64,000 bases of DNA from NCBI GenBank assembly GCA_003021005.1, contig PXRI01000013.1, forward strand, positions 62,001-126,000, given 5' to 3'. Shown in pieces: positions 1-64,000 of the stretch. Under the pieces are notes generated by a model. It was not told where the DNA came from, searched no databases, and saw only the letters and a list, made by a program, of their open reading frames with translations. Position 1 is the first letter of the stretch. Each line of letters begins with the position of its first letter. Position numbers and translations under genes: made by a program. Source of the DNA: Halobacteriales archaeon QS_1_69_70. GTDB taxonomy: Archaea; Halobacteriota; Halobacteria; Halobacteriales; Haloarculaceae.

Positions 1-42
1 CATCCCGGCCGGTGCCGTCGAAGGTGGGTAGTAGCCGACCGA

Positions 43-399
43 TTAGCCCCCAGAGGCGGCGGTCAACAACAGGTCAACGGTCGTGATGAAGGTGACCAGG
101 ACGTAATACACCGGCAGACCGAACAGGAAGCCGAGCCCCAGTCCCAACTGGGCGGCGTTCGTCGCCGACGAGAGGTCCGCCGAATAGCGGACCGATACCC
201 ACGCGAGACCACCACCGGCAGCGACGAACCCGAGGGCCACGAGCGAGATGGTCTGAACGAGCAACGTAACCGAAACCGAACCGACGAGAAAGCCCGCCTC
301 AAGGGGAATCCGGGCATTATCTGCCATCCGTAGGGCCTCCGTCGCTCGCCCGGCACATGTGTCTCCGGCATCCCGACACGCCGAGAAAAACGTTTTCAC
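43..399 (-). CDS. Small membrane protein, hypothetical
   Basis: 118-aa ORF with about three hydrophobic segments; no family recognised. Confidence 0.6.
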   Translation of the reverse strand: MKTFFSACRDAGDTCAGRATEALRMADNARIPLEAGFLVGSVSVTLLVQTISLVALGFVAAGGGLAWVSVRYSADLSSATNAAQLGLGLGFLFGLPVYYVLVTFITTVDLLLTAASGG

Positions 400-538
400 A
401 CGCGGTACCGGGAATCAATGGATACGGTCCAGGTTCAAATATCGGCCGCTCGAGACTGCCTGCGGACCGCCGGTGGGCGATAGTGCATGCCGTCCGTCTG
501 ACTGACAACTATGTGCATGCCGCACCTCCCGCCGGATA

Positions 539-2278
539 ATGGGCGAGTCCAGCGAAACGATCGAGATCGGAACGGTGCGTCGAGGCGACCAGGCCGGCCC
601 GACCGTCGAGCTGCCGGTCGCCGACGCGCTGTCCGGCCGCTCGCTGGTCGCCGGCGACGCCGGCAGCGGCACGTCGAACTCGGCGGGCGTCGTCTGTGAG
701 AAATTGCTCGACCGGGGCCACGGGATGCTCATCGTCGACGTCGACGGCGAGTACCACGGCCTGAAGGAGACCTACGAGGTCCTCCACGTCGGCGCCGACG
801 CGGCCTGCGACCGCCGCGTCCACGCCGCCCACGCCGAGACGATCGCCGAACTCGCCGTAGAGCGGCGCGTCCCGGTCATCCTCGACGTCTCGGGCTTCCT
901 CGCCGAGAACGAGGCCTGTGACCTGCTCGCCGGGGTGACGAAACACCTCTACGCAAAGGCAAAGACCCGCAGGCACCCCTTGCTCGTGGTCGTCGAAGCG
1001 GTCCACGAGTACCTCCCCGAGGAGGCTGGCCTCGACGAGTGCGGCCGGATGCTCTCGAGGATCGGCGACTCCGGGCGGAAGCACGGCCTCGGCATCCTCG
1101 GCGTCACCGACCGGCCCGCAGCGGTGCGGAGCGACTTCCGCAAGGGGTGTGACTGGCAGGCCTGGCACCGGCTGACCGGCGACGCCGACGTGGCGACGGT
1201 CGAACGCGTGCTCGGCAGCGACCAGGCCGACCACGTCGGGGAGATGGCCGACGGCGAGTGCTTCCTCCGGACTGACCCCGGGGCGCCGGTCCGGGTGGTG
1301 CAGTTCGAGCGCAAGCGCACCTTCGACGCCGCCGACCCGCCGGCTCCCGGTGACGTCGAGCCGCCCGCCTATACGGGCGTCAGCGGCGACTTCCTCGCCG
1401 AACTCGACGCCGTCACCGGGGGCGGTTCGCGGCAGGCGTCCCGGCTCGAGGAACTGGAACGGGACATAGAGCGGACCGATGACCGCCTCCGGGCCGTTGA
1501 GCGGCGATTGGCGGGCACATGGGAGGCCGAGCGGATGGCCGACCGCGAGACGTGGGCGATGCGGGACAGTGCGACCGACGAATCGGGCACCTCACTGAAT
1601 GCGGCGGCGGCCTGGGGCGGCGACCTGCTCGATGGGTTCGATGCGGCCGAGTCCCCGCCCGACGGCGCCGATGGATCCACCGGCGCCGGTGACCCGGCGG
1701 CGTCGGCCGACCCGGTGGTGGACGAGCCCGACGCCCGTCCGGCGACCGACCCGGTCGCGCCCGAGCCCGACGCCGGAGCCTCACTCGACCCGTCAGAGGG
1801 CCGGGCGGAAACCGAGCGATCCGGCCTGGCCGTCCCCGGCGGAGCGGCCGGGGACGCTGACGCGGACGTCGTCGAGGAACTACGGGACGCCATCGACTCG
1901 CTGTCGGTCGTCGAGCGGGAGATGCTGCGGCACTACCGGGCCGAGGGGCCGACGACGCCGATGGCCGCCCACGCCGCGATCGGGGGGTCCGGCGAGCGGA
2001 CCGAGGCCTACGCCGTCAACCGGGCGCTCCGGCGGCTCGGCGTCGTCGAGCACGCCGCCCGCGGGCGCCACCAATACGCGCTTTCGTCGCTGGTCGCCGA
2101 GCGGGTCGGCGAACTGCTCGCGACGGCCGGGCCGACCGACGACTACCTCGCACGGATGGTCCAGCGGGTCGAGGCGTCGTTCGTTCACGACGTGCTCCCG
2201 CCGGCCCAAGAGCCCGACGTGGACGCCGCCGAGACGCTCGCACTCGACGACGAGGTGGGCGCCTGGCCGGACGCCTGA
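539..2278 (+). CDS. HerA/DUF87-like ATPase family protein with degenerate nucleotide-binding motifs
   Basis: DGEYHGLKETYEVLHVGAD, ILDVSGFL, GRKHGLGILGVTDRP resemble haloarchaeal HerA-like ATPases; P-loop reads GDAGSGTS. Confidence 0.8.
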   Translation: MGESSETIEIGTVRRGDQAGPTVELPVADALSGRSLVAGDAGSGTSNSAGVVCEKLLDRGHGMLIVDVDGEYHGLKETYEVLHVGADAACDRRVHAAHAETIAELAVERRVPVILDVSGFLAENEACDLLAGVTKHLYAKAKTRRHPLLVVVEAVHEYLPEEAGLDECGRMLSRIGDSGRKHGLGILGVTDRPAAVRSDFRKGCDWQAWHRLTGDADVATVERVLGSDQADHVGEMADGECFLRTDPGAPVRVVQFERKRTFDAADPPAPGDVEPPAYTGVSGDFLAELDAVTGGGSRQASRLEELERDIERTDDRLRAVERRLAGTWEAERMADRETWAMRDSATDESGTSLNAAAAWGGDLLDGFDAAESPPDGADGSTGAGDPAASADPVVDEPDARPATDPVAPEPDAGASLDPSEGRAETERSGLAVPGGAAGDADADVVEELRDAIDSLSVVEREMLRHYRAEGPTTPMAAHAAIGGSGERTEAYAVNRALRRLGVVEHAARGRHQYALSSLVAERVGELLATAGPTDDYLARMVQRVEASFVHDVLPPAQEPDVDAAETLALDDEVGAWPDA

Positions 2279-2302
2279 TCGGGCCGCGTCGCGACTGACG
2301 GG

Positions 2303-2947
2303 TCAGGCGACGGGGTCGACGAGTGACGCCAGCGCCGCCCGCGGGTCGTCGGCTTTCGCCACCCCGGAGGCGAGCAGGACGCCGTCGGCGCCGAGGTCGC
2401 CGGCGGCCGCAAGGTCCTCGCCGGTCGAGATGCCGGCGCCGCAGAGGACGGGGACGTCGCCGACGGCCCCGGCCGCCTCGATGGAGTCCGTGACGAACGC
2501 CGGGTTGGCCTGCGAGACCGGCCGCGATGTGCCGATGAGCGCCGGCGGTTCGACGGCCACGGCGTCCGGCTCGAGTGCCGTCGCCGCGGCGACCTGTCGG
2601 GGGTTGTTCGCACAGACGACGGTTTCGAGGCCCGCGCGTTCGGCGGCGCGGAGGCTCCCGTCGACGTCGGCGAGTTTCCGGCGGCGCTCGGAGTGGTTAA
2701 TGAGCGTGCCGACGGCGCCGGCGTCGGCGACCGCCTCGGCGAGCGTCGAGCCGGTGTGGGAGCCGTGCTCGACCGGCGAGACGTCCTGGGCCCACGTCTC
2801 GACGCCGACGTCGGCGACCGCCGCGATGTGGGCGGCCTGGGGGGCGACCGCGATGCGGACGCCGGTGTCGGCGGCGACCGCGGCGGCCGCCTCGGCGACG
2901 GCCACCGGGTCACACGGGTACGCCTTGAGATTGACGAGGACGATCAT
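2303..2947 (-). CDS. tpiA: Triosephosphate isomerase (archaeal type)
   Basis: [38 protein letters not shown] motifs. Confidence 0.95.
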
Positions 2948-3019
2948 ACGGGCGGTGCGGCGGCCGCGGCATTATAGCTACCTCTTCGGCCCGGCCGAGA
3001 GCGTGGGCCGGCCGTGCGG

Positions 3020-3250
3020 TCAGCGGACGGTCTCGAGGTCGAGGAAGGCGTCGCGGTCGGCGGAGAGCCACGTCGACATCCGCGCCTCCCCGGCGAGGCC
3101 CGGCGGACAGACCGTCAGCCGATCCGGCCCGTCCTCGTATCGGACGAGCCGCGACTCCAGTGTGATCGGTCGCCGGGGCGGTGCCGTCGACCGTCGGCCC
3201 GCCGTGCCGGCCCGCTCGGCGTCGGGTGACATCGAATCGAGCCACGCCAC
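3020..3250 (-). CDS. Small haloarchaeal protein (possibly DUF7511-like)
   Basis: ORF with ESRLVRYEDGPDRLTVCPPGLAGEARMSTWLSADRDAFLDL. Confidence 0.6.
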   Translation of the reverse strand: MAWLDSMSPDAERAGTAGRRSTAPPRRPITLESRLVRYEDGPDRLTVCPPGLAGEARMSTWLSADRDAFLDLETVR

Positions 3251-3373
3251 GGCACTGCAAAACGATTGCTATGGGCTCTCCGGACTCCTATATACCGGTA
3301 CGGAGCGTCGCCGGCGCGACGGACGGCGTCGAGGACCGACGCCTACTCGGGCCGGGCGTCCCAACGCCGGCGC

Positions 3374-3556
3374 ATGACTGGACGCCGGGTCTGGGTGTCG
3401 GTCGGCGGCGAGCCGCGCCAGGGGACGGTCGTCGAGCGGACCTACACGCCCAGGCGGGGCAACGAGCTGCTCGCCGTCGAACTCGACGAACCCGTGGGCG
3501 GGACGGAGACTGTCGTGGTGAACCCGGCCGTCGACGACGTGGTGTTCGACGACTAG
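3374..3556 (+). CDS. Small hypothetical protein
   Basis: MTGRRVWVSVGGEPRQGTVVERTYTPRRGNELLAVELDEP; convergent with aMBF1, stops share a CTAG overlap. Confidence 0.55.
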   Translation: MTGRRVWVSVGGEPRQGTVVERTYTPRRGNELLAVELDEPVGGTETVVVNPAVDDVVFDD

Positions 3557-4104
3557 TCCTTGCGCTTGACGACATCGCCCAGCGTGGTCCCGCCAGTCGC
3601 GGCGCCGCCGGACCAGTCGGCGTCCCCGCCGCCCCCACCTTCCGAGAGTGAGACATCCAGCGCCCGCTCGAGTTTCCGCTGGACGGAGTCGCTCGGGAGG
3701 ACATCGGCCCGTTCGAGTTTGCGGATGAGACTCGCCTTCTCGTTGAGCTGGTCGGCCAGCTCCTCCTGGGTGAGCCCCTGGCGCTCGCGGCCCTGCCGGA
3801 TCCGGCCGTCGTAGTCCGGGACGACCTCGTCCATCTCGTCGAACATGTCGCTCCGGCCGCCGCCCCCGCCCCCAGTCGACGTTGCCGAGCCGCCGGCCGA
3901 CCGCGAACTCCCCGAGGAGTCCGAGTCGGACGACGACGACGAAGAGGAGGACGTTGAGTACTTCGTCGACGTGGAGGCGGTCTCCTGGGTCCGGACCTCG
4001 GTCCCGAAGTCGGCGCAGTCGCCGCAGACGTCGAGTTCCGCGCCCTCGACCTTGACCGTCTTCGGCGACCCCGTCTCGGTGCCGCACATCTCACACTGGA
4101 CCAT
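3553..4104 (-). CDS. Multiprotein bridging factor aMBF1 (zinc ribbon + HTH)
   Basis: N-terminal CEMC...CGDC zinc ribbon, Ser/Gly linker, cro-type HTH RQGLTQEELADQLNEKASLIRKLE. Confidence 0.92.
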   Translation of the reverse strand: MVQCEMCGTETGSPKTVKVEGAELDVCGDCADFGTEVRTQETASTSTKYSTSSSSSSSSDSDSSGSSRSAGGSATSTGGGGGGRSDMFDEMDEVVPDYDGRIRQGRERQGLTQEELADQLNEKASLIRKLERADVLPSDSVQRKLERALDVSLSEGGGGGDADWSGGAATGGTTLGDVVKRKD

Positions 4105-4143
4105 GTCCGTCCCTTGCCGCTTGACCGCAAAAGGGTTTTCCCG

Positions 4144-4773
4144 CTACTCCAGGGCGGTCATCGAGTAGTAAAACCGCTGGACGGCGGTCAGGTGGCCGAC
4201 GACGGCCAGGAAGGCCAGGAGCCAGCCGACGGGCCCGAGGCCCGCGGCGGTCGGCCGCACCAGGGCCGCGACGGCGGTGACACTCCCGATAACGGCCAGG
4301 CGGTCGGCGCGGCCGACCACGCCGCCGTAGACGCGGTCCAGGTCGACGGCCTGGGCCTGCGTGCCGAGGTATGAGGTCATCAGCACGCCGGTGACGGCGA
4401 GGAAGCCGAGGAGGTACCGGCCGCTGCCGGCCGCGAGGCCGGCGATGAGGAGGATGTCGGCGTATCGGTCGGCGACGTGGTCCAGGAGGTCCCCGCCCCT
4501 GGAGTCCCGCCCCTGCCTGCGGGCCAGGGCGCCGTCCAGGAGGTCGAGCCAGCCGTTGCCGAACACCAGGACGGCGCCCGCCAGGTAGAGGCGGCGATCG
4601 GCGTCGAGGCCCGGGAGGGGTTGGCCGGCCAGCGTGTACGCCAGCCCGGCCGCGCCGGCGAACGCCAGCGCGAGCACGCTGACGCCGTCCGGCGTCAGCC
4701 CCGCGCGGTCGGCGGCGGTCACGAACGGGTCGAGCGCCCGGTCGGCCTGTGGGCGGAGTCTGTCCAGCGTCAT
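4144..4773 (-). CDS. CDP-alcohol phosphatidyltransferase family protein
   Basis: Polytopic; FGNGWLDLLDGALARRQGRDSRGGDLLDHVADRYAD matches the CDP-alcohol PT motif; ATGA overlap with upstream gene. Confidence 0.88.
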   Translation of the reverse strand: MTLDRLRPQADRALDPFVTAADRAGLTPDGVSVLALAFAGAAGLAYTLAGQPLPGLDADRRLYLAGAVLVFGNGWLDLLDGALARRQGRDSRGGDLLDHVADRYADILLIAGLAAGSGRYLLGFLAVTGVLMTSYLGTQAQAVDLDRVYGGVVGRADRLAVIGSVTAVAALVRPTAAGLGPVGWLLAFLAVVGHLTAVQRFYYSMTALE

Positions 4774-5276
4774 AGGTAGTCGGTGAAGTCCACGGTGCCG
4801 GCCGTCGGCTCGCGGTCGCCCGCGACGACCGCCTCGACGTCGGCGGCGACCGCCGCGGGCGGGCGATTCGTGGTGTCGATCTCGTAGACCGCCTCGCGGC
4901 CGTGTTCGGCGACCGCCTCCGAGAGGACGACGTCCAGCGCCTCCGCCTTGGCGTTCTCCTCGCACATCGCCCGTGCCTCGCCGCGGTCGAGCAGGCGGTC
5001 ACGGAGCGACTCGGGGTGACACCGGAGCACGACCACCCGGTCGGCGTCGAGGTGGTGAGCGAGGTGGGTCTCGATGATGACGTCCTCGCGGCCGGCGAGA
5101 CGGTCGGCGATGGCGTCGAGGTCGGCGACGAGGCTGCCGCGGTCGGGGTCCTCGCCGGTCGCCAGGTCCGCCTCGCGGACGAGATCGTTGAGGTGGACCA
5201 CATCGAGGCCGGTGTCCGCCGCCTCGACGGCGGTCGTCTTTCCGGTGCCGGGGGTGCCGGTGACGGCGACTCTCAT
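4770..5276 (-). CDS. AK6/Fap7-like adenylate kinase family protein
   Basis: MRVAVTGTPGTGKTT P-loop, VHLNDLVRE, ETHLAHHL. Confidence 0.88.
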   Translation of the reverse strand: MRVAVTGTPGTGKTTAVEAADTGLDVVHLNDLVREADLATGEDPDRGSLVADLDAIADRLAGREDVIIETHLAHHLDADRVVVLRCHPESLRDRLLDRGEARAMCEENAKAEALDVVLSEAVAEHGREAVYEIDTTNRPPAAVAADVEAVVAGDREPTAGTVDFTDYL

Positions 5277-6340
5277 CGGACGGCGTTCAACACCTCCACG
5301 GCGCGGCGGGTCTCCTCGCGGGTGCCGCAGGTGACCCGGACGCAGGCCGGCAGGCCGAACGAGGAGGTGTCCCGGACGACGACGCCCTCCCGCCGTGCGG
5401 CCTCGGCGACCGCCGTCCCGTCGCCGACGTCACAGAGCAGGAAGTTGGCGGCGCTGTCGTAGGTGGGGCACTCCAGGGTCTCGGCCATGTACTCGCGGGC
5501 CCACCGGGCGGTCTCGACTGTCCGCTCGAGGTGGTCGTCGTCCTCGAGGGCGGCCAGCCCCGCGCGGCACGCGATCTCGGAGGTCGCAAACGGCGTGTTC
5601 ACGCGTGCGTAGGCGTCGGCCCAGGCGTCGGGGACGATGGCGTAGCCGAGTCGGACGCCGGCCAGCCCGTGGGCCTTCGAGAACGACCGGAGGACGGCGA
5701 CGTCCTCGCGCTCATCGAGGAGGCCGGTCGCCGAGGGCCGGTCGGAGAACTCCCCGTAGGCCTCGTCGACCAGGACGAGGGTGTCCTCGTCGGTTTCGGC
5801 GGCGATGGTCTCGACGTCGGTGACCGCACACTCGCTCCCGGTCGGGTTGTGGGGGCGCGTGAGGTAGACGATGCGCTCGCCGTCGTAGTGCGGCATGACC
5901 ACATCCGGGGCCAGTGGGAAGTCCTGCTCCCGGCGGAGGGGATACTCGGCGACCTCGCCGTGGTGGTACCGGGCGCTCATCGCGTAGTAGGCGAACCCTG
6001 GTCGCGGGACCAGGACGCCGTCGCCGGGCCTGAGGAGGGCGCGGGCGAGGTAGTCCAGGGCGCCGTCGCCGCCGTTGGCGAGCCAGATCCGGCCGGGCGT
6101 GACGGCCCACTCCTCGGCCACCCGCTCCCGGAGGTCCGTGACGGCGGCCTTCGGGTAGCTGCTTGCCGCCGGTGCCGCCTCGCGGATGGCCGCCTCCGCC
6201 GCGGGCGACGGCCCGAATGGGTTCTCGTTGGAGGACAGCGTCACAAGTTCCCCGGGCTCGACGTCGAGGTCGCGGGCGACCTCCTCGACGCCCCGGCCGG
6301 CCTCGTAGGCGATGTGGGCCGACAGGTCCCGTGGTTCCAT
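5273..6340 (-). CDS. hisC: Histidinol-phosphate aminotransferase
   Basis: LSSNENPFGPS, VDEAYGEFS, RSFSKAHGLAGVRLGYA (PLP lysine). Confidence 0.92.
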   Translation of the reverse strand: MEPRDLSAHIAYEAGRGVEEVARDLDVEPGELVTLSSNENPFGPSPAAEAAIREAAPAASSYPKAAVTDLRERVAEEWAVTPGRIWLANGGDGALDYLARALLRPGDGVLVPRPGFAYYAMSARYHHGEVAEYPLRREQDFPLAPDVVMPHYDGERIVYLTRPHNPTGSECAVTDVETIAAETDEDTLVLVDEAYGEFSDRPSATGLLDEREDVAVLRSFSKAHGLAGVRLGYAIVPDAWADAYARVNTPFATSEIACRAGLAALEDDDHLERTVETARWAREYMAETLECPTYDSAANFLLCDVGDGTAVAEAARREGVVVRDTSSFGLPACVRVTCGTREETRRAVEVLNAVR

Positions 6341-6436
6341 ACGGAGGGCTCTGGTCGTGCCGGCATAAGTAGGCGTCCATCTCGGCAGGGCGGCGCGACC
6401 AGTGGGAGGGCCGCCGAACGAGCGAGCGGCGAAGCC

Positions 6437-6574
6437 GCGAGTCGCGAGGCCGAACGGAGTGAGGCCTCGGAACGAGCGAGCGGGGAGCGAAGCGACCCGC
6501 GAGCAGCGAGCGGAGCGACCGACGATACGCGAGCCGCGAGGCCGAATGGAGTGAGGCCTCGGAATGGGCGAGCG
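6437..6574. repeat. Two imperfect 46-bp direct copies (6437-6482, 6529-6574) within a GAGCGAAGCGAC-type low-complexity intergenic stretch
   Basis: gcgagtcgcgaggccgaacggagtgaggcctcggaacgagcgagcg versus gcgagccgcgaggccgaatggagtgaggcctcggaatgggcgagcg. Confidence 0.8.
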
Positions 6575-6634
6575 AAGCGACCCGCGAGGGGGGCGCCGGT
6601 ACCGTTTTCGGGGACAGGCCCGTCGGTCCGACGG

Positions 6635-6784
6635 ATGAGACTGCCGCTGGAACACGCAGTATACTCCCCCGATCGCACGACTGTGCTTCCGGAAGGCGTC
6701 GGTACGCGCGACGCGCCCGCCCGATGGATTCCCGCAGAAGGTGGCGACGCGCGGGTCGCCGGCGTGGTGGTACCGGATGACTGA
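6635..6784 (+). CDS. Possible 49-aa small protein upstream of and overlapping mobA
   Basis: MRLPLEHAVYSPDRTTVLPEGVGTRDAPARWIPAEGGDARVAGVVVPDD; end overlaps the mobA start. Confidence 0.35.
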   Translation: MRLPLEHAVYSPDRTTVLPEGVGTRDAPARWIPAEGGDARVAGVVVPDD

Positions 6785-7385
6785 CCGCGCAGGCGTTGTC
6801 GTCGCCGGCGGACGGTCGACGCGGATGGGGGACCGCGAGAAGGCGGTCGTCGAGGTCGCCGGCCGGCCGCTCGTCGCCCGGGTCGCCGAGGCGCTGTCTG
6901 TCGTCGCCGACGAGCTTGTCGTCAACTGCCGGCCCGACCAGCGCGACGCCATCGCCACCGCCCTCCAGGGCCAGGACCCGACCTTCGCCACGGACGAGGA
7001 CCCGGACCGCGGCCCGGTCGGGGGCATCGCGACCGGGCTCGGTGCAACGACCGCGACCTACGCCGCCGTCGTCGCCTGCGATCTCCCGTTCCTCGATCCC
7101 GACCTGATCGAGTATCTATTCGAGCGTGCCGGGGGCCAGGACGCCGCCGTCCCGAAACCGGACGAGTGGTTCGAGCCCCTGCACGCCGTCTACCGGCCGG
7201 ACCCGATGGCCGCCGCCTGCGAGGACGCCCTGGCGACGGGCGACGTCCGGATCATCGAGCCGCTTTTCACACTCGAGTATGCCGTGGTCGAGCGCCGGGA
7301 CCTGGTGGCCCACGGATCGCTTTCGAGCTTCGAGAGCGTGGACACCCCGGCGGAGGTCCGCGAGGCCGCCGACCGCCTCCAGTAG
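6777..7385 (+). CDS. mobA: Molybdenum cofactor guanylyltransferase
   Basis: VVVAGGRSTRMGDREKA, EDPDRGPVGGIATGL, VVACDLPFL. Confidence 0.9.
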   Translation: MTDRAGVVVAGGRSTRMGDREKAVVEVAGRPLVARVAEALSVVADELVVNCRPDQRDAIATALQGQDPTFATDEDPDRGPVGGIATGLGATTATYAAVVACDLPFLDPDLIEYLFERAGGQDAAVPKPDEWFEPLHAVYRPDPMAAACEDALATGDVRIIEPLFTLEYAVVERRDLVAHGSLSSFESVDTPAEVREAADRLQ

Positions 7386-7448
7386 ACCGGGCGACACACC
7401 GGGGCGAATCCGGCGAACACTCTTTACACCGGGCCCACTCTCGCGGGT

Positions 7449-8153
7449 ATGACACGGACAGCGGTCGTGGCCGGCGTCGGGCCCGGCCTCGGCGCCGCCG
7501 TGGCGGAGCGGTTCGCCGCGGAGGGCTGTGAGGTGGCGCTTCTGGCACGCTCGGAGGGCTACCTGACGTCGCTCGCCGAGCGGCTACGGGCGGAGACGCC
7601 GGGCGAGGCGCTCGCGCTCCCGACGGACCTCGCCGACCCGGTGACCATCGACCACTCCTTCGACCGCGTCCACGAGACGTTCGGCGGCGTCGACGTGCTC
7701 GTCAACCACGCCAGCGCCGCGAGCTGGACCGGGCTCTTGGACCAAGATCCCGAGAGCTTCCGCCGGGCGCTGGCGGTCGGGCCGGAGGCGGCGCTGCACT
7801 GCTCGCAGGCGGCCGTCCCGGACATGGTCGACGGCGACGGGGGCACCGTCATCTTCACCGGCGCGACCACCTCGGTGCGGGGCCGGGAGGGCGCCGTCGG
7901 GTTCAGCGCAGCCAAGTTCGCCTGTCGCGGGCTGGCCGAATCGATGGCGCGGGAACTCGGGCCGGAGGGCGTCCACGTCGCCCACGTCGTCATCGACGGC
8001 ATGATCCGGCCGCCCGATGCCGACCCGGAGGCCGCCGGCGAGGAGTATCTCGATCCGGACGCCATCGCCGACAGCTACTGGACGCTCGTCCGGCAGGACC
8101 GCTCGGCCTGGACGCTCGACCTGGACCTCCGACCGCACGTCGAGGAGTTCTGA
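7449..8153 (+). CDS. SDR family NAD(P)-dependent oxidoreductase
   Basis: VVAGVGPGLGAAVAERFA dinucleotide-binding motif, VNHAS, FSAAKFACRGLAESMARELGPEG. Confidence 0.88.
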   Translation: MTRTAVVAGVGPGLGAAVAERFAAEGCEVALLARSEGYLTSLAERLRAETPGEALALPTDLADPVTIDHSFDRVHETFGGVDVLVNHASAASWTGLLDQDPESFRRALAVGPEAALHCSQAAVPDMVDGDGGTVIFTGATTSVRGREGAVGFSAAKFACRGLAESMARELGPEGVHVAHVVIDGMIRPPDADPEAAGEEYLDPDAIADSYWTLVRQDRSAWTLDLDLRPHVEEF

Positions 8154-8174
8154 GCCCCGCCGCGCGGCGAGCAG

Positions 8175-8897
8175 TCAGCTGACCACGTCTAGGACCTGCC
8201 GGAGGTCCATCCGACCGAGCACGACGGCGTCGATGCGGTCGTGGGCGACCACGTCGGCGGCGATCTCCCGGGCGGTCGCCTCGAGGTCGGGGTCGTCGAC
8301 CATGTTCACCAGCGGCCGGACCGTCGCCCCGTCCGGCACGCCCTTCAGGCCGCCCTCGGGATGGGTGAGGACCGTCGCGACGTGCCTGGGGCGGATCTCC
8401 TCGCCGGACTCCAGGGTCGTGATCGCGGCGACCCGCTCGGGCCGGTGGACGCGGTCGCCTTCGAGCGGTTCCCCGACGGCCCTGGCGCTCGCCACGGGGA
8501 CGGCCAGGCTCGTCGCGTCCGGAACTTGCGGCTCGTCGTCGGCCGGCGCCTTGAGCCAGCGGCCGCGTGCGCCGTCGGCCTTCACGAGGATGGGGGCGTC
8601 GGTCGCGTCGGCCATCGCGTCGACCGTCTCGATGTCGTAGCCGAGATACCGGTCGCGGTCGCCGTCCCGGCCGGGCACCAGCCCCAGCGGCCACGTCTCG
8701 TTCGCCCGGAGGACGGAACCCGGGTCCTCGGTGACGACGTGGCGCGCCACGTGGCCCTCGTACGGGGGAATCCGGACCGTCGCGGTCAGGACCGCGCGGT
8801 CGAGGCCGGCCGCCAGCGCGTACAGCGTCGACTTCTTCCCGCCGGCGCCGACGACGGCAACGACTCCATCGGGAGCGAACGCTTCGGCCGGTTCCAT
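8175..8897 (-). CDS. YqeC-like (selenium-dependent hydroxylase accessory-type) protein
   Basis: VVAVVGAGGKKSTLYALA, LVKADGARGRWLKAPADDEPQVP. Confidence 0.75.
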   Translation of the reverse strand: MEPAEAFAPDGVVAVVGAGGKKSTLYALAAGLDRAVLTATVRIPPYEGHVARHVVTEDPGSVLRANETWPLGLVPGRDGDRDRYLGYDIETVDAMADATDAPILVKADGARGRWLKAPADDEPQVPDATSLAVPVASARAVGEPLEGDRVHRPERVAAITTLESGEEIRPRHVATVLTHPEGGLKGVPDGATVRPLVNMVDDPDLEATAREIAADVVAHDRIDAVVLGRMDLRQVLDVVS

Positions 8898-8978
8898 ACC
8901 GCGTCGGTCGGTGCGGGCGGACAAAACGGTGCTGGCAGATGACGTGCCTATTTGTGGCTGCCGGGCGCCGGAGGCGAC

Positions 8979-9437
8979 ATGGTCGTCGACACCGCCGTCT
9001 ACACCGTGCACACCGCGTTCGCGGCCCTGTGGGCCGGAAGCGTGCTGTTCGTCGTGGTCGCCGTCCAGCCGCTGGCGATGGCGGGTGACGTCGCGCCGGC
9101 CGCCTACGGCCGCATCGTCTCGACGCTCCGGCAGGTGACACGGGCCAGCGCTCTCCTCCTGTTCCTCAGCGGCGGGCACATGGCAGCCACCGGCTACACG
9201 GTCGAGTCGCTCACGGGTTCGTCAACGGGGCATCTCGTCCTGACGATGCTGGGTCTGTGGCTCGCCTTGGCTGCAACCGTCGAGGCGGGTAGCGCCAGGG
9301 CGCTCCGGGGTGTCGAGCAGCGGAAGATCCGGGAGCCGGCCCGGGAGGCCCGACCGTTCCTCCTTGCGGCCGCCGTCGTCGCCGTCGCGCTGTTTGTCGT
9401 CGCCGGCCTGCTCGGTCGACCACCGGCGGGGCTCTGA
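8979..9437 (+). CDS. CopD-like integral membrane protein
   Basis: Four-TM-type protein HTAFAALWAGSVLF...QPLAMAGDVAP...LRQVTRASALLLFLSGGHMAATGY. Confidence 0.6.
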   Translation: MVVDTAVYTVHTAFAALWAGSVLFVVVAVQPLAMAGDVAPAAYGRIVSTLRQVTRASALLLFLSGGHMAATGYTVESLTGSSTGHLVLTMLGLWLALAATVEAGSARALRGVEQRKIREPAREARPFLLAAAVVAVALFVVAGLLGRPPAGL

Positions 9438-9508
9438 ATCACGACGGCCCGCCCGCTCGCCGGCTGGCACCGACCCTGGGGAGGCCGGGGGACACCACAG
9501 CGCGGCCG

Positions 9509-10279
9509 TCAGGGGATGACGACGTCGTTGCGGAGCGTGCCGACGCCCTCTACGGTGACCTCGACGGTATCGCCGTCCGACAGCGGGCCGACACCCGCTG
9601 GCGTTCCGGTCGAGATGACGTCACCGGCCTCCAGCGTCATGTAGCGCGTGGTCTCGGCGATCAGTTCGGGGACAGAGAAGATGAACTGGTCGCGGCCGGA
9701 GTCCTGCCGGAGTTCACCGTTGACGTGGCACCGGACCGCGGCGTCCTCGGGGACCGCCTCGGCGGCGGCGACGACCGGGCCGATCGGCGCGGCGGCGTCG
9801 AAGGCCTTCCCGCGGACCCAGTTGGTCTCGACGGCCTGGTCGTCGCGGTTCGAGAGGTCGTTGACGCAGGTGTAGCCCGTGACGAGTCCGGCGGCCTCGG
9901 CGGCGTCGATGTCCCGACAGCGCTCGCCGATCACGACGCCGAGTTCCGCCTCGAAGTCCAGCCGTTCCTTCCCCGCCGGTAGCTCCACGGTCTCGCGGTG
10001 GCTCGCGACGGTGTTCGGTGGCTTCAGGAACAACAGCGGCCGGTCGGGGACCGCCTTGCCCTGCTCGTCGGCGTGGTCGGCGTAGTTCAGTCCGACGCAG
10101 ACGATCTTCGAGGGTTCGCAGGGCGGCAGGATCTCGACGTCGGCCGCCGAGTGGAACTCCGGTGTGACGGACAATCGGCGGCCACCACCCGGGAAGGCTC
10201 GTATCTCGGCGTCGGATTCGCCTGTCCACTCGCCCCGGCGCACGTCGCCGGCCGGGTCCCGGAACCGTACAAGCTTCAT
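9509..10279 (-). CDS. Fumarylacetoacetate hydrolase family protein
   Basis: KIVCVGLNYADHADE, LFLKPPNTV, DFEAELGVVIG, STGTPAGVG. Confidence 0.92.
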   Translation of the reverse strand: MKLVRFRDPAGDVRRGEWTGESDAEIRAFPGGGRRLSVTPEFHSAADVEILPPCEPSKIVCVGLNYADHADEQGKAVPDRPLLFLKPPNTVASHRETVELPAGKERLDFEAELGVVIGERCRDIDAAEAAGLVTGYTCVNDLSNRDDQAVETNWVRGKAFDAAAPIGPVVAAAEAVPEDAAVRCHVNGELRQDSGRDQFIFSVPELIAETTRYMTLEAGDVISTGTPAGVGPLSDGDTVEVTVEGVGTLRNDVVIP

Positions 10280-10383
10280 ACCGGGCCGTCGTCCGGTCGG
10301 TTTATAAGGGTTCGTCGTCGGTGGACCCCGATCCCTCGTTCGGGTGGCCGTCGAACTGTTGGGGCCTGCCAGTCGGCGGGTCC

Positions 10384-10809
10384 TCACAGCGGCTTCCGCA
10401 TCTCCCGGTGGGGGATGCCGGCCTCGTCGAACGCCTCGCTCGTCACCTCGTAGCCCAATCCCTCGTAGAACGCCACGACCGGGACCTGGGCGTGGAGGAA
10501 CACCGCCTCGTACCCCTCCTCGGCGGCGTGGGTCTCGACGGCGGCCATCAACTCCCGCCCCAGCCCGCGGCCCCGTTCCGACGGGAGGACGGCGACGCGC
10601 TCGACCTTGGCCCGCGCCGGATCGTACTCCCGGAGCCGCACGGCGCCGACGGCCTGTCCGCCGTCGCAGGCGACGAAGTGGGTGGCCGCGTCGTCCCGGC
10701 CGTCGAGTTCGCGGTGGGCCGGCACGCCCTGCTCGTCGACGAAGACGGATCGGCGGACCGACAGCGCCGCCTCGACTGCCGCCTCATCGTCGGCCCGCCG
10801 GACCTCCAT
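10384..10809 (-). CDS. GNAT family N-acetyltransferase
   Basis: VFVDEQGVP, VERVAVLPSERGRGLGRELMAAVE, FYEGLGYE. Confidence 0.9.
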   Translation of the reverse strand: MEVRRADDEAAVEAALSVRRSVFVDEQGVPAHRELDGRDDAATHFVACDGGQAVGAVRLREYDPARAKVERVAVLPSERGRGLGRELMAAVETHAAEEGYEAVFLHAQVPVVAFYEGLGYEVTSEAFDEAGIPHREMRKPL

Positions 10810-10941
10810 GCCCGCTCGTAGGTCGGGCGGGCCCCATAACTCGCGCGGTCACGGCGGCCCGCCACCGGACGGGCCGCCCCCGCCGTCCGACCGGCGCTGC
10901 CACCCACGCTTAATACGCCGACGCGAGTAGCGTCGGGTGCT

Positions 10942-11661
10942 ATGGAGCTAACCTGGCACGGTCACTCGACGTGGCACGTCTCCGTCGACGGGACGGACCT
11001 GCTCGTCGACCCGTTCTTCGATAATCCGAAGACGGACCTCGACCCCGACGCACTGGACCCCGACTACGTGTGTCTGACGCACGGCCACGCCGACCACGTC
11101 GGCGACGCCCACCGGTACAGCGACGCGACGCTCGTGGCGGTGCCGGAACTGGTCGGCTACTGCACCGACAACTTCGGCTTCGCGGACGCCGTCGGCGGGA
11201 TGGGGATGAACGTCGGCGGCACCGTCGAGTGCGGCGACGCCTGGGTGACGATGACACAGGCGGCCCACACCAACGGCATCGAGACCGACTACGGCGCCTC
11301 CGCGGGCGTCCCGGCGGGCTTCGTCGTGACGGACGAAGCGCCCACACGGGAACCCGCCCCGGACTGTGGGTCGTTCTACCACGCCGGCGACACCAGCCTC
11401 ATGACCGAGATGCGGGACGTCATCGGGCCGTTCTTAGAGCCGGACGTCGCCGCGCTGCCGGCCGGCGACCACTTCACGATGGGACCGGCCCAGGCCCCCA
11501 TCGCGGCCGACTGGCTCGACGCCGACCGGGTCTGTCCGATGCACTACGACACGTTCCCGCCCATCGAGATGGACCCCGCCGAGTTCGAGCGCGAACTCGA
11601 GGCCGCCGGCGCCGACGCGGCGCCGGTCGTCCTCGAGGGCGACGAGACCATCCAGCTCTGA
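10942..11661 (+). CDS. Metal-dependent hydrolase, MBL fold (UPF0173-like)
   Basis: [34 protein letters not shown]. Confidence 0.92.
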
Positions 11662-11733
11662 GGAGTCGGCCCCGACTCCGGTGACGCACGGGCAGGCTAC
11701 CTTTTTACGGCCGCCGCGAGAAGCGCGAGTGCA

Positions 11734-12132
11734 ATGGCCGACATCGAGACCACCACCGTCAACGAGGCGAAGTTCCACGCGCTGAGCCGTGCCGGCGACT
11801 TCGAGTTGAGCGTCGACGCGTCCGGCGAGGAAGGCCCGACGCCGAACCAGGTACTCGTCGCCGACTACGCCTCCTGCTTCACGTTCGCGTGCCGGGCCGG
11901 CGCCCAGCGGGAGATGGACGTCGAGCTGGGCGAGGTGGAAACGACCGCCGAGGCCGACCTGAACGACGACGACGACCTCACGTCGATCAGCTTCGAGATG
12001 CACGTCGAGGCCGACCTCGACGACGGGGAGGTCGACGAGTTGCTCGACCTCGGCGAGGACATCTGCCACGTTCGGGACTCCGTCAAGGAGTCGCTGCACG
12101 CGGACGTCGACGTGACGACGGACGCGTTCTGA
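11734..12132 (+). CDS. OsmC family protein
   Basis: GPTPNQVLVADYASCFTFACRAGAQREMDVELGEVE. Confidence 0.88.
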   Translation: MADIETTTVNEAKFHALSRAGDFELSVDASGEEGPTPNQVLVADYASCFTFACRAGAQREMDVELGEVETTAEADLNDDDDLTSISFEMHVEADLDDGEVDELLDLGEDICHVRDSVKESLHADVDVTTDAF

Positions 12133-12349
12133 GGCGGTCGTCACCGATAGCCGCCGACGGCGCTCCGACACCTCGTCGGATGCCGGGCCCCACGGCGAGT
12201 AGCCGTCATCGATGCCACGCGGTACGGGCCAACAGCAGGTCAAGCCGCCGGCCAAAGCGGGCGCCTGACCGGGCCGGCGGCCGCCACACCGGGAAGCGCC
12301 TTAGGGCCATCCCCGCCCCCTTTTATGCGGTCGAGCCCAACCGGGTTGC

Positions 12350-12808
12350 ATGAGCGAGTGGCAGGACATGATCGTCGGCGACCGGATGGCCGTCGACAGC
12401 GAGTTCTCGCGGCAGGTCGACAGCTCGCAGTTCTCCCGACAGGAGTGGGGCCTGATCATGACGGCGGCGACGTTCGAGATCGAACGGCCCGACGACGCCG
12501 ACGCTGCGGAACTCGTCGCCGATACCTCCCGGCTCCCGACCGTGATGCCCGAACTGGAGCGGATGTCCGAGATGGGCCCGATGGGCGGCCAGCCCGCCGG
12601 CGGTGGCGGGGGTGGACTGCTCTCGTCGATCGTGGAGTCGCTCGGCCTCGACGGCGGTAGTGGGGCCGAGGAGATCGACCAGGACCGGCTGGCGGCCGCC
12701 GAGTCGATGGTCGGGGCCTACGCGGAGGAGCTGCAGGGCCACCTCGAGGCCGAAGGCCGGTGGGCCGAGGTCCGCGCTGCTGCGGCCGCAGAGACCGATC
12801 CGGAATAG
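12350..12808 (+). CDS. Haloarchaeal hypothetical protein (DUF5799-like)
   Basis: MSEWQDMIVGDRMAVDSEFSRQVDSSQFSRQEWGLIMTAATFEIE. Confidence 0.65.
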   Translation: MSEWQDMIVGDRMAVDSEFSRQVDSSQFSRQEWGLIMTAATFEIERPDDADAAELVADTSRLPTVMPELERMSEMGPMGGQPAGGGGGGLLSSIVESLGLDGGSGAEEIDQDRLAAAESMVGAYAEELQGHLEAEGRWAEVRAAAAAETDPE

Positions 12809-12947
12809 CGACGGGCGCCCGGTCACGGCGCCAGCCTGGCGAGCCAATCCACGCTCGACGACCGCACGTCACGGTGAGCCCAACGACGCTCGATGACCAC
12901 ACGGCAACACGAATTATTGAGACTCATGACGGCGGCGGCACGGCGAG

Positions 12948-13925
12948 TTATAGACGCTCGATGACGGCGTCGCTGACGGCCTCGGTCGAGGCGTCGCCGC
13001 CGAGGTCCGGCGTCCGTGGCCCGTCTGCGAGGACGGCCTCGACGGCGGCCCGGACCTCGGTGGCCGACTCGTCGCGTCCCAGGTGTTCTAAGAGCATTGC
13101 GCCCGAGAGGATGGCCGCGGTCGGGTTCGCGACCCCTTCGCCCGCGATGTCAGGCGCCGACCCGTGGACCGGTTCGAACAGTCCGTTGTCGGGGCCGACG
13201 TTCGCGCTCGGCGTGAGGCCGAGGCCGCCGACCAGCCCCGCGGCGAGGTCCGAGAGTACGTCGCCGGCCAGGTTGGGGCAGATGACGACGCCGTACGCCG
13301 CCGGGCGGAGCAACAGGTGCGTCGCCAGGGCGTCCACGAGCGCCGTCTCGTAGTCGGCATCGCGCTCGGCGGCGACCGCCTCGACGGCCTCGAGGAACTG
13401 GCCGTCGGTGGTCCGCATCACGTTGGCCTTGTGCGCGACGGTGACCTGGTCGTAGCCCTGCTCGGCCGCGTACTCGAAGCCGTACTCGGCGACGCGGCGG
13501 GAGGCCTCGGCGGTGACGACCCGGGTGAGCGTCGTGACACCGTCGGCGACCTCGGCCTCGATGCCGCTGTAGACGCCCTCGGTGTTCTCCCGGACGACCA
13601 CCAGGTCCGTCTCGGGCCGCAGCGCGTCCACGCCGGGGTAGGCGCGGGCGGGCCGGACGTTGGCGACCGAGCCGACGGCCTCCCGAAGCGGGAGGACGAC
13701 GTCGGCAGCGGTCTCGCCGGCCGCGCCGAACAGCGTGGCGTCGGCGTCGATGGCGCGGCGGCGGGTTTCCTCGGGGAGCGGCTCGCCGGTCTCGCGCTCG
13801 ACGCGGTCGCCGGCCTCGGCGTGGTGGAACTCCAGGTCCGCGACGGCGTCGAGGACGTCGACGGCCGCCGGGACCACCTCCCGGCCGACGCCGTCGCCCG
13901 GCACGATGAGGACCGAGTCAGTCAT
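12948..13925 (-). CDS. leuB: 3-isopropylmalate dehydrogenase
   Basis: [58 protein letters not shown]. Confidence 0.93.
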
Positions 13926-14580
13926 CGGCCCGGCCCGACCCCGCGTCCCGCTCGTCGACGTACGGCAGCGACCGTGCGGTCTCCGCGATGGCGTCCCGGT
14001 TCGACCGCATCAGCGCGGTCGTGTCCCAGATGCCCTCGACCAAGGCCTGCCGTCGGGCCTCCTCGACCGACACCTCGACCGTGGTATCGCCGTACGTCAC
14101 CGTTTCGCCGGCCACGTCGACCGCGATCTCGCCGTCCGGATGCGCGTCGACCCAGTCCTGGAGGGCAGCGATGGTGTCGGCGTCGGCCGTGACCGTCGGC
14201 ACACCCAGCGCGAGGCAGTTCCCCGCGAAGATCTCGGCGAAGGACTCGCCGACGATCGCGTCGATGCCCCAGCGGACCAGCGCCTGCGGGGCGTGCTCCC
14301 GGGAGGACCCACAGCCGAAGTTCGCGTTGACGACCATGACGGTCGCCTCCTGGAACCGCGCCTCGTTGAACGGATGGTCCTTCGGTTCGTCGTCGTCAGT
14401 AAACCGTCGGTCGAAGAACGCGAACTCCCCGAGGCCGTCGAACGTCACGACCTTCATGAACCGCGCCGGGATGATCTGGTCGGTGTCGACGTCGTTGCCC
14501 CGGACCGGCACGCCCGTCCCCGCGACGTACCCCACGCTCGGGATGTCGGCGGTCTCGCCCGTCGCCGTCGGCCCGCTCAT
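13918..14580 (-). CDS. leuD: 3-isopropylmalate dehydratase small subunit
   Basis: [29 protein letters not shown]. Confidence 0.95.
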
Positions 14581-16004
14581 CGCGCCTCGACCTCCACGGT
14601 CGGCAGCTCGCGCACGTCGGTGACCTCGCCGGTCACCGCGGCGGCGGCGACCATCTCCGGGCTCATCAGGACTGTGCGGCCGTCCTTCGAGCCCTGGCGG
14701 CCGACGAAGTTCCGGTTCGACGAGGAGGCACACGCCTCGTCGCCCTCGAGCTGGTCATCGTTCATGCCGAGACACATCGAACAGCCCGCGCCGCGCCACT
14801 GGAAGCCCGCCTCGCGGAACGTCCCGTCGAGGCCCTCGGCCTCGGCGGCCGCCTTCACGCGCTGGCTGCCCGGCACGACCAATGCGCGGACCGATTCGTC
14901 GACCTCGCGGTCCACTACGACAGCTGCGGCGGCCCGCAGGTCCGGCAGCCGGGCGTTCGTACAGGAGCCGAGGAAGGCGACGTCGACGTCGTAGCCGTGC
15001 ATCGTTTCGCCCGGCTCGACGCCCATGTGCGCCTGGGCGCGGCGGGCGACGTCCTGCTCGTCCGGCGGCAGGTCCTCCGGGGCCGGGATCGCCTCGGTGA
15101 TGCCGACGCCCTGGCCGGGCGTGGTGCCCCAGGTGACCATCGGCTCGATGGCCGAGCCGTCGATGGTGACGACGTCGTCGTACTCAGCGTCCGGGTCCGA
15201 CCGGATCGACTCCCAGTAGGGCTGCAGCTCGGCGAAGCGCTCGGGGTCGTCGGCGAAGGCGTCGGTCGCCCGCAGCCACTCGTAGGTGGTCTCGTCCGGG
15301 TTGACGTACCCGGCGCGGGCGCCACCCTCGATGGACATGTTGCAGATTGACATCCGGCCCGGCATGCCGAGGGCCTCGACCGCGTCGCCGGCGTACTCGT
15401 AGACGTAGCCGACGCCGCCGTCGGTGCCGAGCCGCCGGATGACCGTCAGGATGACGTCCTTGGCGGTGACGCCCTCGCCGAGGTCGCCGGTGACCTCAAT
15501 CCGCCGGACGGCTTTCTTCTCCATCGCGACGGTCTGGGTCGCCAGGACGTCCCGTATCTGGCTGGTCCCGATGCCGAACGCCAGCGCGCCGAACGCGCCG
15601 TGGGTGGAGGTGTGGCTGTCGCCGCAGACGACCGTCATCCCCGGCTGGGTCCGCCCCTGCTCGGGCCCGATGACGTGGACGATGCCCTGGTCGCCCGTGG
15701 TCGGGTCGTCCAGCTCGATGCCGGCCTCCCGGACGTTCGCCTCGAGTTCGGCCATCATCGCCTCGGCGGCCTCGCTGTTGTATGGCCGGGATCGGTCGTC
15801 GGTGGGGACGATGTGGTCGACCGTCGCGTGGGTCAGGTCGGGACGAGCGACCTCGATGTCCCGCTCCCGCAGCATCCCGAACGCCTGCGGGCTCGTGACC
15901 TCGTGGATGAGGTGGAGGCCGACGAACAGCTGGTCCTGGCCGTTCGGGAGCGTCCGCACCCGGTGGGCGTCCCAGACCTTGTCGTACAGCGTCCGCTCAC
16001 TCAT
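14577..16004 (-). CDS. leuC: 3-isopropylmalate dehydratase large subunit
   Basis: [39 protein letters not shown]. Confidence 0.96.
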
Positions 16005-16386
16005 CGTCGGGATCGTCGTCGGCCGCCTCCTCGCCGCGGTCGAAGGAACCCTGGGCGCCGTCCACGTCGTCGTCCGGCGTGTGGTCGACGTCCTCCAGCG
16101 TCTCGTCGTCGGGGCGCCGGTCGGCGTCGCGGTCCTCGCCCCCGTCCGGGGCGGTTCGGCTGCCGTCGGTCGTCGGTTGCGCCGCCTCGCCGCCGTCGGC
16201 CGCGACCGGGCGACCGCGTCCGTACGTCAGTGTGTCGCCGAACGCCCGGTTCGTGTACGGGTTCACGTGGCTGATGTCCCCGAGCGTCGGGTGCGGTACG
16301 GGTCCGGCGGTCGTCGTGCCGGTCGTCTCGGTGTGTCGGGCGGTCGTCGTGCCGGTCGTCTCGGTCTGTCGGGCGTCGTCGGTCAT
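15997..16386 (-). CDS. Thr/Asp-rich hypothetical protein between ilvC and leuC
   Basis: In-operon ORF overlapping the leuC start (16425 is an alternative start); low-complexity N-terminus, conserved-looking [27 protein letters not shown] core. Confidence 0.6.
16308..16373. repeat. Tandem 33-bp duplication (2 copies, 1 mismatch) coding an 11-aa repeat
   Basis: cggtcgtcgtgccggtcgtctcggtgtgtcggg (16308-16340) then cggtcgtcgtgccggtcgtctcggtctgtcggg (16341-16373). Confidence 0.9.
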
Positions 16387-16472
16387 TGTTCTCGGATGGT
16401 GTGTTGTCGTGGTGTCTCGTGGCATGTCGGTTGCTGTCGGTGCTGTCGGGCGGTTCCCTGCGTCGGGCACGG

Positions 16473-17492
16473 CTACTCCTCCCCCCAGGCGAAGAGGCCG
16501 CGGAGGTACTCGCCGACGGCCTCGATGTCGTGGTCCGTCTCGGCCTGGCGGAGCTGCGTGAAGCTGGGGCGGCCGGCCTGGTTCTCGGCGATCCACTCGC
16601 GGGCGAAGGTGCCGTCCTGGACGGCCTCGAGCACCTGTTCCATATTCTGCCGGGCGTGGTCGTCGACGACCTCGTCGCCGCGGGTCAGCCCCCCGTACTC
16701 GGCGGTGTCGGAGACGGAGTCCCACATCTCGCCGAGTCCGCCCTCGTACATCAGGTCGACGATGAGTTTGAGTTCGTTCAGGCACTCGAAGTACGCCATC
16801 TCCCGGGAGTACCCCGCCTCGACCAGCGTCTCGTAGCCCTGCTTGACCAGCGACGTGACGCCGCCACAGAGGACGGCCTGTTCGCCGAACAGGTCGGTCT
16901 CGGTCTCCTCGCGGAACGTCGTCTCGACGACGCCGGCGCGGGTACAGCCGATCGCCTCGGCGTACGCCAGCGCGACGTGGTGGGCGTCGCCGGTCGCGTC
17001 CTGGTAGACGGCGAGCAGACCGGGGGTGCCCTGGTCGTTCTCGTAGTTGCGGCGGACGAGGTGGCCGGGCGACTTCGGCGCGACCATCGTCACGTTCACG
17101 GCCGGATCGGGCTCGATCTGGCCGTAGTGGATGTTGAACCCGTGGGCGAACTGGAGGGTGTCGCCGGGCGAAAGCGCCGACTCGATGCTGTCGTGGACGG
17201 CCGGCTGGACGGTGTCGGGCACGAGGACGCTCACGACGTCGGCGCGCTCGGCAGCCTCCGTCGGGGTTGCGACCTCGAGGCCGTCCTCGCGGGCGGCCGG
17301 CCGTGAATCGGAGTCCTCGCGGAGACCCACGAGGACGTCCACGCCGGAGTCAGCGAGGTTCCGGGCGTGGGCGTGGCCCTGGCTGCCGTAGCCGAGGACG
17401 GCGACGGTGCGGTCGTCGAGGACGGTGCGGTCGGCGTCGGCGTCGTAGTAGATCTCTGCGGTCGTGGCCTCGTCGTGGGTTCCGGCGGTCAT
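16473..17492 (-). CDS. ilvC: Ketol-acid reductoisomerase
   Basis: [67 protein letters not shown]. Confidence 0.96.
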
Positions 17493-18121
17493 GTGTGGCT
17501 CTCGTCGACGCGGGCGGTCTCGGCGGCGCCGCGGGCCAGGGCGGCCTGGCCGGTGCGGGCGATCTCGCGGATGCCGAACTGTCCGTAGGCGTCGATGGCG
17601 TCGTCGATCTTGCCCTCATCGCCGGTGATCCGGACGGTGATGGTCTCGGGGCCGGCGTCCAGCGTCTCGCCGTCGTACATCTCGGTGATCGCGTGGACCT
17701 CGTCCGGCGCCTCGCCGTTCACCTTCAGTATCACCAGTTCGCGGGCGACGGGGTCGGCGTCCAGTTCGCGGACGTGGACAACCGGCAGCAGCTTCCCGAG
17801 CTGCTTTTTCGCCTGGTCGATGCCGGGGTCGGGCTCCTCGACGACGAGCGTGATCCGGGAGTATCCCTCGTTCTGGGTGGGTCCGACGGTCAGCGACTCG
17901 ATGTTGAACTGCCGTCGGTGGAAGAGTCCGGAGACCCCCGCGAGCACGCCGGGTTCGTCCCGCACGTACGCGGAGATGATGGTCCGACGGGGGTCGTGTT
18001 CGACCTCCACGTCGGGGTCGACGCGGATGCCGTCGGCGTTCCGGCGGCCGACCGGCCGGTCGCGCTCGCCGGGCTCGGGGCCCGCCAGCCCGTCCCGGCG
18101 GCGGTCGAGGTTGCGGCTCAC
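17489..18121 (-). CDS. ilvN: Acetolactate synthase small subunit
   Basis: ACT domain: [38 protein letters not shown] start overlaps ilvB stop (GTGA). Confidence 0.92.
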
Positions 18122-20049
18122 AGCTGCTCCTCCGCCAGGGCGAACAGGCCGTTGTCGCCGCCGCTCGGCACCATCGGGTAGACGTTCTCGTCGGGGTCGA
18201 TGTGGGCGTCGACGACGCTCGGGCCGTCGTAGGAAAGCGCCTCGTCGAGAACCGCCTCGACCTCCTCGTAGCGCTCGATCCGGAACCCGCGGGCGCCGAA
18301 CGCCTCCGCCAGCGTGTCGAAGTCCGGCACCCAGGGATACTCCGAGGCCATGTGGCGTTCGCCGAAGAAGGCGTCCTGCCACTGGCGGACCATCCCGATG
18401 GCCGCGTTGTTCAGCACGACGACGGTGACGTCTACGTTCTCGCGGACGGCGACGGACAGCTCCTGGCACGTCATCAGGAAGGAGCCGTCGCCGTCGAAGC
18501 AGACGACGTCCTGGTCGTCCTCGGCGGCCAATCTGGCGCCGATGGCCGCCGGGACGCCGTAGCCCATCGTGCCGAGACCGTGGGAGGACACCCACGTGCG
18601 GGGCTCGGTGTAGGTCCAGTACTGGCAGGCCCACATCTGGTGCTGGCCGACCCCGGTCGTGACGATAGTGTCGTCGGCGGTCGCGTCGTCGACCGCCTCC
18701 ACGACGTACTGGGGCTTGACCGGCTCGTCGGCCGGCGCGGCGTACTCCAGGGGGTACTCCTGTTTCCACTGCCGGCACTGCTCGCGCCAGGCCGCCGCGT
18801 CCGGCGATGTCGCCATCGCCGCGGCGAGCTGGTCGAGGACCGCGCCGGCGTCGCCGACCAGCGGGTGGTCGGCCTCGACGTTCTTCGAGATCTCCGCCGG
18901 GTCGATGTCGACGTGGACGATCGCGGCGTCCGGCGCGAACGTCTCCACCCCGCCCGTCAGCCGGTCGTCGAACCGCGTGCCGACCGCGAGCAGGCAGTCC
19001 GTCATCGTGACCGCCATGTTGGCGTAGCCGGTGCCGTGCATGCCGGCCATCTCCAGGGCGAGGTCGTGGTCCTCCCGGAAGGCGCCGACGGCGGGCATCG
19101 TGGTGACGACGGGGATGCCGTGCTCGGTGGCGAACGCCCGCAACGTGGCGGTCGCGTCGGCCTTGACCACGCCCCCGCCGGCGAGGATGACCGGCCGGTC
19201 GGCGGCCGCCAGCACGGCCGCGGCGGCCGCGACGGCGTCGGGGGCTGCCGTCTCCGGCGGGTCGTGCGTCGAGGGCGTCCGGGGCTCGCCGGGGTCCTCG
19301 CTGGCGTCGCCGTTCGTGACGTCCTTCGGGAGGTCGACGAGCGTCGGGCCCTGCCGGCCGCCCGCCGCCAGCGCGAACGCGGTCCCGACGTCGGTCCCGA
19401 CGTCGTCGGCGTCGTCGGCGAAGAAGTTCGCCTTGGTGACCGGGCCGGTGACGCCGATGGTGTCGGTCTCCTGGAAGGCGTCGCTCCCGACGAAGTCGGT
19501 CGGCACCTGGCCGGTCAGCGCCACGACGGGGTCCGAATCCATGTTGGCGTCGGCGAGCCCCGTCACGAGGTTCGTCGCACCGGGGCCCGAAGTCGCCATG
19601 CAGACGCCCGGCGCGCCGCTGACGACGCCGTAGGCGTCCGCGGCGTGGGCCGCGCCCTGTTCGTGAGCCATCGTGACGTGGGCCATCTCGCTGTGGTACA
19701 GCGCGTCATAGACGGGCATGATGGCGCCGCCCTGGACGCCGAAGAGGTGCTCGACGCCGGCGTTCTCCAGGGCGCAGACCACCGCGTCGGCACCGGTCTC
19801 GATCTCACCGGTGCCATCGTCGGCCGGCTCGGTCGCGTCCGTCTCGTCGGCCGCCGGGGCGGCAGTCTCCGCCGTGTGGGCCGCCGCCGTGGCAGACTCG
19901 GCCGTCTCGGTCTCTCCGGTGTCGGCGTCCGGCGGAGCGACCTCTGTCGTGTCCGAGTCCGTCGTGTCTGTCGTTGCGGTGTCGGCGTCCGACGGAGCGG
20001 CCTCCGCCGGGTCGGTCCCGGGCGAGGCCGGTTTGGGTTCGCCGCTCAT
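18118..20049 (-). CDS. ilvB: Acetolactate synthase large subunit with acidic low-complexity N-terminal extension
   Basis: GVEHLFGVQGGAIMPVYDAL, GPGATNLVTGLADANMDS, FDGDGSFLMTCQEL; about 80-aa Asp/Thr/Ala-rich N-terminus. Confidence 0.95.
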   Translation of the reverse strand: MSGEPKPASPGTDPAEAAPSDADTATTDTTDSDTTEVAPPDADTGETETAESATAAAHTAETAAPAADETDATEPADDGTGEIETGADAVVCALENAGVEHLFGVQGGAIMPVYDALYHSEMAHVTMAHEQGAAHAADAYGVVSGAPGVCMATSGPGATNLVTGLADANMDSDPVVALTGQVPTDFVGSDAFQETDTIGVTGPVTKANFFADDADDVGTDVGTAFALAAGGRQGPTLVDLPKDVTNGDASEDPGEPRTPSTHDPPETAAPDAVAAAAAVLAAADRPVILAGGGVVKADATATLRAFATEHGIPVVTTMPAVGAFREDHDLALEMAGMHGTGYANMAVTMTDCLLAVGTRFDDRLTGGVETFAPDAAIVHVDIDPAEISKNVEADHPLVGDAGAVLDQLAAAMATSPDAAAWREQCRQWKQEYPLEYAAPADEPVKPQYVVEAVDDATADDTIVTTGVGQHQMWACQYWTYTEPRTWVSSHGLGTMGYGVPAAIGARLAAEDDQDVVCFDGDGSFLMTCQELSVAVRENVDVTVVVLNNAAIGMVRQWQDAFFGERHMASEYPWVPDFDTLAEAFGARGFRIERYEEVEAVLDEALSYDGPSVVDAHIDPDENVYPMVPSGGDNGLFALAEEQL

Positions 20050-20099
20050 CGCGGCACACCGGTCCTGCGATACCGTCGATTCGTGTCTCGTGTGTCCAT
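20046..20099 (-). CDS. Possible short upstream ORF (MDTRDTNRRYRRTGVPR) whose TGA overlaps the ilvB ATG
   Basis: ATG at 20099 in frame to TGA 20048-20046; ATGA overlap with ilvB start at 20049. Confidence 0.3.
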   Translation of the reverse strand: MDTRDTNRRYRRTGVPR

Positions 20100-20154
20100 G
20101 ATCCTGTTGGTGGAACTGTCCGAAAGCGATGCAGCCGGCGGCGAGAATGGGGGT

Positions 20155-20176
20155 GTAGGGGCTAGGCGGCCCCTAC
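20155..20176 (-). promoter_or_regulatory. Perfect 8-bp-stem, 6-nt-loop hairpin in the ilvB leader
   Basis: GTAGGGGC-CGCCTA-GCCCCTAC on the minus strand. Confidence 0.75.
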
Positions 20177-20239
20177 AATACGGAGCGGGACGCTGGCGGC
20201 GGGCTCGAACGCGCGGTCGCCAGCGGTCCTCCGCGGCAT
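20162..20239 (-). CDS. Candidate ilvB leader peptide MPRRTAGDRAFEPAASVPLRIVGAA
   Basis: ATG at 20239 about 30 nt from a TTTAT TATA-like element (20267-20273); Val-Pro-Leu-Arg-Ile-Val near the stop; stop TAG lies in a hairpin. Confidence 0.45.
   Translation of the reverse strand: MPRRTAGDRAFEPAASVPLRIVGAA
20191..20225 (-). promoter_or_regulatory. Second inverted repeat in the ilvB leader (8-bp arms)
   Basis: CGCTGGCG (20225-20218) and CGCCAGCG (20198-20191) on the minus strand. Confidence 0.65.
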
Positions 20240-20358
20240 CACGTCGAGTGTAGTGGGGTACTCCCTGATAAACGTTCCCCGCGGTGCAAGCATTGCCCGC
20301 GCGATGGCGGTGGCGGTGAGCTCCTGGCGGCGGGCGAGCGCGGTCGACGCCGTCCATC

Positions 20359-21588
20359 CTACACCCGGACCTCCTCGCGGCGGACGCCCACCTCACGGGC
20401 GAACTCCGCCAGCCGCTCTCCGGTGACCTGCTCGTCGCCAGCGCCGTGGTCTTTCACCCGGCGGGTCACCTCCCGGACCTCGGTGTCGGTCGGGTCGAAG
20501 CCGGCCTCGACCAGTCGGCGTCGGACGGAGTGGGTGCCGGTGTGCTTGCCGAGCACCAGTTCGCGGCTGGCGCCGACCATCTCCGGCGTCATCACGCCGG
20601 GCTCGAACGTGTCGGCGTTCTCGATGACGCCGGCGGCGTGGATGCCCGACTCGTGGGCGAAGGCGTTGTCGCCCACGACGGGTTTGTTCGCCGGCACCGT
20701 GACGTCGCTTTTGGCCTCGACGATGCGGGCCAATTCCGTAATGTGCCCGGTATCGATGCCGGTGTCGACGCCGTACAGCGACTCCAGCGCCATCACGACC
20801 TCCTCGTAGGCGGCGTTGCCGGCGCGTTCGCCGATGCCGTTGACCGAGACCTGCGACTGACCGGCGCCGGCCTCGTAGCCCGACAGCGCGTTGGCAGCGG
20901 CCAGCCCGAAGTCGTCGTGGGTGTGGACGTCCACGTCGGCCTCGGTGTGGGCCACGACGGTCTCGACCACGTCGTGGAACCGTCGCGGCGTCGCCACCCC
21001 GCAGGTGTCGGGGACGTTGATCCAGTCCGCCCCGGCGGCGGAGACGGCCTCGACGACGTCGATCAGGTACGGTTCGTCCGTACGCGTGGCGTCCATCGGC
21101 GAGAACATGCAGGTCGCACCCGCCTCGCGGACGCGCTCGACGGCCGCGACGGACCGCTCTACGGCCTCCTCGCGGCTGGCATGCATCGAATCCTGCAGCT
21201 GGACGTCGCTGGTCGAACAGAATACGTGCACCATCTCGACGCCTGCGTCGAGGGCGGCGTCGATGTCCTCGTCCACGACGCGGGCCAGCCCGCAGACCGT
21301 GGTCGCCGTCGCGTCGGCGATGTCCCTAACGGCCTCGAACTCCGCATCCAAGTTCACCGGGAACCCGGCCTCGATGACATGGGTGCCCATGTTGTCGAGC
21401 AAGGCGGCTATCTCGCGCTTGTCGTCGTACGAGAAGGAGGTCCTGGGTGACTGTTCGCCGTCGCGCAGCGTCGTGTCGAATATCCGGGCGTCGTCGATCT
21501 CCGAACTACCGGCTAACGTGCCCTGGAAGAACTCGATCCGCCGGCGCAGCCGACGTATCCTCGTGGTGAACCATTGCAGACTGCCCAA
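20359..21588 (-). CDS. leuA: 2-isopropylmalate synthase family (LeuA/citramalate synthase family); N-terminal start uncertain
   Basis: RIFDTTLRDGEQSPRTSFSYDDKREIAALLDNMGTHVIEAGFP, HTHDDFGLAAANAL, VNGIGERAGNAAYEEV, GKHTGTHSVRRRL. Confidence 0.9.
   Translation of the reverse strand: MGSLQWFTTRIRRLRRRIEFFQGTLAGSSEIDDARIFDTTLRDGEQSPRTSFSYDDKREIAALLDNMGTHVIEAGFPVNLDAEFEAVRDIADATATTVCGLARVVDEDIDAALDAGVEMVHVFCSTSDVQLQDSMHASREEAVERSVAAVERVREAGATCMFSPMDATRTDEPYLIDVVEAVSAAGADWINVPDTCGVATPRRFHDVVETVVAHTEADVDVHTHDDFGLAAANALSGYEAGAGQSQVSVNGIGERAGNAAYEEVVMALESLYGVDTGIDTGHITELARIVEAKSDVTVPANKPVVGDNAFAHESGIHAAGVIENADTFEPGVMTPEMVGASRELVLGKHTGTHSVRRRLVEAGFDPTDTEVREVTRRVKDHGAGDEQVTGERLAEFAREVGVRREEVRV
21506..21574 (-). 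CDS. Candidate leader ORF MVHHEDTSAAPADRVLPGHVSR, out of frame with leuA
   Basis: ATG at 21574, about 30 nt from the centre of a strong TATA box (TTTAAATA, 21608-21601); stop TAG 21508-21506. Confidence 0.35.
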   Translation of the reverse strand: MVHHEDTSAAPADRVLPGHVSR

Positions 21589-21620
21589 GGGATGGCGGGG
21601 TATTTAAAGCTGTCCTTGGG
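21584..21620 (-). promoter_or_regulatory. leuA promoter: TATA box TTTAAATA flanked by inverted repeat CCCAAGG-N23-CCTTGGG
   Basis: cccaagg at 21584-21590, tatttaaa at 21601-21608, ccttggg at 21614-21620. Confidence 0.65.
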
Positions 21621-21909
21621 TCATATGTTGCATCCCGGGGGTACGGACGGTCGCTCCACGGACCGCCGGACACCGCCGTTTACGTCCTTCGTCGCCACAC
21701 ATCTGTAAGGTGTAATTCTGCGTTCGGGCGCGAGGGCTGTGGCCACACCGGGCTTAGACGGCGACTCGCAGGTTCTCGGTCGCTTCGCTGCGCGGGCGCG
21801 GGCCACCTACGACTGTCGTCGTTGTATCGCGGCGCTGACTCGTCGTACCCGGCCGATGTCACCCCCCGGAGCAGCCAGCGTTAACAGGGTCCCGTGCGAC
21901 CCCAAGCGC

Positions 21910-22410
21910 ATGCTGCGCAGCTTCGACGGGGTCGAGCCGGACGTCCACGACAGCGCCTACGTCGACCCCGCCGCGGTCGTCATCGGCGACGTCACCCTCG
22001 AGGCGGACGCGAGTGTGTGGCCCAACACGACCCTCCGGGGCGACCACGGCCCGATCGTCCTCCGGGAGGGCGCCAACGTCCAGGACAACGCCGTCCTCCA
22101 CGAGGGCGCCGAAATCGGGCCGTACGCGACCGTCGGCCACACCGCCATCGTCCACAACGCGGCGGTCCGCGAGCGGAGCCTGGTCGGGATGGGCGCGACG
22201 GTCCTGGACCGCTCCGTGGTCGGGGAGGCGGCGATGGTCGGCGCCAACAGTTTGGTCACGGAGGACAAGACCATCGAGCCGTCGACGCTGTACGCCGGCG
22301 TGCCGGCGGAGAAGGTCAAATCGGTCGACGAATCGCCGTGGGCGTACGCCGGCGACCGCTACGTTCAACTCGCCCGCGAGCACGCCGAGCGCTCCGAGCG
22401 GATCGAGTAG
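21910..22410 (+). CDS. Gamma carbonic anhydrase family protein (left-handed beta-helix)
   Basis: VIGDVTLEADASVWPNTTLRGDHGPIVLREGANVQDNAVLHEG, VGHTAIVHNA. Confidence 0.93.
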   Translation: MLRSFDGVEPDVHDSAYVDPAAVVIGDVTLEADASVWPNTTLRGDHGPIVLREGANVQDNAVLHEGAEIGPYATVGHTAIVHNAAVRERSLVGMGATVLDRSVVGEAAMVGANSLVTEDKTIEPSTLYAGVPAEKVKSVDESPWAYAGDRYVQLAREHAERSERIE

Positions 22411-22450
22411 CAGTCGTGTAGCACTCCACACGGATCGCGTGGCAGTCGGA

Positions 22451-23068
22451 TCAGGAAGGCGTGTACGTCCCCGTCACCTGGGCGCGGGCGAGGATACGGC
22501 CCGAGAGCGCTGTCCCGAGGTCCTCGACGGTACCGCCGGCCGCGAGATCGAGCATGCCGTCGACGGCAAAGCACTTGAACCGGTAGGTGTGGGGTTCGTC
22601 CGGCGGCGCGGGCCCCCCGTAGCCGACGTCGCCGAAGTCGTTCTCGCCCTCGACGGCCGCCGAGACGTCCCAGTCCTCGGGGATGGTCGTCGTGTCGGGC
22701 GGGACGTTCCAGACCAGCCAGTGGACGAATATCTCGCCGGCGACGGCGACGGCGTCGGGGTCGTCGACGACGAGGGCGAGCGACCCCGCGTCGTCGGGGA
22801 CGCCGTCGATCTCCAGTGGTGGATTGACGTTCGACTGGTTCTTCCCGAACTCCCGCGGGATCGTGCCGCCCGCTTCGAACGCGGAACTCCGGATGGACAG
22901 CGAGCCGCTGCCCTCGGCGGAGGCAAGTGCCGGGTTGTCCGGCCCGGCGGTGTCCCCGCCGCCGTACCCGTAGCCGCCGGTGTCGTCGCCGTTCCCGTCG
23001 TTGGACGAGCAGCCTGCCAGGCCCAGCGCGGCCGCGGCGAGCACGCTGCGTCGTGGCACGGGGCGCAT
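22451..23068 (-). CDS. YbhB/YbcL family Raf kinase inhibitor-like lipoprotein
   Basis: RRSVLAAAALGLAGCSS (Tat-like signal plus lipobox), PPLEIDGVPDDAGSLALVVDDPDA, HWLVWNVPPDT. Confidence 0.92.
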   Translation of the reverse strand: MRPVPRRSVLAAAALGLAGCSSNDGNGDDTGGYGYGGGDTAGPDNPALASAEGSGSLSIRSSAFEAGGTIPREFGKNQSNVNPPLEIDGVPDDAGSLALVVDDPDAVAVAGEIFVHWLVWNVPPDTTTIPEDWDVSAAVEGENDFGDVGYGGPAPPDEPHTYRFKCFAVDGMLDLAAGGTVEDLGTALSGRILARAQVTGTYTPS

Positions 23069-23153
23069 GAGCGTGGCTTTGGGTCGAGAGGTTGAAATAG
23101 CCCGGTTCAGAGCAGTCGCCGAAGTGTCGTAGACCGGCCCGGCAATCCGACAC

Positions 23154-24007
23154 TCATTCCGATCGCGTTCGGAAGTACGCCCGCGTCCGTCGCTTGCCGT
23201 CGACGACGAACCGGAGCCGATCCAGAAGCGTCTCGTTCCGCAATGTGGCACTGCTGGCGGGCTCGAACACTATGCGGTCGCCCGCGGGCCGGCAGCGCCC
23301 GCGGAAGAGCCGTTGCCGGAGCCGGTCCAGCCCCGGCGTGTGCCAGTGACAGAGGAGACAGGCCGGCTGGCCGGCCTCGACCGCCACCGGGACGTCGAGT
23401 CGTGCCGCGTCTTCGTCGACCTCGAGATCGGGGACGGTTCGGGTGGTCGGCCAGCCGTCGTCGTCGACGACGGTGAACGCGAGTCGGTCGTACCCGGCCG
23501 CTTCGTCGGCGTCGACCCCCTGTGACGGCCACGCGGGCATCGACCCCGCGTCCGCGCCGACCGGTTCGGCCGCCGACGGGTCGACCTCGACGACGATCCG
23601 GAGTGTGTACACCCCATCAGGAACCGGCCGAGGCGGGACTCCAGCATGTCGGCCGTCTTCGAGAAGCCCTCGGTCTTCGGGGAGTCAGGTTCGGCGCCGA
23701 GGAGGTCGCCGACGTACTCGGCGTTGGCCTCGAGGTAGTCGTCCCGGACGGTGGCGCGGCCGCGGAGCAGGAACGGGTCGTCGGCCCCGTAGAACAAAAG
23801 CGAGACCCTCGGGTGCTCGCGGACGGCCTCGACCGTCCCGGAGAAGGCGGGCGGCGACGTGACGACGACCGTGCCCCGGTCGGGGTCGTAGAACGGGCTG
23901 AGTGGGAAGGTCTGCGGGCGGTCGTCGGTCGCGGTGGCGACCTCGACGGCCGCCGAGTCGTGGACGGCCCGTCGACGCTGCTCCGGGTCGGGCGAGTCGT
24001 CGGACAC
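23154..24007 (-). pseudogene. Pyridoxamine 5'-phosphate oxidase-like family protein, frameshifted
   Basis: N-terminal half (…LESRLGRFLMG) and C-terminal half (VYTLRIVVEVDPSAAEPVG…) in different frames; adding one base at CCCC 23612-23615 fuses them. Confidence 0.7.
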
Positions 24008-24027
24008 CGGGTCAGGCCGCCTCCATG

Positions 24028-24118
24028 GCACCCCTGGTGGCCCGGGGTGGTTTAACTCACCGGCGGGGTTTCAAACCCGCGTTGTCGCCCCGGCCCCGGC
24101 GACAAGAGCGGCTGCCCC
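24028..24118. other. Chain of adjacent inverted repeats, possible structured RNA
   Basis: CACCCC/GGGGTG (24029-24049), GGGTTT-C-AAACCC (24066-24078), TTGTCGCC/GGCGACAA (24082-24105). Confidence 0.4.
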
Positions 24119-24400
24119 GGTGCGGCTCGAGGGGTAGCGGCTCGCTGCGCGCCTCTCTACCGTCGGTGCTTCCGTCGCCGGGGCCCCGTCGACCCTCCGC
24201 GTCCCGTTCAGTCCACCGACCACCGCTGGCGTCGGCCGTGCGCTTTAGTCTTGCCGCCTTCGGCACCGAGGGACTCCCCCGGTAGCGGCGCGATAGGTTT
24301 TCTGCTCAGGATATCCATCAGTACAGTATCCATCGGTTTTCGGGTAGGCGAACAACGCTCACCGATACCTTTGCCCTACTGTTAGGCGACCACACCGACA

Positions 24401-24478
24401 CGGCAAGCGGTCGCGGTGCGCGCCGGCCGGGCGTTGCCGAGTGGGGCTCGCCGACGATGGCGCGCTGGGGCAGCGCGC
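24401..24478. other. Second chain of inverted repeats at the left edge of the accessory island
   Basis: CGGCAA/TTGCCG (24401-24439), CGAG/CTCG (24438-24450), GCGCGCTG-GGG-CAGCGCGC (24460-24478). Confidence 0.4.
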
Positions 24479-24867
24479 GCCTCCCGCCGGGTGGGCGCAT
24501 TACTTGGATAATTCCTCTTCAGATTCACCAAAGACTAAGACTACAATCTGACCCGTCTCGATTTCTCTAATATAATATCAACCAGGCCGATATGACTCTG
24601 ATGTATATTCAGGGATCTATTGCAGAGAGTCCTCTACCCGATCCATATCTCATGCGCGAGTCTTTGTTTCCCTAATCCGGTAATCGTACTGCGTGGTGGC
24701 TCTCGCTCGTCTTTATCTGGGGAGCACGCTCTGGCGGCTTTCACTCGTTGCAGACGGAGAGCTGGATAATCTCGTGAACACTGCAGTTGGCATACCCCTC
24801 AGCCTGTACCTACTCAGCAAACATGTGTTCTATCAGCCCACATGGTTAGAGCCGGCCCTGTGGAGAG

Positions 24868-25599
24868 TCAGGCTTCTCCTGCGATAGCGTGGTCGCGTTC
24901 CTTGCGGAGGCTCTCATCGGACTGGGATTCGCTCAGCAAGTGAATGAACTGTCCGACGTTCCTGAGGAGTTTATTCTCGGCTTTGCGAAGGTGCTCTTCG
25001 AACGTCGCCCGTGCAATCGTCGTCTCCTGGGCCAGATCGCTAATCGAACAGCCCCGAGGCTGCTCGTAGTAGTCGTTATCCAACGCGAGTTGGAGCGCTG
25101 CCAGCTGTCGGCCCGTCAGCTCCCCGAACAACTGATCGATCGGCGTGAGCATACTGTGTGGCAACCGGGTCTCTTCGAGCCCCGTCTTCGCCATGACATT
25201 GATCTCACGGTCTGCCTTGAGTTCTTCGTGGAGCGATCGGATATCGGCTTCATCGAATGCAATCAGGTTGTACTGCTCCCAGCCGTGCCGATGAACTGTC
25301 GGCGGTTGATAGAGACAGTTGTGCGCTTCGAACCGTTCGACGATCGAGTTTTCGACCGGGCAGAGACAAGCCTTCGTCACGACCTGCACGCCAGTTCCGT
25401 CGTGGGACTTGTGGAGAACCGTTCCGATCCGCTCGATTTCGTCGACGAACTCCGCTGTCGGTGCCGTCTCTGACGTGATTTCCAGCACTTGACAGTCACT
25501 CAAGTACCATTCCCGAATGGTGACGTCGGGGAACCGTTCCGAGAGCTCCCGGTACGGGCACTCGTGGCGGAGTCGAAATGATGCCTGGTGCAGGCTCAT
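24868..25599 (-). CDS. Helix-turn-helix (HTH-10/bacterio-opsin activator type) regulator with CxC motif
   Basis: LTGRQLAALQLALDNDYYEQPRGCSISDLAQETTIARATFEEHLRKAENKLL; input domain has KACLCPVENSI. Confidence 0.88.
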   Translation of the reverse strand: MSLHQASFRLRHECPYRELSERFPDVTIREWYLSDCQVLEITSETAPTAEFVDEIERIGTVLHKSHDGTGVQVVTKACLCPVENSIVERFEAHNCLYQPPTVHRHGWEQYNLIAFDEADIRSLHEELKADREINVMAKTGLEETRLPHSMLTPIDQLFGELTGRQLAALQLALDNDYYEQPRGCSISDLAQETTIARATFEEHLRKAENKLLRNVGQFIHLLSESQSDESLRKERDHAIAGEA

Positions 25600-25606
25600 A
25601 CGCCAT

Positions 25607-25616
25607 CAATCGATTG
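25607..25616. promoter_or_regulatory. Perfect palindrome CAATCGATTG in the divergent HTH / rhodanese-MBL intergenic region
   Basis: caatcgattg at 25607-25616, 7 bp upstream of the HTH ATG. Confidence 0.4.
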
Positions 25617-25687
25617 GCTGATTCGAAAAGGTGCCGGTTATAGCTCGCACCACTGATAACATATGGTCTATCCAATCATCATTCGAC

Positions 25688-26800
25688 ATGACCGACATGG
25701 CCCCAGACGAACTAAACAGTCACCTACACGCGAAGACCGAGAAGCCACTCATCCTCGACATTCGACACGCCGACGATTTCGAGGACTGGCACATCCCGGG
25801 CAGCGAGAACGTCGACGTCTACGACGAACTGAAGAACGACCCCGGCGAGGCGGCAGCCCAACTCCGGACGCTCCCGCAGGATCGGGAGATCGTGACGGTC
25901 TGTGCCGTCGGTAAGATGTCGGCCGTCGCGACAGAGACGCTACGCAACGAGGGGTACGAGGCGAAGACTCTCCGCGATGGCATGAGCGGTTGGAGTCGCG
26001 TCCATCGGACGGCTCGGATTGACACCGATCTCGACGGAAAGCTCTTCCAGGTCGCTCGCCCCGGCACCGGCTGTCTCTCGTACGTTCTGATATCGGCTGG
26101 TGAAGCGGCTGTGTTTGATCCGTCCATCCACCTAGGAGAATACGAGGTCCTCATCGAGGACAACGACGCCGACCTGGTCGGCGTGTTCGATACGCACGCC
26201 CACGCAGATCACGTCTCCGGCGGTCAGCAGCTCGCGGATCGGTACGACGTACCGTACTACCTCCACCCGGCAGACGCGACCGACCTCGAGGTCGGTCCGC
26301 TGGCCGACGGCCAGCGACTCCGGGTCGGGGAAGTCGAGATTGAGGTGATCCACACCCCGGGCCACAGTCCGGGCAGCGTCAGCTTCGGCCTCCAAGACGA
26401 GGTACTGTTCACTGGAGACACTCTCTTGCACGAGAGCGTCGGCCGGGTCGAACTCGGCGTCGAAGCTGGCCTCGAGGACGTTGCTGTCGAAGAAAACGCG
26501 GCAGCGCTCTACGACGGCCTTCAGCGGCTCCAGGCGTACGGTGGCGACCCGCTCGTCTTGCCGACTCACGACCCTGGATCGCCCGATCCTCCAGTCAGTG
26601 CGCGACTGAGCGAGGTCGAGGAGCGAAACGCTGGCCTGGACCGAGCTCGCGAGACGTTCGTCGAATCGCTTGCATCCGATATCCCGGAGCATCCTCCGAA
26701 CTTTCAGCGGATCAAACGCGTGAATGTCGGCGTCGAGACCCCTCCCAAGGATGAGCTCGAGGACCTCGAACAGGGGCCGAACAACTGCGCGGCCGAATAA
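25688..26800 (+). CDS. Rhodanese domain-MBL fold (ETHE1/persulfide dioxygenase-like) fusion protein
   Basis: ILDIRHADDFEDWHIPGSENV, TVCAVGKMSA (rhodanese Cys loop), FDTHAHADHVSGG, HTPGHSPGS, FTGDTLL, LPTHDPG. Confidence 0.9.
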   Translation: MTDMAPDELNSHLHAKTEKPLILDIRHADDFEDWHIPGSENVDVYDELKNDPGEAAAQLRTLPQDREIVTVCAVGKMSAVATETLRNEGYEAKTLRDGMSGWSRVHRTARIDTDLDGKLFQVARPGTGCLSYVLISAGEAAVFDPSIHLGEYEVLIEDNDADLVGVFDTHAHADHVSGGQQLADRYDVPYYLHPADATDLEVGPLADGQRLRVGEVEIEVIHTPGHSPGSVSFGLQDEVLFTGDTLLHESVGRVELGVEAGLEDVAVEENAAALYDGLQRLQAYGGDPLVLPTHDPGSPDPPVSARLSEVEERNAGLDRARETFVESLASDIPEHPPNFQRIKRVNVGVETPPKDELEDLEQGPNNCAAE

Positions 26801-26803
26801 CCC

Positions 26804-28096
26804 GTGAACGGACCGACCGACGTGACGCATGGCATCCGCGAGCACCTCGGCCAGTTCTCGCTGCACGTCCTGCTGGTGTTTGCGACGGGTCTGACAATCG
26901 GCTCCGAGCGTGTCGTCGTCCCCCTCCTCGGCGAGGAGACGTTCGGGCTCACTTCGCTGTTCGTCATCGGCTCGTTCGTCGCCTCCTTCGGCTTCGTGAA
27001 GGCGCTGCTCAACCTCTACGCCGGCAAGTGGGGCGAGGCGTACGGACGCAGACCGGTGCTGATTCTCGGGTGGGCGACGGCGCTCCCGCTCCCAATCGTC
27101 CTCGTCTTCGCACCCTCCTGGGGGTGGATCGTCGCCGGGAACGTCCTGCTGGGGGTCAACCAGGCGCTCACCTGGAGTATGGCGATCAACGCAAAAATCG
27201 ACCTCGCTGGGCCCGAGCAGCGCGGTCTCGCCGTCGGCATCGACGAGTCCTTCGGGTACACTGGAGTCGCGGTCGGAACGTGGGTCACGGGTCTCATCGC
27301 CGGCTACACGGGGAGCCTCCGGCCCGAACCGTTCTACTTCCTGGCCGCCGTCGTCGTGCTGGCGTTCCTCGTGTCCCTCGTCCTGATCAAGGAGACCGTC
27401 CATTACGCTCGGGCCGAGGGCGACGACGCCCACCACGACGCCGACCTGCCGTTCGAGGCAGTACTGAAGCGCGCGACCTACGGCGACCGCACCCTGTTCG
27501 CGGCGGCTCAGGCCGGCCACGTCGAGAACTTCGTCGACACCCTATTCTGGATCGCGGTGCCGCTGTACCTCACGAGCCAGGGTCAGGAGGTCGAAGCCGC
27601 CGCGTTCGTCGTCGGGGTCCACAGCGCGATGTACTTCCTCCAGGTCGGCGCCGGTGGCCTCGCGGACCGGATCGGGCGTCGCCCGCCGGTTATTGTGGGA
27701 ATGTATCTCGCTGGCGCCGGGGTACTCGGGATGGTCCTCGTGGAGAGCTACGTCCCGTGGCTCGCGATGGCCGCGGCGTCAGGAATCGGTATGGCGTTGC
27801 TCTATCCCAATCTGATGACGGTGCCCGGCGATGCCTGTCATCCCTCGTGGCGTGCTGCCGGGATGGGCGTCTACCGGATGTGGCGTGACGCGGGTTACGG
27901 TGTCGGTGCATTCGTGATCGGCCTGACGATGGAGTTCGCGAGCCTTGAAGCCGCCTTCTATCTGACCGCGGCGTTGATGCTCCTCTCGGGGCTGGTCGTC
28001 CAGCTCTGGATGGAAGAGACTCACCCCGAGTTCGGCACGCACGAGCCGCCGCTCCCTGTAGGCGACGCGCCGGACGCAATACTCCCCGAGGACTAG
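26804..28096 (+). CDS. MFS transporter
   Basis: Polytopic; YAGKWGEAYGRRPVLILGW, ADRIGRRPPVIVGMYLAG. Confidence 0.9.
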   Translation: MNGPTDVTHGIREHLGQFSLHVLLVFATGLTIGSERVVVPLLGEETFGLTSLFVIGSFVASFGFVKALLNLYAGKWGEAYGRRPVLILGWATALPLPIVLVFAPSWGWIVAGNVLLGVNQALTWSMAINAKIDLAGPEQRGLAVGIDESFGYTGVAVGTWVTGLIAGYTGSLRPEPFYFLAAVVVLAFLVSLVLIKETVHYARAEGDDAHHDADLPFEAVLKRATYGDRTLFAAAQAGHVENFVDTLFWIAVPLYLTSQGQEVEAAAFVVGVHSAMYFLQVGAGGLADRIGRRPPVIVGMYLAGAGVLGMVLVESYVPWLAMAAASGIGMALLYPNLMTVPGDACHPSWRAAGMGVYRMWRDAGYGVGAFVIGLTMEFASLEAAFYLTAALMLLSGLVVQLWMEETHPEFGTHEPPLPVGDAPDAILPED

Positions 28097-28148
28097 GGAT
28101 CCGAGTAGGTATGCTACGTTCCGAGGTAGCGGTTCGGGTATTGCCCAG

Positions 28149-28778
28149 CTATCGAGTCCGTGTGGTAGCTAGCACGCGGGTGATGTAGATGTGCTTCCAG
28201 AGCACCCATCCCCCGAGGCTAATCGCAATCAGTCCGATGACGGTTAGTCCGACAGCCCCCCAATTCATCTTGTCGAGAGCGCAGGTCAACGTTTCACTCG
28301 CACAGGACCCGAACATTTCTTGTGCGAACGCGCCTCCGTACACTAGTGCCACGCCGACGACTACTGCAACGGTGCCGACCTGCTTCTTCCGCACGAGTTC
28401 CTGCTCGGTGGGTGGGTTGGCAACGATCGTCTCGCGAACGCCCTGACGCGGCCCGGCCAGTTGCGAGAAAATAGCTGCTCCAAGCAACAAGAGCGCCGCA
28501 GGGGCAAGGTAAATCCCGATCGACAGCATCCCTAGAATCGAAAGTCCTGACGACAGGAACGCGGCCACCCAGACGAGGGGTGTCCGATTCGTCCATACAC
28601 CGATCACACCGACGAGCGCGAAAAGCACGCTGAGCAGCACGATCCCGCCGAAGAACACGTCTGCGAGTGGATTCGGAAGCAAGAGGAATGCGGTTGCGAC
28701 CGTGGCCGAGATGACGGCAAGCGCGCTAAGCAGGCGACTGACCGTTTGGCTTTGGGGAGTCTGGAGTGTTGGGATCAT
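28149..28778 (-). CDS. Integral membrane protein, hypothetical
   Basis: About five to six hydrophobic segments. Confidence 0.65.
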   Translation of the reverse strand: MIPTLQTPQSQTVSRLLSALAVISATVATAFLLLPNPLADVFFGGIVLLSVLFALVGVIGVWTNRTPLVWVAAFLSSGLSILGMLSIGIYLAPAALLLLGAAIFSQLAGPRQGVRETIVANPPTEQELVRKKQVGTVAVVVGVALVYGGAFAQEMFGSCASETLTCALDKMNWGAVGLTVIGLIAISLGGWVLWKHIYITRVLATTRTR

Positions 28779-28835
28779 GGACGTATTACCAGTGGATTAG
28801 TTATCAGGTGTGCAAGGGTCTGCAATGCTCGTAGC

Positions 28836-29621
28836 TCAACGTTTGGGACTATTCGTTAAGGGCTCTGCGACCGCGACAAGCGGGCTCGATTCTCGACCCA
28901 GGGCAGCGCCGTCGAGTCCGCCATAGAGCGCGACGCTCGAGAACCCGGCGCGTTCGAGAAGCCGACGGAACTCTGCGGGACCGTAGAGTCGCGTATCCCA
29001 CGGCACTTCGCCGAGAAACTCGTAGCCGTCGCCGCGCTCCCGGAACTTCGTTATTACGACCTCAAGCCGGCCAGTCTCGGGGCTGTACTCCCGTCGCTCG
29101 ACCTTGATGACGTCTCGTTTGACACTCGCACCGGTTTCCTGGAAGTCGCCCAGCAGGCTGTGTCCGTTGTCCACCCCCATGACCAACGCGCCGTTCGGGG
29201 CGAGGCGCTTCCGGAATTTCTCGACGATTGCTTCGTTGGCGTCGTCCTCGAAGTACCCGAACGCGAACCAATTCAGGATGACGTCGTACTCGTCGTCGGT
29301 CGTATCCAGCTCACGCATGTCTGCGACACCGAACGATGTCTTGTCCGAGACGCCGGCCTCAACAGCCCGTTCGCGGGCCGTCTCGATGTACTCGGGAGAG
29401 ACGTCCACGCCGTCGACGGCGACCCCGGTCTCGGCGAGTTCGATCGAATGCCGGCCGATTCCGCAGGCGACGTCGAGCGCTCGCTTCGGTTCGACGCCGT
29501 GTTCGTCCAGTAGAGCCAGGAGGTTCGTCACGTCATCGTCAGCCCTGTCCACGCCCCGGTGTAGGCTCTCGCCGATCACGTCGGGCGACTCGATGTACGT
29601 CTTCTCGGTCCAGTGTGTCAT
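28836..29621 (-). CDS. Class I SAM-dependent methyltransferase
   Basis: RALDVACGIGRHSIELAETGVAVDGVDVS (motif I), ILNWFAFGYF. Confidence 0.9.
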   Translation of the reverse strand: MTHWTEKTYIESPDVIGESLHRGVDRADDDVTNLLALLDEHGVEPKRALDVACGIGRHSIELAETGVAVDGVDVSPEYIETARERAVEAGVSDKTSFGVADMRELDTTDDEYDVILNWFAFGYFEDDANEAIVEKFRKRLAPNGALVMGVDNGHSLLGDFQETGASVKRDVIKVERREYSPETGRLEVVITKFRERGDGYEFLGEVPWDTRLYGPAEFRRLLERAGFSSVALYGGLDGAALGRESSPLVAVAEPLTNSPKR

Positions 29622-29622
29622 T

Positions 29623-30495
29623 TTACGTCTCCGTCTCCAGGTGATTTCGCCGCCGTTGGAACTCGTCTTCGTCTATGTCTCCCCGGGCATACTTTTCCCG
29701 GAGGGTCGACAGGGCAGCACCTTCACCCACCGCTCGTGGTGTCCCTCGTCGAGAAGCCCAATAGACGACCGCACAGACCGCTCCAACGAGGACAGAGACG
29801 AAGCCGAGCGGCATGAGTACCATCCACCCAGGCCCCCCACCGTTTATCATTCCGCTTTTCATCATCCTGTTGTCCCGGTTGGCACTCGATCCGTCGAATT
29901 CGTCGACTGTGATCGCCCCCTGTTCGATGATCGCCTCACTGTCGGGAACGGCACCTGCAGGGATGGAAGTATCTTCGGCGGGGCCGCCGGGCTCACCGAC
30001 GACGATCCGTCCGACCATTCCCATCGATTCGTGTGGAATACAGTAGTAGTCGTATGTCCCTGGAACCTCGAAGGTATGTTCGAATCTCCCCTGTGAGTGG
30101 ACGCCGCTATCGAACGGAGTGCCCGCAGCGGGGATGCGACCCTCGTAGGCGGTCGCGGAGTGCGATCCCGCTTCGATCTCGAACCGGACTGTCGTGCCCG
30201 GTTCGACGTGCAAGCCGATCGGATCGAAGTCCGTATTCCCCATCGAAACGACGGGGGTCTCCTGTTCTTGTGCATTAGCTGTCTTCGAGATCCCTGTACT
30301 CCCGATCGCACCTGCCCCGAGCAATCCCAAGACCTGTCGTCGACTATAGCTGGCCTGTGAATTCATCTCGGATGGGTCGGTGGAAGGTTCCGGACGATCT
30401 TGGGCGTTCATTAGTGGGACTGGAAGGGACGTATCATCGTATCTATGCTGCGAGCTATAACTGGCACCCCTGTGGGGCGGCTTCACTTTCTCCAT
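29623..30495 (-). CDS. Halocyanin/plastocyanin-domain protein with C-terminal TM and SHOCT domain
   Basis: Tat-like SRRQVLGLLGAGAIG; cupredoxin GSHSATAYE...YDYYCIPHESMGMVGRIVV; C-terminus LSTLREKYARGDIDEDEFQRRRNHLE. Confidence 0.88.
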   Translation of the reverse strand: MEKVKPPHRGASYSSQHRYDDTSLPVPLMNAQDRPEPSTDPSEMNSQASYSRRQVLGLLGAGAIGSTGISKTANAQEQETPVVSMGNTDFDPIGLHVEPGTTVRFEIEAGSHSATAYEGRIPAAGTPFDSGVHSQGRFEHTFEVPGTYDYYCIPHESMGMVGRIVVGEPGGPAEDTSIPAGAVPDSEAIIEQGAITVDEFDGSSANRDNRMMKSGMINGGGPGWMVLMPLGFVSVLVGAVCAVVYWASRRGTPRAVGEGAALSTLREKYARGDIDEDEFQRRRNHLETET

Positions 30496-30508
30496 GTTTA
30501 CTCCGTCT

Positions 30509-31225
30509 CTATGATGTGTATTCTGCAGAGGTGCGTTCGAGCGTGAGTGCCAGCAGGTTCCGCTCGGCCCGCCGGAGGTGTTCGAGCACCGTGGACTTGT
30601 CGAGGTCGAATTCCGCCGCGAGTTCAGTCGCCGTCACGCCCCGTGGGACGTCGAAGTAGTCTCGCTCGAATGCCGTCGTCAGAACCTCACGCTGGCGCTC
30701 CGTGAGCGCTTCGACGTGATTGGTTTGCCCGGTGTATTCGCCGATACGCAGTACATTCATCTGCGTGGCGAAGTCCCCGCTCTCGCCAAATGCTGTCTCC
30801 AGTTGAGCCAGCGCTTCTTGCGTGGCGACGGCCGTGAAGGTCAGCCCATCATCATCGAGGTGAAGCGGGCCGTCGACGTAGAACTCCCCCTCCTGCTCGT
30901 CGAGGGTCTCCTGACAGCGGGGGAGTTCCATGCGCAACAGGTACTCGAGGCGATCGGGGCCACGGCCGACAAGGTCGAACGAATGGACGTAGTCGAGGTC
31001 TTCGAATCGGTCTGTATCCACGGGGTCGTCAACCTCGACCATCGCCGTCCCCGAACACCCCCGGCACGAGAGCGAGCGGAGGCGAACGTACTCACACTCG
31101 TCCCGGAGTGAGAGCAGTTCCTCGACGCCGACTGCTGCCAACGCTGACTGCGACAGTCGGAGCCGTAGTTCCCGCAGGTGCGTCCCCGTGGTCCCTGCCG
31201 GGTGGCCGTTGCTGCTCTGTCTCAT
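30509..31225 (-). CDS. HTH-10/bacterio-opsin activator-type regulator with CxxC motif
   Basis: LTERQREVLTTAFERDYFDVPRGVTATELAAEFDLDKSTVLEHLRRAERNLL; SCRGCSG in input domain. Confidence 0.88.
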   Translation of the reverse strand: MRQSSNGHPAGTTGTHLRELRLRLSQSALAAVGVEELLSLRDECEYVRLRSLSCRGCSGTAMVEVDDPVDTDRFEDLDYVHSFDLVGRGPDRLEYLLRMELPRCQETLDEQEGEFYVDGPLHLDDDGLTFTAVATQEALAQLETAFGESGDFATQMNVLRIGEYTGQTNHVEALTERQREVLTTAFERDYFDVPRGVTATELAAEFDLDKSTVLEHLRRAERNLLALTLERTSAEYTS

Positions 31226-32058
31226 CGGCCGAGAGTCACCGCCGCGAGTAGATCGGCCTCGCTTTCGAGCGTTCGTGTGAACGTCCATGCGGTCACGGTT
31301 CCGAATCCCAGAGCGAGAGCGACGAGCAACCCGACAGCGGGCGCGACGTCAGCCCAAACCCAGCCGTCGAGTGCCAGGGCCCGCATGCCGGAGATGGCGA
31401 TGGAGACGGGGTTCCAGTCGGCAAGCGTCCCTAGCCACGCGGGCATCGCCGATATCGGGACGAACGCGTTGCTCACGAACAACACCGGCAATACAAGGAA
31501 CGATGTGACCATTGAGAACGCGAACTCGTACTTGAGGGCGTACGCCACGAACAGTGAGAACGCCGTCGCGGCGACAGCCATGAGCGCGGCCAGGCCAACG
31601 AAGGCGACGGCACCAGGCAGTCCGGTCGCCAGCCGCACGCCGTCCGCGTACGCGAGCCCCAGCAGGAGCGTCGTCTGGACTGCATTCAGCGTTGCCATCA
31701 CGACGATGCGGGCGCCGACCACCGAGGATCGGCTGACTGGTGCAGCCCAAAGCTTCCCGATGAACCCGGTGCTGATGTCGTCGACGACGCATTTTCCGCC
31801 GATGACGACGTACTCGATGGCCATCAAGGCCGCAACGCCTGGCAGGATGAACGCCTTGTAGTTCTCGGCGGGAAACCCCGGGAGCATCGTGATCTGTTGA
31901 AAGAGACTGCCGAACAGCAGATACCAGAGCACCGGCTTGATGGCCAGCATGACTGTTAACCCGACCGGCGAGATGGTGACCTCGCGGAACCACCGCAGAC
32001 TGAGTCCGCGAACAACCCGGAGTTCGGCGCGGAGATCAGCCACTCGTCGGGTGCTCAT
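31222..32058 (-). CDS. ABC-2 type transporter permease
   Basis: Polytopic ABC-2 permease: SLRWFREVTISPVGLTVMLAIKPVLWYLLFGSLF. Confidence 0.88.
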   Translation of the reverse strand: MSTRRVADLRAELRVVRGLSLRWFREVTISPVGLTVMLAIKPVLWYLLFGSLFQQITMLPGFPAENYKAFILPGVAALMAIEYVVIGGKCVVDDISTGFIGKLWAAPVSRSSVVGARIVVMATLNAVQTTLLLGLAYADGVRLATGLPGAVAFVGLAALMAVAATAFSLFVAYALKYEFAFSMVTSFLVLPVLFVSNAFVPISAMPAWLGTLADWNPVSIAISGMRALALDGWVWADVAPAVGLLVALALGFGTVTAWTFTRTLESEADLLAAVTLGR

Positions 32059-32798
32059 GCGACCACCTCGCCGGCTGTGATTGTCTTGAACGCGTCGCCG
32101 AACGAGTCGTCGTGGCGTTCCTTCAGCGCGTCCGGACTGTCGACGGCCGCGATCTGGCCTTCTGACAGTACGGCCACGCGGTCACATAATTCCGCGGCCT
32201 CGTCCAGGTAGTGCGTCGAGAGCAAGACGGTCGCGCCCGCAGCCCGGAGTTCGCGGACGTACTCCCAGGTCTGGCGGCGCATTGCCGGGTCGAGACCCAG
32301 TGTCGGTTCGTCGAAGACGACGAGCTGTGGGTCGTGGAGGAGGCCGGCCGCGATCTCGATGCGGCGTTTCATCCCGCCAGAGTAGCCGGCGATGCGCTCG
32401 TCGGCACGATCCAAAAGATCTACCCGGTTCAGTACGCGCTCGATGCGGTGGTCGCGCTCGCTCACGGGCACCTTGTACATGTCGGCGAACAGCGAGAGTA
32501 CCTGTCGACCGGTCAGCCAGTGATCAAGTGCTGTCTCCTGGGGAATATAGCCGACGCGCGTGCGGACGTCGTCCGGGCAATCGGTAACGTCGATTCCGTC
32601 GACGGTCACCCTGCCGGCCGTCGACTCCGTTAGCGTCGCGACGACCTTCATCAGCGTGCTCTTGCCAGCGCCGTTCGGCCCGAGTAGCCCAAACGCCTCG
32701 CCCGCGTCGACGGACAGCGACACGTCATCGAGGGCGGTCGTCGTACCGTATCGTTTCGAGAGGTTTGCAACCTCCACGAGTTGATCTCGTTCAGTCAT
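32055..32798 (-). CDS. ABC transporter ATP-binding protein (DrrA-like)
   Basis: GLLGPNGAGKSTLMK, YSGGMKRRIEIA, LVVFDEPTLGLD. Confidence 0.93.
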   Translation of the reverse strand: MTERDQLVEVANLSKRYGTTTALDDVSLSVDAGEAFGLLGPNGAGKSTLMKVVATLTESTAGRVTVDGIDVTDCPDDVRTRVGYIPQETALDHWLTGRQVLSLFADMYKVPVSERDHRIERVLNRVDLLDRADERIAGYSGGMKRRIEIAAGLLHDPQLVVFDEPTLGLDPAMRRQTWEYVRELRAAGATVLLSTHYLDEAAELCDRVAVLSEGQIAAVDSPDALKERHDDSFGDAFKTITAGEVVA

Positions 32799-32904
32799 GC
32801 GTCGAGAAGATGTTTCGTGCGCGTCGCGTTGGTACTTACTCCCAATATATGGGTAGTATTCAAGTAGTGTCGAGGGTCGGCCACGTGTCGTTGCTTCGAT
32901 CAAG

Positions 32905-33325
32905 AAGTCCGGGACCGGCTTACTGGACGTTGAGGACCGCGACGCGTTCCTGGGCGACGGTGGCACCGTCGTCCTCGCACTCTCCACATCGGACGCCGAC
33001 GCCCCGCACGCCGTACCGGTCTCTACGGCTACAACGAGACGGAGGTCGTGTTCTACCTCCGGCTGGCCGCCGGGCCGGACAACGTCAAGGGGGACCTCGA
33101 GGACAGTGCCGTGACCTTCGTCACCCACTAGCAGGGCGACGACCGGTGGCGGAGCGTCGTCGCGACCGGCCGCCTCCGGTCGACGACCGAAGACGCCGTC
33201 GCCATCGACGCCCTCGAGGGGTTCCGGGAGGTCCAGATCCCGCTCGTGGACGTCTTCGGCGCCCCGACCTCCGAGGTGCCCTTGGAGTTCGACCGGCTCG
33301 ACCCCGAATCGTTGACGACCTGCTA
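32905..33325 (+). pseudogene. Degenerate pyridoxamine 5'-phosphate oxidase-like protein (frameshift plus in-frame TAG)
   Basis: LLDVEDRDAFLGDGGTVVLALSTSDADAPHAVPV / (shift) LYGYNETEVVFYLRLAAGPDNVKGDLEDSAVTFVTH*QGDDRWRSVVATGRLRSTTEDAVAIDALEGF. Confidence 0.7.
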
Positions 33326-33473
33326 GGAGTCACCGACCGGGACCTGACGGCGCCCGCCGGCACCGACTGACCCCGGGCCGGGCGACCGACGATCGGGCAG
33401 GACCAGAACTGTTCGGACCTCGCGGCGGTGCGGCGCCGCGAGCATCCGAGACCCGCTGCCACGCCGTTGTGCG

Positions 33474-34508
33474 CTACTCGTCGCGAAAGCCCTCGACGCC
33501 GTCGAGGTCGAGCACGAACTCGGGGGTGAGTGCCGACGCCGGAGTGTAGAACCCGGCGAAGTCGCCGTCGAGGACGCGCCGGGCGGCCGTGGTCGCCGCG
33601 TCGACGGTGAACGCATAGGTCTCGGGGGTCTCCAGGCGGGTCGTGACGGTCGTCTCGTCGTCCGTGGCCTCGCCCCAGACGTAGCAGGCGCCACGCTCGC
33701 GCCGCCGTGCCGACGGACCCGACACGGCCACGTCGGCGAGGGACTGCAGCGTCCGCTTGACCGGGCCGACGTCCAGGAGGGGCGCGGCCGGCCGCCCGAC
33801 CCGGAGCGCCCGTTCGACGGACTTCGGCATCGCGGCGTACACCTCGACGTTCCCGATCCCGGTCGTGTAGTACGCCGTCGAGACGTCGCCCCACGGGATG
33901 GCGACGGCGTTGCGCTCGCCGCGACCGAAGTCGATGCGGCGGCTCTCGTGGGCGGTTGGGACGTCGGAGATCTCGCCGTCGCGGCGGACCGTGCCCCCGT
34001 GGCCGGCGTGTTCGATGGCCGACCGGAGGGTGCCGGCGGAGAGCCCGCCGTCCGGGTCGAAGCCGAGGCGGAGTTCGGTTGCCTCGGGGAGGCGGTCGTG
34101 GAGGTGGCCGGCGACGCAGTCGGTCGGCACGACGTCGAACCCGACGCCGGGGAGTAGACACACGCCGGCCCTCTCGGCCTCGCGGTCGCGCTCGGCGATG
34201 GCCTCGAAGACCGCGAGTTCACCGGTGATGTCGAGGTAGTCCGTGCCGGTGTCGAGGCAGGCGTCGACGAGCGGCTCGTAGGTGTCGACGAACGGCCCGG
34301 CGCAGTTCAGACAGGCGTCGACGTCGTCGAGGTGGTTCGCGGCGGCATCGACGTCGAACGGTCGGCCCTCGCAGCCGAACCGTTCGGCGAGATGCTCGGT
34401 CTCGACGGCGTCGCGACCGGCGACGACGGTGTCGACGCCGCGGTCGACCGCCTCCTCGGCGATCAGTTCCCCGGTGTATCCGTAGGCCCCGTAGATCAGG
34501 AGCGTCAT
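33474..34508 (-). CDS. Saccharopine dehydrogenase/trans-enoyl reductase family protein
   Basis: LLIYGAYGYTGELIAEEAV, NCAGPFVDTYEPLVDACLDTGTDYLDITGE. Confidence 0.9.
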   Translation of the reverse strand: MTLLIYGAYGYTGELIAEEAVDRGVDTVVAGRDAVETEHLAERFGCEGRPFDVDAAANHLDDVDACLNCAGPFVDTYEPLVDACLDTGTDYLDITGELAVFEAIAERDREAERAGVCLLPGVGFDVVPTDCVAGHLHDRLPEATELRLGFDPDGGLSAGTLRSAIEHAGHGGTVRRDGEISDVPTAHESRRIDFGRGERNAVAIPWGDVSTAYYTTGIGNVEVYAAMPKSVERALRVGRPAAPLLDVGPVKRTLQSLADVAVSGPSARRRERGACYVWGEATDDETTVTTRLETPETYAFTVDAATTAARRVLDGDFAGFYTPASALTPEFVLDLDGVEGFRDE

Positions 34509-34660
34509 AGTCGGAGCCTCGGTGGCCGAGAGGAAAACCCCGTTGGCACCCGTCAGGTGGTGAACGACGGTCGCCGGGCCCGTCCGTCGTCACCGATCGG
34601 GATCCGTATGCCCATCACTGGGACGAATGTTTAACTGGGTTTCAGCCGACTGGAGCGACG

Positions 34661-35614
34661 ATGGACGTCGAACGCGCGAGCGACCGCTCCGAGGCGGTCC
34701 TCAGTGAGATCCTGGAGGCGGTGATAGTCGACCGGGGGTTCCTCGAGACGGTCCTCACGGGAATCCTCGCAGAGGGCCACGTGCTGCTGGAGGACGTGCC
34801 CGGAACGGGGAAGACGCTCACGGCGCGGAGCCTCGCGACCGCGCTGGGACTGGCGTTCAACCGGATACAGTTCACGCCGGACCTGTTGCCCGCCGACGTG
34901 ACGGGGTCGCACATCTACGACGAGGGGACCGGCGAGTTCAGGTTCCGGGAGGGACCGATCTTCTCGAACGTCGTGCTGGCCGACGAGATCAACCGCGCGC
35001 CGCCGAAGACCCAGGCCGCGCTCCTGGAGGCGATGGAGGAAAAACAGGTGTCGGTGGAGGGCGAAACCCGGTCGCTTCCCTCCCCGTTTGTCGTCATCGC
35101 GACGCAGAACCCCGTCGAACAGGAGGGAACCTTCGAGTTGCCGGAGGCCCAGCGGGACCGGTTCGTCGTCAAGACGAAGATGGGCTACCCCGACTGGGAC
35201 GGGGAGTTCGAGTTGCTGGAGCGCCGTGCCGGCCGCGCCGACCGGACGCCGACGGTCGACGGCGTCATCGACGGCGCGACCCTCGAGGAGATGCAGTCCG
35301 TCGTCGAGGACGTCACCGTCGCGGAGGAACTCATGGCCTACATGGTCGACGTCTGCCGGGCGACGCGGGCCCACGACGCCTCGGCGGTCGGCGTCTCCCC
35401 ACGAGGCCTCCAGCGTCTCTACGAGGCCGCACGGGCACGGGCCGCGATCGCCGGCTCCGGGTTCGTCGTCCCCGAACACGTCACCGCCGTGGCGGAACCG
35501 GTCCTCAACCACCGCATCGTGGTACGGACGGACGCCTCGGTTCGCGGCGTCTCGAAGCGGGACGTCGTCGAGGACGTCATCGAGGGCCACGAGATCCCGG
35601 GCGTCCTGAACTGA
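34661..35614 (+). CDS. MoxR family AAA ATPase (locus 1)
   Basis: GHVLLEDVPGTGKTLTARSLA, VLADEINRAPPKTQAALLEAMEEKQV, IATQNPVEQEGTFELPEAQRDRF. Confidence 0.95.
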   Translation: MDVERASDRSEAVLSEILEAVIVDRGFLETVLTGILAEGHVLLEDVPGTGKTLTARSLATALGLAFNRIQFTPDLLPADVTGSHIYDEGTGEFRFREGPIFSNVVLADEINRAPPKTQAALLEAMEEKQVSVEGETRSLPSPFVVIATQNPVEQEGTFELPEAQRDRFVVKTKMGYPDWDGEFELLERRAGRADRTPTVDGVIDGATLEEMQSVVEDVTVAEELMAYMVDVCRATRAHDASAVGVSPRGLQRLYEAARARAAIAGSGFVVPEHVTAVAEPVLNHRIVVRTDASVRGVSKRDVVEDVIEGHEIPGVLN

Positions 35615-35710
35615 TACTGCCGGCTGTACGCACGTGAACCAGCCCCGACCCCGATATCACCGATCGAGTCGTCGCGGAACGACGTACAGCCGACAGGAAT
35701 GACACGCCGG

Positions 35711-37240
35711 TTACCCCGGCGCCGCGGACGTCACGAGGAGGACGCCGACCAGCGCTGCGACGGCAGCGGCGGCGGTCCCGCCGGGGTCGAGCGTTGCGGT
35801 CACGAGCACCGCCCCGTACACCGACGCGACGCTACAACCGGCGACGAGCAGTGCCGTTCCGACGTGGAGGAACTCCAGCCGGCGGTTCCCGCGCCGGAGT
35901 TCGAGCCGGAGCCGCTGGCCGTAGGTGCCGACGTCCCAGAGGACGATCGCGGCCCCGACGACCCCGAACAGGAGCACGGACCGGCCGACGAGTTCGCCCG
36001 CGACTACCGATGCGCCGACGAGCCCACCGGCGGCGAGCACGACGCCGGCCGTCCGCGTCGGAAGCACGGCCAGATACCCCAGGAGACACGCGAGGAGCAC
36101 GAGGAACGTGACCGCGAGACAGGCGACCGTGAGGATGCCGACCGCCATCGGGAGCGCGCCGAACTCCGCCACGAGCGACTCGAGGACCTCCGTTTCGGTC
36201 TCGGCGTCGTAGCGCCCGTAGAGCGCATAGAGGACGCCGATGCTTCCGGTCGGCCCGCCGAAGAGCAAGAGCCCGACCGCCAGCGCGCCGCCGGTCCCGT
36301 GGGCGCCCAGTCGGAGGAGCCAGCGCACCGACCCGGTTCGGAGCCGTCTGAGGACCGACACGAGGCAGACGAGCCCCGTCGAGACCCCGATGGCGCCGAG
36401 CAACGTGATCCGCAGCGCCCCGGCTGTCGCGATAGCGCCGACCGCCAACGGGACGGCCCCCGGCATCGAACGAACCGCCGTCGCCCACACCGATGGGACG
36501 ACGAACGTCGCCACGGCACCGACGCCGGCGAGGGCCGCCCCGGCGTACAGCAGGCCCCGCTGGAGCCGTTCGAGCCGGTCGCGGACCTCGGCCCGCCGTT
36601 CCCGGTTCACGAGGGCCGGGATCGGCAATCGACCGACCACCACCCCGACCGCGAGGCAGGCGAGGCCGACCAAAAGGACCAGCGACGGGAGCGCGTCGAC
36701 ACCTGTCGAGGGGAAGAGTAGTCGTTCCGCCCAGGCCGAGGCGGCCGAGGCCGGGCCTAGGAAGAGCGACACCGCAGCCAGCCCCGCCATGAGTGCCCCG
36801 CCCGTCACCGCAGAGACCGCGCCCGCCGTGACCGAAAGCGACCGGCCCGCAGCCCCCGCGAGGTCCTGGCGCAACGCGAGAGTCGTCCCCGCGCCTGCGG
36901 TAGAGACACCGAGCAGGTAGGCGAACGGCCAGGCGTGACTCGGGTAGACCGTCACGTGAAACGGGTCCGCCGGGACCAGTGCGGCCAGTACCGCCGCCCC
37001 GGTCGAGAGGAGGACGCTCACGACGAAGAGGACGCTCGAGAGAGCTATCCAGGGCGTCGTATCGCGGCTACCGATGGCGCCGGCGGCGCCGAGCACGATG
37101 CCGCTCGCCAGTGCGACGCCGGTGAGCCGATACAGCCCCGTATACCACGCCAGGACGCCGAGAGCCCCGAAGCCGAGGAGCGCCACGGTGAGTTTGCTGA
37201 GGCGGGCGGGAGCCGACCGCCGGGTCACCGGCCCCGTCAT
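35711..37240 (-). CDS. Polytopic membrane protein (DUF7519-like) in MoxR/DUF58 locus 1
   Basis: 509-aa multi-TM protein; 4-bp overlap with DUF58 gene. Confidence 0.7.
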   Translation of the reverse strand: MTGPVTRRSAPARLSKLTVALLGFGALGVLAWYTGLYRLTGVALASGIVLGAAGAIGSRDTTPWIALSSVLFVVSVLLSTGAAVLAALVPADPFHVTVYPSHAWPFAYLLGVSTAGAGTTLALRQDLAGAAGRSLSVTAGAVSAVTGGALMAGLAAVSLFLGPASAASAWAERLLFPSTGVDALPSLVLLVGLACLAVGVVVGRLPIPALVNRERRAEVRDRLERLQRGLLYAGAALAGVGAVATFVVPSVWATAVRSMPGAVPLAVGAIATAGALRITLLGAIGVSTGLVCLVSVLRRLRTGSVRWLLRLGAHGTGGALAVGLLLFGGPTGSIGVLYALYGRYDAETETEVLESLVAEFGALPMAVGILTVACLAVTFLVLLACLLGYLAVLPTRTAGVVLAAGGLVGASVVAGELVGRSVLLFGVVGAAIVLWDVGTYGQRLRLELRRGNRRLEFLHVGTALLVAGCSVASVYGAVLVTATLDPGGTAAAAVAALVGVLLVTSAAPG

Positions 37241-38517
37241 CGGGTCGTCCCCCCAGTGACGGCCGACAACGCTACCGGCAGCGGGTCCGACCGCGACCAG
37301 TCGACGACCGTCGCGCCCGCGTCCCGGAGGCGGGTGATACGCGTCTCCCGCTCGACGCCGGCGAGCCGCGACCCGGGCGAATCCCGTTCGCCGACGTCCG
37401 GCGAGACCACCGTGACCCGGTGGCCGTGGACCCGGAGATCCGTCGTGAGTTCCAGGGGTTCGTCGTCGGCCAGCGGCGTGGCGATGACCAGTTGCGTCTC
37501 GGGCTGGATCCTCGTCAGGAGCCGCTCGGCGATAGCGGTGCCGTCAGGTGGGGGTTCGACGCGGAGCCGTCCGCCGTCCCAGTCGCTCCGTCCGTCGGCC
37601 GCCCGGAGCGCCCGCCGCGTCCTGACCTGCAGATCGGAGGTGTCCGGCCGAATCCACGGGACGGCGTCGTCACTGATGGCCAGAAACCCGGTCTCGTGGC
37701 CCTCGTTCGCGAGCGACGTGACGATGGCGTCGGCGGCGTACAGACAGAGCGTCCGGCCGGACGCAGACTCCGGGCGCCGGACCGTCTCGACCTCCCGGCG
37801 ACAGTCCGCGATGACGACCACCGAGAAGCCGCCGCGTTCGCGGAAGTTGATCGTCGACAGCGTCCCGTCGCGGGCCATGCGCCGCCAGTCGATGCGGTTG
37901 ACCGGGTCGCCCGGGCGGTAGGTACGGACCGTGTGGAACTCGATGCCGCTGCCGCCGGAGTCGGAGGTGACGGCCCCCACGAGGGTCGAGGTCTCCCGGA
38001 CCGTCGGTGGCTCCTCGAGGAAGACCCGCGCCGCGAAGGAGGCGTCCCCCGCCACCTCCGGCCGCACGTCACGGTAGCTTCCGGCGGCCGTTCCGCGGAC
38101 CCGGACCCGAGGCGGTTCGAACCGGTGGGTCCCTCGCCGGGCGCGGACGGTGTAGGAAACCGTCGTCGAGCCGCCCGGGGGCAGCGGTGCCGCCCCCGAG
38201 GCGCTACCCCCGGTGACGACGAGGTCGTCCGGCAGGCCGTCGCTGAACCGTGCGTCCGGGACGGTCGTCGATCCCTCGTTTTGCACTGTCAGTTCGACCG
38301 TCACCGGGTCGTCGGGTATCGGTTCGGCGGGTGTGATCTCCCGCTCGACGGCGAGATCCGGGTTCGGAACGCCGCTGATGGCATCGAAGGCGACGAACAA
38401 CAGCGGAATCCCCGCGAGCAGTATCGTCCAGCGATCACCGATGAAGACACCGGCGACGATGACGAGGAGTGCACACGACAGCATCCCCCGGTACCGTTCG
38501 CGGGCGTGGATCGTCAC
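37237..38517 (-). CDS. DUF58 domain-containing protein
   Basis: IEFHTVRTYRPGDPVNRIDWRRMARDGTLSTINFRERGGFSVVVIAD. Confidence 0.92.
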   Translation of the reverse strand: MTIHARERYRGMLSCALLVIVAGVFIGDRWTILLAGIPLLFVAFDAISGVPNPDLAVEREITPAEPIPDDPVTVELTVQNEGSTTVPDARFSDGLPDDLVVTGGSASGAAPLPPGGSTTVSYTVRARRGTHRFEPPRVRVRGTAAGSYRDVRPEVAGDASFAARVFLEEPPTVRETSTLVGAVTSDSGGSGIEFHTVRTYRPGDPVNRIDWRRMARDGTLSTINFRERGGFSVVVIADCRREVETVRRPESASGRTLCLYAADAIVTSLANEGHETGFLAISDDAVPWIRPDTSDLQVRTRRALRAADGRSDWDGGRLRVEPPPDGTAIAERLLTRIQPETQLVIATPLADDEPLELTTDLRVHGHRVTVVSPDVGERDSPGSRLAGVERETRITRLRDAGATVVDWSRSDPLPVALSAVTGGTTR

Positions 38518-39176
38518 GGCGCCTCCTCCGGTGCGTAGGACTCGATCGCGTCGAGGGTTCGCTCGACGGTCGTCCGGAAGGCCCGGTCGGGGTACAGCCA
38601 GGCGTACAGCCGCCACCGCAGCGTGGCGTCGGCCGCCCGTTCGTCGCCGAGGAACGCGCCGGCAACGGCGTCGTCGGTCCACCCGCCGGTCAGCACGGCC
38701 TCGCAGGCTACGGAGTCGTCACGTCTACTCCTGGTCGTTATCGTCTCTATCGCGGCCGAGCGGAGCCGCATCCGGACCGCCGCGCGTCGGTCCTCGTCGC
38801 CGGTCTCGATGACGGCCTCCAGATCGTCGTCGAACGTGCTGCCGGCGGTCGCGGCGTTCCCGCTAGGACGGATCGGCTCGGCGTCCACTCGCGTGGTCGC
38901 GGTCGCACCCTTCCAGACACTGATCGCGGTGGCCAGAAGGATGCCGCCGGCCACGACAGCGATTCCGGCGGTCCCGCGCAGTCGACGGTCGAGGGCCTCG
39001 GCGTCGACGAGTCGGCCGACCGTTGCGGGCCGGGCAAGCAACGCCGCCGCCACGAGCAGGACCGCCAGTCCGGTAAGGAGCACCGATAGGTACGCCCACC
39101 GTCGCACCCGGGGCGGTATTCGGCTGACAGCGCCACCCAGGGCGTCCCGTACACGGGGCAGACCGGTCCGTATCAT
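38514..39176 (-). CDS. Membrane protein (DUF7269-like) in MoxR/DUF58 locus 1
   Basis: Two TM segments; GTGA overlap with DUF58 gene. Confidence 0.65.
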   Translation of the reverse strand: MIRTGLPRVRDALGGAVSRIPPRVRRWAYLSVLLTGLAVLLVAAALLARPATVGRLVDAEALDRRLRGTAGIAVVAGGILLATAISVWKGATATTRVDAEPIRPSGNAATAGSTFDDDLEAVIETGDEDRRAAVRMRLRSAAIETITTRSRRDDSVACEAVLTGGWTDDAVAGAFLGDERAADATLRWRLYAWLYPDRAFRTTVERTLDAIESYAPEEAP

Positions 39177-41866
39177 TCACCGTCGGAGCGCACGAGTTCT
39201 GCGGCGTCACGGACCGCCGCGAGCCGGGATCCGTCCGGGTCGCGGTCGCCGTACTCGACCGTCCGGAACGTCTCGAGGATGGTCTCGACCGCGTCGGCCG
39301 GCAGTCCGGCCGCGATGGCCCGGTTCGCTATCTCCCGCGGCGTTTCGGTTACGGGCCGCGTGACCGCCGCGGCGCCGAGCAGCAGCCCCCACGCGTTCCG
39401 GACGGGCCCGTCGTCGCCGTGTCCCGCTGGCTCGCGAGCGGCGGTCCGGGATGTGTCCGCCGACGAGCCGAACACGCCGGCGACGGTAGCGGCCAGCCCC
39501 CCGAGACGGTCCCGCACCGCCGTCAGCCCGGTGTAGAGCGCGGGCAGGGTGACCGCGCGGACGACCGTCGACCACGCCAGGTCTACCAGGCGACTCAGCA
39601 GGATCAGGCCGACGAGCGCCTTCGCCGCGACCGCGTGGGACGCGGACCGGAGGACCCCGAGCGGCGCACGGCCCAGCGCCTTCGCCACCGCGCCGGCGAG
39701 CAGTGCCAGAGCCAGGAGGGCGCCGCCGCCCGCCAGGAGGTTACGGAGCGGGGTGATCGTGGTCGCCACTCGCCAGTCGCCGCGGGTCGCCGCAACGGTG
39801 CTTTCGTATGCCGTCCCCGGTGAGACGGTCGCCATCCCACGGTCGTCGGTCGAGGCGACGCGCTCCCCGCCGAGGAGCACGGTCGCGTCGGACACCGGCG
39901 TGCCATCGTCGTGCTCGACGGTGACCGTCGTGGGTCGTCCCGGCAGCGGCGCCGGGCGAGCGGCCGTGGTGATGGTGATGGCTGGGAGTTCGACCGTCCG
40001 CTCGCCCGAGGCGGCGCCGCGCTCGACGGTGAGCGTCACGTTCCCGGTCTGCTCCGGGAGCCCGACGGTCGCCAGTCCCGATCGGTTCGTCCGCGCGGCC
40101 AACCGGTCGGCGACGGACACGTTACCGTCCGACACCGGATAGCCCTCGATGGTTGCGTTGAGTGTGACGTCGGTACCGGCATAGGCGTCGTTCTCCACGG
40201 CGACGTCGATGGTCGTCGGCACCGGGACGGACCGTGCCGCTATCCGCTCCGGGGCGTCCTGGCCCGCCGGCCGCTCGCCCCCGGCGTGGGCGGTCACGTT
40301 CAGCGACGCCCGGAACGGCACCGTCCCGGCGACGATGCCGGACTCGTTCGTCTCCCCGACCGGTTCGCCGTCGAACCGGATTCCGGCGCCCGGAACGGGC
40401 TCGTCGTTCGAGACGACCCTGACGCGGAGCGGCTGTCCGGGCACCGGGTCGTCGAGTAGTTCGAGCTGGACCTCGCGGTCCACTGGTCCGGGGTTCCAGC
40501 CGCCCCTGGCGTCCTGACTCGACGACGAACGCCCGGCGCTGGAACCGCCGCCACCGTCCCCCTCGCTCTCCGCATTCCCCACGCCACTGGAGGACTCGGA
40601 GCTGCCGTCCGATTCCCCTCGTGGCTCGTCGCTGTCCGCCCCGTCGCTTCCTGCCGACGCCCCCTCCTCGTCGCGGGCGGCCCTCGACGCCCTCGACTGA
40701 TTGCCATCGACGTCGGACGATCGATTGCCGTAGTCGAGGTATTGTAGCCCGGATTCGGTGTCGGTCCGCTGGCCGACGAGTGCCCGCCGGTCGCCGCCGG
40801 GCGTCGGGTCGAACGGAACCCACCCGGCCTCGGGGAAATACACCTCGACCCACGCGTGCTGGTGGACGGTTCGGACGACGAACGTCTTGTTGGTCTCGTT
40901 CGGCACGCCTGGCGTGTACCCCTTCACGTAGCGGGCCGGAACCCCCTCCGCACGGAGCATCACGGTCATCGTCGTCGCGAGAAGGGAACTGTGTGCAGCC
41001 TCCCGCTCGAAGAGCACCTCCGCGGCGGTGTCGTGCTCGACGGCCGACCGGTTCATCCGGAACTCGTAGTTCGAGCGGAACCACTGCTCGACGGCGACGG
41101 CCGTCTCGTAGGGAGAATCCGCGTCGGCGGTAACGCTCTCGGTGCGGGAAACGACCCGGTCGGGAACCGACGCTGGCAGGGCCGTGTAGCGTTCTTCGAG
41201 TTCCTCCGGGTAGTCCTCGCCGGCACCGACGGCGGGGTCGGTCTCCGGCCGGATGCTCGTGACGACGAAGGTCTCGTTCGGCGAGGCCGTCCCGTCCAGC
41301 ACGACGCCCGACGCTGGGCCGACGGCGGCGTCGGTCTCCGAAGCGCTCGAGATGCCGACGGGCCGCCACGCGGCCGGCAAGACCACCGCCGGGATCCGCA
41401 GCGTGACCTCATGTGAGAGCAGCGCCCGCGACGTGTTCGGCGGGTCGTGGCTCCAGGCGGGGGGCCGGTCGGAGCGGCGCCACCCGTCCTGGAGGTAGGT
41501 ATCGTATGCCGTGAGCCGCCAGTACGCCGGGGCCTCGGCCCGGACGGTGAAGTGGACGGCCTCCGTGCTCGTACGGTTCGGCGGCGGGTCCGCGAACCGT
41601 TCCTCGAGGTGGGTGCCCCCGGACCCGTCGGGGTCGCCGCCAATGCGTGGCTGACCGGATCCGTTGCCGGACGCGTCGGTGGCTGGGTCCCCCTCGTTTG
41701 GGCCGCTTCCGATCGTCGCGTTGGTGTCGTTGAAGTTCAAGTAGTCGACCGGGACTGATAACGCGGGAATGGCGCTCGCGAGGAGGACGACCGCGACGAG
41801 CGAGCAGATGACGATACCGACAACGCCGAATCGCCGTCCCCCGACGTCGTTCTTCTCCCCGCCCAT
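39173..41866 (-). CDS. Transglutaminase-like domain membrane protein with C-terminal DUF4129-type region
   Basis: FRSNYEF..., AEGVPARYVKGYTPGVPNETNKTFVVRTVHQHAWVEVYFPEAGWVPFDPTPG. Confidence 0.92.
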   Translation of the reverse strand: MGGEKNDVGGRRFGVVGIVICSLVAVVLLASAIPALSVPVDYLNFNDTNATIGSGPNEGDPATDASGNGSGQPRIGGDPDGSGGTHLEERFADPPPNRTSTEAVHFTVRAEAPAYWRLTAYDTYLQDGWRRSDRPPAWSHDPPNTSRALLSHEVTLRIPAVVLPAAWRPVGISSASETDAAVGPASGVVLDGTASPNETFVVTSIRPETDPAVGAGEDYPEELEERYTALPASVPDRVVSRTESVTADADSPYETAVAVEQWFRSNYEFRMNRSAVEHDTAAEVLFEREAAHSSLLATTMTVMLRAEGVPARYVKGYTPGVPNETNKTFVVRTVHQHAWVEVYFPEAGWVPFDPTPGGDRRALVGQRTDTESGLQYLDYGNRSSDVDGNQSRASRAARDEEGASAGSDGADSDEPRGESDGSSESSSGVGNAESEGDGGGGSSAGRSSSSQDARGGWNPGPVDREVQLELLDDPVPGQPLRVRVVSNDEPVPGAGIRFDGEPVGETNESGIVAGTVPFRASLNVTAHAGGERPAGQDAPERIAARSVPVPTTIDVAVENDAYAGTDVTLNATIEGYPVSDGNVSVADRLAARTNRSGLATVGLPEQTGNVTLTVERGAASGERTVELPAITITTAARPAPLPGRPTTVTVEHDDGTPVSDATVLLGGERVASTDDRGMATVSPGTAYESTVAATRGDWRVATTITPLRNLLAGGGALLALALLAGAVAKALGRAPLGVLRSASHAVAAKALVGLILLSRLVDLAWSTVVRAVTLPALYTGLTAVRDRLGGLAATVAGVFGSSADTSRTAAREPAGHGDDGPVRNAWGLLLGAAAVTRPVTETPREIANRAIAAGLPADAVETILETFRTVEYGDRDPDGSRLAAVRDAAELVRSDGE

Positions 41867-42033
41867 CGGATATACTATCTTTCGTGGCCGGTACTGTCAT
41901 AAATATTCTGCTCCGGGTACTACCATCCGTCCGTTCCCATAGCGGTATGACCGGTGGAGGCAGTCGACGCACCCTCGGACGCCCGGAACTCGGTGCGCCG
42001 TGCACTTATCGGGGTCGCCCACGCATGGGATCC

Positions 42034-43026
42034 ATGACCCGACGGGACGTCGTGGCGCCGGGCGGGATGCCGTCGTTCGACGCGGTCGGCGAGATGGCCG
42101 AGCGGGCGGAGGCGCTAGGCTACGACCGGATCTCCGTCCCCGAGGTGACCGGCCGGGACGCGGTGACGGTGCTTGCGACGCTCGCCGAGCGCACCTACGC
42201 CATCGGGCTCTCGAACGACGTATTCTCCCCGTGGGGCCGATCGTCCGCGATGCTCGGCCAGACCGGGGTGACGCTGCAGGAGGCAAGCGGCGGCCGGTAC
42301 CGGATGGGCCTGGGCACCTCATCGCCGGCGCTCACCGAGCAGTGGCACCTCGGCGACTACGACCGGCCGCTCCGCCGCCTCCGGGAGACGATCGAGATCG
42401 TAAAGCAGGTCGCGAGCGGCGGCCGCCTCGAGTACGACGGCGAGGTGTTCGACGGCGGCGGCCTGGCGCTGCGTGGCGTCGAGCCCGCGACCGTACCGGT
42501 CGACGTCGCGGCGCTCGGCCCCAAGACGACCGAACTGGCGGGCCGGTTCGCCGACGGCTGGGTGCCCCAGCTGTTCACCACAGCTGCCCTCGAGGATCGG
42601 CTAGCGGATCTCAGACGAGGCGCCGACCTCGGCGGCCGGGACCCGGCGGACCTCCGCGTCGCGGTCACCGTCCGCTCCTGTGCGCTCGAGGACGCGGCGC
42701 GGGCCCGGGAGGTCGCTCGCCGCCAGATCGCGTTCATGGTCGCCGCCTACGGCCCGTACTACCGGCAGTCGATCGCCCGGCAGGGGTTCGACGCCGAGAC
42801 CGACGCGATCCACGGCGCCTGGACGGACGGCGACCGGGCCGATGCGGTGGCGGCGGTCACCGACGAGATGGTCGACGGCCTCGTCGCCGCCGGCACCCCC
42901 GAGACGGTCCGGGAGACGGTCGCGGGTTACGAGACCGTCGACGGCGTCGACGCCGTCCGGGTCGGGTTCTTCGGGGAGATGACCGCCAAGGAGCGGCGTC
43001 GGACGATGAACGAACTGGAACCGTGA
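42034..43026 (+). CDS. LLM-class F420-dependent oxidoreductase
   Basis: AEALGYDRISVPEVTGRDAVTVLATLAERTYAIGLSNDVFSPWGRSSAMLGQTGVTLQEASGGRYRMGLGTSS. Confidence 0.9.
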   Translation: MTRRDVVAPGGMPSFDAVGEMAERAEALGYDRISVPEVTGRDAVTVLATLAERTYAIGLSNDVFSPWGRSSAMLGQTGVTLQEASGGRYRMGLGTSSPALTEQWHLGDYDRPLRRLRETIEIVKQVASGGRLEYDGEVFDGGGLALRGVEPATVPVDVAALGPKTTELAGRFADGWVPQLFTTAALEDRLADLRRGADLGGRDPADLRVAVTVRSCALEDAARAREVARRQIAFMVAAYGPYYRQSIARQGFDAETDAIHGAWTDGDRADAVAAVTDEMVDGLVAAGTPETVRETVAGYETVDGVDAVRVGFFGEMTAKERRRTMNELEP

Positions 43027-43063
43027 TCAGTCGCCACATGGTGGGGGCCGCCAGGGAATTGTA

Positions 43064-43119
43064 GGCGGACGCAAGGGAGCCAGGGGGCGGACGGCAGGGG
43101 CCCGCGGGCGGACGCAAGG
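43064..43119. repeat. Three short direct repeats GGCGGACGCAAGG-like at ~21-bp spacing
   Basis: ggcggacgcaagg 43064-43076, ggcggacggcagg 43086-43098, ggcggacgcaagg 43107-43119. Confidence 0.7.
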
Positions 43120-43313
43120 CCGGCGGACATCCATCGCCGTCGCTCGCCGCCGGCCCCAGGCCGTGCTGTACGGACACGTCGCCGACGCCGCGATCAATCC
43201 GTCGGTCGATGAACGGCTCGCGGCCGTCTCGGGTGGGTCCTAAGCCGGTCGATCGTGTCGGCAGTCCCGAGCGACACCACCGATCGGCTCTGGCGGGCAA
43301 CGAGTCCCGGGTC

Positions 43314-44231
43314 TCAGTCATACTGCGCACAGACCCGCCGGATACCCTCGCGGAACCCGATCTCGGGCTCCCACCCGGTTTTCGCCCGCATCTTCGAGGG
43401 GTCGGCACAGGTGTCGTGGACGTACACGGACTCGGGAATCGGATTCTCGACGTACGCCGGCTCGACAGCCGTGCCCAGCTCCTCGTTGATGAGCTCGACG
43501 ACGGTATTGAACGAGTACGAATCCCCGGTGCCGAGGTTGTAGATGCCGTCGAGTTCGTGGTCGGCGGCGAGCAGGAGGCCGCGGACGATGTCGTCGACGT
43601 GGGTGAAGTCGCGGGTCTGCTCCCCGTCGCCGTACAGCTCCGGGTTGCGGCCGTTCGCGACGTCGTCGGCGAACTGCGCGATGACGTTGGCGTACTCGCC
43701 CTTGTGTGCCTCTGCACCGCCGTAGCCCTGGTAGACGGAGAAAAAGCGCAGCCCGGCCATCGACATCCCGTGGTGGTTCGAGAAGTACTCCCCGTACCGC
43801 TCCCGGGCGAGTTTCGAGGCCTCGTAGCCGGTGTCGACCGCGACGGGCATGTCCTCGGGGGATGGTTCCGTGCGGCTCCCGTAGATGGAGGACGTGGAGG
43901 CGTAGACGACGGTCTCACAGCCGTCCTGGCGGGCCTGCTCGACGGCGTTGACGAACCCCTCGACGTTGACGCGGGCGCCGGTCGTCGGATCCGCTTCGTG
44001 CATCGCGTAGGAGGAAAGCGCCGCCAGGTGGTAGACCACGTCGACGTCCGTCGGGAGGTCCTCGTCGAGGACGCTCGCCCGCCGGTATTCGACGGCCTCG
44101 TCGAGGTTCGCGGGCGTCCCGAGGTGCTCGTCGTCGACGACCACGACGTCGTTGTCGGCGGCGAGCGCGTTCGCGAGGTTCGAGCCGATGAAGCCCGCCC
44201 CGCCCGTCACCAGGATGCGGTTGCCCTGCAT
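43314..44231 (-). CDS. NAD-dependent epimerase/dehydratase (UDP-glucose 4-epimerase-like)
   Basis: RILVTGGAGFIGSNLANAL, YASTSSIYG, GYEASKLARERYGEYF. Confidence 0.93.
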   Translation of the reverse strand: MQGNRILVTGGAGFIGSNLANALAADNDVVVVDDEHLGTPANLDEAVEYRRASVLDEDLPTDVDVVYHLAALSSYAMHEADPTTGARVNVEGFVNAVEQARQDGCETVVYASTSSIYGSRTEPSPEDMPVAVDTGYEASKLARERYGEYFSNHHGMSMAGLRFFSVYQGYGGAEAHKGEYANVIAQFADDVANGRNPELYGDGEQTRDFTHVDDIVRGLLLAADHELDGIYNLGTGDSYSFNTVVELINEELGTAVEPAYVENPIPESVYVHDTCADPSKMRAKTGWEPEIGFREGIRRVCAQYD

Positions 44232-44383
44232 GGATCCGTGTGCTCGGACGGTCGCGGGAGACGTATTAACGCCCCGGTAATCGTCGGTCGGAGGCCGGAC
44301 GGATAGTCAGCCACCCGTCGGACGTTAGCCAAAAGGTTGATTGAAGGCCAGCGGTTCCGTTCACGCCCCGGCAGGCCAATCAC

Positions 44384-44629
44384 ATGTCCGAAACACCCTC
44401 ACCTTCCTCCGAGACGGACCCCGGATTGCTCGATCTCTGGCCGGCGATCGAAGAGAACGTCACCAGCAGGTTCGGGGAGGACGTCGAGGTGACGGTGACC
44501 GAGTACGACGACCACCTCGACGTCCGCATCATGCCGAACGGCGCGGTCGAGGAGATCGAGGCCGAACACGAGGACCTCACCGTCGTGCCGTACAACGCAT
44601 GCCAGATGACCATCCGGACCGAGGAATGA
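44384..44629 (+). CDS. Small acidic hypothetical protein
   Basis: 81-aa ORF MSETPSPSSETDPGLLDLWPAIEENVTSRFGEDVEVTVTEYDDH. Confidence 0.6.
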   Translation: MSETPSPSSETDPGLLDLWPAIEENVTSRFGEDVEVTVTEYDDHLDVRIMPNGAVEEIEAEHEDLTVVPYNACQMTIRTEE

Positions 44630-44723
44630 ACCACAGTGGTACGTCTCCTGGCCTGCTCACGTGACGCTGGGCGCTCTCATCGACGCCCGCTGGACCAGGA
44701 AAACTGAGGGGACCGTCGAGGCC

Positions 44724-45846
44724 TCATGACCCCGACCCGTCGGTCACCTCGACCCAAAAGTGGAGCTGGTGGTCGGCCTCGGCGGCGGTCGGGTCGGCCG
44801 GCGGGTCACCCCGGTACAGGAGGAACTTGACGCGCCGGTCCTCGCCGGCGAACTCGCGGGCGGTCCCCGCGTCGAGTTCGAGCGGTCGCTCCCGGATGTC
44901 GGTTTCGTTGTGTGCGATGGTGACCGAGTAACGGTCCAGTCGCGCCCGGTCGGTTACCGTCGACCGGTTGTCCTCGATGTCGACCGCTTGGAGCTGGACC
45001 ACCACCGTGTACTCGACCGGCTCGTACTCGTTGTTCTCCACGCCGACGTGGATAGATTTCGATTCGTTCGGCGACAGCGTCTCCGGGTAGCCGAACGTGA
45101 CCAGGTCGCCGTCCTCCTCTTCCGTCAGGACGTAGAACTGCGTGAACTGCTCGCCCTGCTGGGGGACGGCGACGGCGTAGACGACGCTCGTGGTCGCCAG
45201 GAGGATCGCGACCGCGAGTGCCACGTTCAGCGCAGCGTCGAGCGTCGAATCCGGGTCGGTAACCTCGGACCGCCCGTCGGCGTACCACTCCCGGTACGGC
45301 ACGCGGAACCGCTCGGATGCCGGCAGCTCCCAGCGGCGCAGCGCTGCCAGGACCGACGCCAGGACGGTGAACAGACTGATGGTGACGAGGATCGGCACGA
45401 GACGGATGCCGCGCGGTCCGTTCGATGCCGTCGATGCCACGGTCCCCGAGCCCGCCGCCGTTCCCGTCCGCGTTCGTGTCGACCGGTCCGGCCTCGGCGT
45501 CCATGGCCGACTCCTCGTCGGCTGCGGCCGATGCCGACTCCCCGGCCGACTCCTCGTCATCTCCGGCCGTCGCCGACTCCGCGGCGTCCGGACCGCCGGC
45601 CTCCGCCACCGGTCCCGCGGTCGTGGGCGGCTCGCCCGCCTCGGGGAACAGGGCCGCGATGAAGGCGTAGCCCGGCACGAACAGGACGAAGACGAGGCCG
45701 ACGACGACCCGGACCGGCGAGTCGTTTACGACCGGGAGGAAGACGGCGAGGTTGGTGAGCGCGACGACGGCGAGCACCGCGGCCAGGTCCGCCGGCAGGT
45801 TCCGGACCGGCGACGGCAACAGCAGCCACACCCGCTCGCGGTCCAT
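44724..45846 (-). pseudogene. DUF1616-family membrane protein, split by an internal deletion/frameshift
   Basis: N-half MDRERVWLLLPSPVRNLPADLAAVLAVVALTNLAVFLPVV...GIDGIERTA; C-half in another frame RGIRLVPILVTISLFTVLASVLAALRRWELPASERFRVPYREWY. Confidence 0.8.
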
Positions 45847-46127
45847 ACCGTCGGGTGCCACCCGACGGTGAAAAATGGGTCGGTCACGACCGCCGGACGG
45901 GCGTCATGTCCGGGCACCGCCGGGGATCGGCCGTCCTGGTCCGATCGGTGCGGTGGCGGTCTTGGCGGGACACTCGACACCGACAGCCCCAATGGACAGT
46001 GACAGGGGCATGGACGACCACGACACGGCGCAGGCCGGCTGCACCACCGGAGACCCCCGGGGTCCGGCAGGGAGATATCCCGAGTCGCGGATCGGCCTCT
46101 GGGTCGCTGGAGGCGTCGCGACGGGGG

Positions 46128-46406
46128 CTATCCGGGCTCCCGCCGTGCCAGGTCCTCGGCGAGTGCGCGAGCCCGGGCCAGGTGCGCGTTGGCACGCCCG
46201 TTTCCGGTCGCCTCGACCTCCGCCAGGAGGTCCCTGACGACCGCCGCGCGCTCGACGACCACCCTGTCCTCACAGGAGCGCATGTCCCCGGCGACGGCTT
46301 CGGCCTCGCCGAGAAGGCGGCGCGCGCGCCGTTCGACGGGCAGCTGGGCCGTGGCCGCGAGGTGGTCGTGGAGGCGCTCGGCGGCCGACCGTATGTCGTC
46401 GGTCAC
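46128..46406 (-). CDS. Small helical hypothetical protein
   Basis: GTG start overlapping nucleotidyltransferase stop; VTDDIRSAAERLHDHLAATAQLPVERRARRLLGEAEAVAGDM. Confidence 0.6.
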   Translation of the reverse strand: MTDDIRSAAERLHDHLAATAQLPVERRARRLLGEAEAVAGDMRSCEDRVVVERAAVVRDLLAEVEATGNGRANAHLARARALAEDLARREPG

Positions 46407-47101
46407 AGCCGGGCCTCCGCGCGGTCGCGGTCGGCCGCCTCGTTGACGTTCACCCGCCAGCCCGACAGCCGAACCGTCTCGACGGTGCCGCCGTTGTCGA
46501 GCAGCCACCCGATAGCGTCGGTGAGTTCGTACTCGCCGCGCGCGGAGGGCTCGATGGCGCGGCAGGCCTCGAAGATCCGCTGCGAGAAGGCGAAACAGCC
46601 CGTGGTGGCCAGCCTCGACGGCGGATCGTCGGGTTTCTCGACGATCCCGACGACCTCGCCGCCCGCCACCTCCAGGACCCCCCCGCGCGTGGCGCGGTCC
46701 CGGCTCACCCGCTCGACGAGCAGGGTGGCGTCCGCCGACCGGTCGCGATGCCGGCGCCGGACGTCGCCCACGTTGGCCCGGAGGACGTTGTCGCCGTTGA
46801 CCTGGAGGAACGACCCGGCGAGGAACGGCTCCGCCCGGTGGACGGCGTCGGCCAGTCCCCGCCGGGCCGGTTGCTCGACGTACATGACAGGCCGGCCCCG
46901 GTGGGTCGAGCCGAACCGGTCCCGGATTCGGCCGCCCAGGTAGCCGATGACGACCACGAACTCCTCGACGTGGGGCGCCAGGGCGTCGAAGGCATGCGAA
47001 AGGAGGGGCCGGCCGGCCACCTCGAGGAGGCCCTTCGGCCGGTCGTCGGTCAGTGGCCCGAGCCGGGAGCCCCGGCCGGCGGCGGGGACCAGGCCCTGCA
47101 T
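46403..47101 (-). CDS. Sugar nucleotidyltransferase family protein
   Basis: GLVPAAGRGSRLGPLTDDRPKGLLEVAGRPLL, QVNGDNV. Confidence 0.9.
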   Translation of the reverse strand: MQGLVPAAGRGSRLGPLTDDRPKGLLEVAGRPLLSHAFDALAPHVEEFVVVIGYLGGRIRDRFGSTHRGRPVMYVEQPARRGLADAVHRAEPFLAGSFLQVNGDNVLRANVGDVRRRHRDRSADATLLVERVSRDRATRGGVLEVAGGEVVGIVEKPDDPPSRLATTGCFAFSQRIFEACRAIEPSARGEYELTDAIGWLLDNGGTVETVRLSGWRVNVNEAADRDRAEARL

Positions 47102-47216
47102 GCCCGGTACTGTGGGTGTGGGTGGCAAAAGCGCTCGGGCGCCCGGGCCGTCCGGCCGTGCGTGGCGATCGCGGACGGCGTGAACCCGGGAACGGAGCCG
47201 GTTCGTCGGCCTCGAC

Positions 47217-47381
47217 TTACGGCTCGTCGGTGACGAGGAACGTCCGGCCGGCCCGCCGCTCGAGGTAGGCGGCGTCGGCCTCCCGGGCGTACCGGCGGAC
47301 CCGGGTCGTCGGGAGGTCGCTGACCTCGAGGACGCCGTTGTGGGTCGGTTCTGCGCTCACCGGCGGGGCTTCGATCGACAT
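47217..47381 (-). CDS. Small hypothetical protein
   Basis: 54-aa ORF MSIEAPPVSAEPTHNGVLEVSDLPTTRVRRYAREADAAYLERRAGRTFLVTDEP. Confidence 0.5.
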   Translation of the reverse strand: MSIEAPPVSAEPTHNGVLEVSDLPTTRVRRYAREADAAYLERRAGRTFLVTDEP

Positions 47382-47539
47382 GTCCCGACCGAGGGGACAC
47401 ACGGATAAAGGCCCGCGCCTAGTCCGCGGTGAAAGTGAAAGTGTTCGCCAGGAGCGCGCCTGACGGGACGACACTGGATCGGCGGTGTTCGAACGGGGCG
47501 ACGGCGGGGGGTCGGCCGACGGGGCATGAACGGACGGAC

Positions 47540-47581
47540 CGCTTCGACTGCCGGACGGCCCGCTCCGACTGCCGAACGCAC
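47540..47581. repeat. Degenerate 21-bp tandem duplication
   Basis: cgcttcgactgccggacggcc then cgctccgactgccgaacgcac. Confidence 0.6.
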
Positions 47582-47672
47582 CCACGTTGATCGCAGTCCG
47601 GTCGCCCGTCACGGTCGCCCGGAAACGTGGATCGATGCGATCCGGACGTTCGGGAAATCACGTCCGACAGTA

Positions 47673-49187
47673 TCAGTAGACCGCGTCCTGGACGGCCTCG
47701 TCGAGGTCCTCGTACGCGGCGAGGTGCGAACGCCGCTCGGCGCGCAGTTCCCGGAGCCTCCGCTCGTGATCCGGGAGGTTGTCGGCGACGTCGAAGGCGT
47801 CGACGTCGAGGCCCGGCACCTCCCCGGGGACGGTCAGCCCGGTGGCGTCGTCGACGGTCCAGGCCACCCGGTCGCGGGCGAGTTCGCGCAGGATGGTGAC
47901 CGTGTCCTCCACGCCGACGTCCGTCCCGGGGTCGCCGACGTGACCGGTGTTGAGGACGTAGCAGTCGACGTCGAGGTCCGCGATGAGGTCACGGAACCGG
48001 TTGCCCTCCTCGCCCGCCGGGCCGACGATGAACGGGTTCGTGCCCACGACGCGGACGGATTCGCCGGCCCGCGAGGGGTCGCCCGCGCTGGTCCGGATGG
48101 ACTCGCCGAGCATGAACGCCGCGGCGGCCTCCTCGGTCGTCAGCCGGGCCACCGGCGGCATCGCCGGGTTCCGCGTGATGAAAAACACCTGGTCGAGGCG
48201 GTCGAGGTCGATGGCGTCGTCGGCGGACGCCAGATGCTCCCGCCGGACGACCGCGCGGCCGTTCGCGGTGTGTTCGTCGCTGTCGAACTCGACCGCGCCG
48301 TCCGGCCCGACGGCGACGTTCTCCAGGACGGCCGACTCGTGGGTCGCCGCGTCGTACACCGCCGGCTGTTCCGCGCGCTCCAGCCCGATGGTCTTGACGT
48401 AGAGCCCGTTGCCCTCGCTGCCGGCGACGGTCCCGTCCGGTAGCAGTGCACAGACGTCGTCCTGCAGCAGTACTGCGTCCTCGGGGGGATCGAGCCCCAT
48501 GCCGTGGGCGGTCAGCGTCGACTTGCCGGTCGCCGACAGCCCGAGGAACAGCTGGCCGACGGTCTCGGTGGTGCCGTCGTCGGCCGCCAGCCGGACGCGT
48601 TTCGAGCCGGCATGCAGCCCGAGGCCGCCTCGCTGTTTCGCCCGGAACATGAACAGCCGGAGGAACGACTTCTTCGCCTCCCCGGTGTAGTCGCTGCCGA
48701 GCACGGCCGTCACCCCCGCCTCGGGCAGCACGCGGATGGCGACGTCGTCGAGGTCGGGAACCTGAACCGTCACGAAGTCCGGCTCGTCGTCCGGCGCGGC
48801 CGGCTCGAACAGCTCCGCCACCGCGAGCGCGATGCGGCCGTGCTCGCGGGGCACGTAGTACCGACAGGTGAACGAGAGCGCCTCGTGGCGCCCGACCTGG
48901 CGGTCGAGACACACCATCTCGTGGGTCCGTGCGTACTCGACCGCGGTCTCGACGTGGCCGTAGTCGGTCGCGTCGAAATCGTCGTCGAGGGCGTTCTTCG
49001 TCCGGTCGGCACACCGGGAGCGGTGCACGGTCACGTAGGCGGGCGACCCGTACTCCGTCGTGGTCTCGAGAGTGCTCGAGAACGCCCTGAGTCGCGCCCT
49101 CGAGGGGTCGTACGTCACGTTCTCGGCGGCGGCCGGATCGGGAAGCGCCGTCCGGAAATCGGGCACTCGTAGCCCGGTGTCGGACAT
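47673..49187 (-). CDS. pckA: Phosphoenolpyruvate carboxykinase (ATP)
   Basis: GLSATGKSTLTAHG, LLQDDVCALLPDGTVAGSEGNGLYVKTIGL, VFFITRNPAMPPVARLT. Confidence 0.93.
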   Translation of the reverse strand: MSDTGLRVPDFRTALPDPAAAENVTYDPSRARLRAFSSTLETTTEYGSPAYVTVHRSRCADRTKNALDDDFDATDYGHVETAVEYARTHEMVCLDRQVGRHEALSFTCRYYVPREHGRIALAVAELFEPAAPDDEPDFVTVQVPDLDDVAIRVLPEAGVTAVLGSDYTGEAKKSFLRLFMFRAKQRGGLGLHAGSKRVRLAADDGTTETVGQLFLGLSATGKSTLTAHGMGLDPPEDAVLLQDDVCALLPDGTVAGSEGNGLYVKTIGLERAEQPAVYDAATHESAVLENVAVGPDGAVEFDSDEHTANGRAVVRREHLASADDAIDLDRLDQVFFITRNPAMPPVARLTTEEAAAAFMLGESIRTSAGDPSRAGESVRVVGTNPFIVGPAGEEGNRFRDLIADLDVDCYVLNTGHVGDPGTDVGVEDTVTILRELARDRVAWTVDDATGLTVPGEVPGLDVDAFDVADNLPDHERRLRELRAERRSHLAAYEDLDEAVQDAVY

Positions 49188-49313
49188 CGTGGCGGGGTAT
49201 GCGAGCGAGGACTGATAAGTCCCGGCGTTCCGGCCTGGGTGACGAACCACACACGCCGGGTAGTCGGGGCCGCGCCGATCCGGGTTCGATGCGTCCGGTC
49301 GGCCCGCCCCGGG

Positions 49314-51482
49314 TCAGGCGACGTTCGCCGGCCGTCCGTCCGGCGACGGGGCGAGACAGCTCTCGGCGGCGTTCAGCGCGGCCCGCGCCGTCCCCGGCCC
49401 GACGCCCTCGGGGGCGAACTCGGCGCGCTGGTAGGCGACGGTGAGCCGTTCGAGCGCCGCCGCCCGCTCGTCGGACAGTTCGGCGTCGGCGTCGCGGTAG
49501 AACTCCCAGTGGGTCCGCGGGTCGCCCTCGACGGTCGCCTCGGTGGACAGCTGGCGGCGGACGGCCCCGTAGCCGATGCGGACCGCCTCGTCCGGCGCAC
49601 CACCCCCGAGTCGGGCACGGGCGACGTCCAGGGCCTGCGGGCCGTCGAGGGTCGCGGAGGGACCGTCTCCGGCCGCGTCGGGGGTCGTCCCGTCGCCCGA
49701 CGGCCCCGGCGACGCCTCGCCGTCCGGGGCGTCGCTGACGGCCGGCGCTCCGTCCTCCTGGGACGGGACCGGGGCCTCGCTCGCGCCGCGACGACGGAGG
49801 AGCAACGCCGCCCCGGCCACCCCGCCAAGCAAGAGCGCCAGGGCGGACGCGGCGAGCCCGAGGAGCGCCTGGTCGGAGAGGGTCCGGAGGAACGCGCTGC
49901 CGGCGGCGAGCTGCCGGAGTTCGCCGAGAAGCGTCGTGTCCGTGTCGGTGCCGTCCGTGGCCGCGACGTCGTCCGCCCGGAGGTGTCGCGTCGTGGTGGT
50001 CGGTCCGAGGTTGGTCTCCGGCTCCTCGTAGTCGGCCGTGACCGACCAGGCGCCGCGGCCGCCGGTGTCCCGCGGGACGCGGACCCGGTAGTGGCCGTCC
50101 CCGTCGGTCGTGGCTGTCTCGCGGGTTTTGCCGTCGACGTTCACGCCGACGCGCTGGTCCGGGACGGGCCGGTCGTTCGCGGTCAGTTGCCCCGAGATGA
50201 CCAGCTCCTCGCCGTCGAGGGTCCCCTCGAGGGTGAGGTTGGTCCCGGTAGAGTCGACGGTCACCGGCACGGTCCCCTCCGTCGGTTCGAGCGCCGTACC
50301 GTTCCGCGACACCCGGACGGTGACGGTGCGCTCGCCGTCGTCGACCGTCGCCGGCACCGACCCGCCGAGGCTGACCGCCCCGTCCTCGCCGGTGCGTCCG
50401 GTCGCAACCTGCTCCGCCCCGACGAACACCCGGGCGGGCGCCCCCGGAACGGCCCGACCGAGGACCGACACTCGGACCCGGACCGGCACCGTGTCGCCGA
50501 ACGCGACGCTGTCGTCGTCCACGTCGACGTCCACGGCGACGGGCGACGCCGCAACGACCACGGAGGTGGTCGCGTTCGACGCGAGGAAGGGGTCCAGGCC
50601 GGTCGGCTCGTACCACGCCCGGACCGTCGTCGGGCCCGTCGTCGTGGTCACGGGTCGGTAGGTCGCCTCGTACCGGCCGTCCGCGTCGGTCTCGGCCGTC
50701 GCGACCGTCCGGTCGTCCACCGTCACGGCGACGGTTCGACCGGCCAGCGCGGTCCCGTTCTCGGCGGTCAGCCGGCCCGCGACGACGACCGGCTGCCGGA
50801 AGGACGCGGTGGTGTCCGTCGTCGAGGCCGACAACCGCGTGGGCGTGAACTCCGTCTCCTGGACCTCGAGTGTGGCTCTGCGGACGTCCATGACCGTCTC
50901 GTTCGTCGCCCGGCGCGCGTCGCCGTAGTCGCGGCCCGTCCGGTTCTCGAGGCGGGCGAACCGCTCGTCCAGCGACCCGCCGAGCGCCCGGATCCGGTCG
51001 CTCCGTTCGGTCAGTTCCCGCGCCAGCCGGCGGCTCCGCTCCCGGTCGCCCGTCGCACGCGCCGCCTGGTACTCCTCGTAGGTGTCCCAGTAGGCGTCGG
51101 TCTCGTTCGCGAGCGCCCGCTGCTCGTCCCGGGTTTTCTCGAACGTTCGGGCCGTGGCGTTGTCGCCGGTGCGGTCCCGCTCGACGGAGACGTACCGGTC
51201 GAGGTGGTCGGGATAGTCGTCGTCGAGGCGGTCGCAGGCGACGGCCTCGCCGGCCGAGATGGCCTCCGCGCAGTCGAGGTGTATCTCCGTCATCCGGCCG
51301 GCCAGCCAGGCCTGGACCGCCGCCAGGTCGCCCTCCTCGCCGACCTCCGCCGGTCGCTCGTGGTGGGTCCCGTTGTCGCCGCCGTGGCCGGAGGCGTCGG
51401 CGACCGACACCGCGCCGACGCCCGGGCCGACACAGAGCCCGACGACCACCAGGAGGACCCCGAACGCGTGGGACCGTCTCAC
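49314..51482 (-). CDS. Secreted/anchored Ig-like repeat protein with TM and C-terminal DUF4129-like domain
   Basis: Signal peptide; AGRTVAVTVDDRTVATAETDADGRYEATY repeats; C-terminal TM then RIGYGAVRRQLSTEATVEGDPRTHWEFYRDADA. Confidence 0.8.
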   Translation of the reverse strand: MRRSHAFGVLLVVVGLCVGPGVGAVSVADASGHGGDNGTHHERPAEVGEEGDLAAVQAWLAGRMTEIHLDCAEAISAGEAVACDRLDDDYPDHLDRYVSVERDRTGDNATARTFEKTRDEQRALANETDAYWDTYEEYQAARATGDRERSRRLARELTERSDRIRALGGSLDERFARLENRTGRDYGDARRATNETVMDVRRATLEVQETEFTPTRLSASTTDTTASFRQPVVVAGRLTAENGTALAGRTVAVTVDDRTVATAETDADGRYEATYRPVTTTTGPTTVRAWYEPTGLDPFLASNATTSVVVAASPVAVDVDVDDDSVAFGDTVPVRVRVSVLGRAVPGAPARVFVGAEQVATGRTGEDGAVSLGGSVPATVDDGERTVTVRVSRNGTALEPTEGTVPVTVDSTGTNLTLEGTLDGEELVISGQLTANDRPVPDQRVGVNVDGKTRETATTDGDGHYRVRVPRDTGGRGAWSVTADYEEPETNLGPTTTTRHLRADDVAATDGTDTDTTLLGELRQLAAGSAFLRTLSDQALLGLAASALALLLGGVAGAALLLRRRGASEAPVPSQEDGAPAVSDAPDGEASPGPSGDGTTPDAAGDGPSATLDGPQALDVARARLGGGAPDEAVRIGYGAVRRQLSTEATVEGDPRTHWEFYRDADAELSDERAAALERLTVAYQRAEFAPEGVGPGTARAALNAAESCLAPSPDGRPANVA

Positions 51483-51574
51483 CGTACAGGAGGCCGCGCT
51501 TCCACTCGTATAAAACCTCTTTATGCCGCCGGGCGACCGATGCGTTCAACTGTCGAGTCCGCGATAGGGGAGCC

Positions 51575-52860
51575 ATGCAGCCGACGCGCCGGACCTGGGC
51601 CGTCGTCTTGCTCGCGGTCGCCGCTGCGGTCGCCGCCTGGCTGTTCGACAGGCCGGCGCTTCTGGCCGCGACCGCCGGTCTCGGCGCGTGGCTCGTCGCG
51701 GCGGCCTACGGGTTCCTCCGGTCAGTCGCCGCGGTCGACGACGCGCTCTCGGTGGGGGTCTCCGTGGCGCCGGAGCGGGCCATCGTCGGGGAGCCCGTGG
51801 CGGTCACCCTCCGGACGGCGCCCGTCTCGACGGACGCGACCGCCACCGTCCGCCTCCGGTTCCCCCCGTCGTTGTCGACCGACGCCTCGCCCGCCGACGC
51901 CACCGTCCGGTTGCTCGGGGACGTCGGCGCCGAGACGACCGTGCCGGTCACCGCGCCCGTGGCCGGGGAGTTCACCATCCCCAGCCCGGTCCTCGACGTC
52001 ACGGGGCCGGGCGGCTTCTTCGAGCAGACCGTCACGCGGGGGCCCACCGCGACGCTGTCGGCCATCCCCCGTCACCCCGACGACCTCAACCTCGGCGGGT
52101 CCGACCGCGAGGCCGCCACCCTGGAGGGCGCCTACCGGGAGGACCGCCGGAGCCGCGGCACCGAACCCGCCGAGATCAGGGAGTACGTCCCCGGCGAGAC
52201 GGCCGACCGGATCGACTGGAACGCGACCGCGCGACTGGCCGACACCTACGTCAGGGAGTTCGAGGTCGAATCGGCCATCGAGGCCCGGTTCGTCCTGGAC
52301 GCCCGGACCGCCTCCCGGACCGGCCGCGCCGGCGAGACGCCGCTGGATTACCTCCGGGAGGTCGCACTCGGCCTGCTGGAGCTGTCGCGGGACCGACAGG
52401 ACCCGGTCGGCCTCGCGGTCGTCGACGACGACGGCGTGTGCGACCTGGAGGCCCCCCAGACCCGGCGGGCCGGCTACGAGCGCATCCGGCGTCGGCTCCG
52501 CTCGCTCGAGGCCGACCCCCAGCCGGACCGGCGGCCGGCCCGGAGGCGGCCCTCCGGACCATCGCCCGCTCTGAGTCGGGCCGGACGGTGCTCTTCACGG
52601 ACGACGGAGACCGGCGAGCGGTCCGGAACGCCGTCGACGAGGCCCGCCGCGAGGGCGGGACGGTCCTCCTGTTTCTCGCCCCGACGGTCCTCTTCGAGAC
52701 GGACGCACTGGCGGACCTGCCCGCCGCCTACGAGCGTTACCGCGAGTTCGAGCGGTTCCGGGACGACCTGGACGCCGTCGACGGCGTCACCGTCGTCGAG
52801 GTCAACCCCGGCGAGACCCGTCGGGCCCTGGAGGTCGACGCCGCCGAACTCGCCGCCTGA
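51575..52860 (+). pseudogene. DUF58 domain-containing protein (locus 2), frameshift/deletion in C-terminal third
   Basis: GTEPAEIREYVPGETADRIDWNATARLADTYVREFEVES in frame 1; C-terminus EAALRTIARSESGRTVLFTDDGDRRAVRNAVDEARREGGTVLLFLAPTVLFE in another frame; switch near 52530-52555. Confidence 0.75.
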
Positions 52861-52997
52861 CCGGTCGACCCCCACGTGAGAAGCCGGCGAGACGGCCCCG
52901 GAACGCGGTCCTTCCGGGCCGTCACGCGGGCACCCGAACGGCCGCGGTCGCTGCCGGACCAACACGGCTTTGAGACCCCTGGCCGTTACCCGACCCG

Positions 52998-53522
52998 ATG
53001 GCACTGGACGCGGCGGTCGCCGACCGGTTGCGCCCGGACCGACCACGGCTCCTGCCCGCGGTGGCGGTCGTGATCGCAGCCGCACTGCTCGCCGTCGGCG
53101 GCGACGTGGTCGGGTTGCTCGCCCGGGAGAGCGGGGCGGCCCCCGCCGGGGACACGGCCGGGCCGCTCGTCGCCGTCCTGGTCCTCGGCGCGTGGCTCCT
53201 CGCCGACGCGCCCTACGCGTTCGTCGTCGGACAGGTCGGGCTGGTCGTCGGCCTCGACGGCGGGCCCTCGAGCACCCCAATCGCCCAGGCGGCGCTGGTC
53301 GGCATCCTCGTCGCCGACGTCGCCGCGGCCCACCGGGGCGGCGACCGCGTCCGCACCGCCCTGGTCGCCGCCGCGACCGCCCTGCTCCTCTTCGCGATCG
53401 TCGAATACGGGGCCAGCACGCCCGTTGCCGCCGCCGCGGTCCTGGTCGTCACGGCGCTCGTCGGCTACACGATCCACCGCTACGAACGGCTGCGGCTGGG
53501 CCTCGTGGGTGAGGCGGGATGA
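52998..53522 (+). CDS. Integral membrane protein, haloarchaeal
   Basis: 174-aa multi-TM ORF; ATGA overlap with next gene. Confidence 0.7.
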   Translation: MALDAAVADRLRPDRPRLLPAVAVVIAAALLAVGGDVVGLLARESGAAPAGDTAGPLVAVLVLGAWLLADAPYAFVVGQVGLVVGLDGGPSSTPIAQAALVGILVADVAAAHRGGDRVRTALVAAATALLLFAIVEYGASTPVAAAAVLVVTALVGYTIHRYERLRLGLVGEAG

Positions 53523-54355
53523 GCGCCGAGGGCGAGGCCGGCCATAGCGTGCCCGATCGCGAGGCGCTGCTCGCCAGGATCGAGACCCTGGAGGGCGACG
53601 TCGAGCGGCTCGAGACCGACCTCGCCGCGGCCCGACGGACCTCCTACCGCCGCACCGCGGCCGGGATGGCCGCCCTGGGCGGGGTGGCGCTCGCCGGCGC
53701 CGCCGCGTTCCCCGGCGTCCGGACCGTGCTCGTCGCGCTCGCCGGCACCGGGCTCTTCGGCGCCCTCCTGACGTACTACCTCACGCCGGAGCGTTTCGTC
53801 GGCGCCAGCGTCGCCGGCGGCGTCTACGGCGCCCTCGCCGCGAACCTCGAGGCCATCGCGGCCGAACTGGAACTGACCGACGCGGCGGTCTACGTGCCCG
53901 TCGACGGCGAGCCACCGGCGCGGGTGTACGTCCCGGAACGGCCGCTGGCCGTCGCCGGCGTCCCGGACGCCGAGGCGCTCCGGGACACCTTCGTGGTCAC
54001 GCCCGACCACCGCGGGCTCTCGATGCGACCGACCGGCGGCCCGCTCCGGGGCGACTTCGTGGCGGCGACCGCGCCGGTGCCCGACGCGCCCGGCGGGCTG
54101 GCGCGGGCCGCCAGCGAGGCCCTCGTCGAGCAGTTCGAACTCGTCGACGCCGCCGCCCCGGACGTCGGCGACCGCCGGGTGACCGTCCGGGTCGCGGGCA
54201 GCGCCTACGGGCCGGTCGACCGGCTCGACCACCCGGTCGCGTCGTTCCTCGCGACCACGTTCGCGACCGCGCTGGACCGCCCGGTGGAACTCGAGGTCAC
54301 CCCTGACTCGGAGGGCAGCTACCTCGTCACCTGTCGCTGGGACACCTTCGAGTAG
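53519..54355 (+). CDS. Coiled-coil membrane protein, haloarchaeal
   Basis: N-terminal coiled coil REALLARIETLEGDVERLETDLAAARR, two TM segments, conserved-looking C-terminal domain. Confidence 0.7.
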   Translation: MSAEGEAGHSVPDREALLARIETLEGDVERLETDLAAARRTSYRRTAAGMAALGGVALAGAAAFPGVRTVLVALAGTGLFGALLTYYLTPERFVGASVAGGVYGALAANLEAIAAELELTDAAVYVPVDGEPPARVYVPERPLAVAGVPDAEALRDTFVVTPDHRGLSMRPTGGPLRGDFVAATAPVPDAPGGLARAASEALVEQFELVDAAAPDVGDRRVTVRVAGSAYGPVDRLDHPVASFLATTFATALDRPVELEVTPDSEGSYLVTCRWDTFE

Positions 54356-54425
54356 CGCGCCGCAGCGGTCGAGCCCCGACACCGATGACGGGGAGCCGGC
54401 AGGGTCCCGTCAGACGACGTCCGGG

Positions 54426-55475
54426 TCAGGCGTCGTCCGTCCGGGCGTGGCCCACGCTCCGCTCGGCCGGCGCCCCGTCGGCCGCGACCCCCTCCTCGAC
54501 CGGCTCGGCGTCGGGGTCCTCCGGGAGGAAGCCGTTGGTGGGCGGTTCGGCCGCCTCGACGGCCTCGTCGACGACGGCCGCGGGATCGGTGCCGCGCAGG
54601 CCGGCGTCGGTCTCGAGGACGAGCCGGTGGGTGAGCACCCGGCCGGCGATGGCCTTCAGGTCGTCAGGGATAACGTAGCCACGGCTGCGGATGGCCGCGT
54701 GGGCCTTGGCCGCGTCGAGGAAGTTGATGGAGGCCCGCGGCGACGCGCCGTGTTTGACCGCCGGGTGCTCGCGCGTCTCGTCGATGACGTCGATTACGTA
54801 CTCCTTGATCGGCGGTGCGACGTGGACGCCGGCGACGGTCTCCTTGCGGGCGGCGATCTCCGAGGGCGTCGTGACGGGCCGGATCGCGGTCGCGTCGAGG
54901 TCCGGCTCGTCGTCGAACCGGTCTAGGAGCTGTCGCTCGTCGTCCCGCGCGGGGATGTCGACGACGAGCTTCTGCTGGAACCGGTCCCGTTGGGCCTCCG
55001 GGAGTGCGAACACGCCCTCCATCTCGATGGGGTTCTGTGTCGCGATGACCAAAAACGGCGACGGGAGCTGCTTCGTCTCGCCGTCGATTGTCACCTGTGT
55101 CTCCTGCATCGACTCCAGGAGGGCGCTTTGTGTCTTCGGCGTCGCCCGGTTTATCTCGTCGGCGACGACGACGTTGGAGAACACCGGGCCCTCCTTGAGT
55201 TGGAAGGTCCCGGTCTCCTCCCGGTACACCCTGGTGCCGGTGATGTCGGCCGGCAGCAGGTCCGGCGTCATCTGAACGCGGGCGTACTCCAGTCCGGTGG
55301 CCCTGGCGAACAGGTTGGCGGCCGTCGTCTTCGCGATGCCCGGGACGCCCTCCAGCAGCACGTGACCCCCGGTGAGCGCCGCCAGCGTCAACCCCTCGAT
55401 CAGTTCCTCCTGGCCGACCAGTACCGTCGCCATCTCGTCGCGTAGCGACTCGTACAGCGCCGCAGGGTCACTCAT
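54426..55475 (-). CDS. MoxR family AAA ATPase (locus 2)
   Basis: GHVLLEGVPGIAKTTAANLFA, VVADEINRATPKTQSALLESMQETQV, IATQNPIEMEGVFALPEAQRDRF. Confidence 0.95.
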   Translation of the reverse strand: MSDPAALYESLRDEMATVLVGQEELIEGLTLAALTGGHVLLEGVPGIAKTTAANLFARATGLEYARVQMTPDLLPADITGTRVYREETGTFQLKEGPVFSNVVVADEINRATPKTQSALLESMQETQVTIDGETKQLPSPFLVIATQNPIEMEGVFALPEAQRDRFQQKLVVDIPARDDERQLLDRFDDEPDLDATAIRPVTTPSEIAARKETVAGVHVAPPIKEYVIDVIDETREHPAVKHGASPRASINFLDAAKAHAAIRSRGYVIPDDLKAIAGRVLTHRLVLETDAGLRGTDPAAVVDEAVEAAEPPTNGFLPEDPDAEPVEEGVAADGAPAERSVGHARTDDA

Positions 55476-56514
55476 CGTCGTCGGATTGGGAATTGAGTGA
55501 TTTAACTCCTTGCATGAGCCGACCGACGCGACCGCGCTCCATCCGGGGGTAGCGGCCGACCGCGGAGGCGGCAACCGCGTCGGGGTCCGAGGCCCCTTCG
55601 ACCGCCGGGGCGGCTGGCCGTGGGTACAGCCGGCGATGCCACGCGAAGACGACGACGAGCACAAGTCCGACGAGGACGCCCTGCAGCGGTGGGGAGTTCC
55701 GGACGGTCAGAAGCGCCGAGATGACCGGCGGGGGGTCCCCGCCGTGGGACGTGTCGATCAGCACGGTGTCGCTGCCGTTGAACACGTTCGTGGCGAAGGC
55801 GCGGTTGCCCGGCCGGTCGGCCATCACGTTGATGAACGCGCTCCCGTCGCTCACCACGACCACGCGTCCCGCCCCGACCGTCTCGGTCGTCGCGACCGGG
55901 TGCGACGCCAGGGACTCGTCGTCGTCGACCTCCCCGTTCCGGTCGTCGTCCAGGTACGCAAAGTCCGACGTGGCGACGAGCACCGTCGATTCGCCCGCCA
56001 CCACCGCCGTCCCGTGGTTGAGCGTCAGCGCGTCGACGCCCGTCGTCAGGGGGTGCTCGGAGACGTTCGTCGCCACCGGCAGCGCCGGGCCGCGGTAGTG
56101 GGTGCGGTCGTCACGGAGTGCCGCGCCGTCGAGGCGGGCCGTCGCGCCCACCCCCTCTAAGAGGTCGTCGGCGGTGCCGTTCCGGTCGGCGACCAGGAGC
56201 GTCCCGCCGCGCTCGAGGAACGCCGCGATGTGCCGGATCTCGGCGGCCTCGTAGGGCTCGTCGGGCGCGACGATGACCGCGACCGTCCCGTTGCCGTACC
56301 CGTCGTAGGCGGTCGTATTCGTCGCCACCTCGGTGTCGGCGCCGGTCTCACCGGCGAGGGTCCGGAGATCGGCGGTCCCCTCCCAGGAGGGGTTGAACGC
56401 GCCGAACGCCGCCACGGAGGTCGCGCCACCGTAGACGAGCGTCACCCCCACGACGAGGGCGACGCCCACCAGCACGGCCCGCGGCACGTCGACGTCGTGG
56501 CCGCCGACACACAC
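55468..56514 (-). CDS. DUF4350 domain-containing protein
   Basis: AAFLERGGTLLVADRNGTADDLLEGVGATARLDG, GAGRVVVVSDGSAFINVM. Confidence 0.85.
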   Translation of the reverse strand: MCVGGHDVDVPRAVLVGVALVVGVTLVYGGATSVAAFGAFNPSWEGTADLRTLAGETGADTEVATNTTAYDGYGNGTVAVIVAPDEPYEAAEIRHIAAFLERGGTLLVADRNGTADDLLEGVGATARLDGAALRDDRTHYRGPALPVATNVSEHPLTTGVDALTLNHGTAVVAGESTVLVATSDFAYLDDDRNGEVDDDESLASHPVATTETVGAGRVVVVSDGSAFINVMADRPGNRAFATNVFNGSDTVLIDTSHGGDPPPVISALLTVRNSPPLQGVLVGLVLVVVFAWHRRLYPRPAAPAVEGASDPDAVAASAVGRYPRMERGRVGRLMQGVKSLNSQSDDDE

Positions 56515-56792
56515 TACGGGAGCACCTCCGGGGGGAGGATCTCGAGGATGCGTCGGACGACGATGTAGCCGAACACCGCGAGCCCGGCGGCGATGAGCCA
56601 CGGGATCCGGCGGCGCCACCGCGGCGAGACCGCGACCGGCGCCGTGAGTTCCACCACGACCAGGAAGCCGATGAGCGACAGGACGAAGAACAGCTCCGGC
56701 GTCAGCGACTCCAGCGCCGCGAGCACGACGATCGCGGCGAGCATCCACGCAAGCTGGGCGTGGAGGAACCGTCGGCGGCGCCGCGTCTCCAT
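56514..56792 (-). CDS. Small membrane protein in MoxR locus 2
   Basis: 92-aa, two to three TM segments, abuts DUF4350. Confidence 0.65.
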   Translation of the reverse strand: METRRRRRFLHAQLAWMLAAIVVLAALESLTPELFFVLSLIGFLVVVELTAPVAVSPRWRRRIPWLIAAGLAVFGYIVVRRILEILPPEVLP

Positions 56793-57071
56793 GTCCCGAC
56801 GCTGGTGGCGCCGCGCTTACCAACCTGTCGGCTCGGTTCAGGGGGCACGCATCCCGACCAGACGGCCCAACACGGGTGGGCCTCACGTGGACGACGCCGC
56901 CAGCCACCTGACCGGGCGACCCGGCGCGGCGAGCCCACCCGCGTCGATGAAACCAGAACCGTTCTGAAGACCGGCGGTCCCACCGGCCGACCCGGCCCGG
57001 CGGGCCCACACTGCCCCGGTGGGCGCCTGACTCCGAAGGAACTACACCGCCGCCACCGGGAGGGGCCACCG

Positions 57072-57602
57072 ATGGCTGTCGACCCCGCGTCCGCCGGTCC
57101 GTCGCGTCCCCGGGCGAGAGCCCTGGCGATCGCCGTTCTCCTCGCCGTCCTCGTCGGGCTGTTCGTCGCCGCCGGCACCCAGACGCCGGACCCCGGATCG
57201 AACGACTACCCCGGCGAGGACGAGGTCGGTCCAGATCCGGGCGCGTACGTCGGCCAGCAGGTCTCCCTCGACGGGCGGGTCCTCGGCACGGACCCCATCC
57301 GCATCGAGGTCGAGTACGGCACCGGCGAGACGTTCGCGGTGACGGTGACCGGCGTCGACCGGCCGGTCTCGGCGGGCGACCACCTGAACGCCTTCGGGAC
57401 CCTGGAGGCCGAGGGGAGGCTGTCGGCCGACCGCGTGGTCGTCAGGGAGCCGTGGGAGCTGTGGTACATGTACGCCGTGTCGTTCGTCGGCGGGCTCTGG
57501 GTGGTGGCGCGGACGGTCCGCCGGTGGCGGGTCGACGCCGACCGGCTGGCGGTCGTGCCGCGCGAGGAGCCGCTCTCTGTCCGGGGTGACGGCGATGCCT
57601 GA
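57072..57602 (+). CDS. Membrane-anchored protein, OB-fold-like
   Basis: N- and C-terminal TMs flanking GQQVSLDGRVLGTDPIRIEVEYGTGETFAVTVTGVD. Confidence 0.65.
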   Translation: MAVDPASAGPSRPRARALAIAVLLAVLVGLFVAAGTQTPDPGSNDYPGEDEVGPDPGAYVGQQVSLDGRVLGTDPIRIEVEYGTGETFAVTVTGVDRPVSAGDHLNAFGTLEAEGRLSADRVVVREPWELWYMYAVSFVGGLWVVARTVRRWRVDADRLAVVPREEPLSVRGDGDA

Positions 57603-58098
57603 CGTGCTCACTCACGTGCTCGTCGGCTACGTGGTCGGTACGCTGCTGGCTGTCCGGGTCGAGGATCTGGGTCCCGAGGCGGTCACCGTCACGATGGCCG
57701 GCGCGCTGGCGCCGGATTTCGTGAAGATCAAGCTCCTCGTGCCGGACGCTGTCGTCGAGTCGGCACTCGGCGTTCCATTCTCCTGGGCGCCGCTGCACGC
57801 CCTGGGGGGCGTCGCCATCGTGGCGCTCGTGACCGGGCTCGCAGTCGGCCGCGAGCACCGCCGAGCGACGACGGCACTCGTGGCAGTCGGCGCGGGGACG
57901 CACCTCCTCCTGGACGGCCTGCTGGTCAAGCCCAGCGGGTACGGCGCCGAGCTGTTCGTCCCCTTCACGGTGTACCGGTTCCCCGCCGGGATGGTCTACG
58001 TGAGTAGCGACCGGTGGCCGGCCGCCCTCGCCGGGGCGGCCGCGGCTGGCGCGTGGGCCTGGCGCCGGTACGTCGACCGGCGGCCGGCCGAGCCATGA
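57595..58098 (+). CDS. YdjM-like/metal-dependent hydrolase membrane protein
   Basis: MPDVLTHVLVGYVVGT, GALAPDFVKIKLL, GTHLLLDGLL. Confidence 0.7.
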   Translation: MPDVLTHVLVGYVVGTLLAVRVEDLGPEAVTVTMAGALAPDFVKIKLLVPDAVVESALGVPFSWAPLHALGGVAIVALVTGLAVGREHRRATTALVAVGAGTHLLLDGLLVKPSGYGAELFVPFTVYRFPAGMVYVSSDRWPAALAGAAAAGAWAWRRYVDRRPAEP

Positions 58099-58165
58099 CC
58101 CCGCACGGCGTCCCAAGCGGGCTCTCTTGAGCGCGGCGGGACGCGTCCCGTCTGCAATCCGGCGC

Positions 58166-58834
58166 CTACTCCCTCTCCAGGCCGCCGTCGACGAGGCGGT
58201 ACCGGCGTTCGAACCGGTCGGCAAGCCGCCGGTCGTGGCTCACGACCACCAGGGCCGCGTCCGTCGCGGCCTGGAGCTCGAACAGCACCTCGAGGACTGC
58301 CTCGGCCGTCTCGGCGTCCAGCTGCCCGGTCGGCTCGTCGGCCAGGACGACCGCGGGCCGGTTCACCAGCGCCCGGGCGATGGCGACCCGCTGCTTCTCG
58401 CCGCCGCTCAGCGTCGCGGGGTACCGGTCCCGGCGGTCGGCTACGTCGAGCCGGTCGAACAGCGTTTCCAGCCACGCCCGGTCGACGGTGCCGTCGTGTT
58501 CGCCGGGGAGCGCGGCGTTCTCCCACGCCGTGAGGTCCTCGACGAGCCGGAACTCCTGGAAGACGATGCCGACTGTCTCCCGCCGCAGCCGGGCCCGCTC
58601 GCGCTCGGACAGCGCCGCGGCGTCGACGTCGCGGACGGATAGCGACCCGTCGGTCGGGGGCAGGAGGAGGCCGAGGACCTCGAACAGCGTGGTCTTGCCG
58701 GCGCCGCTGTCGCCGCGGACCAGGGCGCGTTCGCCCGGTGGTATCGACACCGAGAGGTCCGAAAGCACCGTCCGGCCGCCGCGCTCGACGGTGAGCCCGT
58801 CGGCCCGCAGGACGGGATCCGTCCCTGGGGGCAT
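58166..58834 (-). CDS. ABC transporter ATP-binding protein (LolD/MacB-like)
   Basis: VRGDSGAGKTTLFEVLGLL, LSGGEKQRVAIARALVNRPAVVLADEPTGQLD. Confidence 0.93.
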   Translation of the reverse strand: MPPGTDPVLRADGLTVERGGRTVLSDLSVSIPPGERALVRGDSGAGKTTLFEVLGLLLPPTDGSLSVRDVDAAALSERERARLRRETVGIVFQEFRLVEDLTAWENAALPGEHDGTVDRAWLETLFDRLDVADRRDRYPATLSGGEKQRVAIARALVNRPAVVLADEPTGQLDAETAEAVLEVLFELQAATDAALVVVSHDRRLADRFERRYRLVDGGLERE

Positions 58835-58880
58835 CACCTCGACGGGCGCGCGCGGCCCGCCTAAGCCTGACGGTGCCGGC

Positions 58881-60539
58881 TCAGCAGCCGGCGGTCCGGG
58901 CCCCCGCCGGCAGCGAGAGCGCGCCCGGTTCACGGCCGCTCGACCGGTAGACGAGGTGCCGCCGGGCGAGGGTCGCCGCGTACCGCCGTCGCGTGACCGT
59001 CTCCGGCGAGGCGGGCCAGAAGGTGGCGCCGTCCGTCACCCAGCGGTCGAACGACAGGGTGGGACAGGCCGGCGGCGGGCCGCCGCGGAGCCACGTCCGC
59101 GTCGCCGCCATGCCGGCGTCGGCGGCGAACGTCGGGCGCCCGACCCGCATCGGGCCGTGGTCCGTCGTCCACCGGGCGTCGGTCGTGGTCGCGGCGTGCT
59201 CGACGGCCGCGAACTCGGAGTCGTGTGTCGTCCCCGGGTAGGTCAGGGTGTCCAGGGCGACGAACGCGAGGGGGACCGTGAGGAGGGTGCTCGTCGCCAA
59301 CACCGAAAGGAGGCCGGCCCGCACGCCACGTCGGCCGGTCCAGCCGCGGTCCCGCCAGGCGACCCGGGCGGCCGCCAGGCCGACCAGGACGAAGACGGGG
59401 ACGTGGAGGAACGCCTGTGCCCGGATGGCCGTCGCGAAGAAGTCGGGCGTCAGCGAGGCCGTGAGCGCGAAGGCCGCGAGGACGACCGGGCCCCCGAGGA
59501 GCGCCGTGAGGAGGGTCGCCGTCTCGTGGCGGTCCTCGAGGGCGTCGGTGGCGTAGCCGGCGAACGCGACCGGTACGGTTAGCAGGCCGACGCCGGCGAT
59601 CACTGCGGGGTCCGACCGGATGGTGCCCGGAAACACGGGGCGGACCGCGTTCAGCGCGACCAGCACGAACATGCCGCCGAGCGGCGCGTACAGGAGCCCG
59701 CGGCGGGCACGGGTCGAGGTGGCACCGTACCACGCCACGCCGACGAGGAGGACGACGACCCACGCGAGGAACAGGCCCGGGTTCGTCCGTACCTGGCCGA
59801 CGTAGCTGACGCCGAGGACGCCGAAGCGCTCGACGAGTTCGTAGTACGCGACGAACAGCGTCCAGAAACCGGCGACGACGCCGGCGCCGAGGACGGCGGT
59901 GCGGCGGGTCGGACGGCGGGCGAATTCCGCCCCGGCCAGGGCGGTGACACCGAGGGCCGCGTTGAACGTGCTGAACGTGTGGAGGATGGGGAACGCGAGG
60001 AGAAACGTCGCGAGCGGGACGGCCCACCGGACGGGCGTGGGGCGGCCGCGGAGGAGGCGGTGTAACGACAGGACCGCGAGGAACGCGAACAGCTGGCCGA
60101 GCGGCTCGGGGTCGGGGATCGAGGTGTGCCGGAGGAACAGCCCCTGGACCGCCAACAGTAGGCCCGTAGCCAGGGCGGCAGCGCGCACCCGTCGCGACGG
60201 CCACCCGAGGTCGGTGCCCAGGCGCCGCGTAAACGCCATGCCGACCAGCGGCACCGCGGCACCGGCCAGCGAGAAGAGCGGCTGGATGACGGACAGCGGA
60301 GCCTCGTCGGTCACGAGCGAGGCCGTGGCCGTAAAGACGGTGACGACGAGGAGGTCCGCGCGGAGGTCCGGGCCGATCGGTAGCTGCCCGGCCGCACGCG
60401 TCTCACGGGCGAGGGCGGCATGTGCGAAGCCATCGAGGATGTGCGGGAGCGGACTCCAGTACAGCGGAATGGTCCGCATGGCCGCGGCGACGGCGAAGAC
60501 CGCGAGGCCGGCCAGGAGGTAGGAGCGGCGGTCCGTCAT
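58881..60539 (-). CDS. Large polytopic membrane protein (GT-C glycosyltransferase-like topology)
   Basis: 552 aa, >10 TM segments, located between ABC ATPase and FtsX-like permease. Confidence 0.6.
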   Translation of the reverse strand: MTDRRSYLLAGLAVFAVAAAMRTIPLYWSPLPHILDGFAHAALARETRAAGQLPIGPDLRADLLVVTVFTATASLVTDEAPLSVIQPLFSLAGAAVPLVGMAFTRRLGTDLGWPSRRVRAAALATGLLLAVQGLFLRHTSIPDPEPLGQLFAFLAVLSLHRLLRGRPTPVRWAVPLATFLLAFPILHTFSTFNAALGVTALAGAEFARRPTRRTAVLGAGVVAGFWTLFVAYYELVERFGVLGVSYVGQVRTNPGLFLAWVVVLLVGVAWYGATSTRARRGLLYAPLGGMFVLVALNAVRPVFPGTIRSDPAVIAGVGLLTVPVAFAGYATDALEDRHETATLLTALLGGPVVLAAFALTASLTPDFFATAIRAQAFLHVPVFVLVGLAAARVAWRDRGWTGRRGVRAGLLSVLATSTLLTVPLAFVALDTLTYPGTTHDSEFAAVEHAATTTDARWTTDHGPMRVGRPTFAADAGMAATRTWLRGGPPPACPTLSFDRWVTDGATFWPASPETVTRRRYAATLARRHLVYRSSGREPGALSLPAGARTAGC

Positions 60540-63445
60540 CCGGGCCCTCCGCGCCGGTCCCGGACGAGGTCGGCGGGCGTCGCCCGGACGAGGGCGACGG
60601 TCGCCAGCCCCGCGCTGACCGCCACGACCACCAGGGCGGCGAGGGCGACGCCCGCGGCGACGACGGGGTCAAGTGCCGGGAGGAGCCGCACGCCGTAGAC
60701 GGTCAGCCGGCCGGCCCGGTCGAGCGCCAGGAGGCCGAGGCCGGCGACGACGGCGGCGACGGCCGTCGCGACGACGCCGACGCGGAGCGCGTCGCCGACC
60801 ACGAGGCGGGCGATCCGCCGCGGCGGGGCGCCGGTGGCCCGGTTGATGCCGAGCGCACGACGGCGGGCGCGGACCGCCGCCGCGAACGTGGCCGTCGTCG
60901 CGCCGACGGTCATCAGCGCCGCGAGCCCGACCAGGGCGGCGGCCATCAGCCGCAGGTCCCCGAAGGCGACCCGGACGGCGTCGCCGACCGGCGAGGCGCT
61001 CGTCCGGCCCCCGGCCGCGACGGCGGCCGGGATCCGCTCGTCGCCCGTGACGGTGTAGTTGCGCTCGGCGATCGGCCGGCCGTCCACCCTGGCGGTGACG
61101 GTGTACTCGCCGGGCGGTCGTCGGGCGAGCCGCCGGGTGACGGTCCGGCGCTCGCCGGGCGGTACCCGGAGCGTGCGCGTGGTGTCGCCGGTCGGGCCGC
61201 CGATGGCCGCCTCGGCGGCCAGCGTCCCGTTCCAGGGATTGCGAACCGATAGCGTCGCCGTGGGCCGGACGAGGACGTCGGGGTCGTCGGGGCGGACGGC
61301 CAGGGCCGCGGTCGGCCGACGGGTCGCGTTCGCGCGGACGTCGACGGTCGTCCTGGCGGCCGTCGGGCCGTCGCCGGCGACGACCTCGCGGGTGCCGGTG
61401 GTGGAAAGCGGGACGCGGACCGTGCCGTTGCGGTCGGTCCGGCGGACGGCGTGCTCGACCCGGACCGCGACGTCGTGGCCTGGCGCGCCGGTGGCGTCGA
61501 CGACGGTGACGAGCGGGCGCGATCCGGGCGGCGCCGTCGCGGGGGCGCCCTGTATCGAGAGCTGGTCCCGGCGCTGTACCGATACGCGCCGGGACACGCC
61601 GGCGGTCTCGAGGTCGTAGGTGCCCGCGCTGACCGGTCGGAACTCGACGGTCCGCCGGGTGGTCTCGCCGGGCGACAGCCCCACGTCGAGGTCGCGGCGC
61701 TGGTCGCCGAACGCGACGCCCAACGTCCCGTTCGTCTCGGTCGGGTCGGCGTTCGACAGCGCCACCTCGACGTCGACGGGCTCGCCGGCGACGGGGTCAT
61801 CAGCGGGCCGGATCGACGTGACGACCAGGCCGTCGCCGCTCGGTGCCGGGAGGCGGTCGGCGCGGACGACGTTGACCCGGCCGTCGCGGACGCTCGAGAG
61901 GTGTCTGGCGGTCGGCAGCGAGACAAGGAGCGCGCCGCCCTCGGCGCCCGGGGCGTCGTACCGGCCGACGACCCGGACGCGGGCGAGGGCGGCCCTGGTG
62001 CTGCCGCCGATGGTGACGGTGTCGCCGACATCGAGGTCGGCATCGAGGTTCGCGCCGGCGACGGCCTCGTCCGGGCCGCGCGGGCGGCGGCCCTCGACGA
62101 TGGTCGCGCCGGTCACGGCCGCGTAGTCGCCGTAGTCGACGCCCCGCATCGGGAGCGGGTTGCCGTCCCGGACGCCGAACAGCAGGATCTCGCCGCTGGC
62201 GTCGACGCCCCGGGCCCGGAGCGCGTCGGCGTAGCCGGCCGGGACCTGGCTCGCGACCGGATGGCCGGCGCCCGGTTCGGAGATAGTCGCCCGGTCGGTC
62301 GCGGTCACGGGCGCGAGGGCGGCGCCGCCGGCGACGACCACCGAGGACACGAGGAGGAACGCCGAAAGCGTCGCGGCGGTCGGGACGAGCGCCCGGGCGT
62401 CGAGCACAGCCAGCGACAGGGGGCCGTCGGCGGCGTCGGCGCCGTCGATCCGGGCCGGCGGCACCGTCGCGGCCCGCCGGGCCGCCAGGACGCCGCCGAC
62501 CGTGGCGACGGCGACCATCGTAACCAGCATCCCGATAACGATCCCCGCCGTCCGCGCGGTGAGGTCGACCGACAGCGAGGTGGGCACCCCGAGGGCGGTG
62601 GCGGCGTTCACGGCAGCGTTGGCGGCTATGACTCCGACGGCGTAGCCGAGCGCGACCCCCACGCCGCCGAGGAGCGCGGCCCGGCATCCGAACAGGCCCA
62701 GCACCGTCCGCGGGGTCGCGCCGGTCGCCCGCAGGACCCGGATGGCGTCCCGTCGGTCGGCGACCGCGATCCGGGTCGTGCTGAACGCCGTGATGCCGAC
62801 CAGCAGGCCGCCGCCGGCGGCGACGAGGCCCACGACGCCGAGGAGCTGGCCGGTGCCGGCCGCGAAGAACCGGACGACGCCCCGGAGCGGCACCTCGCCG
62901 CCACCCTCCTCGACGACGATGGCGCCGGAGGGGCCGAGGGCGGTCATCGTCTCGGGGGTGACCGCGTACCAGGACGGCGGGAGGATGGAATCCCGGCGCG
63001 GCTCGACGTCCAGGGTGACCGCGGTCTCGCCCGTGACGCGGTGGGTCCCCGGGCCGTCGATCGCCCCCAGGGTCGGGCCGCCGGCGGCGAGTCGCCGCTG
63101 GCCGTACGTACGGTCGGTGCCCCGCGGCACCGCCACGGCGCGGGTGGCGGCGCCGTCAGGGCCGGTCACCTCGGTCACGGCCACCACGACGGCGCCGGGG
63201 CCGGCGGCGGCCTCGGCGGCCGCCGTCGATCCGTAGTAGGTCGCGCTGCCCGGCGACTCCAGGCCCGCCGCGATGGCGGCGGTCTGATCGCCGGCCGCGA
63301 CCACGAAAAGCACCGTCCCGACCAGGAAGGCGACGGTCACCGCGATCACGACGACGGCCAGGCGGTCCTCGCGCGACCACCGGAACAGGAGCGCCCGGCG
63401 GTAGCTCGCCCCACGGGAGCGGCCGGCCGGACGATCGGGGTTCAT
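60536..63445 (-). CDS. FtsX-like ABC transporter permease with large extracellular beta-sandwich (CARDB-like) insert
   Basis: TM domains flanking VDVEVALSNADPTETNGTLGVAFGDQRRDLDVGLSPGETTRRTVEFRPVSAGTYDLE; ACRR: VADRRDAIRVLRATGATPRTVLGLFGCRAALLGG. Confidence 0.88.
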   Translation of the reverse strand: MNPDRPAGRSRGASYRRALLFRWSREDRLAVVVIAVTVAFLVGTVLFVVAAGDQTAAIAAGLESPGSATYYGSTAAAEAAAGPGAVVVAVTEVTGPDGAATRAVAVPRGTDRTYGQRRLAAGGPTLGAIDGPGTHRVTGETAVTLDVEPRRDSILPPSWYAVTPETMTALGPSGAIVVEEGGGEVPLRGVVRFFAAGTGQLLGVVGLVAAGGGLLVGITAFSTTRIAVADRRDAIRVLRATGATPRTVLGLFGCRAALLGGVGVALGYAVGVIAANAAVNAATALGVPTSLSVDLTARTAGIVIGMLVTMVAVATVGGVLAARRAATVPPARIDGADAADGPLSLAVLDARALVPTAATLSAFLLVSSVVVAGGAALAPVTATDRATISEPGAGHPVASQVPAGYADALRARGVDASGEILLFGVRDGNPLPMRGVDYGDYAAVTGATIVEGRRPRGPDEAVAGANLDADLDVGDTVTIGGSTRAALARVRVVGRYDAPGAEGGALLVSLPTARHLSSVRDGRVNVVRADRLPAPSGDGLVVTSIRPADDPVAGEPVDVEVALSNADPTETNGTLGVAFGDQRRDLDVGLSPGETTRRTVEFRPVSAGTYDLETAGVSRRVSVQRRDQLSIQGAPATAPPGSRPLVTVVDATGAPGHDVAVRVEHAVRRTDRNGTVRVPLSTTGTREVVAGDGPTAARTTVDVRANATRRPTAALAVRPDDPDVLVRPTATLSVRNPWNGTLAAEAAIGGPTGDTTRTLRVPPGERRTVTRRLARRPPGEYTVTARVDGRPIAERNYTVTGDERIPAAVAAGGRTSASPVGDAVRVAFGDLRLMAAALVGLAALMTVGATTATFAAAVRARRRALGINRATGAPPRRIARLVVGDALRVGVVATAVAAVVAGLGLLALDRAGRLTVYGVRLLPALDPVVAAGVALAALVVVAVSAGLATVALVRATPADLVRDRRGGPG

Positions 63446-63608
63446 CGCTGACACGCGGAGTGGACGGGAGTGACCGTAAAACCGCTTCGCATCGACGGCG
63501 CACCGGTCCTCTGCGGGACTCACAGTGGAGGTGTTCTCACAGCCGGATAACGCCGACACCCCCTTAAGGGACAGGGCTGCGTAACCGCGGTAGAGTGAGG
63601 ACCCAGCC

Positions 63609-64000
63609 ATGACCACGAACTCCCAGGGGACCTCCGTCGAGGAACTCTGCCGCAAACTGGATGGCATCGAGTCGCCGGACGCGACCGACGAGACCGGCGC
63701 GGGCCGGTCCGAGGCCTTCGTCGCCGAGGCCACCGCCGGCATAGATACCGGGGAGAGCTTCAGCTTCCTCGAGCGGCTCGTCAAGGAGTCACTCGACGAG
63801 TTGCTCGTCGTCCTCGTCGCGGTTCGGGACGGCGGGGCCCACGGCGAGGGCCTGATGGGCGACATGGCCGACGTCTTCGACGTCCGTCTCAGCCCCGGCA
63901 CGGTCTACCCGAGGCTCCACGAACTCGAGGAGGAGGGCATCCTGGAGGTGCACGAACTCGTCCGCACCAAGGAGTACCGGATCGCCGACCCCGAGGCGGC
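63609..64000 (+). CDS. PadR-like HTH regulator (truncated by window end)
   Basis: Manual translation: SPGTVYPRLHELEEEGILEVHELVRTKEYRIADPEA winged-helix signature; absent from ORF track because no stop in window. Confidence 0.8.
   Translation, partial: MTTNSQGTSVEELCRKLDGIESPDATDETGAGRSEAFVAEATAGIDTGESFSFLERLVKESLDELLVVLVAVRDGGAHGEGLMGDMADVFDVRLSPGTVYPRLHELEEEGILEVHELVRTKEYRIADPEA

Follow-up and report, generated by a model that had tools for sequence, protein, structure and literature searches.

The leader locus upstream of ilvB

Does the short open reading frame (ORF) that lies ahead of ilvB in this haloarchaeon, with Ile and Val codons at the base of a hairpin, let the ribosome adjust the operon to the supply of amino acids? 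An earlier note on this DNA had read the region as an attenuator-like leader peptide. The present analysis supports that interpretation, attenuation of transcription remaining an inference. The window, i.e. the whole stretch of 64,000 nucleotides that was analyzed, contains the following features:

20267..20280, minus strand: BRE/TATA promoter GGGGAACGTTTATC of the leader transcript (sequence; near-fixed TATA-to-ATG distance in 63 loci)
20162..20239, minus strand: leader ORF of 25 codons, MPRRTAGDRAFEPAASVPLRIVGAA-stop (in-frame ATG, (I)IVG(A/V)(x)-stop end, frame open class-wide)
20191..20225, minus strand: inner inverted repeat H1, CGCTGGCG/CGCCAGCG, within the ORF (window MFE fold; weak support across loci)
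20174..20179, minus strand: proposed control codons ATT-GTA (Ile-Val) at the base of the hairpin (ATT excess in leaders)
20155..20176, minus strand: hairpin GTAGGGGC-CGCCTA-GCCCCTAC enclosing the stop TAG (invariant GGGGC/GCCCC core, 55 sequences; z)
20100..20154, minus strand: C-rich, unstructured, untranslated spacer with a CGYAYCG-NTTTC motif (43% C; motif counts vs shuffles)
20046..20099, minus strand: second short ORF, MDTRDTNRRYRRTGVPR-stop, its TGA overlapping the ilvB ATG as ATGA (46 of 61 loci)
18118..20049, minus strand: ilvB, acetolactate synthase large subunit, first gene of ilvBNC-leuCDB (Pfam PF02775, PF00205, PF02776)

Coordinates were rechecked on the sequence, and the TATA box, the ATG, the 25-codon frame and the TAG all stand where the earlier note had placed them. 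The TATA-like CGTTTATC (20274-20267) has a BRE-like GGGGAA just 5' of it, and the ATG (20239-20237) begins ~28 nt past the TATA box. The peptide ends VPLRIVGAA-stop, with the V-P-L-R-I-V run just before the stop as described; its Ile ATT is at 20179-20177 and its Val GTA at 20176-20174. These two codons had been thought uncommon and are so in five window genes: ATT makes up 2/61 Ile codons (ATC 56, ATA 3) and GTA 5/232 Val codons (GTC 177, GTG 48, GTT 2). The stop TAG (20164-20162) lies 113 nt before ilvB and at the loop/3' stem boundary of the hairpin, as claimed; the 3' arm begins with the G of TAG, and the arms (20176-20169 and 20162-20155) form a perfect 8 bp stem. The operon, which had been named ilvBNC-leuCDB, is borne out by the domains of ilvB, ilvN, ilvC, leuC, leuD and leuB, and leuA lies directly upstream. 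An Rfam scan of the window gave zero curated covariance-model matches at gathering score (T-box, riboswitch or other families).

Conservation across haloarchaea

Within the family, 15 of 22 genera gave matches in a DNA search, weak ones being counted. When all GTDB representative genomes were scanned with a pattern, 35 loci came up, of which 31 are haloarchaeal and have an IVGA leader. The four others are bacterial (L036, L057, L059 and L063, with loops of 3 or 7 nt); they are not upstream of ilvB, do not keep the frame, and were discarded as chance. Among the named carriers are Halomarina, Halovenus, Natronomonas, Halorientalis, Halocatena, Haloarchaeobius, Natribaculum, Halostella and Halomicrococcus.

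With a covariance model based on 55 sequences, the element was found in 364 of 400 haloarchaeal genomes, representing 80 of 86 genera (E<=0.05). A stricter cut-off (E<=0.001), applied to a sample of the whole phylum, gave matches in 40 of 55 Halobacteriales and in none of the ~243 sampled genomes from other orders. The element lies just upstream of ilvB in 41 of 43 genus representatives, i.e. in all those whose retrieved stretch reached the gene. Some of the genomes that the model missed have an altered form of the element. Weak model matches such as L211 and L213 (E ~0.005) were set aside as background. The conserved short ORF for which the earlier note had proposed to look in relatives is therefore found class-wide, and together with the ATG frame counts and the hairpin z (below) this establishes that the ilvB leader element is not due to chance. 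Judged from the genome sequences, the ilvB leader mini-gene is present in almost all salt-loving archaea.

Reading frame, codons and promoter spacing

In 66 of 66 loci the ORF ends in (I/M)VG(A/V)(x)-stop; the stop codons are 61 TAG, 4 TAA and 1 TGA. Between GGGGC and TAG the loop has 1 or 4 nt, varying by 3-nt steps so that the frame is kept. ATGs located 60-125 nt upstream of the stop are distributed 91:6:7 over the three frames, and 63 of the 66 loci have one in frame; the start is not ATG, or is unclear, in a few genomes (L062, L129, L143). Leader length varies from 16 to 40 codons while frame and hairpin persist. The TATA-to-ATG distance is near-fixed (63 loci) whereas the ATG-to-stop distance ranges from 22 to 40 codons; thus the start goes with the promoter, and the frame is tied to the stop. 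From this promoter spacing, and without transcription data, we infer that the leader transcript is leaderless, starting at or beside the ATG.

Between start and core, 21% of the residues are Ile, Leu or Val; the other frames give 10% and 6%. In each of the last six positions ahead of the core they reach 37-57%, which bears out the enrichment of their codons near the 3' end of the ORF that had also been proposed as a check on relatives. ATT accounts for 87 of the 114 Ile codons in leaders. As far as sequence alone can tell, the element is the signature of a translated ORF, more than a palindrome, translation itself being untested. In one genome (G292, locus L212) a separate leader precedes a second ilvB-like gene; it ends VARVAIIGAAQ-stop, with Ile and no Val at the core position.

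The stop-codon hairpin

For 63 loci, folding from the Ile codon through 20 nt beyond the stop gives a median MFE of -14.7 kcal/mol and a median z of -3.6 relative to dinucleotide shuffles. A ribosome stalled on the control codons would be able to reach the stem, which starts at the Val codon. Folded as a whole, the leader in the window shows no unusual stability (z -0.55), so that the local hairpin alone stands out. The second 8-bp inverted repeat that the earlier note had seen inside the ORF (arms 20225-20218 and 20198-20191) is present and belongs to the window MFE fold, but across loci its median z is -1.6, with 35% of loci below -2, and this inner hairpin is weakly supported.

Covariation in the stem had been put forward as a further check. 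The hairpin is conserved across haloarchaea, but covariation in the 8-bp stem is almost nil; the core is almost invariant, hence uninformative. Two other observations support the hairpin. The stem survives shifts of register (GGGGCG/CGCCCC around TAAC or TGAC loops, GTAGGGG/CCCCTAC, GTAGGG/CCCTAC), and in L171-L174, L177 and L178 it outlasts the departure of the stop, which has moved just 3' of it (RIVGAPTPRI-stop, IVGALSPLI-stop). Since the 3' arm past the stop is non-coding in most loci, its conservation must be structural or protein-binding rather than coding. With an invariant core and almost no covariation, the block could still be a protein-binding or pause element.

The hairpin is not followed by a U-tract (the longest T run within 100 nt is <=5), and no antiterminator partner was found for either arm, alternative pairings being rarer than in shuffles. 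The element would therefore be a one-hairpin variant, and an occlusion scheme with one hairpin would not need mutually exclusive structures. Archaeal termination without a U-tract, factor-dependent or by hairpin, is not excluded (PMC7237163, PMC11616081).

Spacer and ilvB start

The spacer to ilvB contains 43% C and 18% G and is unstructured (median z 0.2). The motif CGYAYCG is present in the spacer at 40 of 66 loci (shuffles: 2.5), mostly exactly 31 nt past the stop; the window copy of CGYAYCG-NTTTC is TGCATCGCTTTC (about 20133-20122, minus strand). This motif is often followed by GACCAGC, and a related CGTWTCGACGGATGTATTG block follows the valS hairpin leaders described below. Speculatively, CGYAYCG could be a site where the polymerase pauses at a distance suited to a coupled ribosome.

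The second short ORF, which reads M.TRDTNRRYR... in the window (20099-20046, minus strand), runs into the ilvB start as ATGA in 46 of 61 loci; the other frames have 2 and 1 such cases. It likely couples ilvB translation, the arrangement suggesting termination-reinitiation. An SD-like GGAG precedes ilvB in about half of the loci.

Leaders before valS, pheS and other genes

Weaker second matches of the covariance model fall before valS, the gene of valyl-tRNA synthetase. There the leaders end AVFVGAP-stop, GVFVGAS-stop or AVRVGAP-stop, with a hairpin as at ilvB; the Val is kept and the Ile lost. In other groups valS is preceded by a leaderless upstream ORF (uORF) of 9-11 codons that ends (A/S)VVR(V/G..)-stop with GTA-GTA codons; these VVR leaders have no such conserved hairpin. 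The genome of the window has a valS leader of the VVR design, MSATSSVVRGL-stop. No valS leader of either design was seen in family f4.

In 10 of 16 loci, pheS (phenylalanyl-tRNA synthetase alpha) is preceded by a leaderless uORF, 25-29 codons long, with a Phe-rich end, typically GFGFFFAR-stop, also GFGFFFAA-stop and FGVRFFFAS-stop. That of the window genome is MAPEPATEGVSADRAVTRGFGFFAA-stop. Several pheS leaders are then followed by a GC-rich inverted repeat. The loci are:

L206-L210, L234, L306, L309-L312, L315, L319, L320, L231/L305 (window genome): valS leaders with Val codons, two designs
L277, L278, L279, L282, L283, L285, L286, L288, L289, L291 (window genome): pheS leaders

With the filters used, no cognate leader ORF was recognized before ileS, leuS, trpS/tyrS, thrS, serS, proS, glyS, hisS or trpC. 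Upstream of trpC (L352-L366) there are strongly conserved TGTACA-type inverted repeats over the promoter and no Trp-codon leader; these repeats are likely the operator for a Trp-responsive regulator.

Cognate-codon leaders before valS and pheS are what a sensor of tRNA charging predicts. That codon identity matches the gene product in the three cases (ilvB, valS and pheS) is the strongest argument for charged tRNA as the sensed signal.

Proposed mechanism and rival explanations

Promoter spacing, frame, control codons, hairpin and stop position are conserved, and the codons are swapped for the cognate ones at valS and pheS. We consider it probable that the element is a cis-acting, amino-acid-sensing leader peptide, at which the ribosome senses charged tRNA-Ile/Val and decides hairpin formation; regulation itself is unproven. 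The mode of control would most likely be transcription attenuation, which is again an inference, as are transcription, translation, stalling and termination of the ilvB leader, none of which has been shown. Transcription would start at or beside the leader ATG, as the promoter spacing implies, and a ribosome would initiate on the leaderless mRNA and read the run of Leu/Ile/Val codons ending in ATT-GTA. If charged tRNA-Ile or tRNA-Val were scarce, the ribosome would stall at ATT-GTA and cover the 5' arm GUAGGGGC; the hairpin would be blocked and RNA polymerase would proceed into ilvB. With plentiful amino acids the ribosome would go on for 3-4 codons to the stop, which lies within the hairpin or directly past it, and be released. 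The hairpin could then close behind the polymerase, over the C-rich untranslated stretch, and transcription would stop early, owing to the hairpin itself or to FttA/aCPSF1. Several points stand against this scheme: the lack of a U-tract and of an antiterminator, the near-absence of stem covariation, the valS VVR leaders without such a hairpin, and the few genomes whose start is not ATG or is unclear. In addition, a ribosome at the stop codon would itself cover the hairpin, whose closing hinges on the timing of release. Termination is still plausible: in a H. volcanii reporter a hairpin lacking a T-run ended 59% of transcripts (S12; PMC7237163), and archaeal FttA has been proposed to police transcription-translation coupling (PMC11616081). 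In H. volcanii RNA polymerase, initiation factors and ribosomal proteins co-purify (PMC8576121).

The main rival, which we hold to be unlikely without dismissing it, is control of translation or of mRNA stability: the leader would be translated, and stalling or termination on it would alter ilvB translation, via the second ORF, or mRNA decay, and not transcription termination. The ATGA overlap, the SD-like GGAG and the lack of both U-tract and antiterminator fit such control. But the hairpin is 65-290 nt from the ilvB start and the spacer between them is largely unstructured, so the start is not masked. A very uniform C-terminus, IVG(A/V)(x), placed at the stop codon could also point to a regulatory nascent peptide that arrests the ribosome and senses free Ile/Val or another metabolite, not tRNA starvation. 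This seems improbable: the residues past Gly vary (IVGV-stop, IVGA-stop, IVGAx-stop, IVGAPTPRI-stop), the GGGGC codons are pinned by the stem, and the valS leader keeps only V while the pheS peptide is unrelated and carries Phe codons, which indicates that codon identity matters.

The conserved block might alternatively be a DNA operator, the 22-bp palindrome GTAGGGGC-N6-GCCCCTAC being bound by a dimeric repressor and the ORF being incidental. The dyad is perfect, its core almost invariant, it lies close downstream of the promoter, and control of this kind is likely at trpC in these genomes. We rejected this reading, to which we give very little credence: half-site spacing is not constant but differs by 3 bp between loci, always keeping the reading frame, the stems shift register, and the one-sided conservation of ATT, ATG and stop and the stop-codon swaps would be left unexplained. 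As for a chance ORF or a functionless coding remnant, nothing speaks for it beyond the small size of the ORF, and conservation, ATG frame bias and Ile/Leu/Val enrichment contradict it to the point that it can be practically ruled out. An amino-acid-sensing leader peptide remains the preferred reading.

Comparison with known systems

Ribosome-mediated attenuation governs ilv, leu, trp and his operons in bacteria, e.g. ilvGMEDA and trp in E. coli. The haloarchaeal ilvB leader resembles these attenuators by a short leader ORF rich in codons for the amino acids produced, by a stem-loop placed for a stalled ribosome to decide its folding, and by the biosynthetic operon downstream. It differs from them by leaderless initiation, a single hairpin usually enclosing the stop codon, the absence of antiterminator pairing and of a U-run, and the absence of any sequence relation. 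Attenuation of the bacterial type, which the earlier note had invoked, is thus upheld for the leader ORF, the cognate codons and the hairpin but not for the alternative antiterminator pairing and the U-tract. Without these two the element cannot be called a copy of the ilv/trp attenuator of bacteria. It would act in the manner of a leader-peptide attenuator but is not filed under the bacterial type, as two classical defining features proved to be absent.

E. coli pheST has a leader peptide with a Phe run before phenylalanyl-tRNA synthetase. The haloarchaeal pheS leader shares the Phe run; its sequence, however, is unrelated, its uORF is leaderless and it has no bacterial terminator.

Leader-peptide control of ilvB has been reported in bacteria (PMC10272879, PMC11857589). 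For the Corynebacterium ilvB-II motif, or ilvBNC uORF, attenuation was proposed and tested with reporters (PMC10272879). This uORF is likewise rich in branched-chain residues and precedes ilvB (PMC10272879), but it is bacterial, of other sequence and of multi-hairpin layout (three-hairpin model, PMC11857589). For Haloferax volcanii, a dRNA-seq study of long 5'-UTRs independently mapped uORFs of 26 aa before pheS and 23 aa before a tryptophan-tRNA ligase gene (PMC4983044, Table 2); it proposed no attenuation, and ilvB and valS are absent from its Table 2.

We lean, with some reserve, to the wider proposal that haloarchaea own a form of leader-peptide attenuation (ilvB, valS, pheS) that uses leaderless uORFs and, at ilvB, a single stop-codon hairpin with no need of an antiterminator or a U-tract, and that relies on transcription-translation coupling and on archaeal factor-dependent termination. 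If true, this would be the first ribosome-mediated attenuation in Archaea; our literature searches, limited to open-licence papers, found no earlier report of archaeal attenuation or leader-peptide control, and an unseen report is possible. The strategy would then have arisen in a domain that has another RNA polymerase, other terminators and leaderless mRNAs. How tightly archaea couple translation to transcription is a matter on which, according to a H. volcanii study, nearly nothing is known (PMC8576121). The class-wide cognate-codon leaders of ilvB, valS and pheS are short, genetically tractable test cases, e.g. in Haloferax, and make archaeal attenuation directly testable.

An oddity at the start of leuA

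A separate observation concerns the start of leuA (window 21510-21576, minus strand), where a leaderless ATG opens an ORF of 21-27 codons, MVHHEDTSAAPADRVLPGHVSR-stop in the window. The start was compared in many loci (69 distinct sequences). In all of the many haloarchaeal loci read this ATG is out of frame with LeuA (RRIEFFQGTL...), most have no usable start nearby in the LeuA frame, and GRTCGAGTTCTTCCAGGGCAC hardly varies. Translation of LeuA would need a +1 shift near the almost invariant site CGAGTTCTT, unless it begins at a non-standard start. Slippage was raised for H. volcanii leuA2 in a 2021 annotation review, which also speculated on a link to leucine (PMC8305020). The sequences compared here suggest a class-wide programmed +1 frameshift at leuA, possibly leucine-linked.
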